A stretch of 64,000 nt of DNA, taken from the NCBI GenBank assembly GCA_002897675.1, contig BDSU01000018.1:1-64000 (forward strand). Reading direction: 5' to 3'. This document shows, piece by piece, positions 1-64,000 of this stretch (position 1 is its first letter; each line of letters begins with the position of its first letter). Under the pieces are notes generated by a model. That model did not search any database. It saw nothing but the letters and a program-made list of their open reading frames with translations, and was not told where the DNA came from. The stretch comes from a bacterium BMS3Abin02 (GTDB lineage Bacteria > Actinomycetota > Acidimicrobiia > Spongiisociales > UBA4744). The translations under genes were made by a program, and so were the position numbers.

Positions 1-2
1 GC

Positions 3-1235
3 CCACCGTTGACCCTGACGAGTGACAAGTCGACCGAGTGCTACCGGAACTGGTGGCCGCAAGCACCGATGATCCAGTTGATGAACCGCTCGATCGACCT
101 CCTCGACGAGTTTGCCACCATGTCGGGCAACATCTTCAATCTCAACCGGCGCGGCTACGTGTATGTCACTGCGGACGATGCCCGCCTCGAGACGCTCGAG
201 TCGGGTGCCGTCGCAACGGCAAAGGCGGGCGGGGGAAGCTTGCGCGTCCACAAACTGTTTGAGGGTCGTACACCGTGTGAAGCGGCGCGTCATCGGGACG
301 GCGTGACCTCGGGTGCGGACCTGATCGCGAACCCCGACCTGCTTGGGACGATCTTTCCGTACGTGACCGAAGATGCCGTGGGAGCGCTGCATGTGCGTCG
401 TGCAGGGTGGCTCGGCGCGCAGCAGCTCGGGGCGTGGCTGCTCGCAGAGGCCAAGTCGGCGGGAGTGAGATTCCTGCCACGCGGAATCGCCGGCGTGAAG
501 ACCGATCCGGCCGGGGTCAGGGCTGTCGATCTCGACGACGGGAGCCACGTCGAGACCCGAGCCTTCATCGATGCTGCAGGCCCGATGGTGGGGGATGTGG
601 CGAACCTGCTCGGGGAGGAGCTTCCGGTCCGCGCCGAGTTGCACCTCAAGGTGGCGTTCAAGGATCACCTCGGTGTGGTGCCGAGGGACGCTCCGCTGCT
701 GATCTGGGACGATCCGCAGTCCATTCGCTGGGATCCGGAGGAGATCTCCGGGTTGCGAGACGGCATGTCGGATCTGCTCGATATCCTTCCCCCGGGCTGT
801 CACCTCCGCCCGGAAGGCGGAACCGAGTCCCCGTGGGTGCTGGGGTTGTGGGAGTTTCGGCGGCGCATCATGAGGCCCACGTTCCCCATCCCCCTCGATC
901 CGATGCATGCCGAAGTCGTGCTGCGCGGCCTGTCGAAGATGATCCCCGGTCTCGACGCGTACCGTGAGCGAGCACCGAAGACCGTGGTCGACGGCGGCTA
1001 CTACGTCAAGACGCCCGAGAACCTCCCGATCGTCGGGCCGCTGCGGACACCTGGCGCGTTCGTCATCGGAGCGCTGTCCGGATTCGGCATCATGGCGTCA
1101 CAGGCCGCGGCCGAACTCGTGTCGCTGTACATCACCGGCCAGGATCTGCCGGAGTTCGCGGACGCGTTCAGGCTCCAGCGGTATGACGATCCTTCGTACC
1201 TCGAGAGTGTCCGCGCAGACACGGGGCAACTGTGA
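3..1235 (+). CDS. FAD-dependent oxidoreductase, DAO family (5' end outside window)
   Basis: The frame is open to the left edge, so the N-terminal GxGxxG dinucleotide-binding strand lies outside the window; the TTG at 9 is not taken as a start. The visible 410 residues match the sarcosine/glycine oxidase-like DAO fold: the STECYRNWW segment near the start, a long substrate domain, and the C-terminal FAD-binding stretch with ENLPIVGP and GALSGFGIMASQA before a short tail. Such enzymes oxidise an amino or N-methyl group with FAD and usually O2. The exact substrate cannot be told. It is followed by about 350 bases without a gene, so it probably ends a transcript. Confidence 0.8.
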   Translation, partial: PPLTLTSDKSTECYRNWWPQAPMIQLMNRSIDLLDEFATMSGNIFNLNRRGYVYVTADDARLETLESGAVATAKAGGGSLRVHKLFEGRTPCEAARHRDGVTSGADLIANPDLLGTIFPYVTEDAVGALHVRRAGWLGAQQLGAWLLAEAKSAGVRFLPRGIAGVKTDPAGVRAVDLDDGSHVETRAFIDAAGPMVGDVANLLGEELPVRAELHLKVAFKDHLGVVPRDAPLLIWDDPQSIRWDPEEISGLRDGMSDLLDILPPGCHLRPEGGTESPWVLGLWEFRRRIMRPTFPIPLDPMHAEVVLRGLSKMIPGLDAYRERAPKTVVDGGYYVKTPENLPIVGPLRTPGAFVIGALSGFGIMASQAAAELVSLYITGQDLPEFADAFRLQRYDDPSYLESVRADTGQL

Positions 1236-1428
1236 CGTCGGTCGAGAACAAACAGGGCGTCGAGAACGTTCCACCGCCTGGTCGTTCGTGACGTTCCTGT
1301 CCTCGAGGACCTTTGCTCCGCTCCTCACGAGCGTGATGCCTCCAGCGACATCGGCGCTCGATGTGGCACCGGTGCCTCGACCGGCGACCTTCGCGGTGTT
1401 CTGCCGGCTGGGAACGCCGAGCAGCCCG

Positions 1429-1476
1429 TTCTTGCGTGAGCCGGCTGCCCATAGCGCGGGCGGCCTCACGCAAGAA
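1429..1476. repeat. 12-bp inverted repeat in gene-free stretch
   Basis: The gap 1236-1581 holds no credible gene. Inside it, TTCTTGCGTGAG (1429-1440) pairs perfectly with CTCACGCAAGAA (1465-1476) across a GC-rich 24-base loop whose edges can pair further. There is no T-run on either side, so a classical rho-independent terminator is not shown. It sits between the 3' end of the oxidoreductase gene and the transporter gene and could be a structured terminator or a small palindromic element. No other copy was noticed in the window. Confidence 0.6.
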
Positions 1477-1581
1477 GGGTTGGGTGCGCCTTCGTTCAGA
1501 CGCCCCCGCCCCGGCAACGACACCCCGAACGTCACCGGCCAAAGCACTAACCTTGCTTGACCACCGGTCCCTGGGAGACCA

Positions 1582-3795
1582 ATGCGGCGGATGTTGGCGG
1601 CGCTGAAGGGCCAATCCAGAGATGAGAAGTTGGGCACCTTCGTTGGTGTCTTCACGCCGTCCGTCCTGACGATCCTCGGCGTCATCTTGTACCTGCGGAC
1701 CGGTTGGGTCGTCGGCAGCGTCGGGCTGATGGGTGCGCTCGTCATCATCGTCATCGCCAATCTCGTGACGCTGGCCACCGCCCTGTCCGTTTCGGCCGTA
1801 AGCACCAACATGCGAGTGGGTGCCGGAGGCGCCTATTACATCATCTCGCGAAGCCTGGGGGTGGAGATCGGGGCGGCGATCGGCATCCCGCTGTTCCTCG
1901 CACAGGCCTTCTCGGTGACTCTCTACGCCTTCGGTCTGGCCGAGAGTCTGCAGATCGTCTGGCCCGCGGTGCCGCAGAAGGTGGTTGCCGCCGCGACCGT
2001 GCTCGTCGTAACCCTTCTCGCCGCCAGAGGCGCCGGCCTGGCGCTTCGGCTCCAGATCCCGATCATGGTCGCCATCGGGGTGTCCCTCGTCGTTCTCGGT
2101 GTCGGTATCGCGAACAGCAACCCTGAGACGATTCGTCTCTCGACCGCATTCGACGAGCCGCCCGGCTTCTGGACGGTCTTCGCCGTGTTCTTCCCTGCAG
2201 TCACCGGAATCCTGGCGGGTATCAGCCTGTCGGGGGACCTGAAGCATCCTGACCGGTCCATTCCACGAGGAACGATTGCCGCCGTACTCGTGGGGTTCGT
2301 GGTCTACATCGGTGCCGCCATCGGCCTGGCCCTCGCAGCCGATCCCGCCGAACTCGTCGCCGACAATCTGATCTGGTTCACGATCGCCGGCGTCGCCGGA
2401 GTACTGATTCTCCCTGGCCTGTGGGGAGCGATCTTCTCCTCTGCGGTGGGGAGTGTGTTGTCCGCACCCCGAACCCTCGAGGCGATGGTGGCCGATCGAG
2501 TCTTGCCGCGATGGCTGGGTTCTCCGATCGGGAGGGTGCGGGGCCCGGGAGTTCCTCTGCTCATCTCCCTGCTGGTCGCGCTCGGCGCGGTCTTTCTCGG
2601 CGGCATCAACGCGGTCGCGCCGGTGCTCACCATGTTCTTTCTCACCACCTACGGAATGGTGAACCTGGTGGCGGGCGTGGAGAACCTGACCGCCGACCCT
2701 TCGTACCGTCCGACCATGCGTGTCCACTGGGCGATCTCGCTCGTGGGTGCCGGGGCGTGCTTCTGGGTCATGTTCCTGATCAGCCCCGCGGCTCTCGTCG
2801 CCGCGGTCACGATCGAGATTGGCGTCTATCTGCTGATACGCAGGAGGGCACTCGTGGCGCCGTGGGGAGACCTGCGGCGTGGCGCCATGATGTCGCTCGT
2901 TCGCTCGACGGTGATTCAGCTCCGAAGGCTTCCCAACGATCCCCGGAACTGGCGGCCCAACATCCTGCTGTTCTCCGGTGACGTACAGCGCCGTCCCGAT
3001 CTCGCCCGGTTTGCCGCATGGCTCGTGCAGGATCGCGGAATCCTGACCGTGTGTGAGCTCGGTGTGGGATCGCTGGAACGGTATGCGGAGTTCGCCGCCG
3101 AGCGAAGGGCGCAACTCGACGCAGACCTGGATGAGCTTGGGGTCGTCGCGTTCGCCGAAGTCGATGTCGTGGACGACTTCGTGGACGGCGCCGTTGCCGT
3201 TGCGCAGGCCAACGGGATCGCCGGTATCGAATCCAACACCGTCATGTTCGGATTCAGCGACAAACTCGAGCGGCGGGTCTCCGCGCTGCAGATCATCGAA
3301 CGCCTCGCGCTCATCGGCAAGTCGGCGATCATCTGTCGGACGGTCCCGCATCAGCGGCGAGCGACCGGTCGCGAAATCCATGTGTGGTGGGGCGGCCTGC
3401 AGAACAACGGAGACATGCTCGCATTGTTCGCTCACCTGATTTCGCTCAACCCGGAGTGGCGCGACGCCCGGATTCGCATCATGAGCATCACTTCGAGCGA
3501 CATGATGGCCGAGCGGAATGCCCGCATGCTCGATCAGGTCATCCACGCAGCCCGCATCCCTGCCGAAACCGAGGTCATCGTGCGGCGCGGCGGCCAGAGC
3601 ATCCAGAGCGTGATCCGAGAGCGCTCGGAGCGGGCAGATGTCGTGCTGATGGGACTCCGCGCGAATCAGCCCGGTGAAGAGTTCGAGTACGCGCGTCGGC
3701 TGGAGGAACTCGTCGAGGGGCTGCCGACGGTCATCTTCGTGCGCTGCGCCGGAGAGTTTCGAGGACGTCTCCTGGGGGATCACCAGGAGGAATGA
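1582..3795 (+). CDS. SLC12-type cation-chloride cotransporter-like permease
   Basis: A 737-residue membrane protein of the amino acid-polyamine-cation superfamily, closest in layout to prokaryotic SLC12 (Na-K-Cl cotransporter-like) proteins. Residues about 15-430 hold roughly twelve hydrophobic segments, opening with the conserved GVFTPSVLTILGVILYLR stretch of helix 1 and an RVGAGGAYYIISRSLG stretch near helix 3. The last 300 residues are soluble and begin with NWRPNILLFSG, the usual start of the SLC12 C-terminal regulatory domain. ATG start follows GGGAGA at a fitting distance. Transported ions cannot be read from sequence; amino acid transport is the alternative. It stands alone between two gaps. 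Confidence 0.82.
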   Translation: MRRMLAALKGQSRDEKLGTFVGVFTPSVLTILGVILYLRTGWVVGSVGLMGALVIIVIANLVTLATALSVSAVSTNMRVGAGGAYYIISRSLGVEIGAAIGIPLFLAQAFSVTLYAFGLAESLQIVWPAVPQKVVAAATVLVVTLLAARGAGLALRLQIPIMVAIGVSLVVLGVGIANSNPETIRLSTAFDEPPGFWTVFAVFFPAVTGILAGISLSGDLKHPDRSIPRGTIAAVLVGFVVYIGAAIGLALAADPAELVADNLIWFTIAGVAGVLILPGLWGAIFSSAVGSVLSAPRTLEAMVADRVLPRWLGSPIGRVRGPGVPLLISLLVALGAVFLGGINAVAPVLTMFFLTTYGMVNLVAGVENLTADPSYRPTMRVHWAISLVGAGACFWVMFLISPAALVAAVTIEIGVYLLIRRRALVAPWGDLRRGAMMSLVRSTVIQLRRLPNDPRNWRPNILLFSGDVQRRPDLARFAAWLVQDRGILTVCELGVGSLERYAEFAAERRAQLDADLDELGVVAFAEVDVVDDFVDGAVAVAQANGIAGIESNTVMFGFSDKLERRVSALQIIERLALIGKSAIICRTVPHQRRATGREIHVWWGGLQNNGDMLALFAHLISLNPEWRDARIRIMSITSSDMMAERNARMLDQVIHAARIPAETEVIVRRGGQSIQSVIRERSERADVVLMGLRANQPGEEFEYARRLEELVEGLPTVIFVRCAGEFRGRLLGDHQEE

Positions 3796-3959
3796 CGGCC
3801 GTCCGGGTCGAACTCGACCATGATGCGCGGATTCTCGGCCATCCGCTCGCTCGGCGGCGAGGCAGACCCGGGGCTTTCCGAAGCGGTGTGGGCCCGAGGC
3901 GGTCCTGTCGCGGGCCGGCGTTCGGCCGCACGGGCTCGCGCCGAGAGTAGGGTTCTGCC

Positions 3960-5279
3960 ATGCGTCGATTCCTCGCTCTGCTGGTCGTCTCGGTTGCTGT
4001 CACATCGTGTGTGTCGACACCGCCGGATGAGGCGGCCACGACGTCTTCCTCGTCGACGTCTCTCGCTACGACGACAGCTCCGTCGACCACGACGACATTG
4101 GATCCGCAGGCTCTTCACGAACAGGCAATCCTGGATCAGATCAACGAGTTGATCGCGCGGACCGAACAGATTCGTGAGCTCGAGTTCCTCGCCGAACCGA
4201 CCGTCACCCTCGTCGGCGACGACGAGCTCGCAACCAGGGTTCAGCAGCTGATCGGCGAGAACGTCAAGCCGGACGAGATCGCCAGGGACACGGCGCTGGA
4301 AGAACTACTCGGCCTCATCCCGGAAGGCACCGATCTGCTTGCCCTCTACCGGGACCTCTACGGCGAGCAGGTGCTCGGTTTCTATGACGGCAAGACGAAG
4401 GAACTGGTCGTTCCCAGCAACGAGGACAAGTTGAGCCCTGCCCAGAAAACCACGCTGGTGCATGAACTCACCCATGCGCTCACGGACCAGCATTTCGGAT
4501 TCTCCGACAAGGCCGACGCGTTGGATGAGGCCCAGCGCTTCGACGAGCTCACGGCGCTGCAGGCCGTGACCGAAGGAGACGCAACACTCACCGAGCTGCA
4601 CTATGTGGCTGCCCTTCCCACCGACGAGCAACAAGAAGTGATCGCCGGTTCTCTCAACCAGGACACGAGTGTGTTCGACTCCGCACCGCGGTTCATCCAG
4701 GACCTGCTGGTGTTTCCCTACAACGCCGGTTTCACCCTTCTCAACGGTTTGTGGAGTTCGAGCAGCGGATTCGACACGATCAACGACGTGTACGTCGACC
4801 CGCCGACCACGACCGAGCAGGTGATCCATCCGGACAAGTACGCCTCACGAGAGCCGGCGGTCACGGTGTCGTTGCCCGATACGGCGCTCGACGGATACGA
4901 GGCGGTCGAGGAGTCCGTCTGGGGGGAGCTCGTCTTCGAAGTCATGCTCCGTCAGGAACTCGGGGCAAACGTTGCCGACGTCGCCGCGGCCGGTTGGGGA
5001 GGCGATCGGTATCGCCTTCTCTGGAACGGTGAGAACGTTGCGTTCGCCCTTCTCTACGCAGGCGACAGCGAAACCGACGCCATCGAGATGCAGCAGGCGT
5101 TGGGCGACTACGCGGCTGCGGCGATGGCCGTGTCGAAGACCCGCGACGATGGCAACGGCGTTGCGTTGACCGGCGACGCCTACGCCTTCGTGTCCCGTGT
5201 CGCGGACCGCGTCCTGTTCATCGCCGCCGACGACCCGGCGGTCGGCGCAAAGCTCCGCTCGTTCTTCCCGGACTTTTGA
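3960..5279 (+). CDS. lipoprotein with HExxH metallopeptidase motif
   Basis: A 439-residue exported lipoprotein. Residues 1-16 are a short signal sequence ending in the lipobox VTSC with the lipid-attachment cysteine at 17, followed by a Ser/Thr-rich linker to about residue 47. The zincin motif HELTH is at 168-172, and a downstream EGDATLTE helix could supply the third ligand, as in gluzincins. The rest has no family I can name. Its stop overlaps the rsmI start by one base, suggesting co-transcription. Seen: signal, lipobox, HExxH. Inferred: a zinc peptidase at the cell surface, possibly envelope maintenance. The 164 bases upstream hold no gene. Confidence 0.7.
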   Translation: MRRFLALLVVSVAVTSCVSTPPDEAATTSSSSTSLATTTAPSTTTTLDPQALHEQAILDQINELIARTEQIRELEFLAEPTVTLVGDDELATRVQQLIGENVKPDEIARDTALEELLGLIPEGTDLLALYRDLYGEQVLGFYDGKTKELVVPSNEDKLSPAQKTTLVHELTHALTDQHFGFSDKADALDEAQRFDELTALQAVTEGDATLTELHYVAALPTDEQQEVIAGSLNQDTSVFDSAPRFIQDLLVFPYNAGFTLLNGLWSSSSGFDTINDVYVDPPTTTEQVIHPDKYASREPAVTVSLPDTALDGYEAVEESVWGELVFEVMLRQELGANVADVAAAGWGGDRYRLLWNGENVAFALLYAGDSETDAIEMQQALGDYAAAAMAVSKTRDDGNGVALTGDAYAFVSRVADRVLFIAADDPAVGAKLRSFFPDF

Positions 5280-6097
5280 TGCCTCTGATTCTCTGCGGTA
5301 CGCCGATCGGCAACCTCGGGGACACGAGCCGCCGGCTGGCCGAAGCCTTGAAGGGCGCCGACGTCGTGTTCGCGGAGGATACGCGCCGGTCCAGGACGCT
5401 GCTCGACCACCTCGGGATCGACAAGCCGCTCCGATCGTTCTTCGCCGGGAACGAGCAGTTACGGGTCGCCGAACTGTCCGAGCGGCTTGCCCGAGGAGAG
5501 ACGGTTGCCCTGGTCACCGATGCGGGGATGCCGGCGATCTCCGATCCCGGGTTGGCTGCGGTGCGCACGGCCAGGGCCGTCGGGGCAAACGTGACGGTCG
5601 TGCCCGGTCCGAGTGCCGTCACGGCAGCCCTCGCAGTGTCGGGTCTCCCGTCCGAACGGTTCGTTTTCGAGGGATTCCTGCCTCGCAAGGGCGGTGATCG
5701 GTCGCGTCGCATCGATCAGATCGCCGGAGAGACCCGCACGACGGTGTTCTTCGCTTCACCGAGACGTGTCGGGAGCGATCTCGAAGATCTCGCCGGTGTG
5801 GCGGGTGGCGAGCGGGCGGTTTTCGTCGGCCGAGAGCTCACGAAGCTTCATGAAGAGTTGTGGTGGGGAACTCTCGGTGAGGCGGCCGATCGATTCCGGG
5901 GCTCTCAGCGCGGCGAGTTCACGGTCGTGGTCGGCGGCGCTCCCGTCCGGGAGCCGGACCTCGACGAGGCACTCGAGGAGGTCCGGGTTCTCATGGCGGA
6001 AGGTGAGCCTCTTGCCGGTGCCGTTCGCGAGGTGGCGCAACGGGTACGGGTTTCCCGAGGCCGCCTCTACGAAGCTGCGCTGAAAGAGAAAGGCTGA
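5279..6097 (+). CDS. rsmI: 16S rRNA (cytidine-1402-2'-O)-methyltransferase RsmI
   Basis: A 272-residue SAM-dependent methylase that modifies the ribose of C1402 in 16S rRNA, in the decoding centre. The family signature GTPIGNLGD is at the N-terminus, followed by the AEDTRRSRTLL and LVTDAGMPAISDPG blocks and VPGPSAVTAALAVSGLP typical of the tetrapyrrole-methylase fold. Length is normal. The ATG at 5279 overlaps the TGA of the lipoprotein gene; a TTG three bases upstream is possible but less likely. In Bacillus the homologue also lies next to abrB and tatD, as here. Confidence 0.95.
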   Translation: MPLILCGTPIGNLGDTSRRLAEALKGADVVFAEDTRRSRTLLDHLGIDKPLRSFFAGNEQLRVAELSERLARGETVALVTDAGMPAISDPGLAAVRTARAVGANVTVVPGPSAVTAALAVSGLPSERFVFEGFLPRKGGDRSRRIDQIAGETRTTVFFASPRRVGSDLEDLAGVAGGERAVFVGRELTKLHEELWWGTLGEAADRFRGSQRGEFTVVVGGAPVREPDLDEALEEVRVLMAEGEPLAGAVREVAQRVRVSRGRLYEAALKEKG

Positions 6098-6109
6098 GCA
6101 GCTCAGATG

Positions 6110-6340
6110 CTAGAGAGCCTTCCGGCAGGCAGCGCAGATACCCTTGTCTTTGAAGGTTGATACGTCTTTCGTCGAGTTGCAGAATGTGCAGGTCGCTTCG
6201 AGCTTGCGGATCATGATCGAGTCTCCCTCGACACCGATGATCAGCTGGTCGCCTCCGTTGATGTTGAACAGGCGCCGAGTCTCGGCAGGAATGACGACCC
6301 GCCCGAGGACATCGATCTTGCGCGCGATGCCGGTGTCCAT
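6110..6340 (-). CDS. AbrB/SpoVT-family DNA-binding protein with zinc ribbon
   Basis: A 76-residue protein in the opposite direction to its neighbours. Residues 1-48 form the swapped-hairpin AbrB domain (TGIARKIDVLGRVVIPAETR), which dimerises and binds AT-rich DNA as a transition-state regulator. Residues 51-72 contain CxxC and a second CxxC (Cys51, 54, 69, 72), a likely zinc ribbon. The start is the ATG preceded by TTGGAGG at good spacing; upstream in-frame starts lack such a site. The gene ends 12 bases from the rsmI stop (convergent) and is divergent from tatD. Target genes are unknown. Confidence 0.85.
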   Translation of the reverse strand: MDTGIARKIDVLGRVVIPAETRRLFNINGGDQLIIGVEGDSIMIRKLEATCTFCNSTKDVSTFKDKGICAACRKAL

Positions 6341-6490
6341 GACAGCCTCCAATAGGTTGGGATGTACTCCACCGGTCCTGGTCGGTGTAACCCACATCTT
6401 ACCGGAAAACTGGAGGTTCATGGGTGGGGCCCGCCGGACGACTCATGGCACGTATTCCGGCGATCGGTCATCGCCGCTACGCTCGACTCG

Positions 6491-7237
6491 ATGACCTGGG
6501 TCGACGCGCACTGCCATCTTCAGCTGGCCGATGAGGACCCCCTCGCGCTCCTGGCGCGAGCCGGCGACGTCGATTGGGTCGTCGTCCCGGGGATCGACGC
6601 CGCGACGACGAAAGCCGCCATGGCGCTCGCTCTCGAAGCTCCCTCCCGGGTGTTCGCCACGGCAGGTCTGCACCCTCACGCTGCGGCCAGGTGGGCCGAC
6701 GAGCGCGACGAGATCGCTCGGCTGGCAACCCGCTCGGTGGCGATCGGAGAGATCGGGCTGGATTACTACCGCGACTTGTCTCCCCGTGAGGCCCAACGTG
6801 AGGCGTTCAGGGATCAACTACTCCTCGCCGCCGATTTGGACCTCCCCGCGGTCGTGCACTGCCGGGACGCGTTCGCCGATGTCCATGAGATCGTCGAGGA
6901 CACTGAAACCGCCGATCGTGTCGTCCTCCATTGCTGGACCGGCGGGCCTCGCTGGACGAAGCGATTCCTCGAGAGTGGAGCTCGCTTCTCCTTCGCGGGT
7001 CCGGTTGCTTTCGAGACGGGGGACACGGTTCGGCGCGGAGCTGCTCTTGTGCCGCCCGAGCGGGCAACCGTCGAAACCGACACCCCGTATCTGTCCCCCC
7101 CACCGTTCAGGAAGCAACCCAATGAGCCGGCCAGGGTCGCGCTGGTGGGAGAAGCACTCGCACGAGTGTGGGGGATGGACCCCGTGCAGGTCGCGGCGGT
7201 CACTTCGTCGAATGCGGCGCGAATCTATCGTCCATGA
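6491..7237 (+). CDS. tatD: TatD-family metal-dependent hydrolase (DNase)
   Basis: A 248-residue TIM-barrel hydrolase. The N-terminal DAHCHL motif supplies metal ligands; AIGEIGLDYYRD, VVHCRDA, HCWTGG and ETDTPYLSPPP are the other conserved metal and active-site blocks. TatD proteins act as 3'-5' exonucleases or DNases and are linked to DNA repair and D-tyrosyl-tRNA processing relatives. I chose the ATG just before the DAHCHL motif; longer in-frame extensions run into the divergent promoter region. Its stop overlaps the rsmA ATG by four bases (ATGA), so the pair is translationally coupled. Confidence 0.92.
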   Translation: MTWVDAHCHLQLADEDPLALLARAGDVDWVVVPGIDAATTKAAMALALEAPSRVFATAGLHPHAAARWADERDEIARLATRSVAIGEIGLDYYRDLSPREAQREAFRDQLLLAADLDLPAVVHCRDAFADVHEIVEDTETADRVVLHCWTGGPRWTKRFLESGARFSFAGPVAFETGDTVRRGAALVPPERATVETDTPYLSPPPFRKQPNEPARVALVGEALARVWGMDPVQVAAVTSSNAARIYRP

Positions 7238-8031
7238 GCCAGAGCCCGACCTCCATCGGCAGACTCCTTCGTCGACACGGGTTCGTTCCGCGCAAGCGAC
7301 TGGGACAGCATTTCCTGGCGGACGGAAACATCATCGACAAGATGGTGCGTACGGCCGATGTGGGAGCCGGCGATCAGGTCGTCGAGGTGGGTGCCGGCAC
7401 GGGAGCGCTCACCGTCGCGATCGCCGAAACTGGAGCGAGAGTGCTCGCCTACGAGATCGACCGAGGGCTCGCGCCGGTCCTCGCCGAGGTGGTCGGGGAG
7501 CGACCCAACGTCGAACTACGCTTCGAGGATGCGATGCAGGCCCTCCCCGATGCTCTCGGTGCAGGATCGTGGAAGCTGGTTGCGAACCTGCCGTACAACA
7601 TCGGCACGCCCCTCGTGCTCGAGCTGTTGCGAACGGCGCCTCAGATCACTCGATTCACCGTCATGGTGCAGCGCGAGGTCGCCGATCGTCTCGTCGCGCC
7701 TCCCGGGACCAAGCAGTACGGGCTGCCGTCGATCGTGGCGCGTCTCACCAGCGAAGTCCATCGAGCTTTTGTCGTACCACCTCAGGTGTTCATTCCGGCG
7801 CCGAGCGTCTCGTCGGCGGTCGTTGTCATGACCAGACGATCGGGAGTCGATCGACAACGGATCGAGAAGGCCATCGGGGTCGCAGCCGAGGCGTTTCGGC
7901 ATCGTCGCAAGATGCTGCGTGCGACATTTGACGTCGTGGCCCTCGAACGAGCAGGAATCTCCCCTTCGGCGCGTCCCGAAGACCTTGCTCCGGAACGATT
8001 CTTGGACCTCGCGGACACTCATGATGACTGA
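7234..8031 (+). CDS. rsmA: 16S rRNA (adenine-1518/1519-N6)-dimethyltransferase
   Basis: A 265-residue KsgA/RsmA. It dimethylates A1518 and A1519 at the 3' end of 16S rRNA late in 30S assembly, using SAM. RLGQHFL, VGAGTGALT (SAM loop) and the catalytic NLPYN motif are all present, and the C-terminal helical domain is complete. The ATG lies in an ATGA overlap with tatD, and its own stop overlaps the ispE start region, so tatD-rsmA-ispE form one unit. The same three-gene order is conserved in many Gram-positive bacteria. Confidence 0.95.
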   Translation: MSQSPTSIGRLLRRHGFVPRKRLGQHFLADGNIIDKMVRTADVGAGDQVVEVGAGTGALTVAIAETGARVLAYEIDRGLAPVLAEVVGERPNVELRFEDAMQALPDALGAGSWKLVANLPYNIGTPLVLELLRTAPQITRFTVMVQREVADRLVAPPGTKQYGLPSIVARLTSEVHRAFVVPPQVFIPAPSVSSAVVVMTRRSGVDRQRIEKAIGVAAEAFRHRRKMLRATFDVVALERAGISPSARPEDLAPERFLDLADTHDD

Positions 8032-8875
8032 ACGCGCGGAGGCTCCGGCGAAGTTGAACCTCACACTCCGTGTGCTGGGGCTCGATGTCGGCGGCTACCA
8101 CACGCTTCGTTCGCTCGCCCAGGCAGTGAGCTGGTTCGACACCGTCGAGATGGATGTCTCTTCGGATGACGAACTCGAAATCGCAGGGTTGGAGGTTCCG
8201 CGCGGTGGCGAGAATCTCGTGTGGCGGGCGATCGAAGCACTCCGCGCGCTCACCGGCATCCGAACCGCACTCCGGATCCGTCTACAGAAGCGGATTGCCG
8301 TCGCTGCGGGCCTGGCGGGCGGCAGCACCGACGCTGCGGCAGTATTGTTGCTTGCCGCCAAGATGCTCGACATTCCTCTCGAACTCGTGTCTCGAGTCGC
8401 TCCGTCGGTCGGCGCCGACGTACCATTCTGCCTGCTGGGCGGGCTCGCGATGATGGAAGGCCGTGGAGAACGACTGACGGCGCTCACATCGGCGGGCGAC
8501 TACGCGGTGGCCGTCGTGACGCCACCGTTCGTGTTGGAGACCGCCGCCGTGTTTCGGGCATGGGACCGACTGGGCGATTCGAAGGCTCGCGCGATTACCG
8601 GCAAGGCCGTACCTCCCTCCTTGCGACAGTTCGCACCGCTGGTCAACGATCTCGAACCTGCCGCTCTCTCGATGGCTCGGGACCTCGAAGATTGGATCAG
8701 CGACCTCGAGGGCTGCTGGGAACGCCCTGTTCTGCTCACAGGCAGCGGGCCGAGCCTGTTCGCGTTCTTCTCCGATGAACAGGAGGCCGTGTCGGCTCTG
8801 GCCGCTGCACCATCGGAGGTTCGCGCCGGAGTGTCCGCAGTCCCGCTGGTAACCGGTGCGCGGTGCATCGAGTGA
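8021..8875 (+). CDS. ispE: 4-diphosphocytidyl-2-C-methyl-D-erythritol kinase
   Basis: A GHMP kinase of about 284 residues that phosphorylates CDP-methylerythritol in the non-mevalonate isoprenoid pathway. APAKLNLTLRVLG at the N-terminus and the ATP-binding glycine loop VAAGLAGGSTDAAAVLLL identify it, with the C-terminal LTGSGPSLFAFF block. Two adjacent ATGs (8021, 8024) overlap the rsmA stop; either is possible. It marks the organism as using the MEP route. The next gene is a tRNA, so the transcript probably ends or is processed in the 70-base gap after it. Confidence 0.94.
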   Translation: MMTERAEAPAKLNLTLRVLGLDVGGYHTLRSLAQAVSWFDTVEMDVSSDDELEIAGLEVPRGGENLVWRAIEALRALTGIRTALRIRLQKRIAVAAGLAGGSTDAAAVLLLAAKMLDIPLELVSRVAPSVGADVPFCLLGGLAMMEGRGERLTALTSAGDYAVAVVTPPFVLETAAVFRAWDRLGDSKARAITGKAVPPSLRQFAPLVNDLEPAALSMARDLEDWISDLEGCWERPVLLTGSGPSLFAFFSDEQEAVSALAAAPSEVRAGVSAVPLVTGARCIE

Positions 8876-8946
8876 GTCCAAGGTCTGTGGGCTGCAATTG
8901 GATAGGAGGCTGTAGACTCCTTCGAGCCCGAGAGGGTGATGAGAAT

Positions 8947-9017
8947 TGGGGGGTGGTGTAATGGCAGCACAGCGGGTTTTGGTCCCGTCAGTAGGGGTTC
9001 GAGTCCCTTCCCCCCAG
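8947..9017 (+). tRNA. tRNA-Gln (anticodon TTG)
   Basis: A full cloverleaf is visible: acceptor TGGGGGG pairs with CCCCCCA, the D-arm has GGTGTAATGGCAGCAC, the anticodon stem GCGGG/CCCGT encloses the loop TTTTGGT with anticodon TTG, and the T-arm contains GGTTCGAGTCC. The discriminator is G. A complete CCA is not encoded. It lies between ispE and glmU; a TAGACT box about 35 bases upstream may be its -10 element, but the -35 is unclear. Confidence 0.93.
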
Positions 9018-9040
9018 CACACCATCGAAGGAGGGGCCGA

Positions 9041-10414
9041 ATGGCCGTGAAAGCCGTGGTACTCGCCGCCGGAGCGGGCACGCGTATGAAATCAGACCTG
9101 CCCAAGGTCCTGAATACCGTGGCGGGGAGACCCATGATCGCCTGGGTACTCGACGCCATCAGGGCTATCGAACCCGAGCAGATCGTTGTTGTGGTCGGCC
9201 AAGGCGGCGACCTGGTCCGCTCCGTCATTGCAGACGATGTCGATGTCGTGGTCCAGAAGGAACAGCTCGGTACCGGACATGCGACCGGGGTCGCGTTGAG
9301 CGCCATCTCCGCGGGCGACGCCGATTCGGTACTCGTGGCCCCCGGGGACACCCCGCTGCTCGTTCCCGAGACGCTCGCCGAGCTGATCAGGGCGCACCGG
9401 CGCACCGGGTCTGCGGTTTCGGTCCTCACGGCGGATATCGACGTGCCTGCCGGCTACGGGCGGATCCTTCGGGACGGCTGGGACCGGGTCGTCGGCATCG
9501 TCGAACACGGAGATGCAAGCCCGTCGCAGCGACGGATCAACGAGATCAATGGTGGCGTGTATGTGTTCGACGGGTCGCTTCTGGCCGACGCTCTGCCCAG
9601 GGTGGAGCCGAACAACGTTCAGGGCGAGTATTACCTCACCGACGTCATCGAGATCCTTGCCGAAGAAGGTCATCCGTTGCATGCTCTCAAGACGAACCCT
9701 GTGGAGATCGCCGGGGTCAACAGCCACGTTCAGCTCGCGCAAGCCGCCGCGCTCATGCGCCGGCGCATCAACGAGCATTGGATGCGGCGAGGTGTCTGGA
9801 TGCAGGATCCGGACAGGGTCTATCTCGAGGCGAGCGTGCAACTCGAGCCGGGAGCCATTCTGCTGCCCGACACGCATCTGCGCGGGTCGACGAGCGTCGC
9901 CGGTGGAGCTCGCGTGGGGCCGAACGTCACTGCAGAGGATTCATCGATCGGACCAAACGCCCACGTCTGGTACTCGGTGCTGCGAGGAGCAGACGTCGGT
10001 GAAGACGTGGAAGTCGGACCCTACGCTTCGCTGCGACCCGGGACGGTCCTCCGCAAGGGCAGCAAGGTCGGGACTTTCGTGGAGACGAAGAAGACGACGG
10101 TCGGTGAAGGCTCCAAGGTGCCGCACCTCAGCTACATCGGAGACACCGAGATCGGCAAGGACGCCAACATCGGCGCAGGATCCATCACCTGCAACTACGA
10201 CGGGATTGCGAAGCATGCAACGGTGATCGGCGATCGTGCCTTCATCGGATCCGACACGATGCTCGTCGCTCCGCTGACGGTCGGTGAAGATGCAGTGACC
10301 GGGGCGGGGTCGACCATCACGGAGGATGTCGCTCCAGGGGCGCTCGCGGTCGAGCGTTCGGTGCAGAAGGAGATCCCCGGCTACGCTGCCCGTCGGAAGA
10401 AGAAGGGTTCCTGA
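9041..10414 (+). CDS. glmU: bifunctional UDP-GlcNAc pyrophosphorylase / GlcN-1-P acetyltransferase
   Basis: A 457-residue enzyme making UDP-N-acetylglucosamine for peptidoglycan. The N-terminal half is the uridylyltransferase (LAAGAGTRMKSDLPKVL, residues about 8-24; later GTGHATG and NGGVYVF), the C-terminal half is a left-handed beta-helix acetyltransferase with hexapeptide repeats and the conserved KKTTVGEGSKVPHLSYIGD region. The ATG is preceded by a strong GAAGGAGG site. The prs start codon follows its stop directly with no gap, giving the common glmU-prs pair. Confidence 0.96.
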   Translation: MAVKAVVLAAGAGTRMKSDLPKVLNTVAGRPMIAWVLDAIRAIEPEQIVVVVGQGGDLVRSVIADDVDVVVQKEQLGTGHATGVALSAISAGDADSVLVAPGDTPLLVPETLAELIRAHRRTGSAVSVLTADIDVPAGYGRILRDGWDRVVGIVEHGDASPSQRRINEINGGVYVFDGSLLADALPRVEPNNVQGEYYLTDVIEILAEEGHPLHALKTNPVEIAGVNSHVQLAQAAALMRRRINEHWMRRGVWMQDPDRVYLEASVQLEPGAILLPDTHLRGSTSVAGGARVGPNVTAEDSSIGPNAHVWYSVLRGADVGEDVEVGPYASLRPGTVLRKGSKVGTFVETKKTTVGEGSKVPHLSYIGDTEIGKDANIGAGSITCNYDGIAKHATVIGDRAFIGSDTMLVAPLTVGEDAVTGAGSTITEDVAPGALAVERSVQKEIPGYAARRKKKGS

Positions 10415-11386
10415 GTGGAGATCGTAGGTCGAAAACGACTCATGCTCTTTTCGGGGAGCGCCAATCCGGCGCTCGCCGACGAGATCGCCGACTTCATGAA
10501 CGTTGATCAAGGCGGGTTGGAGCGGTCGGTGTTCGCCAATGGCGAGATCTACGTGCGGCCGACGGAGAGCGTTCGCGGAGCCGATTGCTTCGTGCTCCAG
10601 AGCCACTCGCACCCGGTGAACTTCCATATCATGGAACAGTTGCTGATCATCGACGCGCTCCGACGCGCGTCGGCCAAACGCATCACCGCCGTGATGCCGT
10701 TCTTCGGGTACTCACGACAGGATAAAAAAGGCCTTCCGCGTGAGCCGATCTCTGCCCGGCTCATGGTCGACATGTACTTTGCGGCCGGAGCGGATCGCCT
10801 CGTGTCCATCGACCTGCACAGTGGACAGATTCAAGGGTTCACATCGAGACCGTTCGACCATCTCACGGCACTGCCGATCTTCATCGACTACCTCCAAGAC
10901 CGGCTTGAGGGCCCCACGACGGTCGTGTCGCCGGATGCCGGTGGCGTCAAGAGGGCCGAGCGCTACGCGCGGCATCTGAACGCGTACGTCGGCTTCGTGC
11001 ACAAACGTCGGGAGGCCACCGAGCGGAATGTCTCCGAGGCGCTCGCGATGATCGGAAAAGTGCGGGGCAGGCACACGATCATCGTCGACGACATGGTCGA
11101 TACGGCCGGCACGGTGACGAGCGCGGCCCGACTCCTCATGAAGAAGGGCGCTCTGTCGGTCCGGGTCGTCGCAACCCACGGTGTGTTGTCTCCGCCGGCC
11201 TTGGAGCGCATTGAAGAGTCATCGATCAAAGAGGTCCTCATCGCCAACACGCTTCCCGTGCCGGAGGAAGCCCTCGGGCTTTCGAAGCTGAAGGTCCTCT
11301 CGGTCGCTTCCCTCTTCGCCGAAGCACTCCAGGCGATCTTTGTCGATTCGAGCGTGTCGGAGATCTTCCTCGGAGAGAATCTCTAG
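10415..11386 (+). CDS. prs: ribose-phosphate pyrophosphokinase
   Basis: A 323-residue PRPP synthetase, converting ribose-5-phosphate and ATP to PRPP for nucleotide, histidine and tryptophan synthesis. MLFSGSANPALADEIA opens the fold; PFFGYSRQDKK is the ATP flexible loop, SIDLHSGQIQGF the metal-binding region and IIVDDMVDTAGT the PRPP-binding loop. It starts with GTG immediately after the glmU stop, so translation is coupled. Length and motifs are standard for class I enzymes. No ribosomal L25 gene follows, unlike in many bacteria. Confidence 0.96.
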   Translation: MEIVGRKRLMLFSGSANPALADEIADFMNVDQGGLERSVFANGEIYVRPTESVRGADCFVLQSHSHPVNFHIMEQLLIIDALRRASAKRITAVMPFFGYSRQDKKGLPREPISARLMVDMYFAAGADRLVSIDLHSGQIQGFTSRPFDHLTALPIFIDYLQDRLEGPTTVVSPDAGGVKRAERYARHLNAYVGFVHKRREATERNVSEALAMIGKVRGRHTIIVDDMVDTAGTVTSAARLLMKKGALSVRVVATHGVLSPPALERIEESSIKEVLIANTLPVPEEALGLSKLKVLSVASLFAEALQAIFVDSSVSEIFLGENL

Positions 11387-11448
11387 ACTCGTCCCGCCCG
11401 CGACACTTCGTGTTTTGTGGCGGCCGGCTCCCGGGATAGTGTTGGGAC

Positions 11449-11856
11449 ATGGACACGACGATCGTGCATGTCACCACGGGGAACCGAAGGGGGGTGTTCG
11501 ACATCACCTCCGAGGCGGCTGCGTTCGTCTCCGGGCGCGGCGACGGCCTGCTGTCCGTATTCGCAGAGCATGCGACGGCCGGCCTCGCGCTGATCGAGAC
11601 CGGCGCCGGAAGCGATGCCGATCTCATGGAGTCGATCGACACCCTCTTGCCGCGAGACGATGGCAGGTGGAGACACCGACACGGCAGCCCCGGCCATGGA
11701 GCCGACCATGTCCTTCCGGCATTCATCAGCCCGAGCCTCACCATTCCGGTCGTCGGAGGCAGGATGACGCTCGGAACGTGGCAGTCGCTCGTGGTCGTCG
11801 ACCCGAACGCCGACAATCCCGAACGGAGGATCCGGTTGTCCTGGATCGAAGGATGA
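11449..11856 (+). CDS. YjbQ/UPF0047 family protein (secondary thiamine-phosphate synthase)
   Basis: A 135-residue small enzyme of the YjbQ family. Conserved features are SVFAEHATAGLALIET near the middle, the HRHGSPGHGADHV histidine-rich segment and the TLGTWQSLVVVD segment close to the C-terminus. Members have weak thiamine-phosphate synthase activity; the true cell role is unsettled. It follows prs by 62 bases and ends next to the stop of the LysM gene running the other way, so the 11856/11857 junction is a tail-to-tail gene boundary with no room for a separate terminator. Confidence 0.88.
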   Translation: MDTTIVHVTTGNRRGVFDITSEAAAFVSGRGDGLLSVFAEHATAGLALIETGAGSDADLMESIDTLLPRDDGRWRHRHGSPGHGADHVLPAFISPSLTIPVVGGRMTLGTWQSLVVVDPNADNPERRIRLSWIEG

Positions 11857-12543
11857 TCAGATCGGAGGGAGCAGCACCGTCTCGCCCGGGTAGATGAGGT
11901 CGGGATTCCCTGAGCGAAGGACGCTCCGGTTCACATCGACCACTTTCGCCCAGTAGGTGGCGAGCCGCCGGTTGGCGGGATCCTCGCCGAACGACTGAAG
12001 ATGTCGCCGCGCGATCTTCCACAAGTTGTCACCCACCTGGACGGTGACCGATGTTGTCGCCGTTGACAGCGAAGTTGCAGGTGCGGTTGGGGCCGGTGTC
12101 ATCGTGCCCGATACGTCAGGAACCATGATCGGAGACCGCCCGAGGCCCGCTGATCCGGCGCTCACCCCCGGAGGCAGCACCATGCCGGAGGGATCGACCG
12201 TGACGATGACCGCCGGAGCTGTCGCGAGGGCCGGCTGGGCGACCGCACCGAAGACGATCGCGACGGCGATCGCCCGGTCGACGACTCTTCGGACGAAGGG
12301 AATCGTGAACCAGCGGGGGAGTCGGGCCCTCCGGGCGCCGGCGGCGAGGTAGGCGACGGTCGATGCGGCGAGCCAGAGGACGGCTCCAAGAGCGACCACT
12401 CTGAGCAGTGCCATGAGCGAATCGATCGGGTCGGCGGCACGGAGATCGATCTTCATGAACGGTGCTCGTCCGATCGACACGAGAGCGATGATCGCCGTGG
12501 CTTCGGTCAGGACGAGGGCGACGAGTTGGACGATTCGCTTCAC
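11857..12543 (-). CDS. membrane protein with C-terminal LysM domain
   Basis: A 228-residue protein. Hydrophobic segments lie at about 5-25, 45-70 and 88-108; a Pro/Ala/Thr-rich linker follows, and residues about 170-228 form a LysM domain (TVQVGDNLWKIARRHL to YPGETVLLPPI), which binds peptidoglycan GlcNAc. The segment order fits a membrane-anchored wall-binding protein with the LysM outside. Actinobacterial proteins of this layout often accompany type VII-like loci. Here it is divergent from the WXG100 genes and shares a 98-base promoter region with them, which hints at a common role, though that is inference. Confidence 0.75.
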   Translation of the reverse strand: MKRIVQLVALVLTEATAIIALVSIGRAPFMKIDLRAADPIDSLMALLRVVALGAVLWLAASTVAYLAAGARRARLPRWFTIPFVRRVVDRAIAVAIVFGAVAQPALATAPAVIVTVDPSGMVLPPGVSAGSAGLGRSPIMVPDVSGTMTPAPTAPATSLSTATTSVTVQVGDNLWKIARRHLQSFGEDPANRRLATYWAKVVDVNRSVLRSGNPDLIYPGETVLLPPI

Positions 12544-12572
12544 AGGGCAACGTTACATCTTTGCAAGCCCGT

Positions 12573-12600
12573 TTGTCAATGCATAAACCCTCTAGACAAT
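12573..12600 (+). promoter_or_regulatory. putative promoter/operator of the WXG100 operon
   Basis: The 98-base divergent region is AT-richer than its surroundings. TTGTCA (12573) and GACAAT (12595) are spaced 16 bases apart and fit a sigma-70-like promoter reading to the right; the same bases form an inverted repeat TTGTC/GACAA, so a dimeric regulator could bind there. The spacing is one base short of ideal and no transcription start is known. Confidence 0.35.
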
Positions 12601-12641
12601 CGTTATCCAGCATCGTAGGTTTCCGGTAGGAAAGGGGCACC

Positions 12642-12905
12642 ATGGCTGTATACGGGGGCGATCTGGCCCAACTCGAAGACCTTGCCGGCAGGTTCCGACA
12701 AGAGGCCGCGGCGGTCGAAGCGCTCGAGGCTCGGATCACGGCTTCGCTCCAGTCGACTGCGTGGACGGGGCCCGCTGCAAACCGGTTCAGAGATCAGTGG
12801 TCAGGTGAGTTCGTCCCGGCGTTACACCGGCTTCGCGAGGCCATGGCCGAGAATGCCACCGCCGTCACGAGACGCCGTCAGGCCATCGAGTCCGCCACTT
12901 CATAG
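12642..12905 (+). CDS. WXG100-family protein (ESAT-6-like)
   Basis: An 87-residue helical hairpin protein. The turn motif WTG is at residues 41-43, flanked by two amphipathic helices, exactly as in EsxA/EsxB. Such proteins form dimers and are secreted through type VII systems after recognition by an FtsK/SpoIIIE ATPase. It has an AGGAAAGGGG ribosome site before its ATG. The second WXG100-like gene starts four bases after its stop codon, and the ATPase gene follows, giving a three-gene operon. No YxxxD/E tail motif is obvious at the C-terminus. Confidence 0.88.
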   Translation: MAVYGGDLAQLEDLAGRFRQEAAAVEALEARITASLQSTAWTGPAANRFRDQWSGEFVPALHRLREAMAENATAVTRRRQAIESATS

Positions 12906-12909
12906 TCCG

Positions 12910-13128
12910 ATGCTCGACCAAGCGCTGCTCAGCCGCCGGCTCACCGGTTTGGCGGTCCGTGTCGCCGCGCTCGAACGCGAGATCGCTGCGATGGGGCAGG
13001 CAGCAGGGGCCTGGTGGTCGGGTCCGGCGGCCGAGCGCTTCCAGGCAGAACTGCGCCATCGGCGCGCGGTACTGGCGGGCGTGCGCGGTGACCTTCACGC
13101 CGCCGCGGCACTCATCCTGACCCCGTGA
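12910..13128 (+). CDS. second WXG100-like small protein
   Basis: A 72-residue protein with the same hairpin design: helix, WSG turn at 36-38 (within AWWSGPAAERF), helix. It is shorter than usual (about 100), the second helix being cut to about 30 residues. It probably pairs with the preceding WXG100 protein as a heterodimer. The ATG comes four bases after the previous stop; its own stop overlaps the GTG of the ATPase gene (GTGA), so the three are translationally coupled. Confidence 0.8.
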   Translation: MLDQALLSRRLTGLAVRVAALEREIAAMGQAAGAWWSGPAAERFQAELRHRRAVLAGVRGDLHAAAALILTP

Positions 13129-16100
13129 ACATCTGCGTCACCTGGAAAGACACGGACCTCGTGCTCGACGCGGCTCCGGATGCAACCGTCGCGGATCTGC
13201 GATGCGTTCTTCCCGACACTCCAGACCGGCTGTGGATCGACGGCCGGCAGGCGCCAGACGAGCTTTCCGTCTCCGAGATCCCCAACGGAGCCGTACTCGG
13301 CGCAACCGGCGGCTCCGAGGTGGAGCGTCCGAACTGCGGTGTCCGGTCGGGAACGACCCCTTTCAACCGCCCTCCGAGGGTGGGCCTGCCCCAAGCTCCG
13401 GAGCCTCCCCGACCCCCCGAACAGGCGGCCATGCCGGATCGGCGGGTTCGGTTCGCATGGGCCACGGTGGTGGTCTCCACGCTGGCAGGGGTAGTGCTCG
13501 CCGCGGTATTCGGCCCTGCCCTCGCGTTGTTCTCGCTCCTTGGGCCGGTCATGGTCATCGGTACCTGGATCGAAGGGCGGTTGGCGTTGCGTCGCGAGAG
13601 ACGTGAGGCGAGGCTGCGCCACGCGAGAGAGATGGGTCGCTACAGGGCGGATCTCCTCCGGTGGGAGCGAAGCCGGCTGACTCACCGCCGCCTCCAGATG
13701 CCGGGTCCTGACGAGGTCGCCGCGCGCGCCGTGCACATGGCGTCCCCGCTGTGGGAGCGGAGGCCCGACCACGCCGACTTCGGCCTCGTGTCGATTGGCC
13801 TGGCGCCCGGCGGAACTCCGGTAGGAGTCGTGCTTGCGCCCGGCATGACGGTGGGTGTGGCCGGTGACCGGGAATCGGCGATGGGCATCGTGCGATGGGT
13901 TCTCGTGCAGGCGGCCGTGCACCACGGGCCGGCGGACCTGTCGTTGCAGGGACCGGGCGATCCACCGTGGGATTGGCTGAAATGGTTCCCGCATACCGGA
14001 CGCACCGGGGGCCTCGAGATCCACGTCACGGAGAATGGAGACAGGCCGGTTCCGGACGCGGTGAACATCGTGATCGCGAAGACGGTGCTCGAACTCCCGG
14101 GTGGCTGCGATTTCGTGATCGACGTGCAGGCGGACGGCGAAGGCACGCTCCTGCGAGTCGGGGATGGTGCGCTGTGGCAGGTTGGTGCCACGTTGCAGTC
14201 CGAAGCCGACGCCCTCGTCGCGGCCAGGGCGCTGGCGCGGGTGCGAGACCCTGAAGATTCCGGTGGCGGGTTGGGTGTTCGGCCTGTGAGACTCCGGGAG
14301 CTGCTCGAGTCCCCGACCTCGAAGTCCATCGTTCGGCGATGGCGCGAGGACAGAGGGCTGCGTGCACCGATCGGGTTGGGTCCCGAAGGGCTCCTCGAAA
14401 TCGATCTCGTCGCCGACGGACCCCATGGGCTGCTCGCGGGAACCACCGGCTCGGGAAAGAGCGAGCTGCTGCGCACGCTCGTGCTGTCCTTCGCCGCGAC
14501 GTTTCCTCCCAGCCAGATCGTCTTCGTACTCATCGACTACAAGGGAGGCTCCACATTCGACAGGTGCACGGCTCTGCCTCATGTCGTCGGTTCACTCACC
14601 GACCTGGACGAGACGAGCGCCCATCGTGCGTTGGAGGCCCTCGAAGCCGAACTGCGAGACCGCGAGGAGAGACTTCGAGCGTACGGAGCCGAAGATCTCG
14701 GCACCTACCGGGGCAGTCCTCCGATCCCTCACCTGCTCGTGATCATCGACGAGTTCGCCGCACTCGCGGAGCAGGCGCCGGAGGCTCTCGACGGACTGAT
14801 CGACATCGCCCGACGTGGGCGCAGCCTCGGGATGCACCTCCTGCTCGCCACCCAGCGGCCCTCCGGGGTCATCAGCAGCCGGATCCGTGCCAACACCGCT
14901 CTGCGCATCGCCCTGCGCGTGCACGATCCTGCCGATTCGGAGGACGTCGTCGGCGCACCCGACGCGGCCCGGATCGGTCGGCACACTCCAGGACGGGGAT
15001 TGCTCAGGCTGGGGCCGGGAGAGCTCGTCCAGTTCCAGTCTGCGCTCGCCACGACGTCCGCCGGTGACGCAAAGGTGCGCACGGCGCCGTTTCGGATGGG
15101 AGAGCCGACACGGTGGCAATGTGTGACCGGGGAGGCGAGCGATCTGATGAAGCTCGTCGACGCGATCGGGGCGGCTGCGATCGAGGCGGGAGAGCCCACG
15201 CCTCCGGCCGTGTGGTCTCCCGAGCTCCCCGAGAGGGTTTCCGTGCACGAGCTGGGGGAGACGCCGAGGCCGGACACTCCCTGGGCGGCACCATTCGGAC
15301 TCATCGACGACGTCCGCTCTCGGCGAGTCCTGTGGTGGGAGGCGACCAACGTGCTCTTCGTCGGACCGCCCGGCAGCGGGTCTACGAAGGCGCTCGCAAC
15401 ACTCGCCACCGCCGTGTGCCTGCGCTATCCGGAGACACATGTTCACGCCGTGGGCGTCGACGACGGCCGGCTGCGACGACTCGAGCGGATGCCGCAGGTG
15501 GGCAACATCGTCTCGTCCGGCGAGAGCGAGAGGACCGATCGTCTGCTTCGCCACCTGACCGGGGAGGTCGAACATCGTCGCAGGAGCCGACTGACGGGAC
15601 CGCCGATCCTGCTGCTTGCCGAAGGGGCGCCGTCCGGGGATGCGTTTGCCCGCATCGTCGGCGAGGGGCCGGCCGTCGGGGTCTTTGCGGGAGTCTCGGT
15701 CCGGCACGCCGGAGCGATCTCAGGGAGGCTGCTGGCAGCGTTTCCCGAGCGCTTCGCGTTCAGACTCGTGGACCCGTACGAGTACGCGGCGCTTGGGCTC
15801 GAGCGAGTCACCCCACCGGCGGCGGGTGCAGCGGTCCGGGTCGCTTCAGGCAGGCTCGTTCGCATCGCGGAGCCTGCCTCCTCGACCGGTGTCGTTCCCG
15901 TCGATCGACCGGTGACGATCGACGCGCTTGCCGACAGCATCTCCCTCTCCGAGTTCGAGAGTGCCGCGCGCGTCGAGAGCGGCGTTTGGTTCATCCCCAT
16001 CGGAAAAGGAGGGAAAGCGCTGATTCACCCTGTCGGCTTTCGGCTGGAACGGGGTCGTCATGTCGTCGTCACCGGCGGAAGGGGTGCCGGGAAGACGACG

Positions 16101-16571
16101 GCCCTGAAAGCGGTCGCCACATCGGCACGAGGGAGGCTCCCGGTGACGATCGTGGGCGACCTCGACGGAGTCGGGGGTGAGCGAACGGACGACCTTCTCG
16201 CCTTTCTCTCCGATCCCGGTTCCGTCCCGAGGGTCTGCCTCATCGATGATGCGGACCGAATCGAGCTGGATCCGCTTCAGGTGCCGGCGGGAGTTCACCT
16301 CGTCGTCGCGGCGAAAGCGGATCATCTGGAGTACGGGCACTGGCTGCGGCGCATGGTCGCCGACGCAGAAGGACTCGCCTTGCGGCCAGACCACCGGGAC
16401 GAGGATCTCTGGCGTGTCCGCCTGGCACCATCCAGGGTCCCGGGGAGAGGAATGCTGATCGCACGAGGAGAGCCGATCCCGATCCAGGTCGCTTCCGGTA
16501 CGATGGCCGCGCCGCTCAAGGAGGACACCGATCATGCGCGCTCGAATAGGAATCGCCGACACGCCACGTGA
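13125..16571 (+). CDS. EssC/EccC-like type VII secretion ATPase
   Basis: An 1148-residue FtsK/SpoIIIE-family motor. Residues 1-65 are a beta-rich domain resembling the ubiquitin-like/FHA start of EssC; two membrane helices follow at about 107-145. Three ATPase domains come next: D1 near 440 with Walker A GTTGSGKS, the DYKGGS motif and Walker B LLVIIDEF; D2 near 744 with GPPGSGST, where the Walker lysine is replaced by serine; D3 near 983 with an intact GGRGAGKT. The enzyme would drive export of the two WXG100 proteins encoded just upstream. No eccB, eccD, eccE or mycosin gene is nearby, so the layout is closer to the firmicute type VIIb motor. Confidence 0.88.
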   Translation: MNICVTWKDTDLVLDAAPDATVADLRCVLPDTPDRLWIDGRQAPDELSVSEIPNGAVLGATGGSEVERPNCGVRSGTTPFNRPPRVGLPQAPEPPRPPEQAAMPDRRVRFAWATVVVSTLAGVVLAAVFGPALALFSLLGPVMVIGTWIEGRLALRRERREARLRHAREMGRYRADLLRWERSRLTHRRLQMPGPDEVAARAVHMASPLWERRPDHADFGLVSIGLAPGGTPVGVVLAPGMTVGVAGDRESAMGIVRWVLVQAAVHHGPADLSLQGPGDPPWDWLKWFPHTGRTGGLEIHVTENGDRPVPDAVNIVIAKTVLELPGGCDFVIDVQADGEGTLLRVGDGALWQVGATLQSEADALVAARALARVRDPEDSGGGLGVRPVRLRELLESPTSKSIVRRWREDRGLRAPIGLGPEGLLEIDLVADGPHGLLAGTTGSGKSELLRTLVLSFAATFPPSQIVFVLIDYKGGSTFDRCTALPHVVGSLTDLDETSAHRALEALEAELRDREERLRAYGAEDLGTYRGSPPIPHLLVIIDEFAALAEQAPEALDGLIDIARRGRSLGMHLLLATQRPSGVISSRIRANTALRIALRVHDPADSEDVVGAPDAARIGRHTPGRGLLRLGPGELVQFQSALATTSAGDAKVRTAPFRMGEPTRWQCVTGEASDLMKLVDAIGAAAIEAGEPTPPAVWSPELPERVSVHELGETPRPDTPWAAPFGLIDDVRSRRVLWWEATNVLFVGPPGSGSTKALATLATAVCLRYPETHVHAVGVDDGRLRRLERMPQVGNIVSSGESERTDRLLRHLTGEVEHRRRSRLTGPPILLLAEGAPSGDAFARIVGEGPAVGVFAGVSVRHAGAISGRLLAAFPERFAFRLVDPYEYAALGLERVTPPAAGAAVRVASGRLVRIAEPASSTGVVPVDRPVTIDALADSISLSEFESAARVESGVWFIPIGKGGKALIHPVGFRLERGRHVVVTGGRGAGKTTALKAVATSARGRLPVTIVGDLDGVGGERTDDLLAFLSDPGSVPRVCLIDDADRIELDPLQVPAGVHLVVAAKADHLEYGHWLRRMVADAEGLALRPDHRDEDLWRVRLAPSRVPGRGMLIARGEPIPIQVASGTMAAPLKEDTDHARSNRNRRHAT

Positions 16572-16755
16572 AGTCGAGCTGGAAATCGATGACGCCGACG
16601 CGTTTGTCGCAATGTTGGAGGCCGCCCACTCCAGCAAGAACGCGTTCATCTGGGTCGACGCCGTCGATGGCAAACGGGTGGGAATACCGGTCGCGAGGCT
16701 CGGATTCATCGAGCTGGAACCCGAGCACAGGGTCAATGTCGGATTCGGGACATGA
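16534..16755 (+). CDS. DUF3107 family small protein
   Basis: A 73-residue acidic protein of the actinobacterial DUF3107 family (relatives of mycobacterial TB9.4), recognised by the N-terminal RIGIADTPREVELEID and the closing GIPVARLGFIELE pattern. Function is unknown. It overlaps the 3' end of the ATPase gene by 38 bases in another frame and has its own AAGGAGG site, so its start is well supported. It ends just before a hairpin that separates it from the convergent whiB gene. Confidence 0.72.
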   Translation: MRARIGIADTPREVELEIDDADAFVAMLEAAHSSKNAFIWVDAVDGKRVGIPVARLGFIELEPEHRVNVGFGT

Positions 16756-16759
16756 CAAA

Positions 16760-16779
16760 GGCCGGCGTCTCCGCCGGCC
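16760..16779. terminator. bidirectional hairpin between DUF3107 and whiB
   Basis: GGCCGGCG and CGCCGGCC form a perfect 8-bp stem with a four-base TCTC loop, starting five bases after the DUF3107 stop and 19 bases from the whiB stop on the other strand. There is no T-tract, so it is either a GC-rich terminator of the kind common in actinobacteria or a stabilising 3' hairpin. Confidence 0.7.
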
Positions 16780-16798
16780 CGTGTCGCGGATGATCGGG

Positions 16799-17068
16799 TC
16801 AGCCGGCCCGACGCCTGCGTTCTGCAAGCCAGCGCTTGCGGAGGCGGCGCCGTTCATCTTCGGCGTACCCGCCCCACACTCCGGATTCCTGATTGGATCG
16901 GAGCGCGTACTGCAAGCAGTCCTCCTTCACGGAGCACAGGGTGCAGATGGCTTTTGCCTCGACGATGGCGTTGATGGCCGTTCCGGTGGAACCGACGGGA
17001 AAAAACAGTGCCGGCTCAGAATCCCGGCAGGCGGCGAGCTGACGCCATTCGGTGGTTACGGTGAGCAA
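16799..17068 (-). CDS. WhiB-family iron-sulfur transcription regulator
   Basis: An 89-residue WhiB-like (Wbl) protein, a family confined to actinobacteria and their phages. Four cysteines (14, 42, 45, 51; C-Xn-CxxC-x5-C) bind a [4Fe-4S] cluster sensitive to O2 and NO; GVWGG (63-67) is the sigma-A contact turn and the RRRLRKRW tail the DNA-binding end. The TTG start is supported by CGAGGAG seven bases upstream. The short form and genomic partner DUF3107 suggest a WhiB1/WhiB2-like member. A perfect CRP-type palindrome lies about 30 bases upstream. Confidence 0.93.
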   Translation of the reverse strand: MLTVTTEWRQLAACRDSEPALFFPVGSTGTAINAIVEAKAICTLCSVKEDCLQYALRSNQESGVWGGYAEDERRRLRKRWLAERRRRAG

Positions 17069-17090
17069 AACGAAACTCCTCGAACAAGGA

Positions 17091-17108
17091 TTGTGATGTA
17101 ATTCACAA
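17091..17108. promoter_or_regulatory. CRP/FNR-type operator between whiB and GDPD gene
   Basis: TTGTGATGTAATTCACAA is a perfect 6+6 palindrome matching the CRP consensus TGTGA-N6-TCACA. It lies in the 82-base divergent region, centred about 31 bases before the whiB start and 51 before the GDPD start. In mycobacteria whiB1 is controlled by the cAMP receptor protein through sites of this type, so the same link is likely here; the regulator gene is not in the window. Confidence 0.7.
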
Positions 17109-17150
17109 GAACCCTAACTCTGGTCTCCGGGTTCGGCAAGGGATAATGGC

Positions 17151-17855
17151 ATGGATTTATCTGGAATTCGCGTCGGTGGACATCGCGGTCTTCGGGTCGA
17201 GTATCCGGACAACACGCTGGCGGGGATCCTCGCGGCGCGAGACGTCTGCGATCTCGTCGAATTGGATACACGACGAACCGCAGACGGAGTGATCGTACTC
17301 TCGCACGATGTGACGCTCGTCGGCCACGTCGTCATCGACACTCCATGGGAGATACTCGAGAACGTCGACCTCGGAGGAGGACACCATCCAGCCCGATTCG
17401 AGCATCTGTTGGACGTGATCGGCGACTTCCCGCTGGACATCGAGATCAAGAACAGCCCGGAGGATCCCGATTTCGACTCTGGCTTCGCGTTCCCGCTGGC
17501 CGTCGCGGGCCTCGCCCGTCCGCAAGATGTGGTCACGTCGTTCCACTGGCCCACCATGGATGCGATCCGGTCGGCGTATCCGGGTCTCCGCACGGGACTG
17601 CTGGTCGAACCCGACGGTTCCCTGGAGGCGGTGGCAAGCCGGGCACGTGCGTCCGGACACCAGGTGGTCGCACCGCACTGGTTGCTGCTCGAAGCAGAAT
17701 CGGCGATCGGTTCCGTGCTCGAGCAGGGACTCGACATCGTGGCATGGACGGTGAACGACGAAGATCGCGCCCTCACACTTGCCGTAGCCGGAGTATCGAC
17801 GATCATCAGTGACGACCCTGGCAGGATTCGACGGTCACTAAGGAGGCATACGTGA
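17151..17855 (+). CDS. glycerophosphodiester phosphodiesterase family protein
   Basis: A 234-residue TIM-barrel GDPD. GGHRGLRVEYPDNTLAG carries the HRG and downstream N-T residues, VELDTRRTADGVIVLSHD gives the metal-binding ELD and catalytic HD, and LDIEIKNSP provides the later Glu-Lys pair; the C-terminal VAWTVNDEDRAL matches the conserved W-T-V-N strand. It hydrolyses glycerophosphodiesters to glycerol-3-phosphate. No signal peptide is seen, so it is cytoplasmic. Its stop overlaps the start of the YqeY gene by four bases. Confidence 0.9.
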   Translation: MDLSGIRVGGHRGLRVEYPDNTLAGILAARDVCDLVELDTRRTADGVIVLSHDVTLVGHVVIDTPWEILENVDLGGGHHPARFEHLLDVIGDFPLDIEIKNSPEDPDFDSGFAFPLAVAGLARPQDVVTSFHWPTMDAIRSAYPGLRTGLLVEPDGSLEAVASRARASGHQVVAPHWLLLEAESAIGSVLEQGLDIVAWTVNDEDRALTLAVAGVSTIISDDPGRIRRSLRRHT

Positions 17856-18313
17856 GCATCAAAGCGGAACTTGCGTCGGAGCTGCGAGCGGCGATGCTGG
17901 CGCGCGACGTGTGGAGGCGCGACGTCGTGCGGCAGATCGAGACGGAGGTCACTCGCAGGATCACTGCTCCCGGCTTCGTCGGAGAGGCCGACGATGCGCT
18001 GTATACGCAGGTGATCGCGTCGTATGTGAAGAAGATGAGCAAGGCTCGTGACGAGTACGCCGGCTTGGGGGAACGAGGATCGGCGATGGCCGAGAAGCTC
18101 GGCTTCGAAGTCGAGTACCTGTCCCGCTGGCTTCCGAAGACGCTGTCGGAGACCGAGACGGTTTCCCTCGTTCGCGCGGCGATCGCCGAACTCGGTGCGG
18201 ACGACCCGAAGTCTGCCGGACGGGTGATCGGACATCTGATGCAGTCGCATCGCGACGAGCTGGACGGGGCGCTGGTCGGCAGGCTCGTGCGAGAGGAGCT
18301 CGGCGCAGGGTGA
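17852..18313 (+). CDS. GatB/YqeY domain protein
   Basis: A 153-residue YqeY family protein, all helical, related to the tail domain of the GatB amidotransferase subunit. Typical positions include the N-terminal KAELASELRAAMLARD helix, a KMSKARDEY helix, the YLSRWLPKTLSETE stretch and a late KSAGRVIGHLM. Role unclear; it may bind tRNA. A GTG start is preceded by AAGGAGG. The following 140 bases carry no gene; they contain a weak GGGCT/AGCCC hairpin and a run of six T near 18424. Confidence 0.88.
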   Translation: MSIKAELASELRAAMLARDVWRRDVVRQIETEVTRRITAPGFVGEADDALYTQVIASYVKKMSKARDEYAGLGERGSAMAEKLGFEVEYLSRWLPKTLSETETVSLVRAAIAELGADDPKSAGRVIGHLMQSHRDELDGALVGRLVREELGAG

Positions 18314-18453
18314 GCCTTCCCCTCGCGAGGAGGCGAGGAGTCGGGGATCGGGCTGCAGGAAGCCCTGCATCCGTCACCGTGTCGGATTCGAATCGACTCG
18401 CTGTCGGTGTGATCTCCCTGTAGCTTTTTTCGGAACGTCGAGGCTTGGAGTAG

Positions 18454-19647
18454 ATGGCCCTTCGAATCAGCTCGTTGACGTTTGCGCATCCCCACACATC
18501 GGCGGGGGACCGTGCCAGGCTCGCGCTCGCAGATAATGCCCTCGCCGCCGCCTACCGGCGAGTCGACGAAGTCGGCATCGACGCGTTCGTGCTGTCGACA
18601 TGCTTGCGCGTCGAGATCGTCAGCGTCGGATGTGAGGCCGCCCTGGACAGGGTCACCGAGATTCTCTATCCGGACGGCACCCTCCCCGCATCGGGCGTTC
18701 GTCGCAACGATCAGGACGTCCTGCTGCACTTGTACCGGGTGGCGGCCGGGCTCGACTCACCGGTCGTCGGCGAGCCGGAGGTTCTCGCCCAGTTCCGTCA
18801 CGCGATCGACACGGCCCGCACCGCCGGTGTGATCGGCGGGAGTCTCGGCAAGCTGCTCGAGAGCGCGATCGGTGCCGGCCGCAGCGCTCGCAGAATCCTC
18901 CCCGACACCGCAGAAGGATCGCTCGCGCTCGTCGCAACCAAGCTCGTCACCGGTACGCGGGAAGTCGCCGTGTTTGGCGCCGGGGCGATGGCTCGGGCCG
19001 CAACAGAGGCGCTCCGGGGCAGGGACACGGAGGCTCCGATCGTGACGGTCTATGCGCGCCGGCCCAACGAAGTCCGGTTCGAGTCGGATCATGTCTGCCA
19101 CATCGAACGTGCCCCCGAGGCGTTGGCCACGATGCCGGTGGTCATCTCCGCAACTGCGGCGAAACGGGAGCTGTTCTCACAGGACGTACTGGCACGGGCA
19201 CTCGAGCAGAGAACCGGCGACCTGCTGCTGATCGACCTCGCGATGCCTCCCGACTTCACTCCCGCCGCGAACATGCAGAAGCTGACATATGTGAATCTCG
19301 ACGCCCTCGCGGAACGGGCACGAACGGAGCAGGTGTCGGTCGACCTCGAGGCGCTGGTGGCGGATACCGCTCGTCAGAACTGGGCCCGTCTCGAGAATCG
19401 ACACGTTGCGGGACCGGTGATCGCAGCCATTCTCGCGGAAGCGGAGGCGGCGGTGGCCGAGGAGGTCGAACGGTTCGCCCCGAGGATCCAGGCGGTGGAT
19501 GGACAGTCCGGCGCGCTGGTCAAACAACTCGCCGAAACGGTTGCGCATCGCGTCCTGCACCGTCCACTGTCGTACCTCGGTGCGGGCACGCGGGGAGCAG
19601 AGGCGGCCGAGCTCCTCGCGGAGATCTTCGGTGCGAAGGATGCATGA
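18454..19647 (+). CDS. hemA: glutamyl-tRNA reductase
   Basis: A 397-residue enzyme starting C5 heme synthesis by reducing glutamyl-tRNA to glutamate-1-semialdehyde with NADPH. The catalytic cysteine lies in LSTCLRVEI; most family members read STCNRTE there, so the Asn is replaced by Leu. The HLYRVAAGLDSPVVGEPEVLAQ block, the NADPH loop VAVFGAGAMARAA and a C-terminal dimerisation helix are present. It opens the nine-gene heme operon; hemC overlaps its end by eight bases. A GGAG site precedes the ATG. Confidence 0.93.
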   Translation: MALRISSLTFAHPHTSAGDRARLALADNALAAAYRRVDEVGIDAFVLSTCLRVEIVSVGCEAALDRVTEILYPDGTLPASGVRRNDQDVLLHLYRVAAGLDSPVVGEPEVLAQFRHAIDTARTAGVIGGSLGKLLESAIGAGRSARRILPDTAEGSLALVATKLVTGTREVAVFGAGAMARAATEALRGRDTEAPIVTVYARRPNEVRFESDHVCHIERAPEALATMPVVISATAAKRELFSQDVLARALEQRTGDLLLIDLAMPPDFTPAANMQKLTYVNLDALAERARTEQVSVDLEALVADTARQNWARLENRHVAGPVIAAILAEAEAAVAEEVERFAPRIQAVDGQSGALVKQLAETVAHRVLHRPLSYLGAGTRGAEAAELLAEIFGAKDA

Positions 19648-20500
19648 GCTCCGTATCGCGACGAGGTCATCCGATCTTGCGGTAGCGCAGGCGCACGCCG
19701 TCGCATCGATGCTGCAGGCGGCGGCGCCCGGAATCGAGACACGGCTGGTCATCGTCGAGTCGGCGGGAGACCGCGACCGGGTCTCTCCGGTGGCGGCACT
19801 GACCGAGATGGGCGCGTTCGTGCGGTCGGTCCAGGCGGCCGTTCTCGACGGTCGGGCAGATCTCGCGGTGCACTCGCTCAAAGACCTGCCCACGGACCGG
19901 CCGGAGGGGCTCGTCGTGGCGGCCTATCCCGAGCGTCGCAGCCCGTACGACGTGCTCGTCGGCGCTTCGCTCGATCGTCTCGAAGAAGGCGCGGTCGTCG
20001 GAACGGGCAGCCCCCGCCGGGTGGCCCAGCTCCTCGCGCTTCGACCCGACCTGCGAACCGTAGAACTGCGCGGCAACGTGCCAACCCGGATCCGGCGGGT
20101 CCACGATGGCGAGGTCGCAGCAGCGATACTCGCCGAGGCCGGCCTGGCACGGCTCGGGCTGACCGAGGCGATCACTCGACGTTTCTCCGTCGACGAGATC
20201 ACGCCGGCCCCGGGCCAGGGTGTCCTCGCCGTCGAAACCCTCGCCGATGGGCCCGCCCGCATGACCGCAGCCGCGATCGACGATCCGGAGTTGCGTCGGC
20301 TGGTCGAGGTGGAGCGCCTTCTGCTCTCGGCCACCGGAGCGGGATGTCGGTCGGCTCTCGGCGCACTCGCCTCGAGCAGTGAACGAGGCCTGTCCTTGTC
20401 GGCCTTCGTCCAGGACGAACTCGGACCGCGCCGCGCCACCGTTCACGGCGACACACCTGCCGCAGTCGTCACCGCTGCACGGAAGGAGCTTCGCCTGTGA
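19640..20500 (+). CDS. hemC: porphobilinogen deaminase (hydroxymethylbilane synthase)
   Basis: A 286-residue enzyme joining four porphobilinogens into hydroxymethylbilane. RIATRSSDLAVAQA begins the fold, AVHSLKDLPT supplies the catalytic region, GTGSPRRVAQL and LRGNVPTRI follow, and the dipyrromethane cofactor cysteine sits in TGAGCRSALGA. The ATG lies inside the end of hemA. The hemD GTG overlaps its stop by four bases. Slightly shorter than the 300-320 residue norm, mostly at the C-terminus. Confidence 0.95.
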   Translation: MHELRIATRSSDLAVAQAHAVASMLQAAAPGIETRLVIVESAGDRDRVSPVAALTEMGAFVRSVQAAVLDGRADLAVHSLKDLPTDRPEGLVVAAYPERRSPYDVLVGASLDRLEEGAVVGTGSPRRVAQLLALRPDLRTVELRGNVPTRIRRVHDGEVAAAILAEAGLARLGLTEAITRRFSVDEITPAPGQGVLAVETLADGPARMTAAAIDDPELRRLVEVERLLLSATGAGCRSALGALASSSERGLSLSAFVQDELGPRRATVHGDTPAAVVTAARKELRL

Positions 20501-21174
20501 ACAGGGTCGGCATCACCACCGCCGCCGAGCGCGCACCGAGGGTCGAGGCCATCTTCGCGGCTGCAGGGCTGCAACCGGTCCGGCTGCCCTGTGTTCGCAC
20601 CGAGGCGGTCTCGGCTCGTGTGATCGACGAGGTGCGACGCAAAGCCGAGGGTGCCGACCTCGTCGTGCTCACCTCGGTGACGGCTCTGAACCTCCTCTGG
20701 GGTGAACGCGCCCCGACGGCTCCGGTCGCGGCCGTCGGCTCCGCAACCGCGGCAGCCGTCACGGAACGAGGCGGGCGGGTGTCGGTCGTGGGCAGCTCGA
20801 CGGGCCTGGCCCTCGCAGCTGAACTCGACCCGTCCGGCCGGCGGGTCGTGTTCCCGCACGCGCAGGGGACGGACCCGGAGATGCTCCGCCTCTTGGCGAC
20901 GAAGGTCGGTAGCCTCGACGCAGCACCCGTGTACCGGACCGTTCCGACCCCGCCGCTGGACGATCCGGTCGACGCCGTCGCCTTCGGTTCCCCATCGGCG
21001 GTGCGAGGATGGGTGTCGGCTCGTTCCCTGGCAAGGATCGTCGTGGGCGCCATCGGCCCGCGTACCGGCGGACAGGTCGAGAGCCTGGGCGGCTCGGTCG
21101 ACGTCATGCCGGAGATCCCACGGTTCGAGCTGCTGGCAGAGGCCCTCTCCGTCCGATTGGAGGCACACGTATGA
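20497..21174 (+). CDS. hemD: uroporphyrinogen-III synthase
   Basis: A 225-residue two-domain protein that cyclises hydroxymethylbilane with inversion of ring D. The family is poorly conserved; identity rests on LTSVTALNLLW, AVGSATAAAVTERG, VVFPHAQG, a VYRTVP strand and AVAFGSPSAVRGW, and on its place between hemC and hemB. It starts with GTG overlapping the hemC stop and ends overlapping the hemB ATG. It is not fused to a SAM-dependent uroporphyrinogen methylase, unlike in many actinomycetes. Confidence 0.9.
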   Translation: MNRVGITTAAERAPRVEAIFAAAGLQPVRLPCVRTEAVSARVIDEVRRKAEGADLVVLTSVTALNLLWGERAPTAPVAAVGSATAAAVTERGGRVSVVGSSTGLALAAELDPSGRRVVFPHAQGTDPEMLRLLATKVGSLDAAPVYRTVPTPPLDDPVDAVAFGSPSAVRGWVSARSLARIVVGAIGPRTGGQVESLGGSVDVMPEIPRFELLAEALSVRLEAHV

Positions 21175-22148
21175 GTTTCCCGACCGTCCGTCCCCGGCGT
21201 CTCCGGCGCACCTCGAGACTTCGAGAGATGGTGGCAGAGACGTGGCTACATCCTGTCCGATTCGTGCTTCCCGTGTTCGTCGTGTCCGGAAGCGGAATCG
21301 AACGCCCCATTCGATCGATGCCAGGCCACGCACAACGCTCGGTCGACAAGATCGTGGACCTCGCACACGAGGCCGCCGAAGCAGGTGTGGGCGGCATGAT
21401 GTTCTTCGGCATTCCCGACACCAAGGACGAACTCGGCTCGTCGGCATGGGACCCCCGAGGGCCCGTTCCGGAGGCTATCCAGGCGGTGAGCACGGCCATT
21501 CCCGACCTGGTCACGTGGGCGGACGTGTGCCTCTGCGAGTACACCAGCCATGGCCACTGCGGGCCACTGCGCGGCGACGAGGTCGACAACGACGCCGCCC
21601 TTCCCCTGCTCTCGAAAGCCGCGCTCGCCTACGCCGACGCCGGTGCGGACGTTGTCGCACCCTCCGACATGATGGACGGTCGGGTCGGGGCGATCCGGTC
21701 GGCACTCGACCAGGCGGGACACTCCGACATCGCCATCTGCTCGTACGCCGTCAAGTACGCCTCCGCCTTCTACGGCCCGTTCAGGGACGCGGCACATTCG
21801 GCCCCGGCATTCGGAGACCGGCGCTCGTACCAGATGGATCCGCGCAACGCGAGAGAGGCACGCCGGGAGGCTGCTCTCGACGTGGAAGAAGGAGCCGACA
21901 TGGTGATGGTCAAGCCCGCCGGCCCATACCAGGACATCATCCACGACCTGCGAGACCGAATCGACCTTCCGCTGGCCGCGTATCAGGTGTCCGGCGAGTT
22001 CTCCATGATCGAGGCGGCAGCCGCCAACGGATGGCTCGACAGGGACAGGGTGATACTCGAATCGCTCGTCGGGATCGCCCGGGCGGGCGCAGACGTCATC
22101 CTCACCTACTTCGCGCTCGACGCCGCGCGGATGCTCAGGGAGCAATGA
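21171..22148 (+). CDS. hemB: delta-aminolevulinic acid dehydratase
   Basis: A 325-residue porphobilinogen synthase. Two Schiff-base lysines are in AVKYASAFYGPFRDAA and MVKPAGPYQDI. The metal site reads DVCLCEYTSHGHCGPL, the cysteine-rich zinc form. The SDMMDGRVGAIR block, the QMDPRNAREA loop and the closing LVGIARAGADVILTYF are complete. Overlaps hemD by four bases (ATGA) and hemL in the same way, so it is an internal gene of the coupled operon. Confidence 0.96.
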   Translation: MSFPTVRPRRLRRTSRLREMVAETWLHPVRFVLPVFVVSGSGIERPIRSMPGHAQRSVDKIVDLAHEAAEAGVGGMMFFGIPDTKDELGSSAWDPRGPVPEAIQAVSTAIPDLVTWADVCLCEYTSHGHCGPLRGDEVDNDAALPLLSKAALAYADAGADVVAPSDMMDGRVGAIRSALDQAGHSDIAICSYAVKYASAFYGPFRDAAHSAPAFGDRRSYQMDPRNAREARREAALDVEEGADMVMVKPAGPYQDIIHDLRDRIDLPLAAYQVSGEFSMIEAAAANGWLDRDRVILESLVGIARAGADVILTYFALDAARMLREQ

Positions 22149-23416
22149 TGAGCACGCTGTGGGATCGGGCCAGGGCAGTCATGCCGGGCGGCGTCAACTC
22201 GCCGGTGCGGGCATTCGGCGCCGTCGGCGGAACCCCCCCGTTCATCCTCGATGGAGACGGCGCTCGCATTCGGACGGCCGGCGGTGAACAACTGATCGAC
22301 TTCATCGCGTCGTGGGGGGCATTGATCCTCGGCCATGCCCGGGCCGAAGTCGTTCGCGCCGTCCAGGATGCCGCAGCCGGCGGCACATCGTTCGGCGTTC
22401 CCACTCCTGCCGAGGTGGAACTCGCCGAACTGGTCGTCGACATGGTGCCGTCGGTCGAGATCGTCCGGATGGTCAACAGTGGAACGGAGGCGACGGCCTC
22501 GGCGATTCGACTCGCGAGGGCGGCGACGGGACGTTCCGTCATCGTGAAGTTCGAAGGTGGCTACCACGGCCACGCGGATCCGTTTCTGGTCAAGGCCGGC
22601 AGCGGCCTTGCGACCTTCGGTGCCCCCAGCAGCCCCGGTGTTCCTCCGGGCACCACCGCTGACACACGGGTCGCCCGCTACAACGACCTGGCGTCTGTGG
22701 AGGCGTTGCTGGACGACACCGTGGCGACGGTGATCGTCGAACCGGTTGCAGGCAACATGGGGTGCATCCCGCCTGTCCCCGGTTTCCTCGCAGGTCTCCG
22801 TTCCCTGTGTGATCGCCACGGTGCCCTGCTCATCTTCGATGAGGTCATGACCGGATTTCGCGTCGGGCCCACGTCTGCACAGGGTCTGTACGGGGTCACC
22901 CCGGACCTCACGACCCTCGGCAAGGTGATGGCCGGCGGCGCGCCCGCCGCCGCCTACGGAGGGCGGGAAGACCTGATGCGGATGATCGCCCCCGACGGCC
23001 CCGTCTATCAGGCGGGAACCCTTGCCGGGAACCCGCTGGCCACCGCGGCCGGTCTCGTCACCCTCCGATACCTCCGCGACCACCCCGAGCTGTACGAACG
23101 TTTCGACGAGGCCGGATCACGTATTGCGAACTGCATCGAAGCGGCCGCGAAGAGAGCGGGTATGAGCGCAACCGTGCACCATGTCGGCGGCATGATCGGC
23201 GTGTTCCTCGGCATCGAGCATGCGGACACGTGGGACGACGTCGTGGACATCGACACCGCACTCTTCAGCCGCTTCTTCCATGCGGCGCTGCGTCGCGGCG
23301 TTCTGATACCCCCGTCCGCGTTCGAGACGTGGTTCCTGATGGAGGCACATCTGGACGGTCCGCTCGACGAAGCGCTCGAGATCATCGAAGAAGCGATCGA
23401 GGAGGCGGGCGCGTGA
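22145..23416 (+). CDS. hemL: glutamate-1-semialdehyde 2,1-aminomutase
   Basis: A PLP enzyme of about 423 residues that turns glutamate-1-semialdehyde into 5-aminolevulinate. PGGVNSPVRAFGAVGGTP at the start, NSGTEATASAIRLARA, GGYHGHADPFLVKAGSG, IFDEVMTGFR and the PLP-lysine strand TTLGKVMAGGAP are diagnostic. Two ATGs (22145, 22148) lie in the hemB stop overlap. With hemA it confirms the C5 rather than the Shemin route. hemE begins inside its stop codon. Confidence 0.96.
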   Translation: MMSTLWDRARAVMPGGVNSPVRAFGAVGGTPPFILDGDGARIRTAGGEQLIDFIASWGALILGHARAEVVRAVQDAAAGGTSFGVPTPAEVELAELVVDMVPSVEIVRMVNSGTEATASAIRLARAATGRSVIVKFEGGYHGHADPFLVKAGSGLATFGAPSSPGVPPGTTADTRVARYNDLASVEALLDDTVATVIVEPVAGNMGCIPPVPGFLAGLRSLCDRHGALLIFDEVMTGFRVGPTSAQGLYGVTPDLTTLGKVMAGGAPAAAYGGREDLMRMIAPDGPVYQAGTLAGNPLATAAGLVTLRYLRDHPELYERFDEAGSRIANCIEAAAKRAGMSATVHHVGGMIGVFLGIEHADTWDDVVDIDTALFSRFFHAALRRGVLIPPSAFETWFLMEAHLDGPLDEALEIIEEAIEEAGA

Positions 23417-24405
23417 GACTGCTCGACGCGTTGGCTCGCGAACCGCTCGATCGGCCTCCCGTGTGGTTCATGCGCCAGGCCGGCCGCTACCTCCCCGAGT
23501 ATCGGGAGCTGCGAAGCCGGTTCGGCTTCCAGCAGGCGATCCACGATCCCGACATCGCCGCCGAGATCACGATGCAGCCGGTGCGCAGGTTCTCCCTGGA
23601 TGCAGCCATCGTGTTCTCCGACATCATGACGCCGCTCGAAGGGATGGGCGTCGACGCGACATTCGATCCGGGGCCGAAACTTCGGCCGCACGGCATCGAG
23701 GAAGTCGCCGAGCTCGGGGAGTTCGAGGCAGGCGCAGTCGACTTCGTCGGTGAGGCGATCGCGCGAGTTCGAGCAGGTCTCGACGACGCCACCGCGATCA
23801 TCGGGTTCGCGGGAGGTCCGGTGACGCTGCTCGCCTATCTGATCGAAGGTCAGGGCAGCAGGGACTTCCTCGGTATGCGAGCGGCCCTCGAGCGGAAACC
23901 CGAAGTGTCCGAGCGCGCTCTGACCGGTCTCGGAAGGGCCATGAATGTCTACCTTCGCATGCAGGTTTCCGCAGGGGCGCAAGTGATCCAGCTGTTCGAC
24001 TCGTGGGCCGGAGTCCTGTCGCGAAGCCGCTTCGCCCGCTTCGCCGTCCCGGCGGCCAGACTGGCGCTCGCCGATCTGGGCGTGCCGACGATCTACTTCG
24101 CACCCCACGCGGCGCACAGCCTCGATCTGTTTCCCGGAGTCGGCGCCACCGGCTACGGCGTCGACTGGCGAGTCCCGATCGACGAAGCCTGGAACCTCGT
24201 CGGCTCCACCGCCGCGGTGCAGGGGAACCTCGACCCGGCCGTCCTGCTCACCGACCCCGCCACCGTCCGATTCTCGGTCGCCGAGATCCTGGAGGCCGTC
24301 GGTGGGCGACCGGGGCACGTGTTCAACCTGGGACACGGGATTCACCGTGCCACACCCGTCGAGAACGTCGCGGCGATGGTCGCGGCGGTTCGGGGAGCGG
24401 CATGA
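23413..24405 (+). CDS. hemE: uroporphyrinogen decarboxylase
   Basis: A 330-residue TIM-barrel enzyme converting uroporphyrinogen III to coproporphyrinogen III. The WFMRQAGRYLPEYRELR block binds substrate carboxylates, FSDIMTPLEGMG contains the catalytic aspartate, and FAGGPVTLLAYLIEG and FNLGHGIHRATPVENV are conserved. GTG start overlapping the hemL stop; I reject the much longer upstream frame, which runs antiparallel to no homology and inside hemL. The stop overlaps hemN. Confidence 0.96.
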   Translation: MRLLDALAREPLDRPPVWFMRQAGRYLPEYRELRSRFGFQQAIHDPDIAAEITMQPVRRFSLDAAIVFSDIMTPLEGMGVDATFDPGPKLRPHGIEEVAELGEFEAGAVDFVGEAIARVRAGLDDATAIIGFAGGPVTLLAYLIEGQGSRDFLGMRAALERKPEVSERALTGLGRAMNVYLRMQVSAGAQVIQLFDSWAGVLSRSRFARFAVPAARLALADLGVPTIYFAPHAAHSLDLFPGVGATGYGVDWRVPIDEAWNLVGSTAAVQGNLDPAVLLTDPATVRFSVAEILEAVGGRPGHVFNLGHGIHRATPVENVAAMVAAVRGAA

Positions 24406-25787
24406 GTGTCTCGCTGACCCCGGATCTTCTGGCCCGGTACGACAAGCCCGGTCCCCGATACACGTCGTATCCGACGGCCGTGGAGTTCTCCACCGATTTC
24501 GGTGCCGCCGAGTACGGAGCGCATCTCGAGGCCGCCGCTCGAGATACGACGGGGCCGCTGTCGCTCTACGTGCATTTGCCATTCTGCGAGGCCCGCTGTT
24601 CGTTCTGCGGGTGTCACGTCGTCGTCGCCCGGAGGAAATCCGTTGCCGATGCCTACCTCGGCAGGGTGCTCGATGAAGCAGGTGTCGTCGCGGAACGGCT
24701 CGGCGAACGGCGCCGATTGGTCCAGTACCAGTGGGGCGGCGGCACGCCCACCTACTACACGCCCGAGGACCTCGAGCGGCTGCACCGGGGCCTCCTCGAT
24801 CGGTTCGAGCTGGATCCGGCGGCGGAGGTGGCTCTGGAGGTCGACCCGAGGGTGACGTCGAGAGCGCATCTGGAAGTCCTGCGCGGCCTCGGCTTCAACC
24901 GGATCTCGCTTGGTGTCCAGGACCTCGACCCGCGGGTGCAGGACATGATCGGGCGTCACCAGACGTGGGAGCAGACGCAAAGCCTCCATGTGTCGGCGCG
25001 GGAACTCGGGTACGAGTCCATCAACATAGACCTCATCTACGGTCTGCCCGGCCAGACGGAGGCGACCTACTCCGAGACCTTGGAGAGGGTCCTCGAACTG
25101 CGGCCCGACCGGCTCGCCGTGTACTCGTTCGCGTACGTCCCGTGGGTGAGGCCGAACCAGAAACGGATCGACCCCGCATCACTTCCCGACAGGGACCTCA
25201 AGTTTGCGTTGCTGTCCCTGGTCTCGGATCGCCTGGTCGGTGGCGGCTATCAGGCCATCGGCATGGACCACTTCGCGTTGCCCGACGACGAGCTGGCCGT
25301 GGCGCAGCGAGAAGGGACACTGTCGCGCAACTTCATGGGGTACACGACCAAACGTGGCACCGAGATGGTGGCGCTCGGCTCCTCGGGGATCTCCGACGTC
25401 GCCGGAGCGTACGCGCAGAATCACAAGCGGCTCGCCTCCTACTACGAGGCGATCGACAACGGTGTGCTCCCGATCGAGCGAGGTACCGTCCTGACCGAGG
25501 ACGATCGAATCCGTCGCCACGTGATCACGGAGCTGATGTGCAACTACGTCATCCGGGCCGACGACGTCGAACAGCGATTCGACATCGACTTCGAAACCTA
25601 TTTCGCATCCGAGCTCGCCGCCCTCGCGGCTCGGGACGGGCTCGTCGACCAGGGGATGGTGACTCTTTCGGCGGCAGGCGTGCGGGCCACCGAACTCGGA
25701 TCCGTGTTCATTCGCAACGTGGCCATGACGTTCGACGCGTACCTGGACGAGAGTTCCGAGCGCCCCGTGTTCTCGAGGACCGTGTGA
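24402..25787 (+). CDS. hemN: oxygen-independent coproporphyrinogen III dehydrogenase (radical SAM)
   Basis: A 461-residue true HemN rather than a HemW-type chaperone: it carries the PGPRYTSYPTAVEFS N-terminus that binds the substrate, then the radical-SAM CEARCSFCGC cluster motif (CxxxCxxC), GGGTPTYY, IDLIYGLPGQT and the C-terminal helical domain with FMGYTTKRGTEMVALGSSGIS. It oxidatively decarboxylates coproporphyrinogen III to protoporphyrinogen IX without O2. ATG in the hemE stop overlap. Its place before hemH and hemY points to the protoporphyrin-dependent route. Confidence 0.94.
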   Translation: MSVSLTPDLLARYDKPGPRYTSYPTAVEFSTDFGAAEYGAHLEAAARDTTGPLSLYVHLPFCEARCSFCGCHVVVARRKSVADAYLGRVLDEAGVVAERLGERRRLVQYQWGGGTPTYYTPEDLERLHRGLLDRFELDPAAEVALEVDPRVTSRAHLEVLRGLGFNRISLGVQDLDPRVQDMIGRHQTWEQTQSLHVSARELGYESINIDLIYGLPGQTEATYSETLERVLELRPDRLAVYSFAYVPWVRPNQKRIDPASLPDRDLKFALLSLVSDRLVGGGYQAIGMDHFALPDDELAVAQREGTLSRNFMGYTTKRGTEMVALGSSGISDVAGAYAQNHKRLASYYEAIDNGVLPIERGTVLTEDDRIRRHVITELMCNYVIRADDVEQRFDIDFETYFASELAALAARDGLVDQGMVTLSAAGVRATELGSVFIRNVAMTFDAYLDESSERPVFSRTV

Positions 25788-26743
25788 TGGTCGGTGTCGT
25801 GCTCGCCCAGATGGGAGGGCCGCGGGATCAGGCTGCGGTGGAGCCGTTCATCCGTGCCATCTTCGAAGACCCCGACCTCGTGCCGATACCCGGCGGGCCC
25901 GCGACGAGCAAGGTGTTCGGATGGCTGGTGGCCAAGATCAGAGGCCCGTTCGTCCGGAAGAACTACCGGCTCATCGGCGGTGGGTCACCCATTCTCGAGA
26001 TCACCCGTCATCAGGCGAGATCTCTCGAAAGTGTCATCGGCGAGCGGGACGTCGACGTGGCCGTCGCCATGCGGTACACACGTCCCGACACGTACGACGC
26101 CGTGCGCGAACTCGTTCGATCCGGCGTCGACCGCCTCGTCCTCCTGCCCCTCTATCCCCAGTACTCGACGGCTACGACCGGCTCGTCCGAATCCGAACTT
26201 CGCCGGGTGATGACGGAGCTTGGCGTCGACCTTCCCCTGGAGGTCATACGGACCTGGTACGACCATCCCGCATATCTCGATGTCCAGGCCGCACTGGTGT
26301 CGGAGGCGATCGAGCGACTTCCCGAGAGCGACCGGGATGGCGTCACCGTGCTGTTCTCGGCACACGGGCTTCCACAACGGGTTGCCGATCGAGGCGACCC
26401 GTATCCGGAGGAGACGGCGGCGACCGTGGCCGGTGTCGTGCAACGCCTCGCCTACCGGATCGACGCGAGGATCGGCTACCAGTCCCGTACCCGTCCGGTT
26501 CGCTGGATCGGACCGGGAACCGACGAGGTCCTTCGTGATCTCGCCGCCGAAGGGATCACCACCGTTGTCGTCGTGCCGATCTCGTTCGTGTCCGACCACT
26601 TCGAGACGCTCTACGAGACCGACATCCTGTTCCGGGACACCGCGAAGAAAGAGGGGATTCGCCGGTACATCCGTGCAGACGTCATGAACGACCGGCCCGA
26701 AGTGGGGCCGATGCTCGCAAGCATTCTGGAGGATTCGCTGTGA
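25787..26743 (+). CDS. hemH: ferrochelatase
   Basis: A 318-residue ferrochelatase inserting Fe(II) into the porphyrin. AQMGGPRDQAAVEPFI begins the fold; PLYPQYSTATTGSS is the conserved loop, VLFSAHGLPQRV holds the metal-binding histidine, and FVSDHFETLYETDI carries the second active-site region. No C-terminal membrane segment or iron-sulfur cysteines are seen. Start ATG shares one base with the hemN stop; a GTG three bases upstream is also in frame. Whether it prefers protoporphyrin or coproporphyrin cannot be read from sequence. Confidence 0.94.
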   Translation: MVGVVLAQMGGPRDQAAVEPFIRAIFEDPDLVPIPGGPATSKVFGWLVAKIRGPFVRKNYRLIGGGSPILEITRHQARSLESVIGERDVDVAVAMRYTRPDTYDAVRELVRSGVDRLVLLPLYPQYSTATTGSSESELRRVMTELGVDLPLEVIRTWYDHPAYLDVQAALVSEAIERLPESDRDGVTVLFSAHGLPQRVADRGDPYPEETAATVAGVVQRLAYRIDARIGYQSRTRPVRWIGPGTDEVLRDLAAEGITTVVVVPISFVSDHFETLYETDILFRDTAKKEGIRRYIRADVMNDRPEVGPMLASILEDSL

Positions 26744-28056
26744 AGAACGTCATTGTCGTCGGCGGCGGCCTGGGAGGGCTGTTCACCGCCGTGGAACTGC
26801 GTCGCCGGGGCATGAACGTCACCGTGCTGGAGGCGGCGTCCGAGCCGGGCGGTGTCGCCCGCACCGTCATCGAGGACGGGTTCGTCCTGGAACCGGCGGC
26901 GAGTTCGGTGCTGCTCCCCAACGCCGATCTCTCCCCGATCCTCGAAACCGCCGGAGTCGAGATGGTCCCGGCGGCGGAAGCCGCAAAGACACGCTACGTC
27001 TACACGCGGGGAAAACTGATCGAGATCCCAGAATCTCCGGCGATCCTGCTCTCTCCGCTGGTTTCGTGGAAAGCGAAGCTGCGCGCCGTTCGCGAGCCGT
27101 GGATCAAGACCCCGCCGCCGGACGGCGACGAATCGATGCACGCCTTCTTCGCACGGAGGTTCGGTCCGGAACTCGGTGCCCTCGCCTCGACGCTGATGGC
27201 CCACGGCGTCTTTGCCGGAGATCCGAGCCGGCTTTCGATGCGTGGCGCATTTCCGAAGATGGTCGCACTCGAGGACGAGGCCGGCAGCATGATCAAAGGC
27301 GGCATCGCCCGGATGAGGCAGCGTCCCAAAGGGCGTCCGAGGGCGAGCGTGCACGTCGCTGCCGAAGGGATGGCCGGTGTGGCGCGGACGCTCGCGGCGC
27401 ACCTCGGGGAAACGTACCGATCCGAGTGGCCGGTCACATCGATCGAGCCGGACGATGGGGGCTGGATCGTTCGCGGTCCCGGTGAGGAACGGGCCGACGA
27501 CGTCGTCGTCGCGATACCCCCGCATGCTGCGACACGCATCCTCCCGTCGGACGTCTCCGGCATCGTTGCCGAGGGAACGACGGCACCGGTCGTCGTCGTG
27601 TGGATCGGGGGTCGGACCGCAGATCTGCCGATTCCATCGGGTTTCGGTGTGCTCGTGGGCCCGGACGCCGACGTGCACGCTCTGGGAATCCTGTTCGAGT
27701 CCCGCTACGCCCCAGGTCGGGCGCCCTCACTGCACACTCTCGCCAAAGGTATCTACGGGGGTGCCGCAGATCCGGCAGTGATGGAGCGCTCCGACGAGGA
27801 ACTCGTTGCGTTGTTCGTCGAGGAGACCGGTCGGGTGTGCGGCGTCGAGATGAAACCGTCGTGGAGCAGGGTGATCCGTCAGGAGCCGGGCATTCCGCAA
27901 TACGACGTGGGTCATGTTGCATGGCTCGACAAACTGGATACGGCGCTGTCGGGTCTGCCGGGACTCCACGTCGCCGGGTGGGGATACCGGGGGATCGGGC
28001 TGTCCGGGCTCGCGGCGGACGCCGTACGGCTCGGCGCGGTGCTGTCAAGGGAGTGA
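26740..28056 (+). CDS. hemY: protoporphyrinogen/coproporphyrinogen oxidase, HemY type
   Basis: A 438-residue flavoprotein. VIVVGGGLGGLFTAVELRRRG is the FAD-binding strand, the LEAASEPGG loop follows, and the C-terminal HVAGWGYRGIGLSGLAADA closes the FAD site. It oxidises the porphyrinogen to the porphyrin before iron insertion, reducing O2. The sequence is more divergent than the other heme enzymes, so a related phytoene-desaturase-like amine oxidase is the alternative, but operon position favours HemY. GTG start inside the hemH stop. No HemQ/ChdC gene follows. Confidence 0.88.
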   Translation: MKNVIVVGGGLGGLFTAVELRRRGMNVTVLEAASEPGGVARTVIEDGFVLEPAASSVLLPNADLSPILETAGVEMVPAAEAAKTRYVYTRGKLIEIPESPAILLSPLVSWKAKLRAVREPWIKTPPPDGDESMHAFFARRFGPELGALASTLMAHGVFAGDPSRLSMRGAFPKMVALEDEAGSMIKGGIARMRQRPKGRPRASVHVAAEGMAGVARTLAAHLGETYRSEWPVTSIEPDDGGWIVRGPGEERADDVVVAIPPHAATRILPSDVSGIVAEGTTAPVVVVWIGGRTADLPIPSGFGVLVGPDADVHALGILFESRYAPGRAPSLHTLAKGIYGGAADPAVMERSDEELVALFVEETGRVCGVEMKPSWSRVIRQEPGIPQYDVGHVAWLDKLDTALSGLPGLHVAGWGYRGIGLSGLAADAVRLGAVLSRE

Positions 28057-28184
28057 CCAGACGTTTGCTGCGAAGGTGATCGCCTTCGCCGACCCAGGTC
28101 GACGATCGGTTCATCAACCGTCGGCCCGGTGGCGGCCGGCAGGGCTGCGTGGCGGCGTTCGCGGTCGGATGCAACAATGCGTCG

Positions 28185-28898
28185 ATGGAGACAGGCGAGG
28201 AAGCATCGGGGGAGGATCGGACGGAATCGCTTCGAGATGCCGTCCCCGCATCTCGGCTGCATGTCTTGCGGACGGCCCTTGGTGGGGCATTGCAGGATCC
28301 TGTGATCGTCATCCTGATCCTCGCCGGGATCTTCGACGGACTTTCCGGTAGTCCCGTTCATGCCATTCTGCTCATCGGTGTCGGCCTGCTGCTCGCCCGG
28401 ACTTCCACCGAAGGGCCGGCGATCCAGGGTCCCGGCTCTCAGGTCGGCGATGTCGGCGGGCGAGATGGCAGATACGTGGGAGTGCGGAAGGCTCTGGCCG
28501 AACCTGCCCACGTCTCGGAGCGCAATGCCGTCGGACTGGTCGTGGTCGTCCTCTATGCGGCGATCGTCGGAGGTTTTGAGCGCTACTCGTGGCCGGCAAC
28601 GCTCGCGGTCGTCGTGCCGGGGCTTCTGGGCCTGGTGCTCGTGTGGCGGGAATCCGTCGTGCCGGGGCCGGAGCCCGCGCCGATCAGCCGTCGGGGCGCA
28701 AGGGCGTGGGGAACCGTGTTCGTCGCTCTGGGGCTGTGGGAGCTCACCAACCTGCTCCTTCAGCCTTCTCTCGAGGTCGGTTCCCATGCGCATCCGACGT
28801 TGAGTGTTCTCATGGACCCGATTCTCTCCTTGCACGTCGGTCGCTCCATCTCGTTGTTCTTGTGGTTGGCGTTCGGCTGGTACCTGGTGAGACGATGA
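28185..28898 (+). CDS. membrane protein of unknown function
   Basis: About 237 residues with roughly six hydrophobic segments grouped as pairs (near 30-60, 105-145 and 165-230), no known motif. Two starts are possible: ATG at 28185, used here, or GTG at 28149; neither has a clear ribosome site. Its stop overlaps the start of the next small membrane gene by four bases, so the two are made together and may form a complex. It begins about 130 bases after the heme operon and may be transcribed with it. Confidence 0.6.
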   Translation: METGEEASGEDRTESLRDAVPASRLHVLRTALGGALQDPVIVILILAGIFDGLSGSPVHAILLIGVGLLLARTSTEGPAIQGPGSQVGDVGGRDGRYVGVRKALAEPAHVSERNAVGLVVVVLYAAIVGGFERYSWPATLAVVVPGLLGLVLVWRESVVPGPEPAPISRRGARAWGTVFVALGLWELTNLLLQPSLEVGSHAHPTLSVLMDPILSLHVGRSISLFLWLAFGWYLVRR

Positions 28899-29095
28899 GT
28901 AGTCATGACGTCACCGTCGCGATCTATGCGCTTATCGCGCTCGTCGGTGTGGCGGTGCAGTTGATGAGCCTTCGCGAGGGGTCCGACATCCCGTCGTTGG
29001 GACAGGTGCTCACCAGGATCATGCACAGCCGGTCGGGTCGCATCGGTGTCATGGCGGGCTGGATGTGGCTCGGTTTGCACTACTTCGCTCGTTGA
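28895..29095 (+). CDS. small membrane protein (DUF6186-like)
   Basis: A 66-residue protein with one N-terminal membrane helix, a short polar middle (IPSLGQVLTRIMHSRSGR) and a closing hydrophobic stretch ending in WMWLGLHYFAR. The GWxWLGxHFFAR-like end recalls small actinobacterial proteins annotated DUF6186; this is from memory and moderate at best. ATG in the overlap with the preceding gene. A perfect palindrome begins 14 bases after its stop. Confidence 0.6.
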   Translation: MSSHDVTVAIYALIALVGVAVQLMSLREGSDIPSLGQVLTRIMHSRSGRIGVMAGWMWLGLHYFAR

Positions 29096-29109
29096 GCCCT
29101 CCTGAACTG

Positions 29110-29160
29110 CTTTCTCGTCAATGCTGGCGTCGCTATGCGACGCCAGCATTGACGAGAAAG
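29110..29160. repeat. perfect 51-bp palindromic element (copy A)
   Basis: Two 24-bp arms, perfectly complementary, flank a TAT loop. The arm contains TTTCTCGTCAATG, then a GCGTCGC tip. It lies between the convergent ends of a protein gene and tRNA-Arg. The same scaffold occurs twice at 50246-50356 with changes in the mid-stem. No T-tract follows on either strand, so simple intrinsic termination is not shown. Confidence 0.9.
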
Positions 29161-29167
29161 GAAAAAG

Positions 29168-29239
<72 letters not shown>

Positions 29240-29284
29240 GGGGCCGTCATGTTACCGTCCGCCAGGCGCGAGGACGCCGGACGC

Positions 29285-30556
29285 TCACCCCACGTCGAGT
29301 CGCAGCAGATCCGCATAGGTCTCTCGTCGCACGACGAGGCGGGCATCACCATCGCGACAGAAGACGACGGCCGGCCGGCGGACCTTGTTGTAGTTGGAAC
29401 CCATCGAGTGCCCGTACGCTCCCGTGACGGGAGTGGCGAGGATGTCGTCGACGTGCAAGTCCTCGGGAACCCACCCTTCGGCGACCAGCACGTCGCCCGA
29501 TTCACAGTGTTTGCCGACAACCCTGATCGCACGGGTGCGAGGGCTGTCGACCGCGCGAGGCAGGAAGGTCTCGTAGCCGCTGCCGTAGAGGACCGGACGC
29601 GGATTGTCGCTCATCCCACCGTCGACCGCCACGTAGGTGCGGACACCGGGGATCTCCTTCACCGTCCCGACCGTGTAGAGCGTGATCGCGGCCGTGGCCA
29701 CGATCGATCGGCCCGGCTCCGTCGACAAACGTGCGTCGACACCTTCTGACTGCAGCACCTCCTCGAGCGCCAACGCCCACTCGGTGATCGTTGGTGCGTT
29801 CTCGCCCTCGACGTACGGTATCCCGAGCCCACCACCCAGGGAGAGTTCAGGAAGCCGGTATGGCGCGGCGAGCCGCGCGACCACACGAGCAGCCTGGGCG
29901 AATGCGTCGAGGGAGAACACCTGGCTGCCGATGTGCGCATGGAGGCCGACGAGATGCATGCTCTCGGACGCGGCGGCTCGCCGAATTGCAGTGTCGGCCG
30001 TGCCCGTGGAAGCGGTGAATCCGAACTTCGTGTCGTCCCGGCCGGTCTGCACGAACTCGTGGGTATGCGCCTCGACACCCGGCGTGACGCGAATCAGCAC
30101 TTCGGGAACGGGGAGCCCTCGCCGGTGGAGCGCATCGATGCGGCCCATCTCGTCGAAGTTGTCGACGACGAGGCGTCCAACGCCCGTGCTCAAGGCCATT
30201 TCGAGCTCTTCGGGCGACTTGTTGTTGCCGTGCATGACCACGCGCCCCGCGGGTACGCCGGCAGCGAGGACGATGGTCAGTTCCCCTCCGGTGGCGACAT
30301 CGAGCCACATTCCCTCTTCGTGGGCCAAACGAGCCATCGCGGTGCACAAGAATGCCTTCGTTGCGTACGTGACACCGTCACCGAACGCAGCGACGGCTTC
30401 GCGACAACGGCTTCTGATGTGGTCCTCGTCGTAGACGAACAGCGGCGTTTCGAAGTCTCGAGCCAGATCGAGTGTGTCGCACCCGGCGATTCGAAGACGC
30501 CCGTCGACCACACCGGCGTGATCGGGAAGCAGCAAATCGGGGAGGGGACCGGGCAT
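29285..30556 (-). CDS. lysA: diaminopimelate decarboxylase
   Basis: A 423-residue PLP enzyme, last step of lysine synthesis. The PLP-lysine is in YATKAFL, the HIGSQ and GGGLGIPY motifs bind phosphate, EPGRSIVA and the CESGDVL motif supply active-site residues across the dimer. The C-terminus has the usual GAYGHSMGSNYN. In many actinobacteria lysA precedes hom on the same strand; here it is inverted and divergent, with 86 bases between the starts. No argS lies beside it. Confidence 0.95.
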   Translation of the reverse strand: MPGPLPDLLLPDHAGVVDGRLRIAGCDTLDLARDFETPLFVYDEDHIRSRCREAVAAFGDGVTYATKAFLCTAMARLAHEEGMWLDVATGGELTIVLAAGVPAGRVVMHGNNKSPEELEMALSTGVGRLVVDNFDEMGRIDALHRRGLPVPEVLIRVTPGVEAHTHEFVQTGRDDTKFGFTASTGTADTAIRRAAASESMHLVGLHAHIGSQVFSLDAFAQAARVVARLAAPYRLPELSLGGGLGIPYVEGENAPTITEWALALEEVLQSEGVDARLSTEPGRSIVATAAITLYTVGTVKEIPGVRTYVAVDGGMSDNPRPVLYGSGYETFLPRAVDSPRTRAIRVVGKHCESGDVLVAEGWVPEDLHVDDILATPVTGAYGHSMGSNYNKVRRPAVVFCRDGDARLVVRRETYADLLRLDVG

Positions 30557-30642
30557 CGTGGCGCGAGCGTACCGGAGTGTCGCGCCATTTGCCCCGATGG
30601 AGCGGAGCCTCGGTGGCTACCATCGCCGATCATGGAGCTGCA

Positions 30643-31926
30643 ATGGCCGTAGGGATCGGCATTCTCGGAGGTGGGATCGTGGGAGGCGCGCTGCTGCAGC
30701 GTCTCATCGAGGATCGTGACGCGCTGACCGCCCGCACGGGACTCGAACTCCAGGTCCGCAGAGTGGCGATCCGCTCACCGGAAAAGACGCGTGTGTTCCC
30801 GATCCCCGACGCTCTCATCACGACGAGCCCCCGGGTGGTGATCGACGATCCGGAGGTGCAACTCGTCGTCGAGGTGATGGGCGGTTTGGAGCCGGCCGGC
30901 GAACTCGTTCTCGCCGCACTCCGGGCCGGCAAGCCCGTCGTCACGGCCAACAAGGAACTGGTCGCCGCAAGGGGTGTGGAGCTGCTGGAGGAAGCGGCGC
31001 GTGCCGGCGTGTCGCTGCTCTTCGAGGCGTCGGTCGGTGGGGGCATCCCGATCATCCGCCCGCTCACCGAGACGCTTGCCGGTGAGTCGCTGACGCGTGT
31101 GATGGGAATCGTCAACGGGACGACGAACTATCTGCTGACGCGCATGACCGAAGATGGTGCTTCGTTCGAAGAGGCGCTGGAAGAGGCACAAGCCCGAGGC
31201 TTTGCAGAGTCCGATCCGACCGCGGACATCTCGGGAGCCGATGCGGTGGCGAAGGCTGCGATCCTTGCGAGCCTTGCCTTCGGGACCGTCGTGAGCACCG
31301 ATCAGGTGTACCGGGAGGGAATCGAGAACGTGCAGATAGCGGACGTCGGCTTCGCGGCCGATCTCGGCTACGTCCTGAAACTCCTCGCCATCGCCGACAA
31401 GGACGAGGACGGCATCACGGTTCGGGTCCATCCGACGCTCGTTCCCAGAGCTCATCCGCTGGCGTCGGTCAGGGGTGTCGCCAACGCCGTGTTCGTGGAA
31501 GGTCCGGAGGTGGGCGAGTTGCTGTTCTCCGGTCCCGGTGCGGGAGGCGGCCCGACGGCGACGGCCGTGCTCGGCGACATCATCGACGCAGCTCGCGAGC
31601 TTCTCGCAGGGCCGCGAGCCACCCCTCGTGTCCGTTTCGGCCCTGGACACGTCCGTCCTTTCGAGGAGGCGACGACCAAGTGGTACATCCGCCTCCACGT
31701 TCTCGACGCCCCCGGCGTGCTTGCCAACATTGCAGGAGCGTTCGGGAAGGCGGACGTCAGCATCAAGTCGGTCTGGCAGGAAGGGCGTGGCGACGAGGCG
31801 ACACTGCTGCTGATCACTCACGATGCCCGCGAGGCACACTTGCGCGCCGCAGTCGCGTCGCTGGAAGACCTCGACGAGGTTCGGGAGGTGGCCGCATCGA
31901 TACGGGTGCAGAGCGACGAACCATGA
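30643..31926 (+). CDS. hom: homoserine dehydrogenase
   Basis: A 427-residue enzyme reducing aspartate semialdehyde to homoserine. NAD(P) loop ILGGGIVGGALLQRL at the start, TANKELVAARG, the SVGGGIPIIRPL and GIVNGTTNYLLTRM catalytic blocks, and FAESDPTADISGADA with substrate-binding Asp and Lys. The last 80 residues are an ACT domain (YIRLHVLDAPGVLANIAGAF), usually the site of threonine feedback. Its stop overlaps the thrC ATG by four bases. Confidence 0.95.
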   Translation: MAVGIGILGGGIVGGALLQRLIEDRDALTARTGLELQVRRVAIRSPEKTRVFPIPDALITTSPRVVIDDPEVQLVVEVMGGLEPAGELVLAALRAGKPVVTANKELVAARGVELLEEAARAGVSLLFEASVGGGIPIIRPLTETLAGESLTRVMGIVNGTTNYLLTRMTEDGASFEEALEEAQARGFAESDPTADISGADAVAKAAILASLAFGTVVSTDQVYREGIENVQIADVGFAADLGYVLKLLAIADKDEDGITVRVHPTLVPRAHPLASVRGVANAVFVEGPEVGELLFSGPGAGGGPTATAVLGDIIDAARELLAGPRATPRVRFGPGHVRPFEEATTKWYIRLHVLDAPGVLANIAGAFGKADVSIKSVWQEGRGDEATLLLITHDAREAHLRAAVASLEDLDEVREVAASIRVQSDEP

Positions 31927-33275
31927 GGTATGTGTCGACCCGCGGTGGGGTCGTCGAGGCATCCTTCGAAGACGTGCTGCTCAGCGGGCTTGCAGCCGAC
32001 GGCGGCCTTTTCGTTCCGGAGACGTGGCCGGAACTCGACGCTACGGATCTTCGCGACCTCGGTCGGCTTTCCTATCCGGACCTCGTGGCCGCGGTCGCTG
32101 CGATGTTCGGTGCAGGGGAGCCGGGCGAGCTGTCGGCGCTTGCCGGCGCTGCGTACGCAGGGTTCGATCGCCTCGTGCCGATCACCGAACTTGGTGACGA
32201 ACGGTACCTGCTCGAGCTGTTCTGGGGACCCACCTTTGCGTTCAAGGACTACGCCCTCCAGTGGCTCGGACGGCTCCTCGATCGGGCGCTCGAGACGCGA
32301 GGTGAGCACTATGTGGTGCTCGGGGCAACGTCCGGTGACACGGGCTCTGCTGCGATCGCGGCCGTGGCAGGCCGTCCCGCGCTCGACGTCGTCATTCTCC
32401 ATCCCCGTGGGAGAGTCTCCGACGTGCAGCGACGACAGATGACGACGGTCGCCGCCGAGAACGTGCACAACGTCGCGATCGGTGGGACGTTCGACGATTG
32501 TCAGCGCATCGTCAAAGAGCTGCTCATCAGGTTGGACGGTCCCGTCTCGTCGGTGAACTCGATCAACTGGGCGCGGGTGATGGGCCAGATCCCGTACTAC
32601 CTGTGGGCGGTGAACGCCGTCGATGCCGACGAGGTCGACGTCGCCGTACCGACCGGGAACTTCGGCAACGTCTACTCCGCCTGGGTCGCGAAGCGGATGG
32701 GGGTTCCGATTCGCAGATTGATCGTCGGGACGAATGTGAACCGCAGCGTCGTACGCTTTGTCGACGACGGATCCATCGTCCCGAGTGAGGTGATTCCGAC
32801 GGTCGCCCCCGCAATGGACATTCAGATCCCGTCGAATCTCGAGCGTCTGGTCTACGAGCTCCTCGGCCGTGACGGATCTCGCGTCGCCGATGCGATGGCC
32901 GGCGCGGGAATCCCCGGTCTCGGTCACACACCCTTCGAAGGGCACTGGTTCACCGACGACCAGATCGTGGATGTCATCGGTTCGGTCTTTCGCAGGTGGG
33001 GCAGACAGATCGACCCCCACACCGCCGTTGCCGTCGCCGCCTCGGACGCAGAGGTTCGCGATGTTCCGGTCATCGTGGTGGGTACCGCCCACCCGGCGAA
33101 GTTCCCGGAGGTTGTCGAAGCGGCGATCGGGAGAAGGCCGGACACGCCGTCCCGGATCGCCGACCTTGCCGACCGCGACGAGCACTTTGTGGTCCTTCCT
33201 GCGAGCTCGCGGGCCGTGGAGGAATTCATCGGGGGCTTCTGTACTTGGAAGATCGGCGAATCCACCGTAGAATGA
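31923..33275 (+). CDS. thrC: threonine synthase
   Basis: A 450-residue PLP enzyme of the long class (yeast/E. coli type): MRYVSTRGG at the N-terminus, GPTFAFKDYALQWLG with the PLP lysine, LGATSGDTGSAA, NSINWARVMGQIPYY and VPTGNFGN. Mycobacteria use the shorter class at this locus, so the long form is notable. It converts homoserine phosphate to threonine. Homoserine kinase (thrB), expected next in actinobacterial order, is absent; rho follows instead. Confidence 0.93.
   Translation: MRYVSTRGGVVEASFEDVLLSGLAADGGLFVPETWPELDATDLRDLGRLSYPDLVAAVAAMFGAGEPGELSALAGAAYAGFDRLVPITELGDERYLLELFWGPTFAFKDYALQWLGRLLDRALETRGEHYVVLGATSGDTGSAAIAAVAGRPALDVVILHPRGRVSDVQRRQMTTVAAENVHNVAIGGTFDDCQRIVKELLIRLDGPVSSVNSINWARVMGQIPYYLWAVNAVDADEVDVAVPTGNFGNVYSAWVAKRMGVPIRRLIVGTNVNRSVVRFVDDGSIVPSEVIPTVAPAMDIQIPSNLERLVYELLGRDGSRVADAMAGAGIPGLGHTPFEGHWFTDDQIVDVIGSVFRRWGRQIDPHTAVAVAASDAEVRDVPVIVVGTAHPAKFPEVVEAAIGRRPDTPSRIADLADRDEHFVVLPASSRAVEEFIGGFCTWKIGESTVE
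33245..33273 (+). promoter_or_regulatory. predicted rho promoter overlapping thrC stop
   Basis: TTGGAA (33245-33250) and TAGAAT (33268-33273) are separated by exactly 17 bases, a good sigma-70-type promoter. The -10 box touches the thrC stop codon. It would give rho a leader of about 140 bases, which fits the family habit of autoregulated rho mRNAs with long leaders. The leader holds GC-rich hairpin-forming stretches but no gene. Confidence 0.5.
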
Positions 33276-33418
33276 CTTCATACCCCCTGCGCATCGATCG
33301 TTGATCGCGTCGGGTTCCCAAGCCTCCGATGATGTTCCTTCGTGCCTTGAGAGGCGGGAGACATCGAGAGAGCATGTCGCCGAGCCTCCAGTGACGGCTT
33401 CCCGACTGAAAGGATGAC

Positions 33419-35014
33419 ATGACCACCAGAGCGGAACTCCAGGAGAAATCCGTGAAGGACCTCCGTACCATCGCCGCCGCGGTGGGTATCGAGACCGATG
33501 GTCTACAGAAAGCCAAACTCATCGATCGCATTCTGAATGCCGACGGGGTCGCGGTGAGTACCGAACCGGCTCCCATCGACCTTCCTGCGGCGATGCCTGT
33601 CGAAGCGCCCGAGCCGGTCGGCGACGGTGAGCCCGCGGCCACAGTCGAAGGTGAATCGACCAATGATGAGGCCGGCCGTGGCCAGGACTCGACCCCCGGC
33701 GGTGACGAATCGCGTCGCTCCGACGACGGTGGTTCCCAGCGTGAGCAGCATCAGGGCGACACGCAGCGCCAGGGCGACACGCAGCGCCAGGGCGACGAGC
33801 AGCGCCAGGGCGACGAGCAGCGCCAGGGCGACGAGCAGCGCAACAGGCGGCGGCGTCGCCGCTCGTCCGGCGGCGGCCAGCCCCAGGTGCCCGAAGGGGA
33901 ACTCGAACAGCGTGAGGGCATCCTCGACATTCTTCCCGAGGGATACGGGTTCCTCAGAGTCACGGGCTACCTTCCCGGCGACTTGGACGTCTACGTCTCC
34001 GCCAGCCAGATCCGCAAGTTCGGACTGCGCAAAGGCGACCAGGTGAGCGGACCGATCCGTCCACCCCGATCACAGGAGAAGTTCCCCGCATTGACGCGGA
34101 TCCTCGGCGTGAACGGGATGACGGCCGAGGAAGCCCGGCAACGGCCGAAGTTCTCCAAGCTCACACCTTTGTTCCCGGACATCAGACTTCGACTCGAAGT
34201 GGAAAGTATGCCGAACCACAGCCTGGCGCGAATCATCGACCTGATCGCTCCGATAGGCAAAGGACAGCGAGGGATGATCGTGTCCCCGTCGAAGGCCGGC
34301 AAGACCACCGTGTTGAAGGAGATCGCGCACTCGATCGCGGTCAACAACCCCGAGTGCCACGTGATGGTCGTGCTCGTCGACGAACGGCCCGAAGAGGTCA
34401 CCGATATGCAGCGTTCCGTCAAGGGTGAAGTCGTGTATTCGACATTCGACCGTCCGGCCGAGGAACACACCCAGGTCTCCGACCTCGCGCTGGAACGGGC
34501 GAAGCGGCTCGTGGAGATGGGGACCGACGTGGTCATCCTCCTCGACTCGATCACCCGACTGGCCCGAGCCCACAACCTCGCCACACCGGCGAGCGGGCGG
34601 ATCCTCTCCGGTGGCGTGGACTCGACGGCTCTGTATCCACCGAAGCGGTTCTTCGGAGCCGCCCGCAACATCGAAGAGGGCGGCAGCCTGACGATCATGG
34701 CCACCGCACTCGTCGAAACGGGTTCTCGCATGGACGAGGTGATCTTCGAAGAGTTCAAAGGCACCGGCAACATGGAGCTTCGGCTCGATCGCGGCCTCGC
34801 GGATCGCCGGATCTATCCTGCCGTCGACATCTCGCAGTCGGGAACACGCAAAGAGGAGTTGTTGTTCGACCGACAGGAGCTTCTGCAGGTGTGGAAGCTG
34901 CGCAGGGTGCTGCTGGCGCTCGAGCCGGGAGCGGCACTCGAGTTGTTGATCGACCGATTGAAGACTACGAAGTCCAACACAGATTTCCTGGCCGAGGTGG
35001 CCAGGTCTACCTAA
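33419..35014 (+). CDS. rho: transcription termination factor Rho
   Basis: A 531-residue hexameric RNA helicase. Residues 1-42 form the N-terminal helical (SAP-like) domain; 43-160 are a long polar insertion rich in Gly, Asp, Gln and Arg, as in actinobacterial Rho; the cold-shock RNA-binding domain follows ([11 protein letters not shown]). The motor has Walker [38 protein letters not shown] and the Q/R-loop region near [22 protein letters not shown]. Five 6-residue repeats sit in the insertion. rpmE follows after 11 bases. Confidence 0.96.
33752..33841 (+). repeat. five 18-bp tandem units within rho
   Basis: Five back-to-back 18-base units starting CAGGGCGAC and ending CAGCGC, coding QGDTQR twice then QGDEQR three times. 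They differ only at the ACG/GAG codon, so the array is young or kept homogeneous. It enlarges the disordered region before the RNA-binding domain and is a likely slippage hot spot. Confidence 0.95.
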
Positions 35015-35025
35015 GAGGAGACGTT

Positions 35026-35262
35026 GTGAAGGCAGGTATCCATCCCAAGTACGTGGAGGCGACGGTGACGTGTTCGTGTGGGAACACGTTCAAGACCCGT
35101 TCCACGAAGCCGGAGCTGCACGTCGACCTCTGCAACGAGTGCCATCCGTTCTTCACGGGGCGCCAGAAGCTCGTGGATACGGGCGGCAGGGTGGAGCGTT
35201 TCCAGAAACGCTACGGCCGCAAGAGCTTCACGCACACCGACGAGGAAACATCAGACCAGTAG
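35026..35262 (+). CDS. rpmE: 50S ribosomal protein L31 (zinc form)
   Basis: A 78-residue L31 with MKAGIHPKY at the start and all four zinc cysteines (16, 18, 36, 39 in TCSCGN and LCNECHPFF), so it is the C+ type. GTG start with AAGAGGAG in front. The rho-rpmE-prfA-prmC order is typical of actinobacteria and firmicutes. The C-terminal tail is rich in acidic residues. DUF1385 follows after 21 bases. Confidence 0.96.
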
Positions 35263-35283
35263 GTCCATCCCGGAGGTGAACAA

Positions 35284-36222
35284 GTGAGCCGTACTCCTGG
35301 CGCGACCGTTGGCGGTCAGGCAGTCATCGAAGGGGTCATGATGCGAGCCCCGAATTCCTGGGCGATCGCGGTACGAGTCCCGTCCGGCGAGATCGAGACG
35401 GTGAAACACGACCTTCCGAGGCTGTCGTCGCGTTCGCGCGCTGCGCGAATCCTCTTCGTGCGCGGAGTCATGGTGCTGTACGAATCACTCGTGCTCGGAT
35501 TCAAGGCGCTCTCATGGTCCGCACAGAAGGCCGTTCCCGAGGAAGAGGAGGAGTTCACGAAACTGCAGCTCGTGGGGACGATCGCGTTCTCGGTCGCCGC
35601 CGTCCTGTTGATCTTCGTTCTTGCTCCACTCGGTGTGGCCAAGCTTCTCGCCCCGTACATCGGCGGGTCGTCGTTCTCGTTCAACCTCATCGACGGTATC
35701 GTGCGTGGACTGCTCTTCGTCGGCTACATCTGGGGGATCGGGCGGTCGAAGGAGATCCGTCGGGTGTTCGAATACCACGGTGCCGAGCACCAGACGATCC
35801 ACGCCTACGAGGCGGGAGAACCCCTCACCGTCGACCACATCCAGAAACACTCCCCCGAGCATCCACGTTGTGGTACGAACTTCCTGCTGATCGTCGTGTT
35901 CATCTCCTTGGTCGTGTTCACTCTTCTTGGCCGGCCGGGTTGGGTCCAGCTCATCCTCTCCAGGATCGTGTTGATCCCGGTGATCGCCGGCTTCGCCTAT
36001 GAGGTCCTCAAGTTCTCCGGTCTTCATGGTGGCGATCGCCTCGGCCGCGTTCTCGCTGCTCCAGGTCTGTGGCTTCAGAAGCTCACGACCGACCATCCCG
36101 CAGATGATCAGGTGGAGGTCGCGGTCGCCGCCCTCCTCGCTGCGCTCGAACCAGAAGAAGTCGAGGAAGTGAAAGCGCGAGGGCCCGTCTGCCCTGCAGC
36201 GCTTCGTGCCCTGGCAAACTGA
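35284..36222 (+). CDS. DUF1385 membrane protein
   Basis: A 312-residue integral membrane protein of the DUF1385 family: GGQAVIEGVMMRAPNSWA near the start, four to five hydrophobic stretches (about 95-120, 130-155, 195-220, 225-245) and the FEYHGAEHQTIHAYEAGE histidine-containing block followed by HPRCGTNFLL. Function unknown; the conserved H/E/C residues suggest a metal site. It commonly sits between rpmE and prfA in Gram-positive genomes, as here. GTG start after GGAGG. prfA begins just beyond its stop. Confidence 0.85.
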   Translation: MSRTPGATVGGQAVIEGVMMRAPNSWAIAVRVPSGEIETVKHDLPRLSSRSRAARILFVRGVMVLYESLVLGFKALSWSAQKAVPEEEEEFTKLQLVGTIAFSVAAVLLIFVLAPLGVAKLLAPYIGGSSFSFNLIDGIVRGLLFVGYIWGIGRSKEIRRVFEYHGAEHQTIHAYEAGEPLTVDHIQKHSPEHPRCGTNFLLIVVFISLVVFTLLGRPGWVQLILSRIVLIPVIAGFAYEVLKFSGLHGGDRLGRVLAAPGLWLQKLTTDHPADDQVEVAVAALLAALEPEEVEEVKARGPVCPAALRALAN

Positions 36223-36223
36223 G

Positions 36224-37303
36224 ATGGATCAGCGACTCGTCGAGCGGCTGGAAGAGATCGAAGAAGCATTCGCTCGAGTCGAGGTGGAACTCGCCGAGCC
36301 GGGAGCGACTTCCGATCGAAACCGCTACACAGGCCTGGCCAGGCGCCACGCCGAGCTTCGCCGTATCGTCGAGCAGTACGGCGCCTACAAGGCAGCCGCC
36401 ACCGATGCGGAAGAGGCCGAGGATCTGGCTCGACAGGAATCCGATCCAGAGATCGCACAGGAGTTTCGAGACCTCGCGGCCGAACTGCGCAGCGACATGG
36501 AACGACTCGAACGCGACCTCCATCTCGCTCTCGTCCCGACCGATCCGAACGACGACAAGGACGTGATCGTGGAAGTCCGGTCCGCAGCCGGTGGCGACGA
36601 GGCCGCGATCTGGGCGGGCGACCTTCAGCACATGTACCAGGCGTATGCGGAGGCGCAAGGGTTCACGACCGAGGTCCTGGAGGCCTCACCGTCGGAGGCC
36701 GGCGGCTTCAAGGAAGTGATCTTCTCCGTCAAAGGCAAAGGCGCGTATTCGAAGCTCAAGTACGAGGCCGGCGTTCACCGCGTACAGCGGGTACCGCAGA
36801 CCGAGTCGCAGGGGCGAGTGCATACCTCCACCGCGACCGTCGCGGTGCTGCCCGAAGCCAAAGAGGTCGAGATCCAGATCGATCCCGCCGACGTGCGAGT
36901 CGATGTGTACCGATCGAGCGGCCCCGGTGGCCAGTCGGTGAACACGACAGACTCTGCGGTCCGGCTGACCCATCTGCCGACCGGCCTGGTCGTGAGCTGT
37001 CAGGACGAGAAATCCCAGCTTCAGAACAAGGACAAGGCGTTTCGGATCTTGCGGGCCCGTCTCTATCAACGGCAACTCGAGGAGCAACAGTCCGAAATCG
37101 CGGGGGAGCGGCGGGCACAGGTCGGTACCGGTGGCCGGTCCGAGAAGATCCGCACGTACAACTACAAGGACAACCGGGTCACGGATCACCGCATCAAGTT
37201 GACCGTCAAGCGCCTGCCCCAGGTGCTCGAAGGCGACCTGGGAGAGTTCATCGATGCGTTGACCGCGGATGAGCAGGCTCGTCGCCTGACCGAAGGCGAA
37301 TGA
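36224..37303 (+). CDS. prfA: peptide chain release factor 1
   Basis: A 359-residue RF1, which releases finished peptides at UAA and UAG. The catalytic GGQ is near residue 235 within SSGPGGQSVN; the stop-codon recognition region reads VQRVPQTESQGRVHTSTATV with the PxT tripeptide typical of RF1 (P-Q-T) just before. The start ATG lies one base after the DUF1385 stop; an in-frame start further left would intrude into that gene. Its GGQ glutamine is the target of the next gene product, PrmC. Confidence 0.95.
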   Translation: MDQRLVERLEEIEEAFARVEVELAEPGATSDRNRYTGLARRHAELRRIVEQYGAYKAAATDAEEAEDLARQESDPEIAQEFRDLAAELRSDMERLERDLHLALVPTDPNDDKDVIVEVRSAAGGDEAAIWAGDLQHMYQAYAEAQGFTTEVLEASPSEAGGFKEVIFSVKGKGAYSKLKYEAGVHRVQRVPQTESQGRVHTSTATVAVLPEAKEVEIQIDPADVRVDVYRSSGPGGQSVNTTDSAVRLTHLPTGLVVSCQDEKSQLQNKDKAFRILRARLYQRQLEEQQSEIAGERRAQVGTGGRSEKIRTYNYKDNRVTDHRIKLTVKRLPQVLEGDLGEFIDALTADEQARRLTEGE

Positions 37304-37417
37304 GTCTCCGGTTTCGGTGGCCGCGCAGTCGCTCCGCTGTCCGGCAGCGCCTGGGGATCGCGGTATCGAATGCCGAGCACAGAACACCAGATGCAGCGAG
37401 CGAAGCGAGCCCGACTG

Positions 37418-38305
37418 ATGACCGATGACTCCCTCCTGCGTGACTCCGGTCTTGCACTCCACGAGGCGGAACGTCTTCTGATGGCCGTCACGGGCCGGTC
37501 CCGGTCGGGTCTCTACACCGGTGGCGCGCCCACGGCGGGGGAGCGGGCACGATTCGCCCTCCTGGTCGCGCGTCGCAGAGCGGGCGAACCCCTCCAGTAC
37601 CTCGAAGGAATCATTCCGTTCGGCCCGGTGGACCTGCGTGTGGACGGCCGTGCTCTGATTCCCCGTCCGGAAACCGAGTATCTCTGGGAGCAGGCCGCCC
37701 AGGCCATCGACGGTGCGGGACCCGGCACACGAATCGTCGATCTGTGCACCGGCTCGGGGGCGCTCGCCGTGGCCCTCCAGAAGGCTTTCCCGGAGGCTCG
37801 CGTCACGGCCACCGACCTGTCGGAGGAGGCGCTCGCACTCGCCGCCGAGAACGCTGCGATGAATGACGTCACCGTCGACTTCTATCAGGGGGATCTGTTC
37901 GCAGCACTCCCGGCTGCCATGAAGGGTCGCATCGATCTCCTCGTGACGAACCCGCCGTACGTGTCGGAGGCCGAGTATCGGGCGCTCCCCGACGAGATCC
38001 GTTCGTACGAGCCGCGCGCCGCGCTGGTCGCGGGCCCGGATGGCGACGAGATCCTGGAACGCATCGCCGCCGAGGTGCACGGGTGGCTGGCCGAGGGCGG
38101 TTGGCTCTTTTGCGAGATCGGTGAGACGCAGGGTGAGCGGGCCTTGGAGCTGTTCGGCGGTCGGCTGTTCTGCGAGGTCCGTGACGATCTGTCCGGACGG
38201 CCCAGGATCCTCGTCACCCGCCAGGGCCACCTAGAAACCCCGAACCCAGGGCTCAGGGGTGCGCATAGCGCATCTACGAGCCCAGGGTTCAGTGGTACCT
38301 CGTGA
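37418..38305 (+). CDS. prmC: release factor glutamine methyltransferase
   Basis: About 295 residues. The N-terminal helical domain contains GEPLQYLEG, the SAM site LCTGSGALAVAL and the catalytic NPPY in LLVTNPPYVS; it N5-methylates the GGQ glutamine of release factors. The conserved fold ends at GRPRILVTRQG; the last 23 residues (ETPNPGLRGAHS... to the stop) are encoded by a palindromic element and have no counterpart in the family. Starts at 37370 and 37391 are also possible; no ribosome site decides. Confidence 0.88.
   Translation: MTDDSLLRDSGLALHEAERLLMAVTGRSRSGLYTGGAPTAGERARFALLVARRRAGEPLQYLEGIIPFGPVDLRVDGRALIPRPETEYLWEQAAQAIDGAGPGTRIVDLCTGSGALAVALQKAFPEARVTATDLSEEALALAAENAAMNDVTVDFYQGDLFAALPAAMKGRIDLLVTNPPYVSEAEYRALPDEIRSYEPRAALVAGPDGDEILERIAAEVHGWLAEGGWLFCEIGETQGERALELFGGRLFCEVRDDLSGRPRILVTRQGHLETPNPGLRGAHSASTSPGFSGTS
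38242..38290. repeat. compound palindrome forming the 3' end of prmC
   Basis: GAACCCAGGGCTC (38242-38254) pairs with GAGCCCAGGGTTC (38278-38290) except for one central A-A mismatch, and inside the loop TGCGC-ATA-GCGCA (38260-38272) makes a second hairpin. The whole structure lies within the reading frame of prmC and supplies its extra C-terminal tail. It could also act as the transcript's 3' structure. Confidence 0.8.
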
Positions 38306-38315
38306 GGATTGATGG

Positions 38316-38723
38316 CTATTTGGGCAGGATGTACGTTCCTGTCGCGTGGGCGACCAGCACTCCGTCGGTGTCGAGGACCATCCGCACCTCCCCGTAGGCA
38401 CGCCGACCGGTCACCTCGAGCAACGCGGCCGTAGCCGTGACACCGCTGTCGACGGCAGGGCGGAGGAAGTGTGTGGCCAGCTCGGACGTGACGGCCATCG
38501 GCTCGATGCGGCCGAGATGTCCGAAGACGGCGCAGTACAGGGCAGTGTCCGCCATCGCCATGAGCAGCGGTCCCGAGATGTAATTTCCGGGACGCAGCCA
38601 ACGCGGACCGTACTCCCAGTGCACAACCGCACCGTTGGCGTCGACTTCGGTGCAGGTGATCTCCATGTCGGCTGCCGACGGCATCGATTGCCGAAGGAAC
38701 TCGTTGATCGTTTCTCGGTTCAT
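38316..38723 (-). CDS. PaaI-family hotdog thioesterase
   Basis: A 135-residue single-hotdog protein. The YISGPLLMAMADTALYCAVFG helix with its D residue and the ATHFLRPAVDSGVTATA strand are the usual acyl-CoA thioesterase PaaI pattern. It would hydrolyse a short acyl- or aryl-CoA. It is convergent with prmC (10 bases apart) and divergent from murI (about 110 bases). Substrate unknown. Confidence 0.85.
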   Translation of the reverse strand: MNRETINEFLRQSMPSAADMEITCTEVDANGAVVHWEYGPRWLRPGNYISGPLLMAMADTALYCAVFGHLGRIEPMAVTSELATHFLRPAVDSGVTATAALLEVTGRRAYGEVRMVLDTDGVLVAHATGTYILPK

Positions 38724-38833
38724 GGGCGGAAACTAACCCGTTCTCGTGACGGTTGGACCGGAAAGTCTCCGTGAAGCGCCACGAGAAGGGGTGGATCGAC
38801 CGCCGGTGTGGTGAAATGGGGCCCGTGGACGAC

Positions 38834-39640
38834 ATGACGATCGGTATCTTCGATTCGGGGGTCGGGGGACTGTCGGTGTTGTGGGAGCTCGAACACCTCG
38901 TTCCGGGACACCCGATCATCTACCTGGCGGATCAGGCGTGGGCGCCGTACGGCGAACGCAGCCTCGACGACGTGCGCGGGCGCGCCGAAACGGTGACCCG
39001 GATGCTTCTGGAAAGGGGCGCCGGCCTGATCGTCGTCGCCTGCAACAGTGCCTCCGCCGCCGCCCTGCACACACTGCGGCGTCGATTCCCGGACGTTCCC
39101 TTCGTGGGCATGGAACCGGCCGTCAAACCTGCGGCGGAGCGGACGGCGCGGGGAGTCATCGGCGTCTTGGCCACCAATGCGACGTTCCAGGGTGCGTTGT
39201 ACGCCTCTGTGGTGGACCGCCACGCGGCAGGGGTCTCCGTCGTCGATCAGGCCTGTCCGGGGCTCGCAACGGCGGTCGAAAGAGGAGAGTCCGCGACAGT
39301 ACACGCCATGCTCGAGACATACCTCGCCCCGCTGCTCGCCGCCGGCATCGACACGCTCGTCCTCGGGTGCACCCACTATTCGTTGCTGACCCCCGCGATC
39401 GAGGCGATCGTCGGCGGGAAGGTCGCCGTCATCGACCCCGCTCCCGCGGTGGCCCGTCAGACGGCGCACATGCTCGGCGGGTCCGTCTGCTCCGGCGCCC
39501 GGACGGAGTATCTGACAACGGGGGACGTCGATCGGTTTGCCCGCCGGATCCTCGAGTTGGGCGGCGAGGAAACAGAGGAAGTGCAGGTCGGTTTCGCAGG
39601 CGAGCCGGTGTGTGAATCCGGAGGTGTGACGTGGGGATGA
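38834..39640 (+). CDS. murI: glutamate racemase
   Basis: A 268-residue enzyme making D-glutamate for peptidoglycan. IGIFDSGVGGLSVL opens it; the two catalytic cysteines are in VVACNSASAAAL and LVLGCTHYSLL. I use the ATG directly before the IGIFDSG motif; GTG at 38825 or ATG at 38816 would add three or six residues. The last ten bases overlap the sua5 gene. In many actinobacteria murI is elsewhere, so its insertion between prmC and sua5 is a local variation. Confidence 0.94.
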   Translation: MTIGIFDSGVGGLSVLWELEHLVPGHPIIYLADQAWAPYGERSLDDVRGRAETVTRMLLERGAGLIVVACNSASAAALHTLRRRFPDVPFVGMEPAVKPAAERTARGVIGVLATNATFQGALYASVVDRHAAGVSVVDQACPGLATAVERGESATVHAMLETYLAPLLAAGIDTLVLGCTHYSLLTPAIEAIVGGKVAVIDPAPAVARQTAHMLGGSVCSGARTEYLTTGDVDRFARRILELGGEETEEVQVGFAGEPVCESGGVTWG

Positions 39641-40179
39641 TCGAAGATGCCGTGGAAGCCATCCGGGACGGATTGATCGTCGGCGTTCCCACGGACACGG
39701 TGTACGGCGTCGCCGCCGATCCCACGAGCGTCGCGGCGCTCGAGCGTCTCGCGCTGCTCAAGGGCCGAGCCGGCGGTCACCCGTTCCCCGTCCTCGTCAC
39801 TTCTCTGCACCAGGCGGCGGACCTCGTGGAGTTCTCCGCTGCGGCGACCCGGCTGGGAACGGAGCACTGGCCGGGACCGCTGACCCTCGTCCTCCCGGCA
39901 CGACGTGACCTTCCCGTGGCGCACGGCGGCACGATCGGTGTGCGGGTACCCGATCATCCTGCCGCCCTCTGGCTGCTCGAGGTCGCCGGGCCTCTCGCGG
40001 TCACGAGTGCGAATCGCAGCGGTGAACCGGCCGCCCGCGACGATTGGGAGGCGAAGGCCATTTTCGGCGACGAGGTGGCGGTCTACCTGGGCGGCATCAG
40101 TCTGGGAGGGACCCCGTCGACGGTCGTCGACTGCACGGTCGATCCTCCGGTGCTCCTGCGGGCCGGTCCGATCGGTTGA
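39631..40179 (+). CDS. L-threonylcarbamoyladenylate synthase (Sua5/YrdC)
   Basis: A 182-residue single-domain TsaC/YrdC-type enzyme that makes threonylcarbamoyl-AMP for the t6A modification of ANN-decoding tRNAs. The key blocks are VPTDTVYGVAADP, LKGRAGGHPFPVLV, WPGPLTLVLPA, GVRVPDHP and LAVTSANRSGEPA. GTG start inside murI. In actinobacteria this gene usually sits between prmC and the wecA/glyA-atp region, as it does here. Confidence 0.93.
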   Translation: MGMIEDAVEAIRDGLIVGVPTDTVYGVAADPTSVAALERLALLKGRAGGHPFPVLVTSLHQAADLVEFSAAATRLGTEHWPGPLTLVLPARRDLPVAHGGTIGVRVPDHPAALWLLEVAGPLAVTSANRSGEPAARDDWEAKAIFGDEVAVYLGGISLGGTPSTVVDCTVDPPVLLRAGPIG

Positions 40180-40226
40180 CGTTTCGGCGCGTCTAGCCTG
40201 GTGCGAACCAAGAAACCGAGGTTCCC

Positions 40227-41498
40227 ATGACTGATTCGCGTCCTATCGAGATGTCCGATCCGGAGGTCGCCGCGCTCATCAAGGCCGACGTCGTCCGCCA
40301 GGATTCGCACATCCATCTCATCGCTTCGGAGAACTTCGCCTCGCGTGCCGTCATGGAGGCGTCGGGATCGGTGTTCACCAACAAGTACGCGGAGGGGTAT
40401 CCCCGGCGGCGCTATTACGAGGGCTGTCAGGTCGTCGACGAGGTCGAGGATCTGGCGAGGCAGCGGGCGGTGGACCTCTTCGGGGCGGAACATGCCAATG
40501 TCCAGCCGCATTCCGGCTCGCAAGCGAACATGGCGGCGTATTTCGCAACGATCAAGCCGGACGACACGGTCCTCGGGATGCGCCTCGACCAGGGCGGACA
40601 TCTCACCCATGGCTCGCCGGTGAGTTTCTCCGGTCACCTCTACAACTTCGTTGCCTACGGGGTGGATCCGGAGACCGAGATCATCGACATGGACGAGGTT
40701 CGGCGTCTCGCGTTCGAACACCGGCCCAAGATGGTGCTCGCAGGCTATTCGGCCTACTCCAGGCGTCTGGACTATGAGGCGTTCCGAGAGATCGCCGACG
40801 AGATAGGAGCCGTGTTCGTCGTCGACGCCGCCCATTTCATCGGTCTCGTCGCCGGTGGCGCATATCCGAATCCGGTCCCGCACGCCGACATCGTCACGGC
40901 GACGACCCACAAGGCTCTGCGGGGTCCCAGGGGCGGCCTCATCCTCTGCAAAGAGGAGTTCGCCAAGCCGATCGACAAGGCCGTGTTCCCTACGGCGCAG
41001 GGCGGAGCACTGTTCAATCAGATCGCCGCCAAGGCGGTCTGCTTCCGGGAGGCATCCACGCCGGCCTACGGAGAGTACGCCCACCAGGTCGTGCGCAACG
41101 CCCGGGCCATGGCGGAGCGCTTGACTTCGCTCGGTCTCCGCGTCGTGAGCGGCGCGACCGAGAACCACATGTTCCTGGTCGACGTGCGCAGCATCGACGA
41201 CGAACTCACCGGCAAGGAAGCCGCAACCCTCCTCGACGACCTCGGGATCACGTTGAATCGCAATGCGATCCCGTTCGACCCGCGCTCGCCGTTCATCACG
41301 AGTGGAATCCGCATCGGGACCCCGTCGGTGACGACGCAAGGTATGAAGGAGGCCGAGGTCGAGCACGTCGCGGAGCTGATCGCCCGAGCGCTTCGCGAAC
41401 GTCACGACGACGTCGCACTCAAGGAAGTGAAGGGCGAAGCCGGCGAGCTGGCCTCCTGCTTCCCTCCCTACGAGGCGCAGTTTCCCGGACACGTGTGA
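40227..41498 (+). CDS. glyA: serine hydroxymethyltransferase
   Basis: A 423-residue PLP enzyme interconverting serine and glycine with tetrahydrofolate. [28 protein letters not shown], the [15 protein letters not shown] block and the PLP-lysine motif [12 protein letters not shown] are all present. The active-site YxxY/E residues near the N-terminus fit. It lies between sua5 and the ATP synthase operon; the next gene begins about 180 bases on. Confidence 0.96.
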
Positions 41499-41600
41499 TC
41501 GGCAGCCGGAACGTGGTGGTTCGCGCGGCGGGGGAGAAGCTGCACCGGCGACAGGCTAGAGTCTGGTTCGCGCAGCGTGACTGCCCGTTGGTGACCATTC

Positions 41601-41631
41601 GCGGTACCAGGTACGCGGCACCGAGTACCGC
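41601..41631. promoter_or_regulatory. 7-bp inverted repeat upstream of ATP synthase operon
   Basis: GCGGTAC (41601-41607) and GTACCGC (41625-41631) pair perfectly around a 17-base loop in the 183-base gap between glyA and the atp genes. It may be the glyA terminator or a leader structure for the atp mRNA. A promoter for the operon must lie in this gap but I could not place one with confidence. Confidence 0.45.
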
Positions 41632-41681
41632 CGGGCGGAGTCAGGCGCACTGATTTGCAAACCGACCGGGGATCGATAACG

Positions 41682-41903
41682 ATGCCGCCGAACTACAGCG
41701 CGGGCAAGGGGATCGCCGAGGCAGCCGATATCTCGAGCAGGTTCTTCGCGTCGGTGGTTTCGGGAGGTGGACTCGGCTGGCTGCTCGACCGCTGGTTGGG
41801 AACGTGGCCGTGGCTGGTCGCTCTCGGAACCGTCGTCGGATTCGTGCTGGGTTTCTACTGGATGTTGTTGTACGCGAGAGAGATGGAACGTCGTGGACGT
41901 TGA
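41682..41903 (+). CDS. AtpZ/AtpI-like small membrane protein
   Basis: A 73-residue protein with two membrane helices (about 20-42 and 47-67) of the F0F1 ATPase-associated AtpZ/AtpI type: SSRFFASVVSGGGLGWLLD, then WPWLVALGTVVGFVLGFYWM. Such proteins aid c-ring assembly or Mg/Ca transport. ATG at 41682; a TTG at 41655 would add nine residues. Overlaps the next gene by 11 bases and heads the atp operon. Confidence 0.75.
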   Translation: MPPNYSAGKGIAEAADISSRFFASVVSGGGLGWLLDRWLGTWPWLVALGTVVGFVLGFYWMLLYAREMERRGR

Positions 41904-42257
41904 AGCCAGGATGGGCTCCGAGATGGCCCGGAGGACGCTGTGGCTCGGCCCCCTCGTTGCGGCCGTCGCTTTGGCGATCGGGGGTGTCCCCGCGGCGCTC
42001 GCGGCGCTCGCCGGCGCCGCCATCGTCGCAGTCATCTTTCTGCTTTCCGGCACGGTGCTCTCGTGGGCGGCGCGCCGCTCTCCCAACGCTCTCGGAGCGG
42101 CTGCGCTCGGAGGTTTCGTGGTCCGACTCGTGCTGTTGACCGCACTCGTGTGGGCTGCGCTCAGGTTTCTCGGAGTAGATCGCACCGGACTCTTCCTGGG
42201 TCTCGGAGCTACGTATATCGGGCTGCTCGTGATGCAGGCCCGGAAGGAGGCTGTCAG

Positions 42258-42261
<4 letters not shown>
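41893..42261 (+). CDS. ATP synthase protein I-like membrane protein
   Basis: A 122-residue protein with four membrane helices, in the usual AtpI position before atpB. The last two helices (GFVVRLVLLTALVWAALRFL and GLFLGLGATYIGLLVM) resemble the ATP synthase I family. GTG start within the preceding gene; ATG at 41911 is an alternative. Its stop overlaps the atpB GTG by four bases. Confidence 0.72.
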
Positions 42262-43271
<1,010 letters not shown>

Positions 43272-43272
<1 letters not shown>

Positions 43273-43817
43273 TGTTCGCCTCGGCGCCATTACTGGTTCT
43301 CGCGGCCGAGGGGCGATCGGGCCTGTTCTTGATCCTCCCGGAGATCCGCGAGCTGATCTGGGGAATCGTGAGCTTCACGGTGCTGGTGTTCCTGCTCTGG
43401 AAGTTTGCGGGGCCGGCGCTCAACCGAACGCTCGAAGCGCGCCAGCAGGCCGTCGTCGGAGGCATGCGGGAGGCCGAGGAAGCCAAGGCGGAGGCTCAGG
43501 GGCTCCTGAACGATTACCGCGAACAACTGGCGAACGCCAAAGAGGAGTCCAACCGGATCATCGAGGAGGCCCGGCAGACGGCCGAGGCGATGCGCACCGA
43601 GATGCTCGCCATGGCCCGGGCCGAGGCGGAGGAGACAGTCGCGAAGGCCAGGAGCGAGGTCGCCGCCGAGCGCGAGCGCGCACTCGCGGAGGTTCGCCAG
43701 GAAGTTGCCAACCTCTCGATCGACCTCGCCGAGCGGGTCGTGCAGGGCAGCCTGGACCGCGAAGCGCAGCAGGGCCTGATCGGCCGGTACCTCGAAGAAC
43801 TCGAACGGATGGGTTAG
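43272..43817 (+). CDS. atpF: ATP synthase subunit b
   Basis: A 181-residue peripheral-stalk subunit: one membrane helix near residues 28-48 (IWGIVSFTVLVFLLWKF) followed by a long charged coiled coil rich in Ala, Glu and Arg, ending in the delta-binding region. Start ATG overlaps the atpE stop; a GTG one codon upstream is possible. A single b gene is present and it is not fused to delta, unlike in mycobacteria. Confidence 0.93.
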
Positions 43818-43820
43818 GCG

Positions 43821-44354
43821 ATGGACGAGCGCATCGCGGGATACGCGGACGCCATCTTCGCCATTGCCGGCGCCGAAGGGCAGCTCGCGACCGTCGAAGA
43901 TGAGATGTTCGCGGTCGCTCGGGCAATCGAAGGTTCCGCGGAGCTTGCCGACGCACTGGCAGATCCGCGGTTGCCGGCCGAGCGGAAGGAGGCAATCCTC
44001 GCCGATCTGCTGGAAGGCCAGGCATCGGACCTGACGACGGCGTTCGTGCGGTTCGTGGCCGGCCTGGGCCGGGCACGTGACCTTCCGGCGGTTGCCGACG
44101 CCTTTGTGGCTCGCGCCGCGGCGGAGCGCAACCGGGCGGTCGCCGAGGTCCGTGCGGCGGTGCCGCTGGACGCGCAGACACTCGCGAAACTCGAGGATGC
44201 GCTCGGGAAGGCGACCGGAAAGAACATCGAGGTGAAGCTCGTGGTCGACCCATCGGTTTTGGGCGGCATCGTCGCCACGATCGGCGACACGGTGATCGAC
44301 GGTTCGATCCGTCACCGTCTCGAGAGTCTTCGCCAGACCTTACAGAGCCGCTGA
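43821..44354 (+). CDS. atpH: ATP synthase subunit delta
   Basis: A 177-residue OSCP/delta subunit linking the b stalk to the top of F1. The N-terminal six-helix bundle (GYADAIFAIAGAEGQL) and the C-terminal LVVDPSVLGGIVATIGDTVIDGS block are typical. It starts three bases after atpF. The separate delta gene differs from the b-delta fusion of mycobacteria and fits a deeper actinobacterial lineage. Confidence 0.93.
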   Translation: MDERIAGYADAIFAIAGAEGQLATVEDEMFAVARAIEGSAELADALADPRLPAERKEAILADLLEGQASDLTTAFVRFVAGLGRARDLPAVADAFVARAAAERNRAVAEVRAAVPLDAQTLAKLEDALGKATGKNIEVKLVVDPSVLGGIVATIGDTVIDGSIRHRLESLRQTLQSR

Positions 44355-44369
44355 TGCGAAGGAGCAACG

Positions 44370-45890
44370 ATGGCTGAACTGACGCTCGACCCGCAAGACA
44401 TCGCCGCTTCCCTGCGGAAGCATCTCGAAGACTGGGCTCCGGAGCTCGAAGCCGAGACGGTCGGTTACGTGATGACGATCGCCGACGGTGTGGCGACGGT
44501 GAGAGGCCTTCCCGGCGCCATGGCGTCCGAGCTGCTGGAGTTCCCCGGCGGCCTGCTCGGCATCGCCCTGAACCTGGATGAGGACTCGATCGGTGTCGTG
44601 CTGATGGGCGAGTTTTCCCACATCGAGGAAGGCTCGCCGGTCCGTTCCACCGGCCGGGTGCTCTCGATCGGTGTCGGCGATGCCATGCTCGGGCGTGTCG
44701 TCGACTCGCTCGGCAACCCTCTCGACGGAAAAGGCCCGATCAACACGACGGAGAGCCGTCTCCTCGAAGTGCAGGCCCCTTCGGTCGTGCAGCGCCAGCC
44801 GGTCAAGGAGCCCTTGCAGACGGGGATCAAGGCGATCGACGCGATGATCCCGATCGGTCGCGGGCAGCGGGAGCTGATCATCGGTGACCGCCAGACCGGA
44901 AAGACGGCGATCGCGGTCGACACGATCATCAACCAGAAGGGCAAGGACGTGAAGTGCGTCTACGTCGCGATCGGCCAGAAGGCTTCAACGGTCGCCGAGG
45001 TGGTCGATGCATTCCACAAGCACGGTGCGATGGACTACACGGTGGTGGTCAACGCAGCGGCATCGGCGCCTGCAGCGCTGCAGATGTACGCGCCGTACGC
45101 CGGCTCGGCGATCGCCCAGTACTGGATGTACAAGGGCGGGCACGCCTTGATCGTCTTCGACGACCTGTCCAAACAGGCTGTCGCCTACCGGCAGATCTCC
45201 CTGCTGCTGCGGCGTCCTCCGGGCCGTGAGGCGTATCCTGGCGACGTCTTCTATCTGCACAGCCGACTTCTCGAGCGCTGTGCGAAACTTTCGGACGATC
45301 TCGGCGGGGGATCGTTGACGGGGTTGCCCATCGTCGAGACGAAGGCGGGAGACGTGTCGGCGTACATCCCGACGAACGTGATCTCGATCACCGACGGGCA
45401 GATCTTCCTGGAGACCGACCTCTTCTACTCGGGTGTGCGCCCCGCGATCAACGCCGGCATCTCGGTGTCGCGCGTCGGCGGTGACGCGCAGATCAAGGCC
45501 ATGAAGAAGGTCGCCGGTCCGCTGCGTATCAACCTGGCACAGTTTCGCGAGCTGGAGGCCTTCGCCGAGTTCGGTTCCGAGCTCGATGCCACCAGTGCGG
45601 CTCAGCTGGCGCGGGGCCGCCGTGTGGTCGAGGTGCTCAAGCAGCCTCAGTTCACGCCGGTCCCGGTCGATGAACAGGTGCTCGTGATCTATGCGGTGAC
45701 CAACGGATTCATGGACGACATTACGGTGGCGGACATCGGTCGGTTCGAGTCGGAGCTGCGTGGATTCGTCCGGAGTCGCTACCCGGCCGTGCTGGAGCAG
45801 ATCGATTCCGCCGGCGAGCTTCCGGACACGGAGGAGATGAACAAGGCGATCGGCGAGTTCAAAGAGCTCTTCGAGGCGGGAAAGGAGTAG
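44370..45890 (+). CDS. atpA: ATP synthase subunit alpha
   Basis: A 506-residue F1 alpha subunit. Non-catalytic nucleotide site with Walker [10 protein letters not shown], the [12 protein letters not shown] strand, the [14 protein letters not shown] block and the [17 protein letters not shown] signature just after FYSGVR. The N-terminal beta-barrel and C-terminal helical domain are full length. A GAAGGAGC ribosome site precedes the ATG. Confidence 0.97.
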
Positions 45891-45893
45891 CGG

Positions 45894-46772
45894 TTGGCGA
45901 GCGCCGAGCTTCGACAGACGCGGCGGCGGATCCGATCCGTCCAGTCGACGAAGAAGATCACGCGCGCGATGGAGCTCATCGCCGCGTCGCGCATCGTCAA
46001 GGCTCAGCAGCGTGTCCATGCCTCCAAGCCGTACGTGGAGCAGCTCACCGACGTGATCAGAAACGTGGGGCGTGCCGCCGGAGGTGCGACGCACATGCTC
46101 CTGGAGAGGCGCGACGTCCGGGCCGCGGGAATCGTCGTGGTGTCGTCGGATCGTGGTCTCGCCGGTGCCTTCAACTCGACGGTCATCAGGATGGCCGAGC
46201 GCCGCATCGTCGAACTTCGATCCCGGGACGTGCAGATTCGCGTGTATGTCGTCGGCAAGAAGGCGCAGACGTATTTCCGTTTCCGGGGATATCACGTCGA
46301 GCGGGCCTTCCTGGGAGTGACCGACGCCCCCGGATATGCGGATGCCCGGAACCTCGCGAACGTGATCATGGAGGAGTACGCAAGCAGGGCGGTGGACGCC
46401 GTGGAGGTGTTCTACACCCGATACGTGTCCGCACTCGTACAAGACGCGGTCGGCTTCGAGCTGCTGCCGATCATCCCGCCGGAAGTCGACGAGGAGCCGG
46501 TCACCACGGTGACCTACAGCTATGAGCCGTCGCCGTCGGAGATTCTCGATCGGCTGTTGCCGCGGTACGTGGAGGCTTCGGCCTTCGGTGTGCTGCTGGA
46601 CTCGTCCGCGTCGGAGCACGCATCGAGGCAGCGGGCGATGAAGGCGGCAACGGAGAACGCGGAAGACCTGATCAAGGTGCTCAGCCGGATGGCCAACCAG
46701 GCCCGCCAGGCTGAGATCACAACGGAGATCTCAGAGATCGTTGGCGGCGCGGAAGCGCTGCGCAACACATGA
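45894..46772 (+). CDS. atpG: ATP synthase subunit gamma
   Basis: A 292-residue central-stalk subunit. The N-terminal helix LRQTRRRIRSVQSTKKITRAM and the C-terminal helix ending EITTEISEIVGGAEAL form the coiled coil that turns inside F1; SSDRGLAGAFN lies in the globular domain. TTG start three bases after atpA, behind a GGAAAGGAG site. atpD follows after 26 bases. Confidence 0.95.
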   Translation: MASAELRQTRRRIRSVQSTKKITRAMELIAASRIVKAQQRVHASKPYVEQLTDVIRNVGRAAGGATHMLLERRDVRAAGIVVVSSDRGLAGAFNSTVIRMAERRIVELRSRDVQIRVYVVGKKAQTYFRFRGYHVERAFLGVTDAPGYADARNLANVIMEEYASRAVDAVEVFYTRYVSALVQDAVGFELLPIIPPEVDEEPVTTVTYSYEPSPSEILDRLLPRYVEASAFGVLLDSSASEHASRQRAMKAATENAEDLIKVLSRMANQARQAEITTEISEIVGGAEALRNT

Positions 46773-46777
46773 CGTAG

Positions 46778-48222
<1,445 letters not shown>

Positions 48223-48223
<1 letters not shown>

Positions 48224-48531
48224 TGAGTTTCCGTGTCGACATCGTTGCTCCCGAGGCCGTCGTCTGGTCTGGTGACGCCGACTTTCTCGTCGCCAAGACC
48301 GTCGAAGGCGAGATCGGTGTGCTCACCGATCACGAGCCGCTGATGGCGGCACTCGCCACCGGTGTCGTCGTCGTCGTGGCGGGAGAAGAGAAGGTGACTG
48401 TGGGGATGCACGGCGGCTTCTTGCAGATCGTCGACAACCACGTGACGCTTCTCACCGACAGGGCCGAACTCACCGATGACCGCGGCAGGGCGCTCGAGGT
48501 CGCAGAGCGGCTGCGCGCCGAGGAGGGCTGA
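48223..48531 (+). CDS. atpC: ATP synthase subunit epsilon
   Basis: A 102-residue epsilon subunit with the N-terminal beta-sandwich (FRVDIVAPEAVVWSGDADFL, GEIGVLTDHEPLMA) and only a short C-terminal helix (GRALEVAERLRAEEG), so the inhibitory two-helix arm is reduced. It closes the atp operon. The next gene starts in the same frame just beyond its stop without a normal start codon. Confidence 0.93.
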
Positions 48532-48579
48532 CCAGTCCGGAGACGTTCCAGCTTCGAGCATGTTCTCGCTGCCATCGTC

Positions 48580-49758
48580 GTGGTCGGACTGCTGCTGGCG
48601 GCGTGTACCACCGAAGTTGCGCCTTCGACGACCGAGGGGCCGCGCCCGACGGTCACTTCCCCGTCGGTCACGACAACGGTTGAACCTGACCGCCTCGAGG
48701 TGTGGGTGGATGACCTGCGAGCCGCGGTGCTCGCGCCGTTCGTCGCAGATTTCGCCGAGCGCGCCGGCGTGACGGTCGACGTGGTCTCCTACCCGTTCGA
48801 TGAGATCGCGACCTCGGCGGCCACAGGAGACGGACCTGACATTTTCGTGGCTTCGCACGATCGACTGGCGTCGCTGCTCGAACAGGGTGCCGTCGTACGG
48901 GTCGACCTGGGGGTCGTCGGTCCCGACCTGGATCCCGTGGCGGTCCAGGCGGTGACGTCGGGTGGCGAGACGTACGCGATCCCGTACGGGCTCGAGGCGG
49001 TCGCACTGTATGTGAATGTGGACACCGTCGCCGGAGATGTCGTCCCTGACACGTTCGCGTCGCTTCGGACCCTCTGTGCGTCGTTCGAGACGTGTGTCGG
49101 CATCCCCGAGGGCCTCTATCACCAGTACGGGTTTCTCTCGAGCTCGGGCGGGTACGTGTTCCGCCCAAGCCCCGGCGGCGGATGGTCGGTGAACGACGTG
49201 GGGCTGAGCAAGGGGGTGGAGGGCGCGAAGGCGCTCGGGCGCCTCGTCGCGGATGGGACCGTCTTCGCCGGGCCGTACGGCGATGTCGTCGACGGGTTCG
49301 TCGCGGGTGAGACTCCGTTCCTCATCACCGGACCGTGGCAGGTGCGGCCGTTCGGCGACGCCGGTGTCGACTTCGTCGTGCACCCGTTGCCGACGCTCGA
49401 AGGGAGGTCGCTGCGCCCGTTCGTCGGTGTGCAGGCGTTCTTCGTGAGCGCCGGCGCTCCGCCCGATCTTGCAGAGTCGTTCGTGCGAGAGGTTCTGGCC
49501 AGGCCGGAGGTGCTGACGGCTGCGGCGCTCGCCGACGACCGTGTCCCGGCCTACCTGCCTGCCCGGTCGAAACTCGATGCACACATCGCGGGGTTCGTCG
49601 AGAGCGTCGACGGTGGCGACCTGCTTCCAGGCGTCGCGGAGATGGTGGCCGTGTGGGACCCTCTCGACGCGGCACTCGACGCGATCTACTCGGGGCTCGA
49701 CCCTGTGGGCGCGCTCACAAGCGCCGAAGAGGCGGTGGTGCGGGCCACGGCGCCGTGA
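48580..49758 (+). CDS. extracellular solute-binding lipoprotein (start uncertain)
   Basis: About 392 residues of a maltose-binding-type (family 1) substrate-binding protein: LEVWVDD at the fold start, GDGPDIFVASHD, AIPYGLEAVALYVN, a C-terminal FSVGVQAFFVS-like strand and ALDAIYSG. The lipobox LLAAC is only eight residues after the GTG at 48580. Upstream, the same frame encodes a perfect signal n-region (RRRSSFEHVLAAIVVV) back to the atpC stop, but contains no ATG, GTG, TTG or CTG where needed; the codon in the expected start place is GTC. No permease or ATPase genes adjoin. Substrate unknown. Confidence 0.75.
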   Translation: MVGLLLAACTTEVAPSTTEGPRPTVTSPSVTTTVEPDRLEVWVDDLRAAVLAPFVADFAERAGVTVDVVSYPFDEIATSAATGDGPDIFVASHDRLASLLEQGAVVRVDLGVVGPDLDPVAVQAVTSGGETYAIPYGLEAVALYVNVDTVAGDVVPDTFASLRTLCASFETCVGIPEGLYHQYGFLSSSGGYVFRPSPGGGWSVNDVGLSKGVEGAKALGRLVADGTVFAGPYGDVVDGFVAGETPFLITGPWQVRPFGDAGVDFVVHPLPTLEGRSLRPFVGVQAFFVSAGAPPDLAESFVREVLARPEVLTAAALADDRVPAYLPARSKLDAHIAGFVESVDGGDLLPGVAEMVAVWDPLDAALDAIYSGLDPVGALTSAEEAVVRATAP

Positions 49759-49764
49759 ACGGGG

Positions 49765-50223
49765 TCACGCCGGTGCTTGGTGGGCCGCCTCCATGCGGGC
49801 GGCGATCTCCTCGATCTGGCCGGGGAACCCGGAACCGACCGCCGCGGCGATGAGGGGGAAGATCAGGACCGAGAGTATGCCCTTGGCCTGCATCTTCAGT
49901 GATGCGGTCATGTCGATGCCACCCGGGTTGCTGGGTGCCAGTTCGACGGTGATCGTGCCGATCACCTCGGACGTGTCGATCGTCACGGCCATCAAGGTTG
50001 GTGCGTCGACGTCGTGGGTCGTGGCGGTGCCCTCGTAGGCCTTTCCGGCGGCTCTCACGGTGAACCGGTAGGCGCGCAGGACACCGTCGGGGGAGTGCCG
50101 TGCGTCGTAGACCCGCTCGACACCGGCGATCGTGCCCCAGGTTTCGGGTTGCTGGAGTACCCGCCACGCCGACTCCGGGGTGGTGTCGACACTGACGTGG
50201 TGGGTGAATCGATCGGGGGCCAT
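49765..50223 (-). CDS. SRPBCC-family protein
   Basis: A 152-residue START/Bet v1-like protein: HVSVDTTPESAWRVLQQPETW at the N-terminus, a beta-rich middle and the long C-terminal helix with FPGQIEEIAARMEAA. It may bind a hydrophobic ligand or act as a cyclase/dehydrase. It is convergent with the solute-binding gene (6 bases apart). Two palindromic elements lie just upstream of its start. Function unknown. Confidence 0.8.
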   Translation of the reverse strand: MAPDRFTHHVSVDTTPESAWRVLQQPETWGTIAGVERVYDARHSPDGVLRAYRFTVRAAGKAYEGTATTHDVDAPTLMAVTIDTSEVIGTITVELAPSNPGGIDMTASLKMQAKGILSVLIFPLIAAAVGSGFPGQIEEIAARMEAAHQAPA

Positions 50224-50245
50224 CCGGGGCAGGCTAGTACCTCTG

Positions 50246-50294
50246 TTTTCTCGTCAATGGAAGCGTCGCTATCCGACGCCGGCATTGACAGGAA
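50246..50294. repeat. palindromic element, copy B1
   Basis: Same scaffold as 29110-29160: TTCTCGTCAATG, GCGTCG, loop, CGACGC, CATTGAC, but the right outer arm is decayed (CAGGAA instead of CGAGAA) and the mid-stem carries a GAA/CGG bulge. It begins 61 bases before copy B2, in tandem. Confidence 0.85.
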
Positions 50295-50305
50295 TCTCGG
50301 GGGGT

Positions 50306-50356
50306 GTTTTCTCGTCAATGGAAGCGTCGCTATCCGACGCCGGCATTGACGAGAAC
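50306..50356. repeat. palindromic element, copy B2
   Basis: A 51-base element with intact outer arms (TTCTCGTCAATG and CATTGACGAGAA), intact inner stem GCGTCG/CGACGC, a GAA/CGG internal bulge and a five-base loop. It ends five bases before the stop of the NifX-like gene on the minus strand. Confidence 0.88.
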
Positions 50357-50361
50357 GGAGA

Positions 50362-50751
50362 TCAGTGGCAGGGCTCGTGGGCGAGGTCGGGTTGGTGTTC
50401 GAGGGTCCCGGCAAGATAGGCAGAGATGATGTCCTCCACGAGGCGTTCATTGGTGAGGATCACATCGAGACCGGCCCGCTCGATCGCATCGACCATCGGA
50501 TGGCCCATCCCGCCGGCGACGAGCACGTCACAGTCCTGGACGGACGCGGTCATGATCCGCATGCGGGATTCGAACTGGCCGGGCCCGTGACCGCCGACCT
50601 CGACGAGTTGTGCAGGTGACTCGACGGAGCGGACTTCACGGGCGACCTCGCGACCGTCGTCGACGGTCACGACGACATAGTCCTTGGTCCGGCCGAAGTG
50701 GCGTTGGATGGTGACACTGTTGCTGGAGGCGATAGCGAGTCTCATGAGCAC
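50362..50751 (-). CDS. NifX/NifB-domain (dinitrogenase Fe-Mo cofactor) protein
   Basis: A 129-residue protein with the ribonuclease-H-like fold of the NifX/NafY domain: MRLAIASSNSVTIQRHFGRTKDYVVVTVDDG, then a variable linker and DCDVLVAGGMGHPMVDAIERAGLDVILT. Such stand-alone proteins bind iron-sulfur or molybdenum cofactors and occur without nitrogenase. No nif genes are in the window, so nitrogen fixation is not implied. ATG at 50751 or 50745. Confidence 0.8.
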   Translation of the reverse strand: MLMRLAIASSNSVTIQRHFGRTKDYVVVTVDDGREVAREVRSVESPAQLVEVGGHGPGQFESRMRIMTASVQDCDVLVAGGMGHPMVDAIERAGLDVILTNERLVEDIISAYLAGTLEHQPDLAHEPCH

Positions 50752-50937
50752 AGATGGTATCGCCGTGAGGTGCTAGTGGTAATCGTCGGCTGTCGGTCAA
50801 CGGAGAAGCCCCCTCGTGGCTTCGCCGGTCTGTTCCCACTGTCGGTCTTCGGTCTCCTGGGGGGAGAGACGGGTTGTGCCGCTCCAGGGAGAGATGGCAC
50901 CTGCCAATGCCCATTCGCCCGGTAGCCTGCTGAATTC

Positions 50938-52536
50938 ATGCTCATCGTGAGGGACCTCCACATCGAAGTCGGCGACCGTACACTGCTGCGCGGCGCCTGC
51001 TTCACGCTGCACCCGGGCGACAAGGTCGGGCTCGTCGGCCGCAACGGGGCGGGCAAGACGACGCTGCTTCGGACCCTCGTCGGGTACGCGGCTCCCAAGG
51101 GCGGGTCGGTGTTGCGCTCCGGCAACCTCGGTTACTTCTCCCAGGAGGCCGCTCTGCCCGATCTCGAACGCCCCGACATGACTGCCCTCGAGCGGGTGCT
51201 CACCGCCAGAGGCATCGGTGTCCTCCTGCGGCGGATCGAAGAGGCACGCCGCAAGGTCGCACGCCTCGACGGGGAGCGTCGAGACCACGCCATCCGCAAC
51301 TTCGCGCGCCTCCAAGACCAGTTCGACGCCGCAGGCGGGTATGTCGCCGAAGCCGAGGCGAAACAGACCGCCGCAGCCGTCGGGATCGGCAACGACGAAC
51401 TCATCCAACCGGTCGCGACGATGTCCGGTGGGCAGCGACGGAGGGTCGAACTCGCCCGAATCCTGTTCGCCGAGACCGACGTCATGCTCCTGGACGAGCC
51501 GACCAACCACCTCGACCTCGACGCGAAAGCCTGGCTGATGGACTATCTGGCCTCCTACCGGGGAGCGCTCATGGTCGTCAGTCACGATCTGCCACTGCTC
51601 GACGAGGCGATCACATCGGTGCTCTCGCTCGAAGCCGCAGTGTTGGAACCGTACCGGGGCAACTACTCGAACTTCCTCGTCGAGCGGGAACGCCGCCGAA
51701 CCCAGCGGGTCAAGGAACGCAAGCAACAGGAACGCAAGATCGCCAGGCTCGAAGAGAACATCCGTCGCTTCAAGGGCACCACCGAGAAGATGGCGAGAGT
51801 CGCGAAATCGATGGAGACCCGGGTCGACCGGATCAAACGGGACCTCGTCGAGATCCGGGCCAGAGGCAAGAACGTGGCGGTCGCCTTCCCCCAGCCCGTC
51901 CCGTCGGGGCGAACCCCGCTCACCGGATCGGGCCTCACCAAGGCCTACGGCGACAACCTCGTGTTCGTCGATGTCGACGTCGACACGAACCGGGGGGAAC
52001 GGCTGCTGATCATGGGCCTCAACGGCGCCGGCAAGACGACCCTGCTGCGCATCCTCGCCGGTGTCGAACAGCCCGACCTGGGGGAGGTGACGCTCGGATA
52101 CCGGGCCAGTGTCGGCTACTACGCCCAGGAGCACGAACAGATCGAGGCCGGTGTGAAGGTCCTCGACCATCTGCGCAAGGTATCCGATCAGCCCGACAAG
52201 GTGCTGCGCACCATGCTCGGCCACTTCCTGCTTGCCGACAAGATCGATCAGGACGCCGGCACCCTGTCCGGCGGGGAGAAGACGAAACTCGCGTTGGCGC
52301 AACTCGTCATGGCCCAAGCGAACGTGCTGCTGCTCGACGAGCCGACCAACAACCTCGACCCGCAGGCCAAAGACGCGTTGCTGGCCGCGTTGCAGCGCTA
52401 CGAAGGGACGATCATCCTGGTGAGCCACGACACCAGCTTCGTGGCCCGACTCGAACCCGACCGGGTGATGCTCATGCCCGACGGCGACACCGCGTTCTTC
52501 GACGAGTCGATGCTGGAGTTGGTCGCGTTGGCGTGA
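50938..52536 (+). CDS. ABC-F family ATPase
   Basis: A 532-residue protein with two ABC ATPase domains and no membrane part. First domain: GRNGAGKTT, MSGGQRRRVELARILF, MLLDEPTNHLDL; linker helix rich in Arg/Lys (about 240-300), then second domain: GLNGAGKTT, TLSGGEKTKLALAQLV, LLLDEPTNNLD. ABC-F proteins act on the ribosome, in translation control or antibiotic protection. Subfamily is not clear. It is preceded by a 180-base gap and followed by 388 bases with no gene. Confidence 0.92.
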   Translation: MLIVRDLHIEVGDRTLLRGACFTLHPGDKVGLVGRNGAGKTTLLRTLVGYAAPKGGSVLRSGNLGYFSQEAALPDLERPDMTALERVLTARGIGVLLRRIEEARRKVARLDGERRDHAIRNFARLQDQFDAAGGYVAEAEAKQTAAAVGIGNDELIQPVATMSGGQRRRVELARILFAETDVMLLDEPTNHLDLDAKAWLMDYLASYRGALMVVSHDLPLLDEAITSVLSLEAAVLEPYRGNYSNFLVERERRRTQRVKERKQQERKIARLEENIRRFKGTTEKMARVAKSMETRVDRIKRDLVEIRARGKNVAVAFPQPVPSGRTPLTGSGLTKAYGDNLVFVDVDVDTNRGERLLIMGLNGAGKTTLLRILAGVEQPDLGEVTLGYRASVGYYAQEHEQIEAGVKVLDHLRKVSDQPDKVLRTMLGHFLLADKIDQDAGTLSGGEKTKLALAQLVMAQANVLLLDEPTNNLDPQAKDALLAALQRYEGTIILVSHDTSFVARLEPDRVMLMPDGDTAFFDESMLELVALA

Positions 52537-52764
52537 TAGAGGCGCATCGCTCCCCGTACCCGGTATTGGGCATTCGGCACGGCGACGATCCTCAGCATGA
52601 GACCGCGGGGCGAAAGCGGCGACTCGGGCACCTTCTCCCGCTTTCCATGCCATGGGAAGTGGGAGTGGCAATCCGCTTTCGGCAGGCAGCAGCCGCCGGC
52701 AGGCAAGGCCCCTTTCCGGGCTTCGCCGGGTTTCGCCGGCTCACGCTGCGCTTGGCCGACGGCC

Positions 52765-52910
52765 GGTGCGATGGGAGTGGGGTCCGCGCGGGAAGAGTTT
52801 CTACCTCATCCCCCTCGTTTCGCTCGGGTACTTCTCCTGCGAGAGGAAGGAACGAGACCCCATCGGCCTCGGCCAAAGCCCCGAGGTCACTTCCCCTGCG
52901 AGGGGAAGGA
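52765..52910. repeat. stop-abutting repeat, copy 1
   Basis: The gene-free stretch 52537-52924 is repetitive. Its right part matches 57600-57700: GCGATGGG, a GCGGGGAAGA-like core, a CTACC(C/T)CATC core, and the closing hairpin CTTCCCCTGCGAGGGGAAG, the last duplicated here in a decayed form (CTTCTCCTGCGAGAGGAAG). It ends about 14 bases from the stop of the CcdA-like gene on the minus strand. To its left are GC-rich inverted stretches (GCCGGC runs) but no gene. Confidence 0.75.
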
Positions 52911-52924
52911 AAGAGAGCCGGGAG

Positions 52925-54142
52925 CTACACGACCCAGAGCAACAGACCCAGGCCGAGGACAACCATGATGGCCCCGGTCACGCTCCGTATGGTCTTCGAC
53001 GAGGATCGTTCCCATGCCTGGATCTTGCCGCCCAATACAGGGTCCAGCGCGAGGAACAGCACGACCACCAGCGGAAGGACGAACATCACGTTGTACAGCA
53101 CCAGGTAGCCCACTCCCTGCCAGAAATGCGTCTGGCCGGCCAGCAGACCCAGCACGGCCACGTACGGGCCGCCCGAGCAGGGGAACGTGTGCAGTCCCAC
53201 CAGCGTCCCCAGCACCAGGGTGGTCGGCAACGTGGCCCGGTTCATCCACGTCTTCAGCGATTCCTTGCTGCTTTCGGGCACCTTCATGCGGAGAGGAAAC
53301 TTGGGAAAGAGGGCGCCCAACATGTTCGTCAAGCCCAACAGAATCAGCAGAATTGCGCCCGCCTGACCCAGCCAATGTCCCTTCAGGAGGGTCGAGGCCC
53401 GCAGCAGGCCCAACCCGATGAGGAAGTAGACGACATAGACCGCGCCGATGTACACCGCACCCATACGGATGACGGAGACGCGTGTCTTGCGAATGGTGAA
53501 CAGAAAGGAGATGAAGAACAGCAGGATCGCCAGAGCGCAGGGATTGATCCCGTCGACCAGTCCGGTCAGGAGCACCGTCGGGAGCAGCAGCTTGGCCGGT
53601 TTGTGGACATCGGTCGCAAACCCCTCCCTGTTGGCCTCGAACCATGCCAGGTACTCCGAGACGGGCGTGTCCGCCGGATACGTCATGACCGGCCCGGCGA
53701 AGGCCCAGACCTGGTACTCGCTCCGGTCCTGCTCTTCGCCGTAGACCAGAATCTTCTCCGGCAGAGGTTCGTCCGGAGTCAATAATGCCTCCACCACACT
53801 GCGGGGCGGTTCGCCTTGAAGGATGATGCGACCGTCGTCCACGAACGTGGCGAGGTGGCTTTGCAGGTCCAGCGGCACGCCCAGGCGGTCGTTCAACGCA
53901 TTGAAATCCGACCGATTCTTCCGCTGGTTGATGTAGTCGTTCTTCGTCAAGGGAATCCCGGCGGCGGTCATCAAATCCGTCAGTTCCCCCGCGACGTAGG
54001 TCACGCACTCGTCGCAAGCCTCGTTGTAGTACACGACGGCCTCACGTTGCGCCGCGTCCACCCTGGCCGGCAGGAACAAACTCCCCAGGACAAATGCCAC
54101 AAGGGTCATGCCCAAGAGTGATGTCGTCGTTCTCATCTTCAT
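52925..54142 (-). CDS. CcdA/DsbD-like membrane protein with N-terminal thioredoxin-like domain
   Basis: A 405-residue protein. Residues 1-30 are a signal segment; 35-165 form a thioredoxin/glutaredoxin-like domain with CDEC (Cys43, Cys46) in VVYYNEACDECVTYV and a VDDGRIILQGEPP strand that resembles the DUF411 strand encoded upstream. Residues about 185-405 carry six membrane helices of the CcdA type with the two conserved Pro-Cys sites, DGINPCALAILLFF and HTFPCSGGPYVAVLG. It would pass electrons across the membrane to the external CxxC domain. Row counts give about 55% GC here against 60-70% for housekeeping genes, hinting at transfer. Last gene of the module. Confidence 0.85.
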   Translation of the reverse strand: MKMRTTTSLLGMTLVAFVLGSLFLPARVDAAQREAVVYYNEACDECVTYVAGELTDLMTAAGIPLTKNDYINQRKNRSDFNALNDRLGVPLDLQSHLATFVDDGRIILQGEPPRSVVEALLTPDEPLPEKILVYGEEQDRSEYQVWAFAGPVMTYPADTPVSEYLAWFEANREGFATDVHKPAKLLLPTVLLTGLVDGINPCALAILLFFISFLFTIRKTRVSVIRMGAVYIGAVYVVYFLIGLGLLRASTLLKGHWLGQAGAILLILLGLTNMLGALFPKFPLRMKVPESSKESLKTWMNRATLPTTLVLGTLVGLHTFPCSGGPYVAVLGLLAGQTHFWQGVGYLVLYNVMFVLPLVVVLFLALDPVLGGKIQAWERSSSKTIRSVTGAIMVVLGLGLLLWVV

Positions 54143-54155
54143 CCTGCAGCTCTCT

Positions 54156-54509
54156 TCAACAACAGGTCAGGGTCTTGGGGATCTCCCCATCTTCGAGTTC
54201 CCCAAAGGGATTCCCATACCGACGAATGTTGGCAATCATCGTCTTGTTCACTTCGGTTTCCACTCCGTTCGCCACCAATCCGGCACGAATGGATTCACCG
54301 TCGGGATCGTGAGTCACCGGGCAAACTTCCCGACAGGCGCGACAGAGCGTGCATTGGTAAAAGAGCACCGATGCGATGCCCCCCGAGGCCAAGATCGCCA
54401 ACCCACGCGGACTGATCTGTTCCTGTCGCAGGATGCCAAAGACCGGACAGAACTCGCGGCACAACCCGCATTCGATACAGGGCGGGTTCTCCGCGTGCGT
54501 GTTCAACAT
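54156..54509 (-). CDS. 2x[4Fe-4S] ferredoxin-like protein (HdrC/GlcF-N type)
   Basis: A 117-residue protein with two cluster motifs: Cys11, 14, 17, 21 (CIECGLCREFC) and Cys53, 56, 59, 63 (CTLCRACREVC), in the layout of HdrC or the N-terminal half of GlcF. It ends in a Cys-Cys pair (116-117). The ATG overlaps the end of the flavoprotein gene by seven bases. It should carry electrons between the flavoprotein and the CCG-domain protein. Rows 54121-54240 are about 51% GC by count, well below the neighbours. Confidence 0.88.
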   Translation of the reverse strand: MLNTHAENPPCIECGLCREFCPVFGILRQEQISPRGLAILASGGIASVLFYQCTLCRACREVCPVTHDPDGESIRAGLVANGVETEVNKTMIANIRRYGNPFGELEDGEIPKTLTCC

Positions 54510-55678
54510 AGCTTTCCCCGGTTCAGCACACCCTGAGGGTCATAGATGTCCTTCAGGCGCCGTACCTCGGCTCGATAACTCGCGGTGGTCCAGGTCTTCT
54601 TCTTCAGTCCGACGCCGTGTTCGCCGCTGACTTGGCCACCCAGGTCCGCCACCTGTCCGTAGAGGGTGGCAATGCGCTCGTCGTCGGGGGGGAAACAGGG
54701 ATGGATGATGCCGACCCCCAGATGACCGAAGGCGGGGATGGCTTCGGCGTCGAGCCATGGCAACAGCACCGACAGTCCGTCGGCGTCCAGTTTCGGATCT
54801 TCGATGACCGGGTAGCCGTGTCCGGCGAGCACCGGATACAGGCCGTCACGGGCCCGCCACACGGCGTCGATCCGGTCCGGATCGGTCAGCTCCCCGCCAT
54901 CCGAGTCGAACTCGGCCAGCAGATGAGGGCGAGGCTCCCAGCCGATGGCGCCGGCGGCGTGGCGGTTGAGGTACTCGAGCGCCGTGAGCCGGGGATCGGA
55001 GATCCATTCGTCCCGTTGGGCCGACAGCACGCTTTCGTCATCGTCCGCGAACAGGGAGACGGTCCTTCGGTGCGGCAGCGCGGCGAGGCGCACCGTCGCC
55101 TCCACGATGAAGCCGGTGACGCCTTCGCGGCCGACTACGTCGTCGAGCGCCTCTCCAGCGATACGACGTAGACGACCACGACCGTCCACCAGGGACAGTT
55201 CTTGCACCCAGCGGCGCATCGACCCGTACCGCACGGCTCGCAGCCCGGCGGCGTTGGTGGCGATCATGCCGCCGATCGTGGCCGCCCGGTGGCTGCCGGG
55301 AACGACGGGCAGGAACAGGTCGTGGACTTTCAGGTTGCGGTTGAGGGAGCCCAGGACGACTCCGGCGCCCACCCGTGCCATCCGGCCTGTGGTGTCGATG
55401 GAGACGACGGTGTTCAGGCGGGAGAGGTCCACGACGAGGGACTTCTGGGGGGTTGCCCCGCCGCACAGGCCCGTGCCCGCGCCCCTCGGTGTCAAGTCGA
55501 CACCGACCGCCTGCGCCCATTCGACCAGGGCGGTCACCTGTGGCGGTTGCGAGGGCCAGACCACGGCCAGGCAGTCCCCCTCCAGGCGGGAGGCGTCCCT
55601 CCCGTACACGACCAGGTCATCGGTGGAGTCCGATACGTTCCCCGCCCCGACGATCGCACGCAGCTCCGCCGTGTTCAT
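54503..55678 (-). CDS. FAD-linked oxidase (GlcD/D-lactate dehydrogenase-like)
   Basis: A 391-residue VAO/PCMH-fold flavoprotein. FAD-binding blocks VWPSQPPQV, TPRGAGTGLCGG and PGSHRAATIGGMIATNAAG, and the C-terminal VSGEHGVGLKK match GlcD and D-lactate dehydrogenase, but the chain is some 80-100 residues shorter than GlcD. It would oxidise a 2-hydroxy acid and pass electrons to the iron-sulfur partners. Start ATG overlaps the stop of the CCG gene (ATGA); an upstream frame extension is rejected because it runs over that gene. Confidence 0.88.
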   Translation of the reverse strand: MNTAELRAIVGAGNVSDSTDDLVVYGRDASRLEGDCLAVVWPSQPPQVTALVEWAQAVGVDLTPRGAGTGLCGGATPQKSLVVDLSRLNTVVSIDTTGRMARVGAGVVLGSLNRNLKVHDLFLPVVPGSHRAATIGGMIATNAAGLRAVRYGSMRRWVQELSLVDGRGRLRRIAGEALDDVVGREGVTGFIVEATVRLAALPHRRTVSLFADDDESVLSAQRDEWISDPRLTALEYLNRHAAGAIGWEPRPHLLAEFDSDGGELTDPDRIDAVWRARDGLYPVLAGHGYPVIEDPKLDADGLSVLLPWLDAEAIPAFGHLGVGIIHPCFPPDDERIATLYGQVADLGGQVSGEHGVGLKKKTWTTASYRAEVRRLKDIYDPQGVLNRGKLC

Positions 55679-56379
55679 GGCGCAGGTTCCGTGTCGGGGA
55701 CGTGGGCCAGCGCCTGACTGAACTCCAGCACCTCGATGCCGTCGGCGTTCTGTTTGAAGTGCGCGTAACAGAGAGGACAGGTGGTACACAGACGGCCGTT
55801 CTCCACCATCTCCAGGCGCTGGCAGGCGATCGCGTCGGCGAGTTCGGGGAAATTCGACTTCAGTCCGCCACCGGCGCCGCAGCAGAGGCTCTGTTCGCGG
55901 TTGTCGGGCAGCTCGGACACGCGCCATCCGGCGGCGGCCAGGAGCCGGCGCGGCTCGTCATAGACGCCGGACCAACGTCCGAGATGGCAGGGATCGTGGT
56001 AGGTGATCTCCCCTGCACCGGCGGCTTCCTCGTTCTGACCATCCGGCCGGAGCCCTGCCAGGGCCTGGGAGATATGGATCGCATCCAGGCCATAGTCTTG
56101 CTCGAGCGTGTGGTAGCAGCCGGGGCAGTTGGTGATGACCTTGCGGACGCTGAACCTGGCGAACACTTCCAGGTTCTTCGCCTTGAGATCTTCGAACTCG
56201 TCCAGATAGCCGGCCCGTTTGACCGGGCTTCCACAGCACAGAGTCTCGCCGGGAAGCATGATGAAATCGATGCCGGCACGACGCAACAGGGCTTCGTAAC
56301 TCGCCTGGATATCCGGCAGGGCATAGCGGGTTACGCAGCCGGGATAGTAGAGCGTGTTGCTTCCGGAGAGTCTCTCCAA
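55675..56379 (-). CDS. CCG-domain iron-sulfur protein (HdrB/GlcF-C type)
   Basis: A 234-residue protein with two CCG domains: Cys15...LCCGSP (48-49)...NCPGC, and HDPCHLG...SLCCGAGGG...CTTCPLC. These bind the unusual cluster of heterodisulfide reductase subunit B and are the C-terminal half of GlcF. TTG start is the only one in frame after the DUF1573 stop; the stretch before it could encode a few more residues but has no standard start. With the flavoprotein and ferredoxin it makes a split GlcDF/HdrBC-like complex. Confidence 0.87.
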   Translation of the reverse strand: MERLSGSNTLYYPGCVTRYALPDIQASYEALLRRAGIDFIMLPGETLCCGSPVKRAGYLDEFEDLKAKNLEVFARFSVRKVITNCPGCYHTLEQDYGLDAIHISQALAGLRPDGQNEEAAGAGEITYHDPCHLGRWSGVYDEPRRLLAAAGWRVSELPDNREQSLCCGAGGGLKSNFPELADAIACQRLEMVENGRLCTTCPLCYAHFKQNADGIEVLEFSQALAHVPDTEPAP

Positions 56380-56403
56380 CCATCGTTTGAGTATGGCCGT
56401 CTC

Positions 56404-56826
56404 CTAGCTCTCTGCCTTGCGGATGGTTGCACGAAATTCCACTTCGGCTTCGGGCGTGTCCGGGTCATTGCTGCGGACGTAGATGATTCGCATCACGTCG
56501 CCGTGAAGGTTGTCTTCGATCGGGTCGAGCGTGACGCGCAGCTGGGTGGTTTTGCCCGGTGGGATGGTCTCGCTGTCCACCGACGCTTTGGTGCAGCCGC
56601 AAGAAGTACTGACTTTCTCGATCTCGAGCACGCCGTCTCCCTGGTTTCGTATCGTGTAGCTCGTTTCGAGAGGTTCTTGGGGAACCTCGCCCAGGTCTTG
56701 CGTGGCGGGTTCGATGACGATACGCGGGGCGCTGGTGGCACAACCGGAGAACAAGATGACAATCAGGACGATGAGGGCTATGAGCCCCATCCTCCATGTC
56801 CACGGTGAAGGGTTTCTGGTGGTCAC
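56404..56826 (-). CDS. DUF1573 lipoprotein
   Basis: A 140-residue exported lipoprotein: signal helix to residue 28, lipobox FSGC with Cys29, then one DUF1573 immunoglobulin-like domain (DLGEVPQEPLETSYTIRNQG, EIEKVSTSCGCTKA, IPPGKTTQLRVTLDP). The CGC in STSCGCT is the family hallmark and could bind metal or take part in thiol exchange. GTG at 56826 is used; ATG 12 codons later is possible. It is 24 bases before the CCG gene and 175 bases after DUF411. Confidence 0.86.
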   Translation of the reverse strand: MTTRNPSPWTWRMGLIALIVLIVILFSGCATSAPRIVIEPATQDLGEVPQEPLETSYTIRNQGDGVLEIEKVSTSCGCTKASVDSETIPPGKTTQLRVTLDPIEDNLHGDVMRIIYVRSNDPDTPEAEVEFRATIRKAES

Positions 56827-57001
56827 TCGTCTGTCACACGCCAGGAATTAGCCGGTTTGATGAGCAATGATAGCTGGACGGAATCGGCCCTCGGTCGGCT
56901 GCCGGTCCCGGTCTCCGACGAGATGCACTCGGGTCGGAGTGTCGCGGATGGCGCGCAAGCGCATCGGCATCGGTGCATCGCAGACCGAGTAAGTCGTTCT
57001 C

Positions 57002-57508
57002 TCAGTAGTCGAACGGCTTCAGGGCTCCATCGGTCGTGATCAGCATCACCGGCTGAGACTCCCAGGTCGAAGTGTCGCCACCCATGCCGGGAGAATCCGA
57101 CGGCATGCCCGGCAACGCCAGTCCGATCGCGTCGGGCCTCGTGTCGAGGAGTCGCAGGATCGCGCCGGCAGGCACGTGTCCTTCGATGACATAGCCGTCC
57201 ACCACGGCGGTGTGGCACGAATGCGCCTCCTCCGGGATGCCGCTCGAAAGCTTGAATGATTCGATTTGCTCGTCGACCTGCACGTCGAGGTCTGCTCCGA
57301 GATTCTGTAGGTACCCGACCCACTCTGTGCAGCATCCTCAGCCGGGGGGTACGTGGATCTCCATGGCCACGCCGGTCAGATCCAGGCTGCGTGCCGTTCC
57401 GGCGGCCGTCGCCGTGGTGGCAGCTGTGGTGGTGGTGGTCGAGGTCCCGCCACAGGCTGCCACCAGCAGCGCCAAGGTTACGAAGACGGCGAAACGCTTC
57501 ACGGTCAT
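57002..57508 (-). CDS. DUF411 lipoprotein with in-frame TGA (candidate selenoprotein)
   Basis: Read through one TGA, this is a 168-residue DUF411 protein. Residues 1-18 are a signal sequence with lipobox LVAAC (Cys19), then a Thr-rich linker. The TGA is codon 57 (57338-57340) in HVPPG-U-GCCTEWVGYL. DUF411 proteins read (P/T)CGCC there, so TGA stands for the first cysteine. After it the frame stays open and conserved to the end: SCHTAVVDGYVIEGHVPAG, LALPGMPSDSPGMGG. Nothing else is broken. Family members are periplasmic copper-associated proteins. Selenocysteine is the best reading; a Cys-to-stop mutation giving a dead gene is the alternative. It heads the minus-strand redox run. Confidence 0.72.
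57292..57332 (-). promoter_or_regulatory. candidate bacterial SECIS hairpin
   Basis: Starting five bases after the TGA, CTGC pairs with GCAG and GAG with CTC; above them GTGGGT (57323-57318) pairs with ACCTAC (57312-57307) around loop CGGGT. The loop starts 20 bases after the TGA and has G at positions 2-4, within the usual spacing and loop rule for SelB recognition. Drawn by eye, no energy calculation. Confidence 0.38.
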
Positions 57509-57567
57509 CCCTCCGTTTTGGTTGCTGCAATCTACCAAGAGGGCCCATACAGCCAAAACCGAGCCGG

Positions 57568-57700
57568 GTCTTTGCTTCCCCCTGGAGGGGGAAGTGCCGA
57601 GCCTTGCGAGGCGATGGGGGTGTGGTCGCGGGGAAGATTCTCTACCCCATCGACTTCGGCTCGTTCCTCGCCGAGGTTACTTCCCCTGCGAGGGGAAGGG
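57568..57700. repeat. stop-abutting repeat, copy 2
   Basis: Most complete copy: a hairpin CTTCCCCCTGGAGGGGGAAG at its left, TGCCGAG, GCGATGGGGGTG, a CTACCCCATC core and the right hairpin CTTCCCCTGCGAGGGGAAG. It ends four bases from the stop codon of the LLM oxidoreductase on the minus strand and begins about 60 bases upstream of the DUF411 start, so it may also separate that operon from its neighbour. Confidence 0.85.
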
Positions 57701-57703
57701 TTC

Positions 57704-58627
57704 TTAGCCGGCCAGCGCTTCCAGCGTCTCGTCGAGGCCGCTCAAGTCGGTGAGATCGAGGTGCTGGACGTAGAACTTGGAGACTCCGATCTCGGTGAGG
57801 GCGGCGAGCGCCTCCCTGACTCGGGCCGGCGGGCCGACGGGGATGCCGTAGTCCGACCAAGACTGTTCCAGGTCCTCCGGGTCCCGATCCCGGGCTGTGG
57901 CGACGTTCTCGAGGCGGTGTCGATAGCTCGCCTCGTCCTTGCCGGTGAGCACGGGACCCATCACGCTGATCGCGATGGCCTCCGGGTCTCTGCCGGCCGC
58001 TGTGGCCGCTTCGCGCACCCGAGCGATCTTCGGGGCGATCTCCCCGGGAGAAGCGATGAAGTGGTTGTACTCGTCGGCGTGCGTCCCGGCCAGCGTCGGT
58101 GTCCGATTCGCGCCCGACCCTCCGACGATGATTCGCAGATCGGTCGGCTTCGGCAAGACCTCGGCATCGAGCTCGTAGTAGCGACCCGACAGCGTCCCGG
58201 TACCAGGTCCGAAGGCGGCTTCCAGGTACGCCAGTGCCTCCTCGAGACGTTCGAATCGTTCGGCCCACGGAGGAAACGGAAACCCGAACGCGTCGTGCTC
58301 GAGTTCCATCCATCCGGTACCGATCCCCAGATCGAACCGCCCTCCGGACATCTGGTCGATCGTTGCAGCGTTCTTGGCGATGACGGCCGGGTGACGGAAC
58401 GTGATCGGAGACACGAGAACCGCGAGGCGAATGCACCGGGTTTCACGTGCGAGGCCGGCGAGGGTCGCGAACGCGTCGGTGGCGTCGGGGCGGGGGTCCT
58501 GGGTCGAGTAGTAGTGGTCGGAGCGTGCGAACGAGACCATGCCCGCCTGTTCGGCCCAAAGAGCGGCGGCAAGGAGTTGCTCGTACGTACCACCGATCTG
58601 CGGTTCTGTCATCAGTGCGAAATCCAC
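57704..58627 (-). CDS. LLM-class F420-type oxidoreductase
   Basis: A 307-residue luciferase-like TIM barrel: a FALMTEPQ first strand, AALWAEQAGMVSFARSDHYY, TFRHPAVIAKNAATIDQMSGGR and LGIGTGWMELEHDAFG are typical of actinobacterial F420-dependent family members. GTG start at 58627 is chosen because it directly precedes the first barrel strand; the next in-frame start is 30 bases upstream. Substrate unknown. It is divergent from the zinc-ribbon gene across about 190 bases. Confidence 0.85.
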   Translation of the reverse strand: MDFALMTEPQIGGTYEQLLAAALWAEQAGMVSFARSDHYYSTQDPRPDATDAFATLAGLARETRCIRLAVLVSPITFRHPAVIAKNAATIDQMSGGRFDLGIGTGWMELEHDAFGFPFPPWAERFERLEEALAYLEAAFGPGTGTLSGRYYELDAEVLPKPTDLRIIVGGSGANRTPTLAGTHADEYNHFIASPGEIAPKIARVREAATAAGRDPEAIAISVMGPVLTGKDEASYRHRLENVATARDRDPEDLEQSWSDYGIPVGPPARVREALAALTEIGVSKFYVQHLDLTDLSGLDETLEALAG

Positions 58628-58815
58628 GAGACGATCCTCTCCGAAGCCGGCTGCCACCGATCGTAGCGGTGCGGGCGGTGATACAGCGTGCGGTGATCAG
58701 GCCGGGACCAAAACGGCCGCCCCTGTGGCACGCGTATGGCGGAAGGCCGAGGGCGTCGGCGCTGTGTCGTGTCCGATCTGGAGACTCGGTAGCATGAGGG
58801 CATGAGGAGTAGGCG

Positions 58816-59078
58816 ATGACGCAGGTTCGGTGTGGACGCTGCCAGACGCAGTTCGCGGTGCAGGGGCCGGGACGGTACCCGTGTCCCGCGTGCGGGGCGG
58901 TCAACGAGGTGCGCGAGACACCGTCCACCGATGTGTTCAAGAAGAAGCCGCCACCGGTGTCCGGACCGTCGTCTCCGCGACGCACGTGTCCCGACTGCGG
59001 CATCTCGTTCATCGTTGGGGACATCGAAGTGGTGGTCTGCCCGAACTGTGGCGCTCGAGTCTCGGCCGGAGGTGATGC

Positions 59079-59082
<4 letters not shown>
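58816..59082 (+). CDS. double zinc-ribbon protein
   Basis: An 88-residue protein with two zinc ribbons: Cys6, 9, 23, 26 and Cys58, 61, 75, 78, joined by a Pro/Ser linker. The second reads CPDCGISFIVGDIEVVVCPNC. No enzymatic motif. Its stop overlaps the GTG of the mutase gene by four bases, so it is made with the mutase and may act in its assembly or regulation; this is inference. Confidence 0.75.
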
Positions 59083-60722
<1,640 letters not shown>

Positions 60723-60874
60723 TCTGCGGCAGGTAGCCGTCCGCGCGGTGATGGCCGGGTGGTTCGCCATCGCCCCATCGACCGTGCCGTCGTGGAGGCT
60801 TTCGCCGGCGCCGCCGCCGGGGCTAGTGCTCTTGGTCGGCGAGCCGGTGCGGTGGTTCACGAGTGGAGGTTCGC

Positions 60875-61330
60875 ATGGCGCACATCCCTGATTCCGAGTC
60901 TGCACCGAAGATCGAGGACTTTCGGGACGCGCTGGTCGACGCGTTCAACGCGCGCGATTTGGACGGCGTCGGGGAACTCCTCGGTGAGGAGGTCACCTCC
61001 GACGTGTTCGACGGTGTGGGTGTCGAGGCGGCGTTGCATGGCTTGAGCGACTTGTGGATCCGCTATCCGCTCCTGGTCGCGTCCAGGGGAGATTGTGAGG
61101 GCGACTCTGTGATCGCCTTGTGGTTTCCGGGCGAGGAGGGCAAGTTTCGCTCCGTAGGGTTTCTCGAACTGACGATCGAGGATGGCGCCATCGAGCATGT
61201 GACCTACATCGACGACGACGAGGCAGAGCTCACCGCGGAGCCGCCCGACGAGAGCGAACTGGCCGAGTGGTTCGACTGGGCCGAGTGGGATCGCGGCGAG
61301 GAAACGACTCCGGAAGGTCCGTTCGGATAG
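60875..61330 (+). CDS. NTF2/SnoaL-like small protein
   Basis: A 151-residue acidic protein; residues about 20-115 (FRDALVDAFNARDLDGVGELL to GFLELTIEDGAIEHVTYID) show the cone-shaped NTF2/SnoaL fold by pattern, with an acidic C-terminal tail. Start ATG behind GGAGG. It follows the mutase by 150 bases with no gene between, and the next small gene starts two bases after its stop. Function unknown. Confidence 0.6.
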   Translation: MAHIPDSESAPKIEDFRDALVDAFNARDLDGVGELLGEEVTSDVFDGVGVEAALHGLSDLWIRYPLLVASRGDCEGDSVIALWFPGEEGKFRSVGFLELTIEDGAIEHVTYIDDDEAELTAEPPDESELAEWFDWAEWDRGEETTPEGPFG

Positions 61331-61332
61331 GA

Positions 61333-61542
61333 ATGGTCATGGGCAGGCTGCAACGTTTCGAGGAAAACAGGTACATCGGGACCCGGGATACGATGGTGTT
61401 CTACGACTGTGACGACGACGAGCAGTTCGCGCTATTGGAGCGGCGCGTGAAAGCCGAGAACCTCTTGGACCGCAAGCTGCTGTCGTCGTTCGGCCCGGAT
61501 GAGCCGCCCGAGGCCCGGAATCGGGGGTTTCACCCGGCCTGA
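61333..61542 (+). CDS. small conserved-looking protein of unknown function
   Basis: A 69-residue protein (from the ATG two bases past the previous stop; a second ATG two codons on is equally good) with an N-terminal GRLQRFEENRYIGTRDTMV and an acidic YDCDDDEQFALLERRV segment and a closing PEARNRGFHP. I do not recognise the family. No signal or membrane segment. Codon use is like the neighbours, and its tight coupling to the preceding gene supports it being real. Confidence 0.55.
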   Translation: MVMGRLQRFEENRYIGTRDTMVFYDCDDDEQFALLERRVKAENLLDRKLLSSFGPDEPPEARNRGFHPA

Positions 61543-61648
61543 ACGCAGCGAGGAGGATGGGGTTGAGACTCTTTCCTGCACCGCTGCACCCCCATCGCCT
61601 CGAAGACTCGGCACTTCCCCCTGAGGGGGAAGCAAAGAGCGGGTCCGG
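61541..61648. repeat. stop-abutting repeat, copy 3 (inverted)
   Basis: The reverse complement of this stretch matches copy 2: the hairpin CTTCCCCCTGAGGGGGAAG, TGCCGAG, GAGGCGATGGGGGTG and CTCAACCCCATC. The second hairpin of copies 1 and 2 is missing. It begins at the stop codon of the small + strand gene and ends 12 bases from the yceI stop on the other strand. Confidence 0.82.
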
Positions 61649-61660
61649 CACGGTTGTGGG

Positions 61661-62230
61661 TCAGGACTCGCGCAGAGCCTCCACCTCGAGCTCGAGCGAG
61701 ATGCTCTTGCCGATCATCACGCCACCGCCGTCGAGGGTCGCGTTGTAGGTCAGACCGAACTCCTCGCGATCGAGCATGCCGACGGCCGAGAAGCCGACCC
61801 TGGTGCCGCCGGCCATGGGGTCGGTGATGGCTCCGAGGTACTCGAAGTCGAGGGTGACAGGCCGGGTCACACCGTGCAACGTCAGGTCGCCGGTGACCCG
61901 TCCGGTCTCGTCTCCGGACCATGCCATGCCGGTTGCGGTGAAGTTCATGGTGGGGTCGTTTGCGACGTCGAAGAAGTCCGCAGAACGCAAGTGTTCGTCA
62001 CGCTGATCGCTGCCGGTGTCGATACTGGCCAGGTCGATCTCGACGGTGACCTTCGACTCGGCGGGATCGCCGGCCACGTGCAGCGTGCCGGTGAAGGCGT
62101 TGAAACGCCCCCGCACCTTCGACACCATGAGGTGACGCACGACGAACCCGATCATGCTGTGCTGCGGATCGATCTCGTAGTCTCCTGCCAGGGGAACGTT
62201 GACTCCCCGAACGTCTGGGGCGATACTCAT
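61661..62230 (-). CDS. YceI family protein
   Basis: A 189-residue lipocalin-like YceI domain: YEIDPQHSMIGFVVRHLMVSKVRGRF, DLASIDTGSDQRDEHLRSADFFDV, GDLTLHGVTRPVTLD and GFSAVGMLDREEFGL. The family binds isoprenoid or other hydrophobic ligands. No signal peptide is seen, so this member is cytoplasmic. It is divergent from the HxlR regulator gene, with an operator-like palindrome between, suggesting control by that regulator. Confidence 0.92.
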   Translation of the reverse strand: MSIAPDVRGVNVPLAGDYEIDPQHSMIGFVVRHLMVSKVRGRFNAFTGTLHVAGDPAESKVTVEIDLASIDTGSDQRDEHLRSADFFDVANDPTMNFTATGMAWSGDETGRVTGDLTLHGVTRPVTLDFEYLGAITDPMAGGTRVGFSAVGMLDREEFGLTYNATLDGGGVMIGKSISLELEVEALRES

Positions 62231-62255
62231 TTGGTGCTCCTTAAGGTACGGAGTA

Positions 62256-62272
62256 ACTTACACTCTGTAAGT
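62256..62272. promoter_or_regulatory. palindromic operator between yceI and hxlR
   Basis: ACTTACA-CTC-TGTAAGT is a perfect 7+7 palindrome with a three-base centre in the 65-base divergent region. HxlR-type dimers bind such sites, typically repressing both their own gene and the neighbour. Position relative to the promoters is not known. Confidence 0.65.
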
Positions 62273-62295
62273 ACAGATGTGAGGGTAACCAGCTT

Positions 62296-62646
62296 ATGAT
62301 GGATAAGCAACTTACGGATGATGGTGTCAGCAAGGCCGTCTTCGGCTACTGCCCCCGCTTCCACGCGGCGGTGGAGCTGATCGGCAGCAGATGGACGGGC
62401 GCCATCCTTCTCGTCATGCTGGGGGGTGCCTCACGCTTCTCCACGATCCACGACGCAATCCCCGGCCTGTCGGACCGTCTCCTCTCCGAACGCCTCCGCG
62501 AGCTCGAGGCCGCGGGCGTGGTTCGGCGCGATGTCTCCGACACGAAGCCGGTCACCATCACGTACACGCTCACGGACAAAGGCCAAGCCCTGGCCCCGGT
62601 GGTGCAAGAGATCCTCAACTGGTCCCAGATCTGGCAGGAGATCTGA
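62296..62646 (+). CDS. HxlR-family transcription regulator
   Basis: A 116-residue winged-helix protein. CPRFHAAVELIGSRWTGAILLVML is the HxlR start with its redox-capable cysteine (Cys19), followed by RFSTIHDAIPGLSDRLLSERLRELE (recognition helix) and the wing VTITYTLTDKG. Cysteine-based HxlR members sense electrophiles or oxidants. Two adjacent ATGs (62296, 62299). It is most likely the regulator of yceI. Confidence 0.9.
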   Translation: MMDKQLTDDGVSKAVFGYCPRFHAAVELIGSRWTGAILLVMLGGASRFSTIHDAIPGLSDRLLSERLRELEAAGVVRRDVSDTKPVTITYTLTDKGQALAPVVQEILNWSQIWQEI

Positions 62647-62689
62647 CCTGCGGAGCGCTCGTGGTGGGGGAGAGGAGCCTCTCTCCTCC

Positions 62690-64000
62690 TCAGTCGTGCT
62701 GAGGGAATCCCAGATCGACACCTCGATGGATCGGATCCGGCCAACGGCCGATCAGCACCTTCGGGCGCGTGTAGAAGCGCACACCGTCGGGACCGTAGAT
62801 CGAGTGATCTCCGAAGAGGGACTGTTTCCAGCCTCCGAAGGAATAGAACGCGAGAGGAACCGGGATCGGCACGTTGATGCCCACCATCCCGACGAGCACC
62901 TCGTGTTGGAACTTGCGAGCCGCTCCACCGTCGTTGGTGAACACCGCCGTGCCGTTTCCCCACGGGTTCTCGTTGATCAGCCCGATGGCGTCTTCGAAGC
63001 TCTCGGTGCGCACCACGCCGAGTACCGGACCGAAGATCTCGTCCCGGTAGATGGTCATGTCGGGTGTGACGTTGTCGAAGAGGGTGGGACCGAAGAAGTA
63101 GCCGTTCTCGCAGCCCTTCAGGCGGAGGCCGCGACCGTCGACGATCAGGTCCGCTCCTTCTTCGACCCCCGTGTCGACGTACCCGGCGACCCGGTCGCGA
63201 TGCTCTCTCGTGATCAGGGGACCGAGCTCCGAGCCGGCGTCGAGGCCGGGACCGATCACGAGCCGGGCAATCCTCTCCTCGATCTTCGGCAGGAGCCTCT
63301 CGGCGGCGTTCCCGACGGTGACGACGACCGAGATCGCCATGCACCGTTCGCCGGCGGAGCCGTAGCCGGCCGACACGGCGGAGTCCGCGGCCAGGTCCAT
63401 GTCGGCGTCGGGCAGCACGATCATGTGGTTCTTGGCGCCCGCGAGCGCCTGGACCCGCTTGCCTGCGCGCGTTGCCGTTTCGTAGATGTAGCGGGCGACA
63501 GGTGTCGAACCCACGAAGCTGATGGCGGTGATGTCGGGGTGTTCGAGCAATCGGTCCACCGCCACCTTGTCGCCTTGCACCACGTTGAACACGCCATCGG
63601 GCAGGCCGGCGGCTGCAAACCATTCGGCGGCGAGCATCGACGCGGACGGATCCTTCTCCGATGGCTTGAGTAGGAAGGTGTTGCCGGTGGCGATGGCGAT
63701 GGGGAACATCCACATCGGGACCATCGCAGGGAAGTTGAACGGAGTGATCCCCGCAACGACGCCGAGTGGCTGGCGGACGGTCCACGTGTCGACGCCCGTC
63801 GACACGTTCTCCGAATACTCGCCCTTCAGCAGGTGAGCGATGTTGCAGGCGAACTCGACCACTTCGAGACCGCGGTTGATCTCGCCGAGGGCATCGGGCA
63901 GCGTCTTGCCGTGCTCGAGGGTCACGGCGCGTGCCATGTCCTGCTTGTGCCGGTTCACCAGCTCGCGGTACTCGAAGAGAATCTGTTGGCGCCGGGAGAG
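62690..64000 (-). CDS. mmsA: methylmalonate-semialdehyde dehydrogenase, CoA-acylating (5' end outside window)
   Basis: The frame is open to the right edge, so the N-terminus is missing; 436 residues are visible. ITPFNFPAMVPMWMFP, FVGSTPVARYIYETA, QALAGAKNHMIVLPDAD and the catalytic GSAGERCMA are the MmsA signature within the aldehyde dehydrogenase fold. It converts methylmalonate semialdehyde and CoA to propionyl-CoA in valine/inositol breakdown. It ends 43 bases from the convergent hxlR gene. The nearby acyl-CoA mutase could process the product. Confidence 0.92.
   Translation of the reverse strand, partial: LSRRQQILFEYRELVNRHKQDMARAVTLEHGKTLPDALGEINRGLEVVEFACNIAHLLKGEYSENVSTGVDTWTVRQPLGVVAGITPFNFPAMVPMWMFPIAIATGNTFLLKPSEKDPSASMLAAEWFAAAGLPDGVFNVVQGDKVAVDRLLEHPDITAISFVGSTPVARYIYETATRAGKRVQALAGAKNHMIVLPDADMDLAADSAVSAGYGSAGERCMAISVVVTVGNAAERLLPKIEERIARLVIGPGLDAGSELGPLITREHRDRVAGYVDTGVEEGADLIVDGRGLRLKGCENGYFFGPTLFDNVTPDMTIYRDEIFGPVLGVVRTESFEDAIGLINENPWGNGTAVFTNDGGAARKFQHEVLVGMVGINVPIPVPLAFYSFGGWKQSLFGDHSIYGPDGVRFYTRPKVLIGRWPDPIHRGVDLGFPQHD

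Follow-up and report, generated by a model that had tools for sequence, protein, structure and literature searches.

Can a TGA codon in the frame of a bacterial lipoprotein gene, at a position where the protein family carries a cysteine, be understood as a selenocysteine (Sec) codon, and what might Sec do there? The question is raised by a DUF411 gene in the window (the whole stretch of 64,000 nucleotides analyzed here), which belongs to an actinobacterial genome of the class Acidimicrobiia. A reading based on the nucleotide sequence alone, hereafter the sequence-only reading, had proposed that UGA is read as Sec and gives a U-G-C-C metal or redox center on an exported lipoprotein. The explanation favored here, to which a probability of roughly 0.93 is assigned as a whole, is that of a lipid-anchored, secreted Sec protein of the CopG/DUF411 family, produced by the host's own Sec system under the direction of a SECIS element and involved in copper handling. 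The features first concerned are the following.

57002-57508, minus strand: gene for a DUF411/CopG-type exported lipoprotein with an internal, putative Sec-TGA; the frame ends in TGA
57338-57340, minus strand: in-frame TGA (predicted Sec57) replacing the first Cys of the CGCC motif; also TGA in 24 related loci
57452-57508, minus strand: signal peptide with lipobox LVAAC, from the translation; Cys19 codon at 57454-57452

The gene and its internal TGA codon

The minus-strand frame 57508-57002 reads directly as MTVKRF...LVAAC...VPPG-TGA-GCCTEWV...FDY-TGA, with no other internal stop. Its residues 96-142 match Pfam DUF411 (PF04214) above the gathering score (E 6.6e-25), and the CGCC motif lies upstream of this 48-position model; a phmmer alignment with CopG 6WIS (3.6e-23) places the TGA opposite the first Cys of CGCC. 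Translation, Pfam, and phmmer comparisons thus bear out the initial claim that TGA stands in for that Cys in an otherwise intact DUF411 frame, and one mark of a bacterial selenoprotein, an in-frame TGA opposite a Cys of the homologues, is present. The frame itself was correctly read, with the exception of its start. Because GGAGGG abuts the ATG at 57508 directly, with no gap, and in view of homologue comparison, the true start is inferred to be, likely, the in-frame GTG at 57502. Standard annotation would miss such a gene or call it truncated. The other frames of the window that are opened by TGA readthrough have no Cys-like motif by eye and look like non-coding frames.

Distribution of the TGA and Cys forms

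Read-through searches for related genes covered 395 class genomes, the order (138 genomes), and, for the phylum at large, a sample of 397; a genome-contig collection was searched as well. In total, 24 distinct related loci, 44-94% identical, have their TGA at precisely the corresponding codon and are otherwise free of internal stops; one of them came from the contig collection. The random further stops in close relatives that would have refuted the sequence-only reading are therefore absent, and by this comparison the TGA is not a sequencing accident, as it recurs in 24 distinct loci without any other stop. The column has Cys elsewhere, with TGC or TGT in all 41 motif-bearing homologues outside the TGA class (counted among L053-L096, from other groups). 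Within the order, 22 of the 138 genomes have a DUF411 match, namely 20 of the TGA form, one of the Cys form (L027 in genome G152, with TGT at the codon), and one fragment. Two matches in the contig collection have TGA (L051 and L052), both from Acidimicrobiia/Acidimicrobiaceae, L051 being apparently the contig of L029. The lipobox Cys is conserved among homologues, and C59, C60, C98, H99, M135, and M142, all downstream of the TGA, are invariant.

In a tree calculated with the codon in question masked, the 24 TGA loci and L027 are found on one branch (SH-aLRT 99); the alignment is short, and many forks are unresolved. Two changes of state suffice on this tree, and they are read, from the sequences, as one gain of TGA and one nested reversion to Cys. 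The clade thus offers a natural experiment, in which one lineage would have gone back from Sec to Cys. Among the relatives, genome G086 harbors tandem copies of the TGA-form gene (L108, 5761-6276 and 8307-8798), and two actinobacterial DUF411 relatives (L120 and L126) have CSCC or CECC in place of CGCC, without TGA.

Selenocysteine machinery of the host

As a check on its proposal, the sequence-only reading asked whether the genome also encodes selA, selB, selD, and tRNA-Sec; all four were found in the host genome, a draft of 2.5 Mb in 46 contigs. They comprise selA (TIGR00474, 445 bits), selB directly after it, selD (377 bits), and a tRNA-Sec with anticodon UCA (79.9 bits). Two further marks of a bacterial selenoprotein are hence in place, the co-occurrence of SelA, SelB, SelD, and tRNA-Sec with the TGA gene, which is directly observed, and the occurrence of TGA-containing homologues in other Sec-using organisms. 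Outside the order, two genomes of the class (G157 and G366) combine the TGA form with selA. Conversely, no selA was seen in two TGA-form genomes, G331 and G304, both of which are incomplete (72% and 79%). As selA is common in the order anyway (113 of 138 genomes), its co-occurrence with the gene is weak evidence. The host selD gene (L019 1501-2427; G000:C45:144344-145270) itself contains one in-frame TGA, together with a strong, canonical-looking hairpin with a GGUCU loop.

UGA might instead specify a standard amino acid, such as Cys by way of a suppressor tRNA or Trp in a variant code. Such decoding would be in keeping with the Cys found at this column elsewhere, including the TGT of the relative in G152, but it is very improbable. 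The only UCA anticodon among the 38 tRNA-bearing loci examined belongs to tRNA-Sec, the SelA/SelB/SelD set is complete, the window gene and many of its homologues use TGA as their terminator, and SelD carries an in-frame TGA too. In the window itself, Rfam finds only two tRNAs.

Selection downstream of the TGA and a SECIS-like element

Beyond the closest relative, second-position differences after the TGA amount to 0.02-0.24, as against 0.38-0.73 for third positions (block from the SCH anchor). This large excess of third-position differences indicates that the part downstream of the TGA is translated and constrained. Such purifying selection weighs against the idea that the TGA is a true stop and the gene a pseudogene or the source of a truncated lipoprotein. 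Decay does occur in related genomes, where one paralogue has an internal deletion (L119 in G241) and another is reduced to a C-terminal fragment (L118 in G098). Nevertheless, across 24 loci with identities as low as 44%, the codon is always TGA and never TAA or TAG, C59, C60, C98, H99, and the Met residues are invariant beyond it, and a SECIS-like block is conserved, so that a true stop is scarcely credible.

Synonymous constraint is strongest, among the 93 columns that could be tested, at codons +8 (GGG, 17/17), +7 (GTC, 22/22), +5, and +14. These four columns fall within bases 15-45 after the TGA, which also contain a conserved hairpin. It is the ranking of the columns and not a p-value that serves as evidence, since the synonymous null ignores relatedness. 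The block GGGTCG[GT]GTACCT is found in 22 of 25 loci and in none of the 41 Cys homologues, 18 of which have GTC at codon +7. The hairpin lies as follows.

57307-57323, minus strand: SECIS-like hairpin GUGGGU[CGGGU]ACCUAC, loop at 57317-57313, 20 nt after the UGA

With a spacing of 20 nt, a stem of 6 bp, and a 5-nt loop, CGGGU, with G in position 2, it has the geometry that the published bSECIS model asks for. Of the 25 loci, 21 conform to this geometry, compared with 2 of the 41 Cys homologues and a background of 0.28% at random TGA sites, and the consensus across loci is GUGGGU[CGGGU]ACCURC. The bSECIS check proposed by the sequence-only reading thus yields a SECIS-like hairpin where one was expected, under strong synonymous constraint, with a reservation as to energy. 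The model requires a minimum free energy of at most -7.5 kcal/mol. The 48-nt segment from +9 reaches -8.8 kcal/mol, but the isolated 6-bp stem, which includes G-U pairs, is weak, and a contiguous stem on its own meets the cut-off in only one of the 25 loci. Strict stem-only energy does not single out the Sec loci, whereas geometry and synonymous constraint do. Compensatory changes inside the hairpin are few. For L041-L043, the three TGA loci that diverge most, other hairpins have to be assumed, L043 being a poor fit.

The conservation of the TGA and of the element downstream of it is directly observed. UGA 57340-57338 would then be decoded as Sec by the host SelA, SelB, SelD, and tRNA-Sec, with the hairpin directing insertion. 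The machinery, the recurrent TGA, and the hairpin together support the Sec interpretation, and selenium incorporation is considered very likely; it remains an inference from sequence, without protein-level evidence.

Predicted fold, predicted copper site and gene neighborhood

The AlphaFold2 model, in which Sec was modeled as Cys, has a mean pLDDT of 87, and its top Foldseek matches are the CopG structures 6WJE and 6WIS (TM 0.82-0.84 by target length, 34-38% identity). With PF04214 above its gathering score and a predicted CopG fold, the protein qualifies as a member of CopG/DUF411. CopG binds a tetranuclear copper cluster via a CxCC motif and two methionines (review, PMC7558416). The corresponding elements are present here as UxCC and the adjacent, invariant M135 and M142, the identity of the ligand methionines not having been taken from a structure.

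Several related loci have metal-related neighbors. In L099 the gene adjoins a copper-type P-ATPase, L052 has a P-type ATPase together with a MerR-type regulator, and both L100 and L107 have heavy-metal P-type ATPases; in L101, CcmF and a Rieske protein are encoded near the gene. No copper-related genes were seen beside the window gene, and copper neighbors are not conserved across the clade. The window gene is followed by another gene of known family.

56404-56826, minus strand: DUF1573 gene, Cys form, with a below-cutoff match to the OS_HP2 (seleno)protein model; downstream and co-linear, shared function not shown

This DUF1573 protein has the SCGC form of a motif for which the family has known selenoprotein members (UGC motif). 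Farther along, 52925-56379 (minus strand) appears by eye to encode a CCG-domain protein, an FAD-linked oxidase, a 4Fe-4S protein, and a thioredoxin/CcdA-like membrane protein. This neighborhood, DUF1573 and the electron-transfer-like set, is common only within the genus.

Accordingly placed beside CopG, the product would be a secreted, lipid-anchored thioredoxin-fold protein with U-G-C-C for C-G-C-C. Sec might serve in a thiol/selenol oxidoreductase and not in a copper-cluster protein, given that most selenoproteins are redox enzymes, many of them with a thioredoxin-like fold (PMC13188914), that one downstream neighbor of the window gene has weak DsbD/ArsG-type matches, and that CcmF occurs near the gene in L101. 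This remains possible but is the less favored option, as the closest solved relatives, at 34-38% identity, are CopG copper proteins, the full set of CxCC, C98-H99, and Met is conserved, and copper or heavy-metal ATPases adjoin the gene in several genomes.

The role favored, as an inference, is one in copper handling, in which Sec would be either a ligand or the redox atom; it rests on the CopG fold, the conserved motif and Met residues, and the metal-ATPase and CcmF neighbors. By homology with CopG, the selenolate would most likely be a copper ligand and/or the redox-active atom, and the exported factor may act in copper handling, either in resistance or in the maturation of cuproproteins or cytochromes. 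Copper chemistry at Sec is judged rather probable, by analogy and without copper-binding data; the metal or redox role initially proposed is still inferred. The more specific idea, an exported protein in which Sec bridges copper atoms as a ligand of a multinuclear cluster, is tentative, with the odds slightly against it and no binding data. We know of no described protein with a copper-selenolate site of the bridging kind. Selenium at a copper site, as predicted here, would link selenium and copper metabolism.

Relation to known selenoproteins and to CopG

The sequence-only reading knew of no described DUF411 selenoprotein, and none has come to light. DUF411/CopG is missing from the 2026 catalogue, which comprises 119 families or subfamilies of prokaryotic selenoproteins (PMC13188914), and no literature linking DUF411, COG3019, or CopG with selenoproteins was found in a search that left out subscription papers and preprints. 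Similarly, a literature search for Acidimicrobiia selenoproteins retrieved no paper. It is still possible that the family was listed earlier without being noticed, for instance in the groundwater survey cited for further candidates in PMC13188914. The Sec form of CopG/DUF411, as predicted from sequence comparisons, appears to be a selenoprotein family absent from that catalogue and conserved in at least 20 related genomes.

The putative protein resembles the UGSC family, the UGC form of DUF1573, and the SO_0444 Cu/Zn efflux transporter in having Sec for a conserved Cys in a metal/thiol motif, with a SECIS downstream (PMC13188914); these are unrelated families, and none of them is DUF411/CopG. 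With CopG itself (DUF411, PF04214; 6WIS, 6WJE) it shares sequence, predicted fold, the CxCC-type motif, SCH, GMP..SPGM, and export. In contrast to CopG, where the first residue of the motif is Cys, that residue is TGA-encoded here, presumably as Sec, and the protein, found in an actinobacterial class, has a lipobox anchor.
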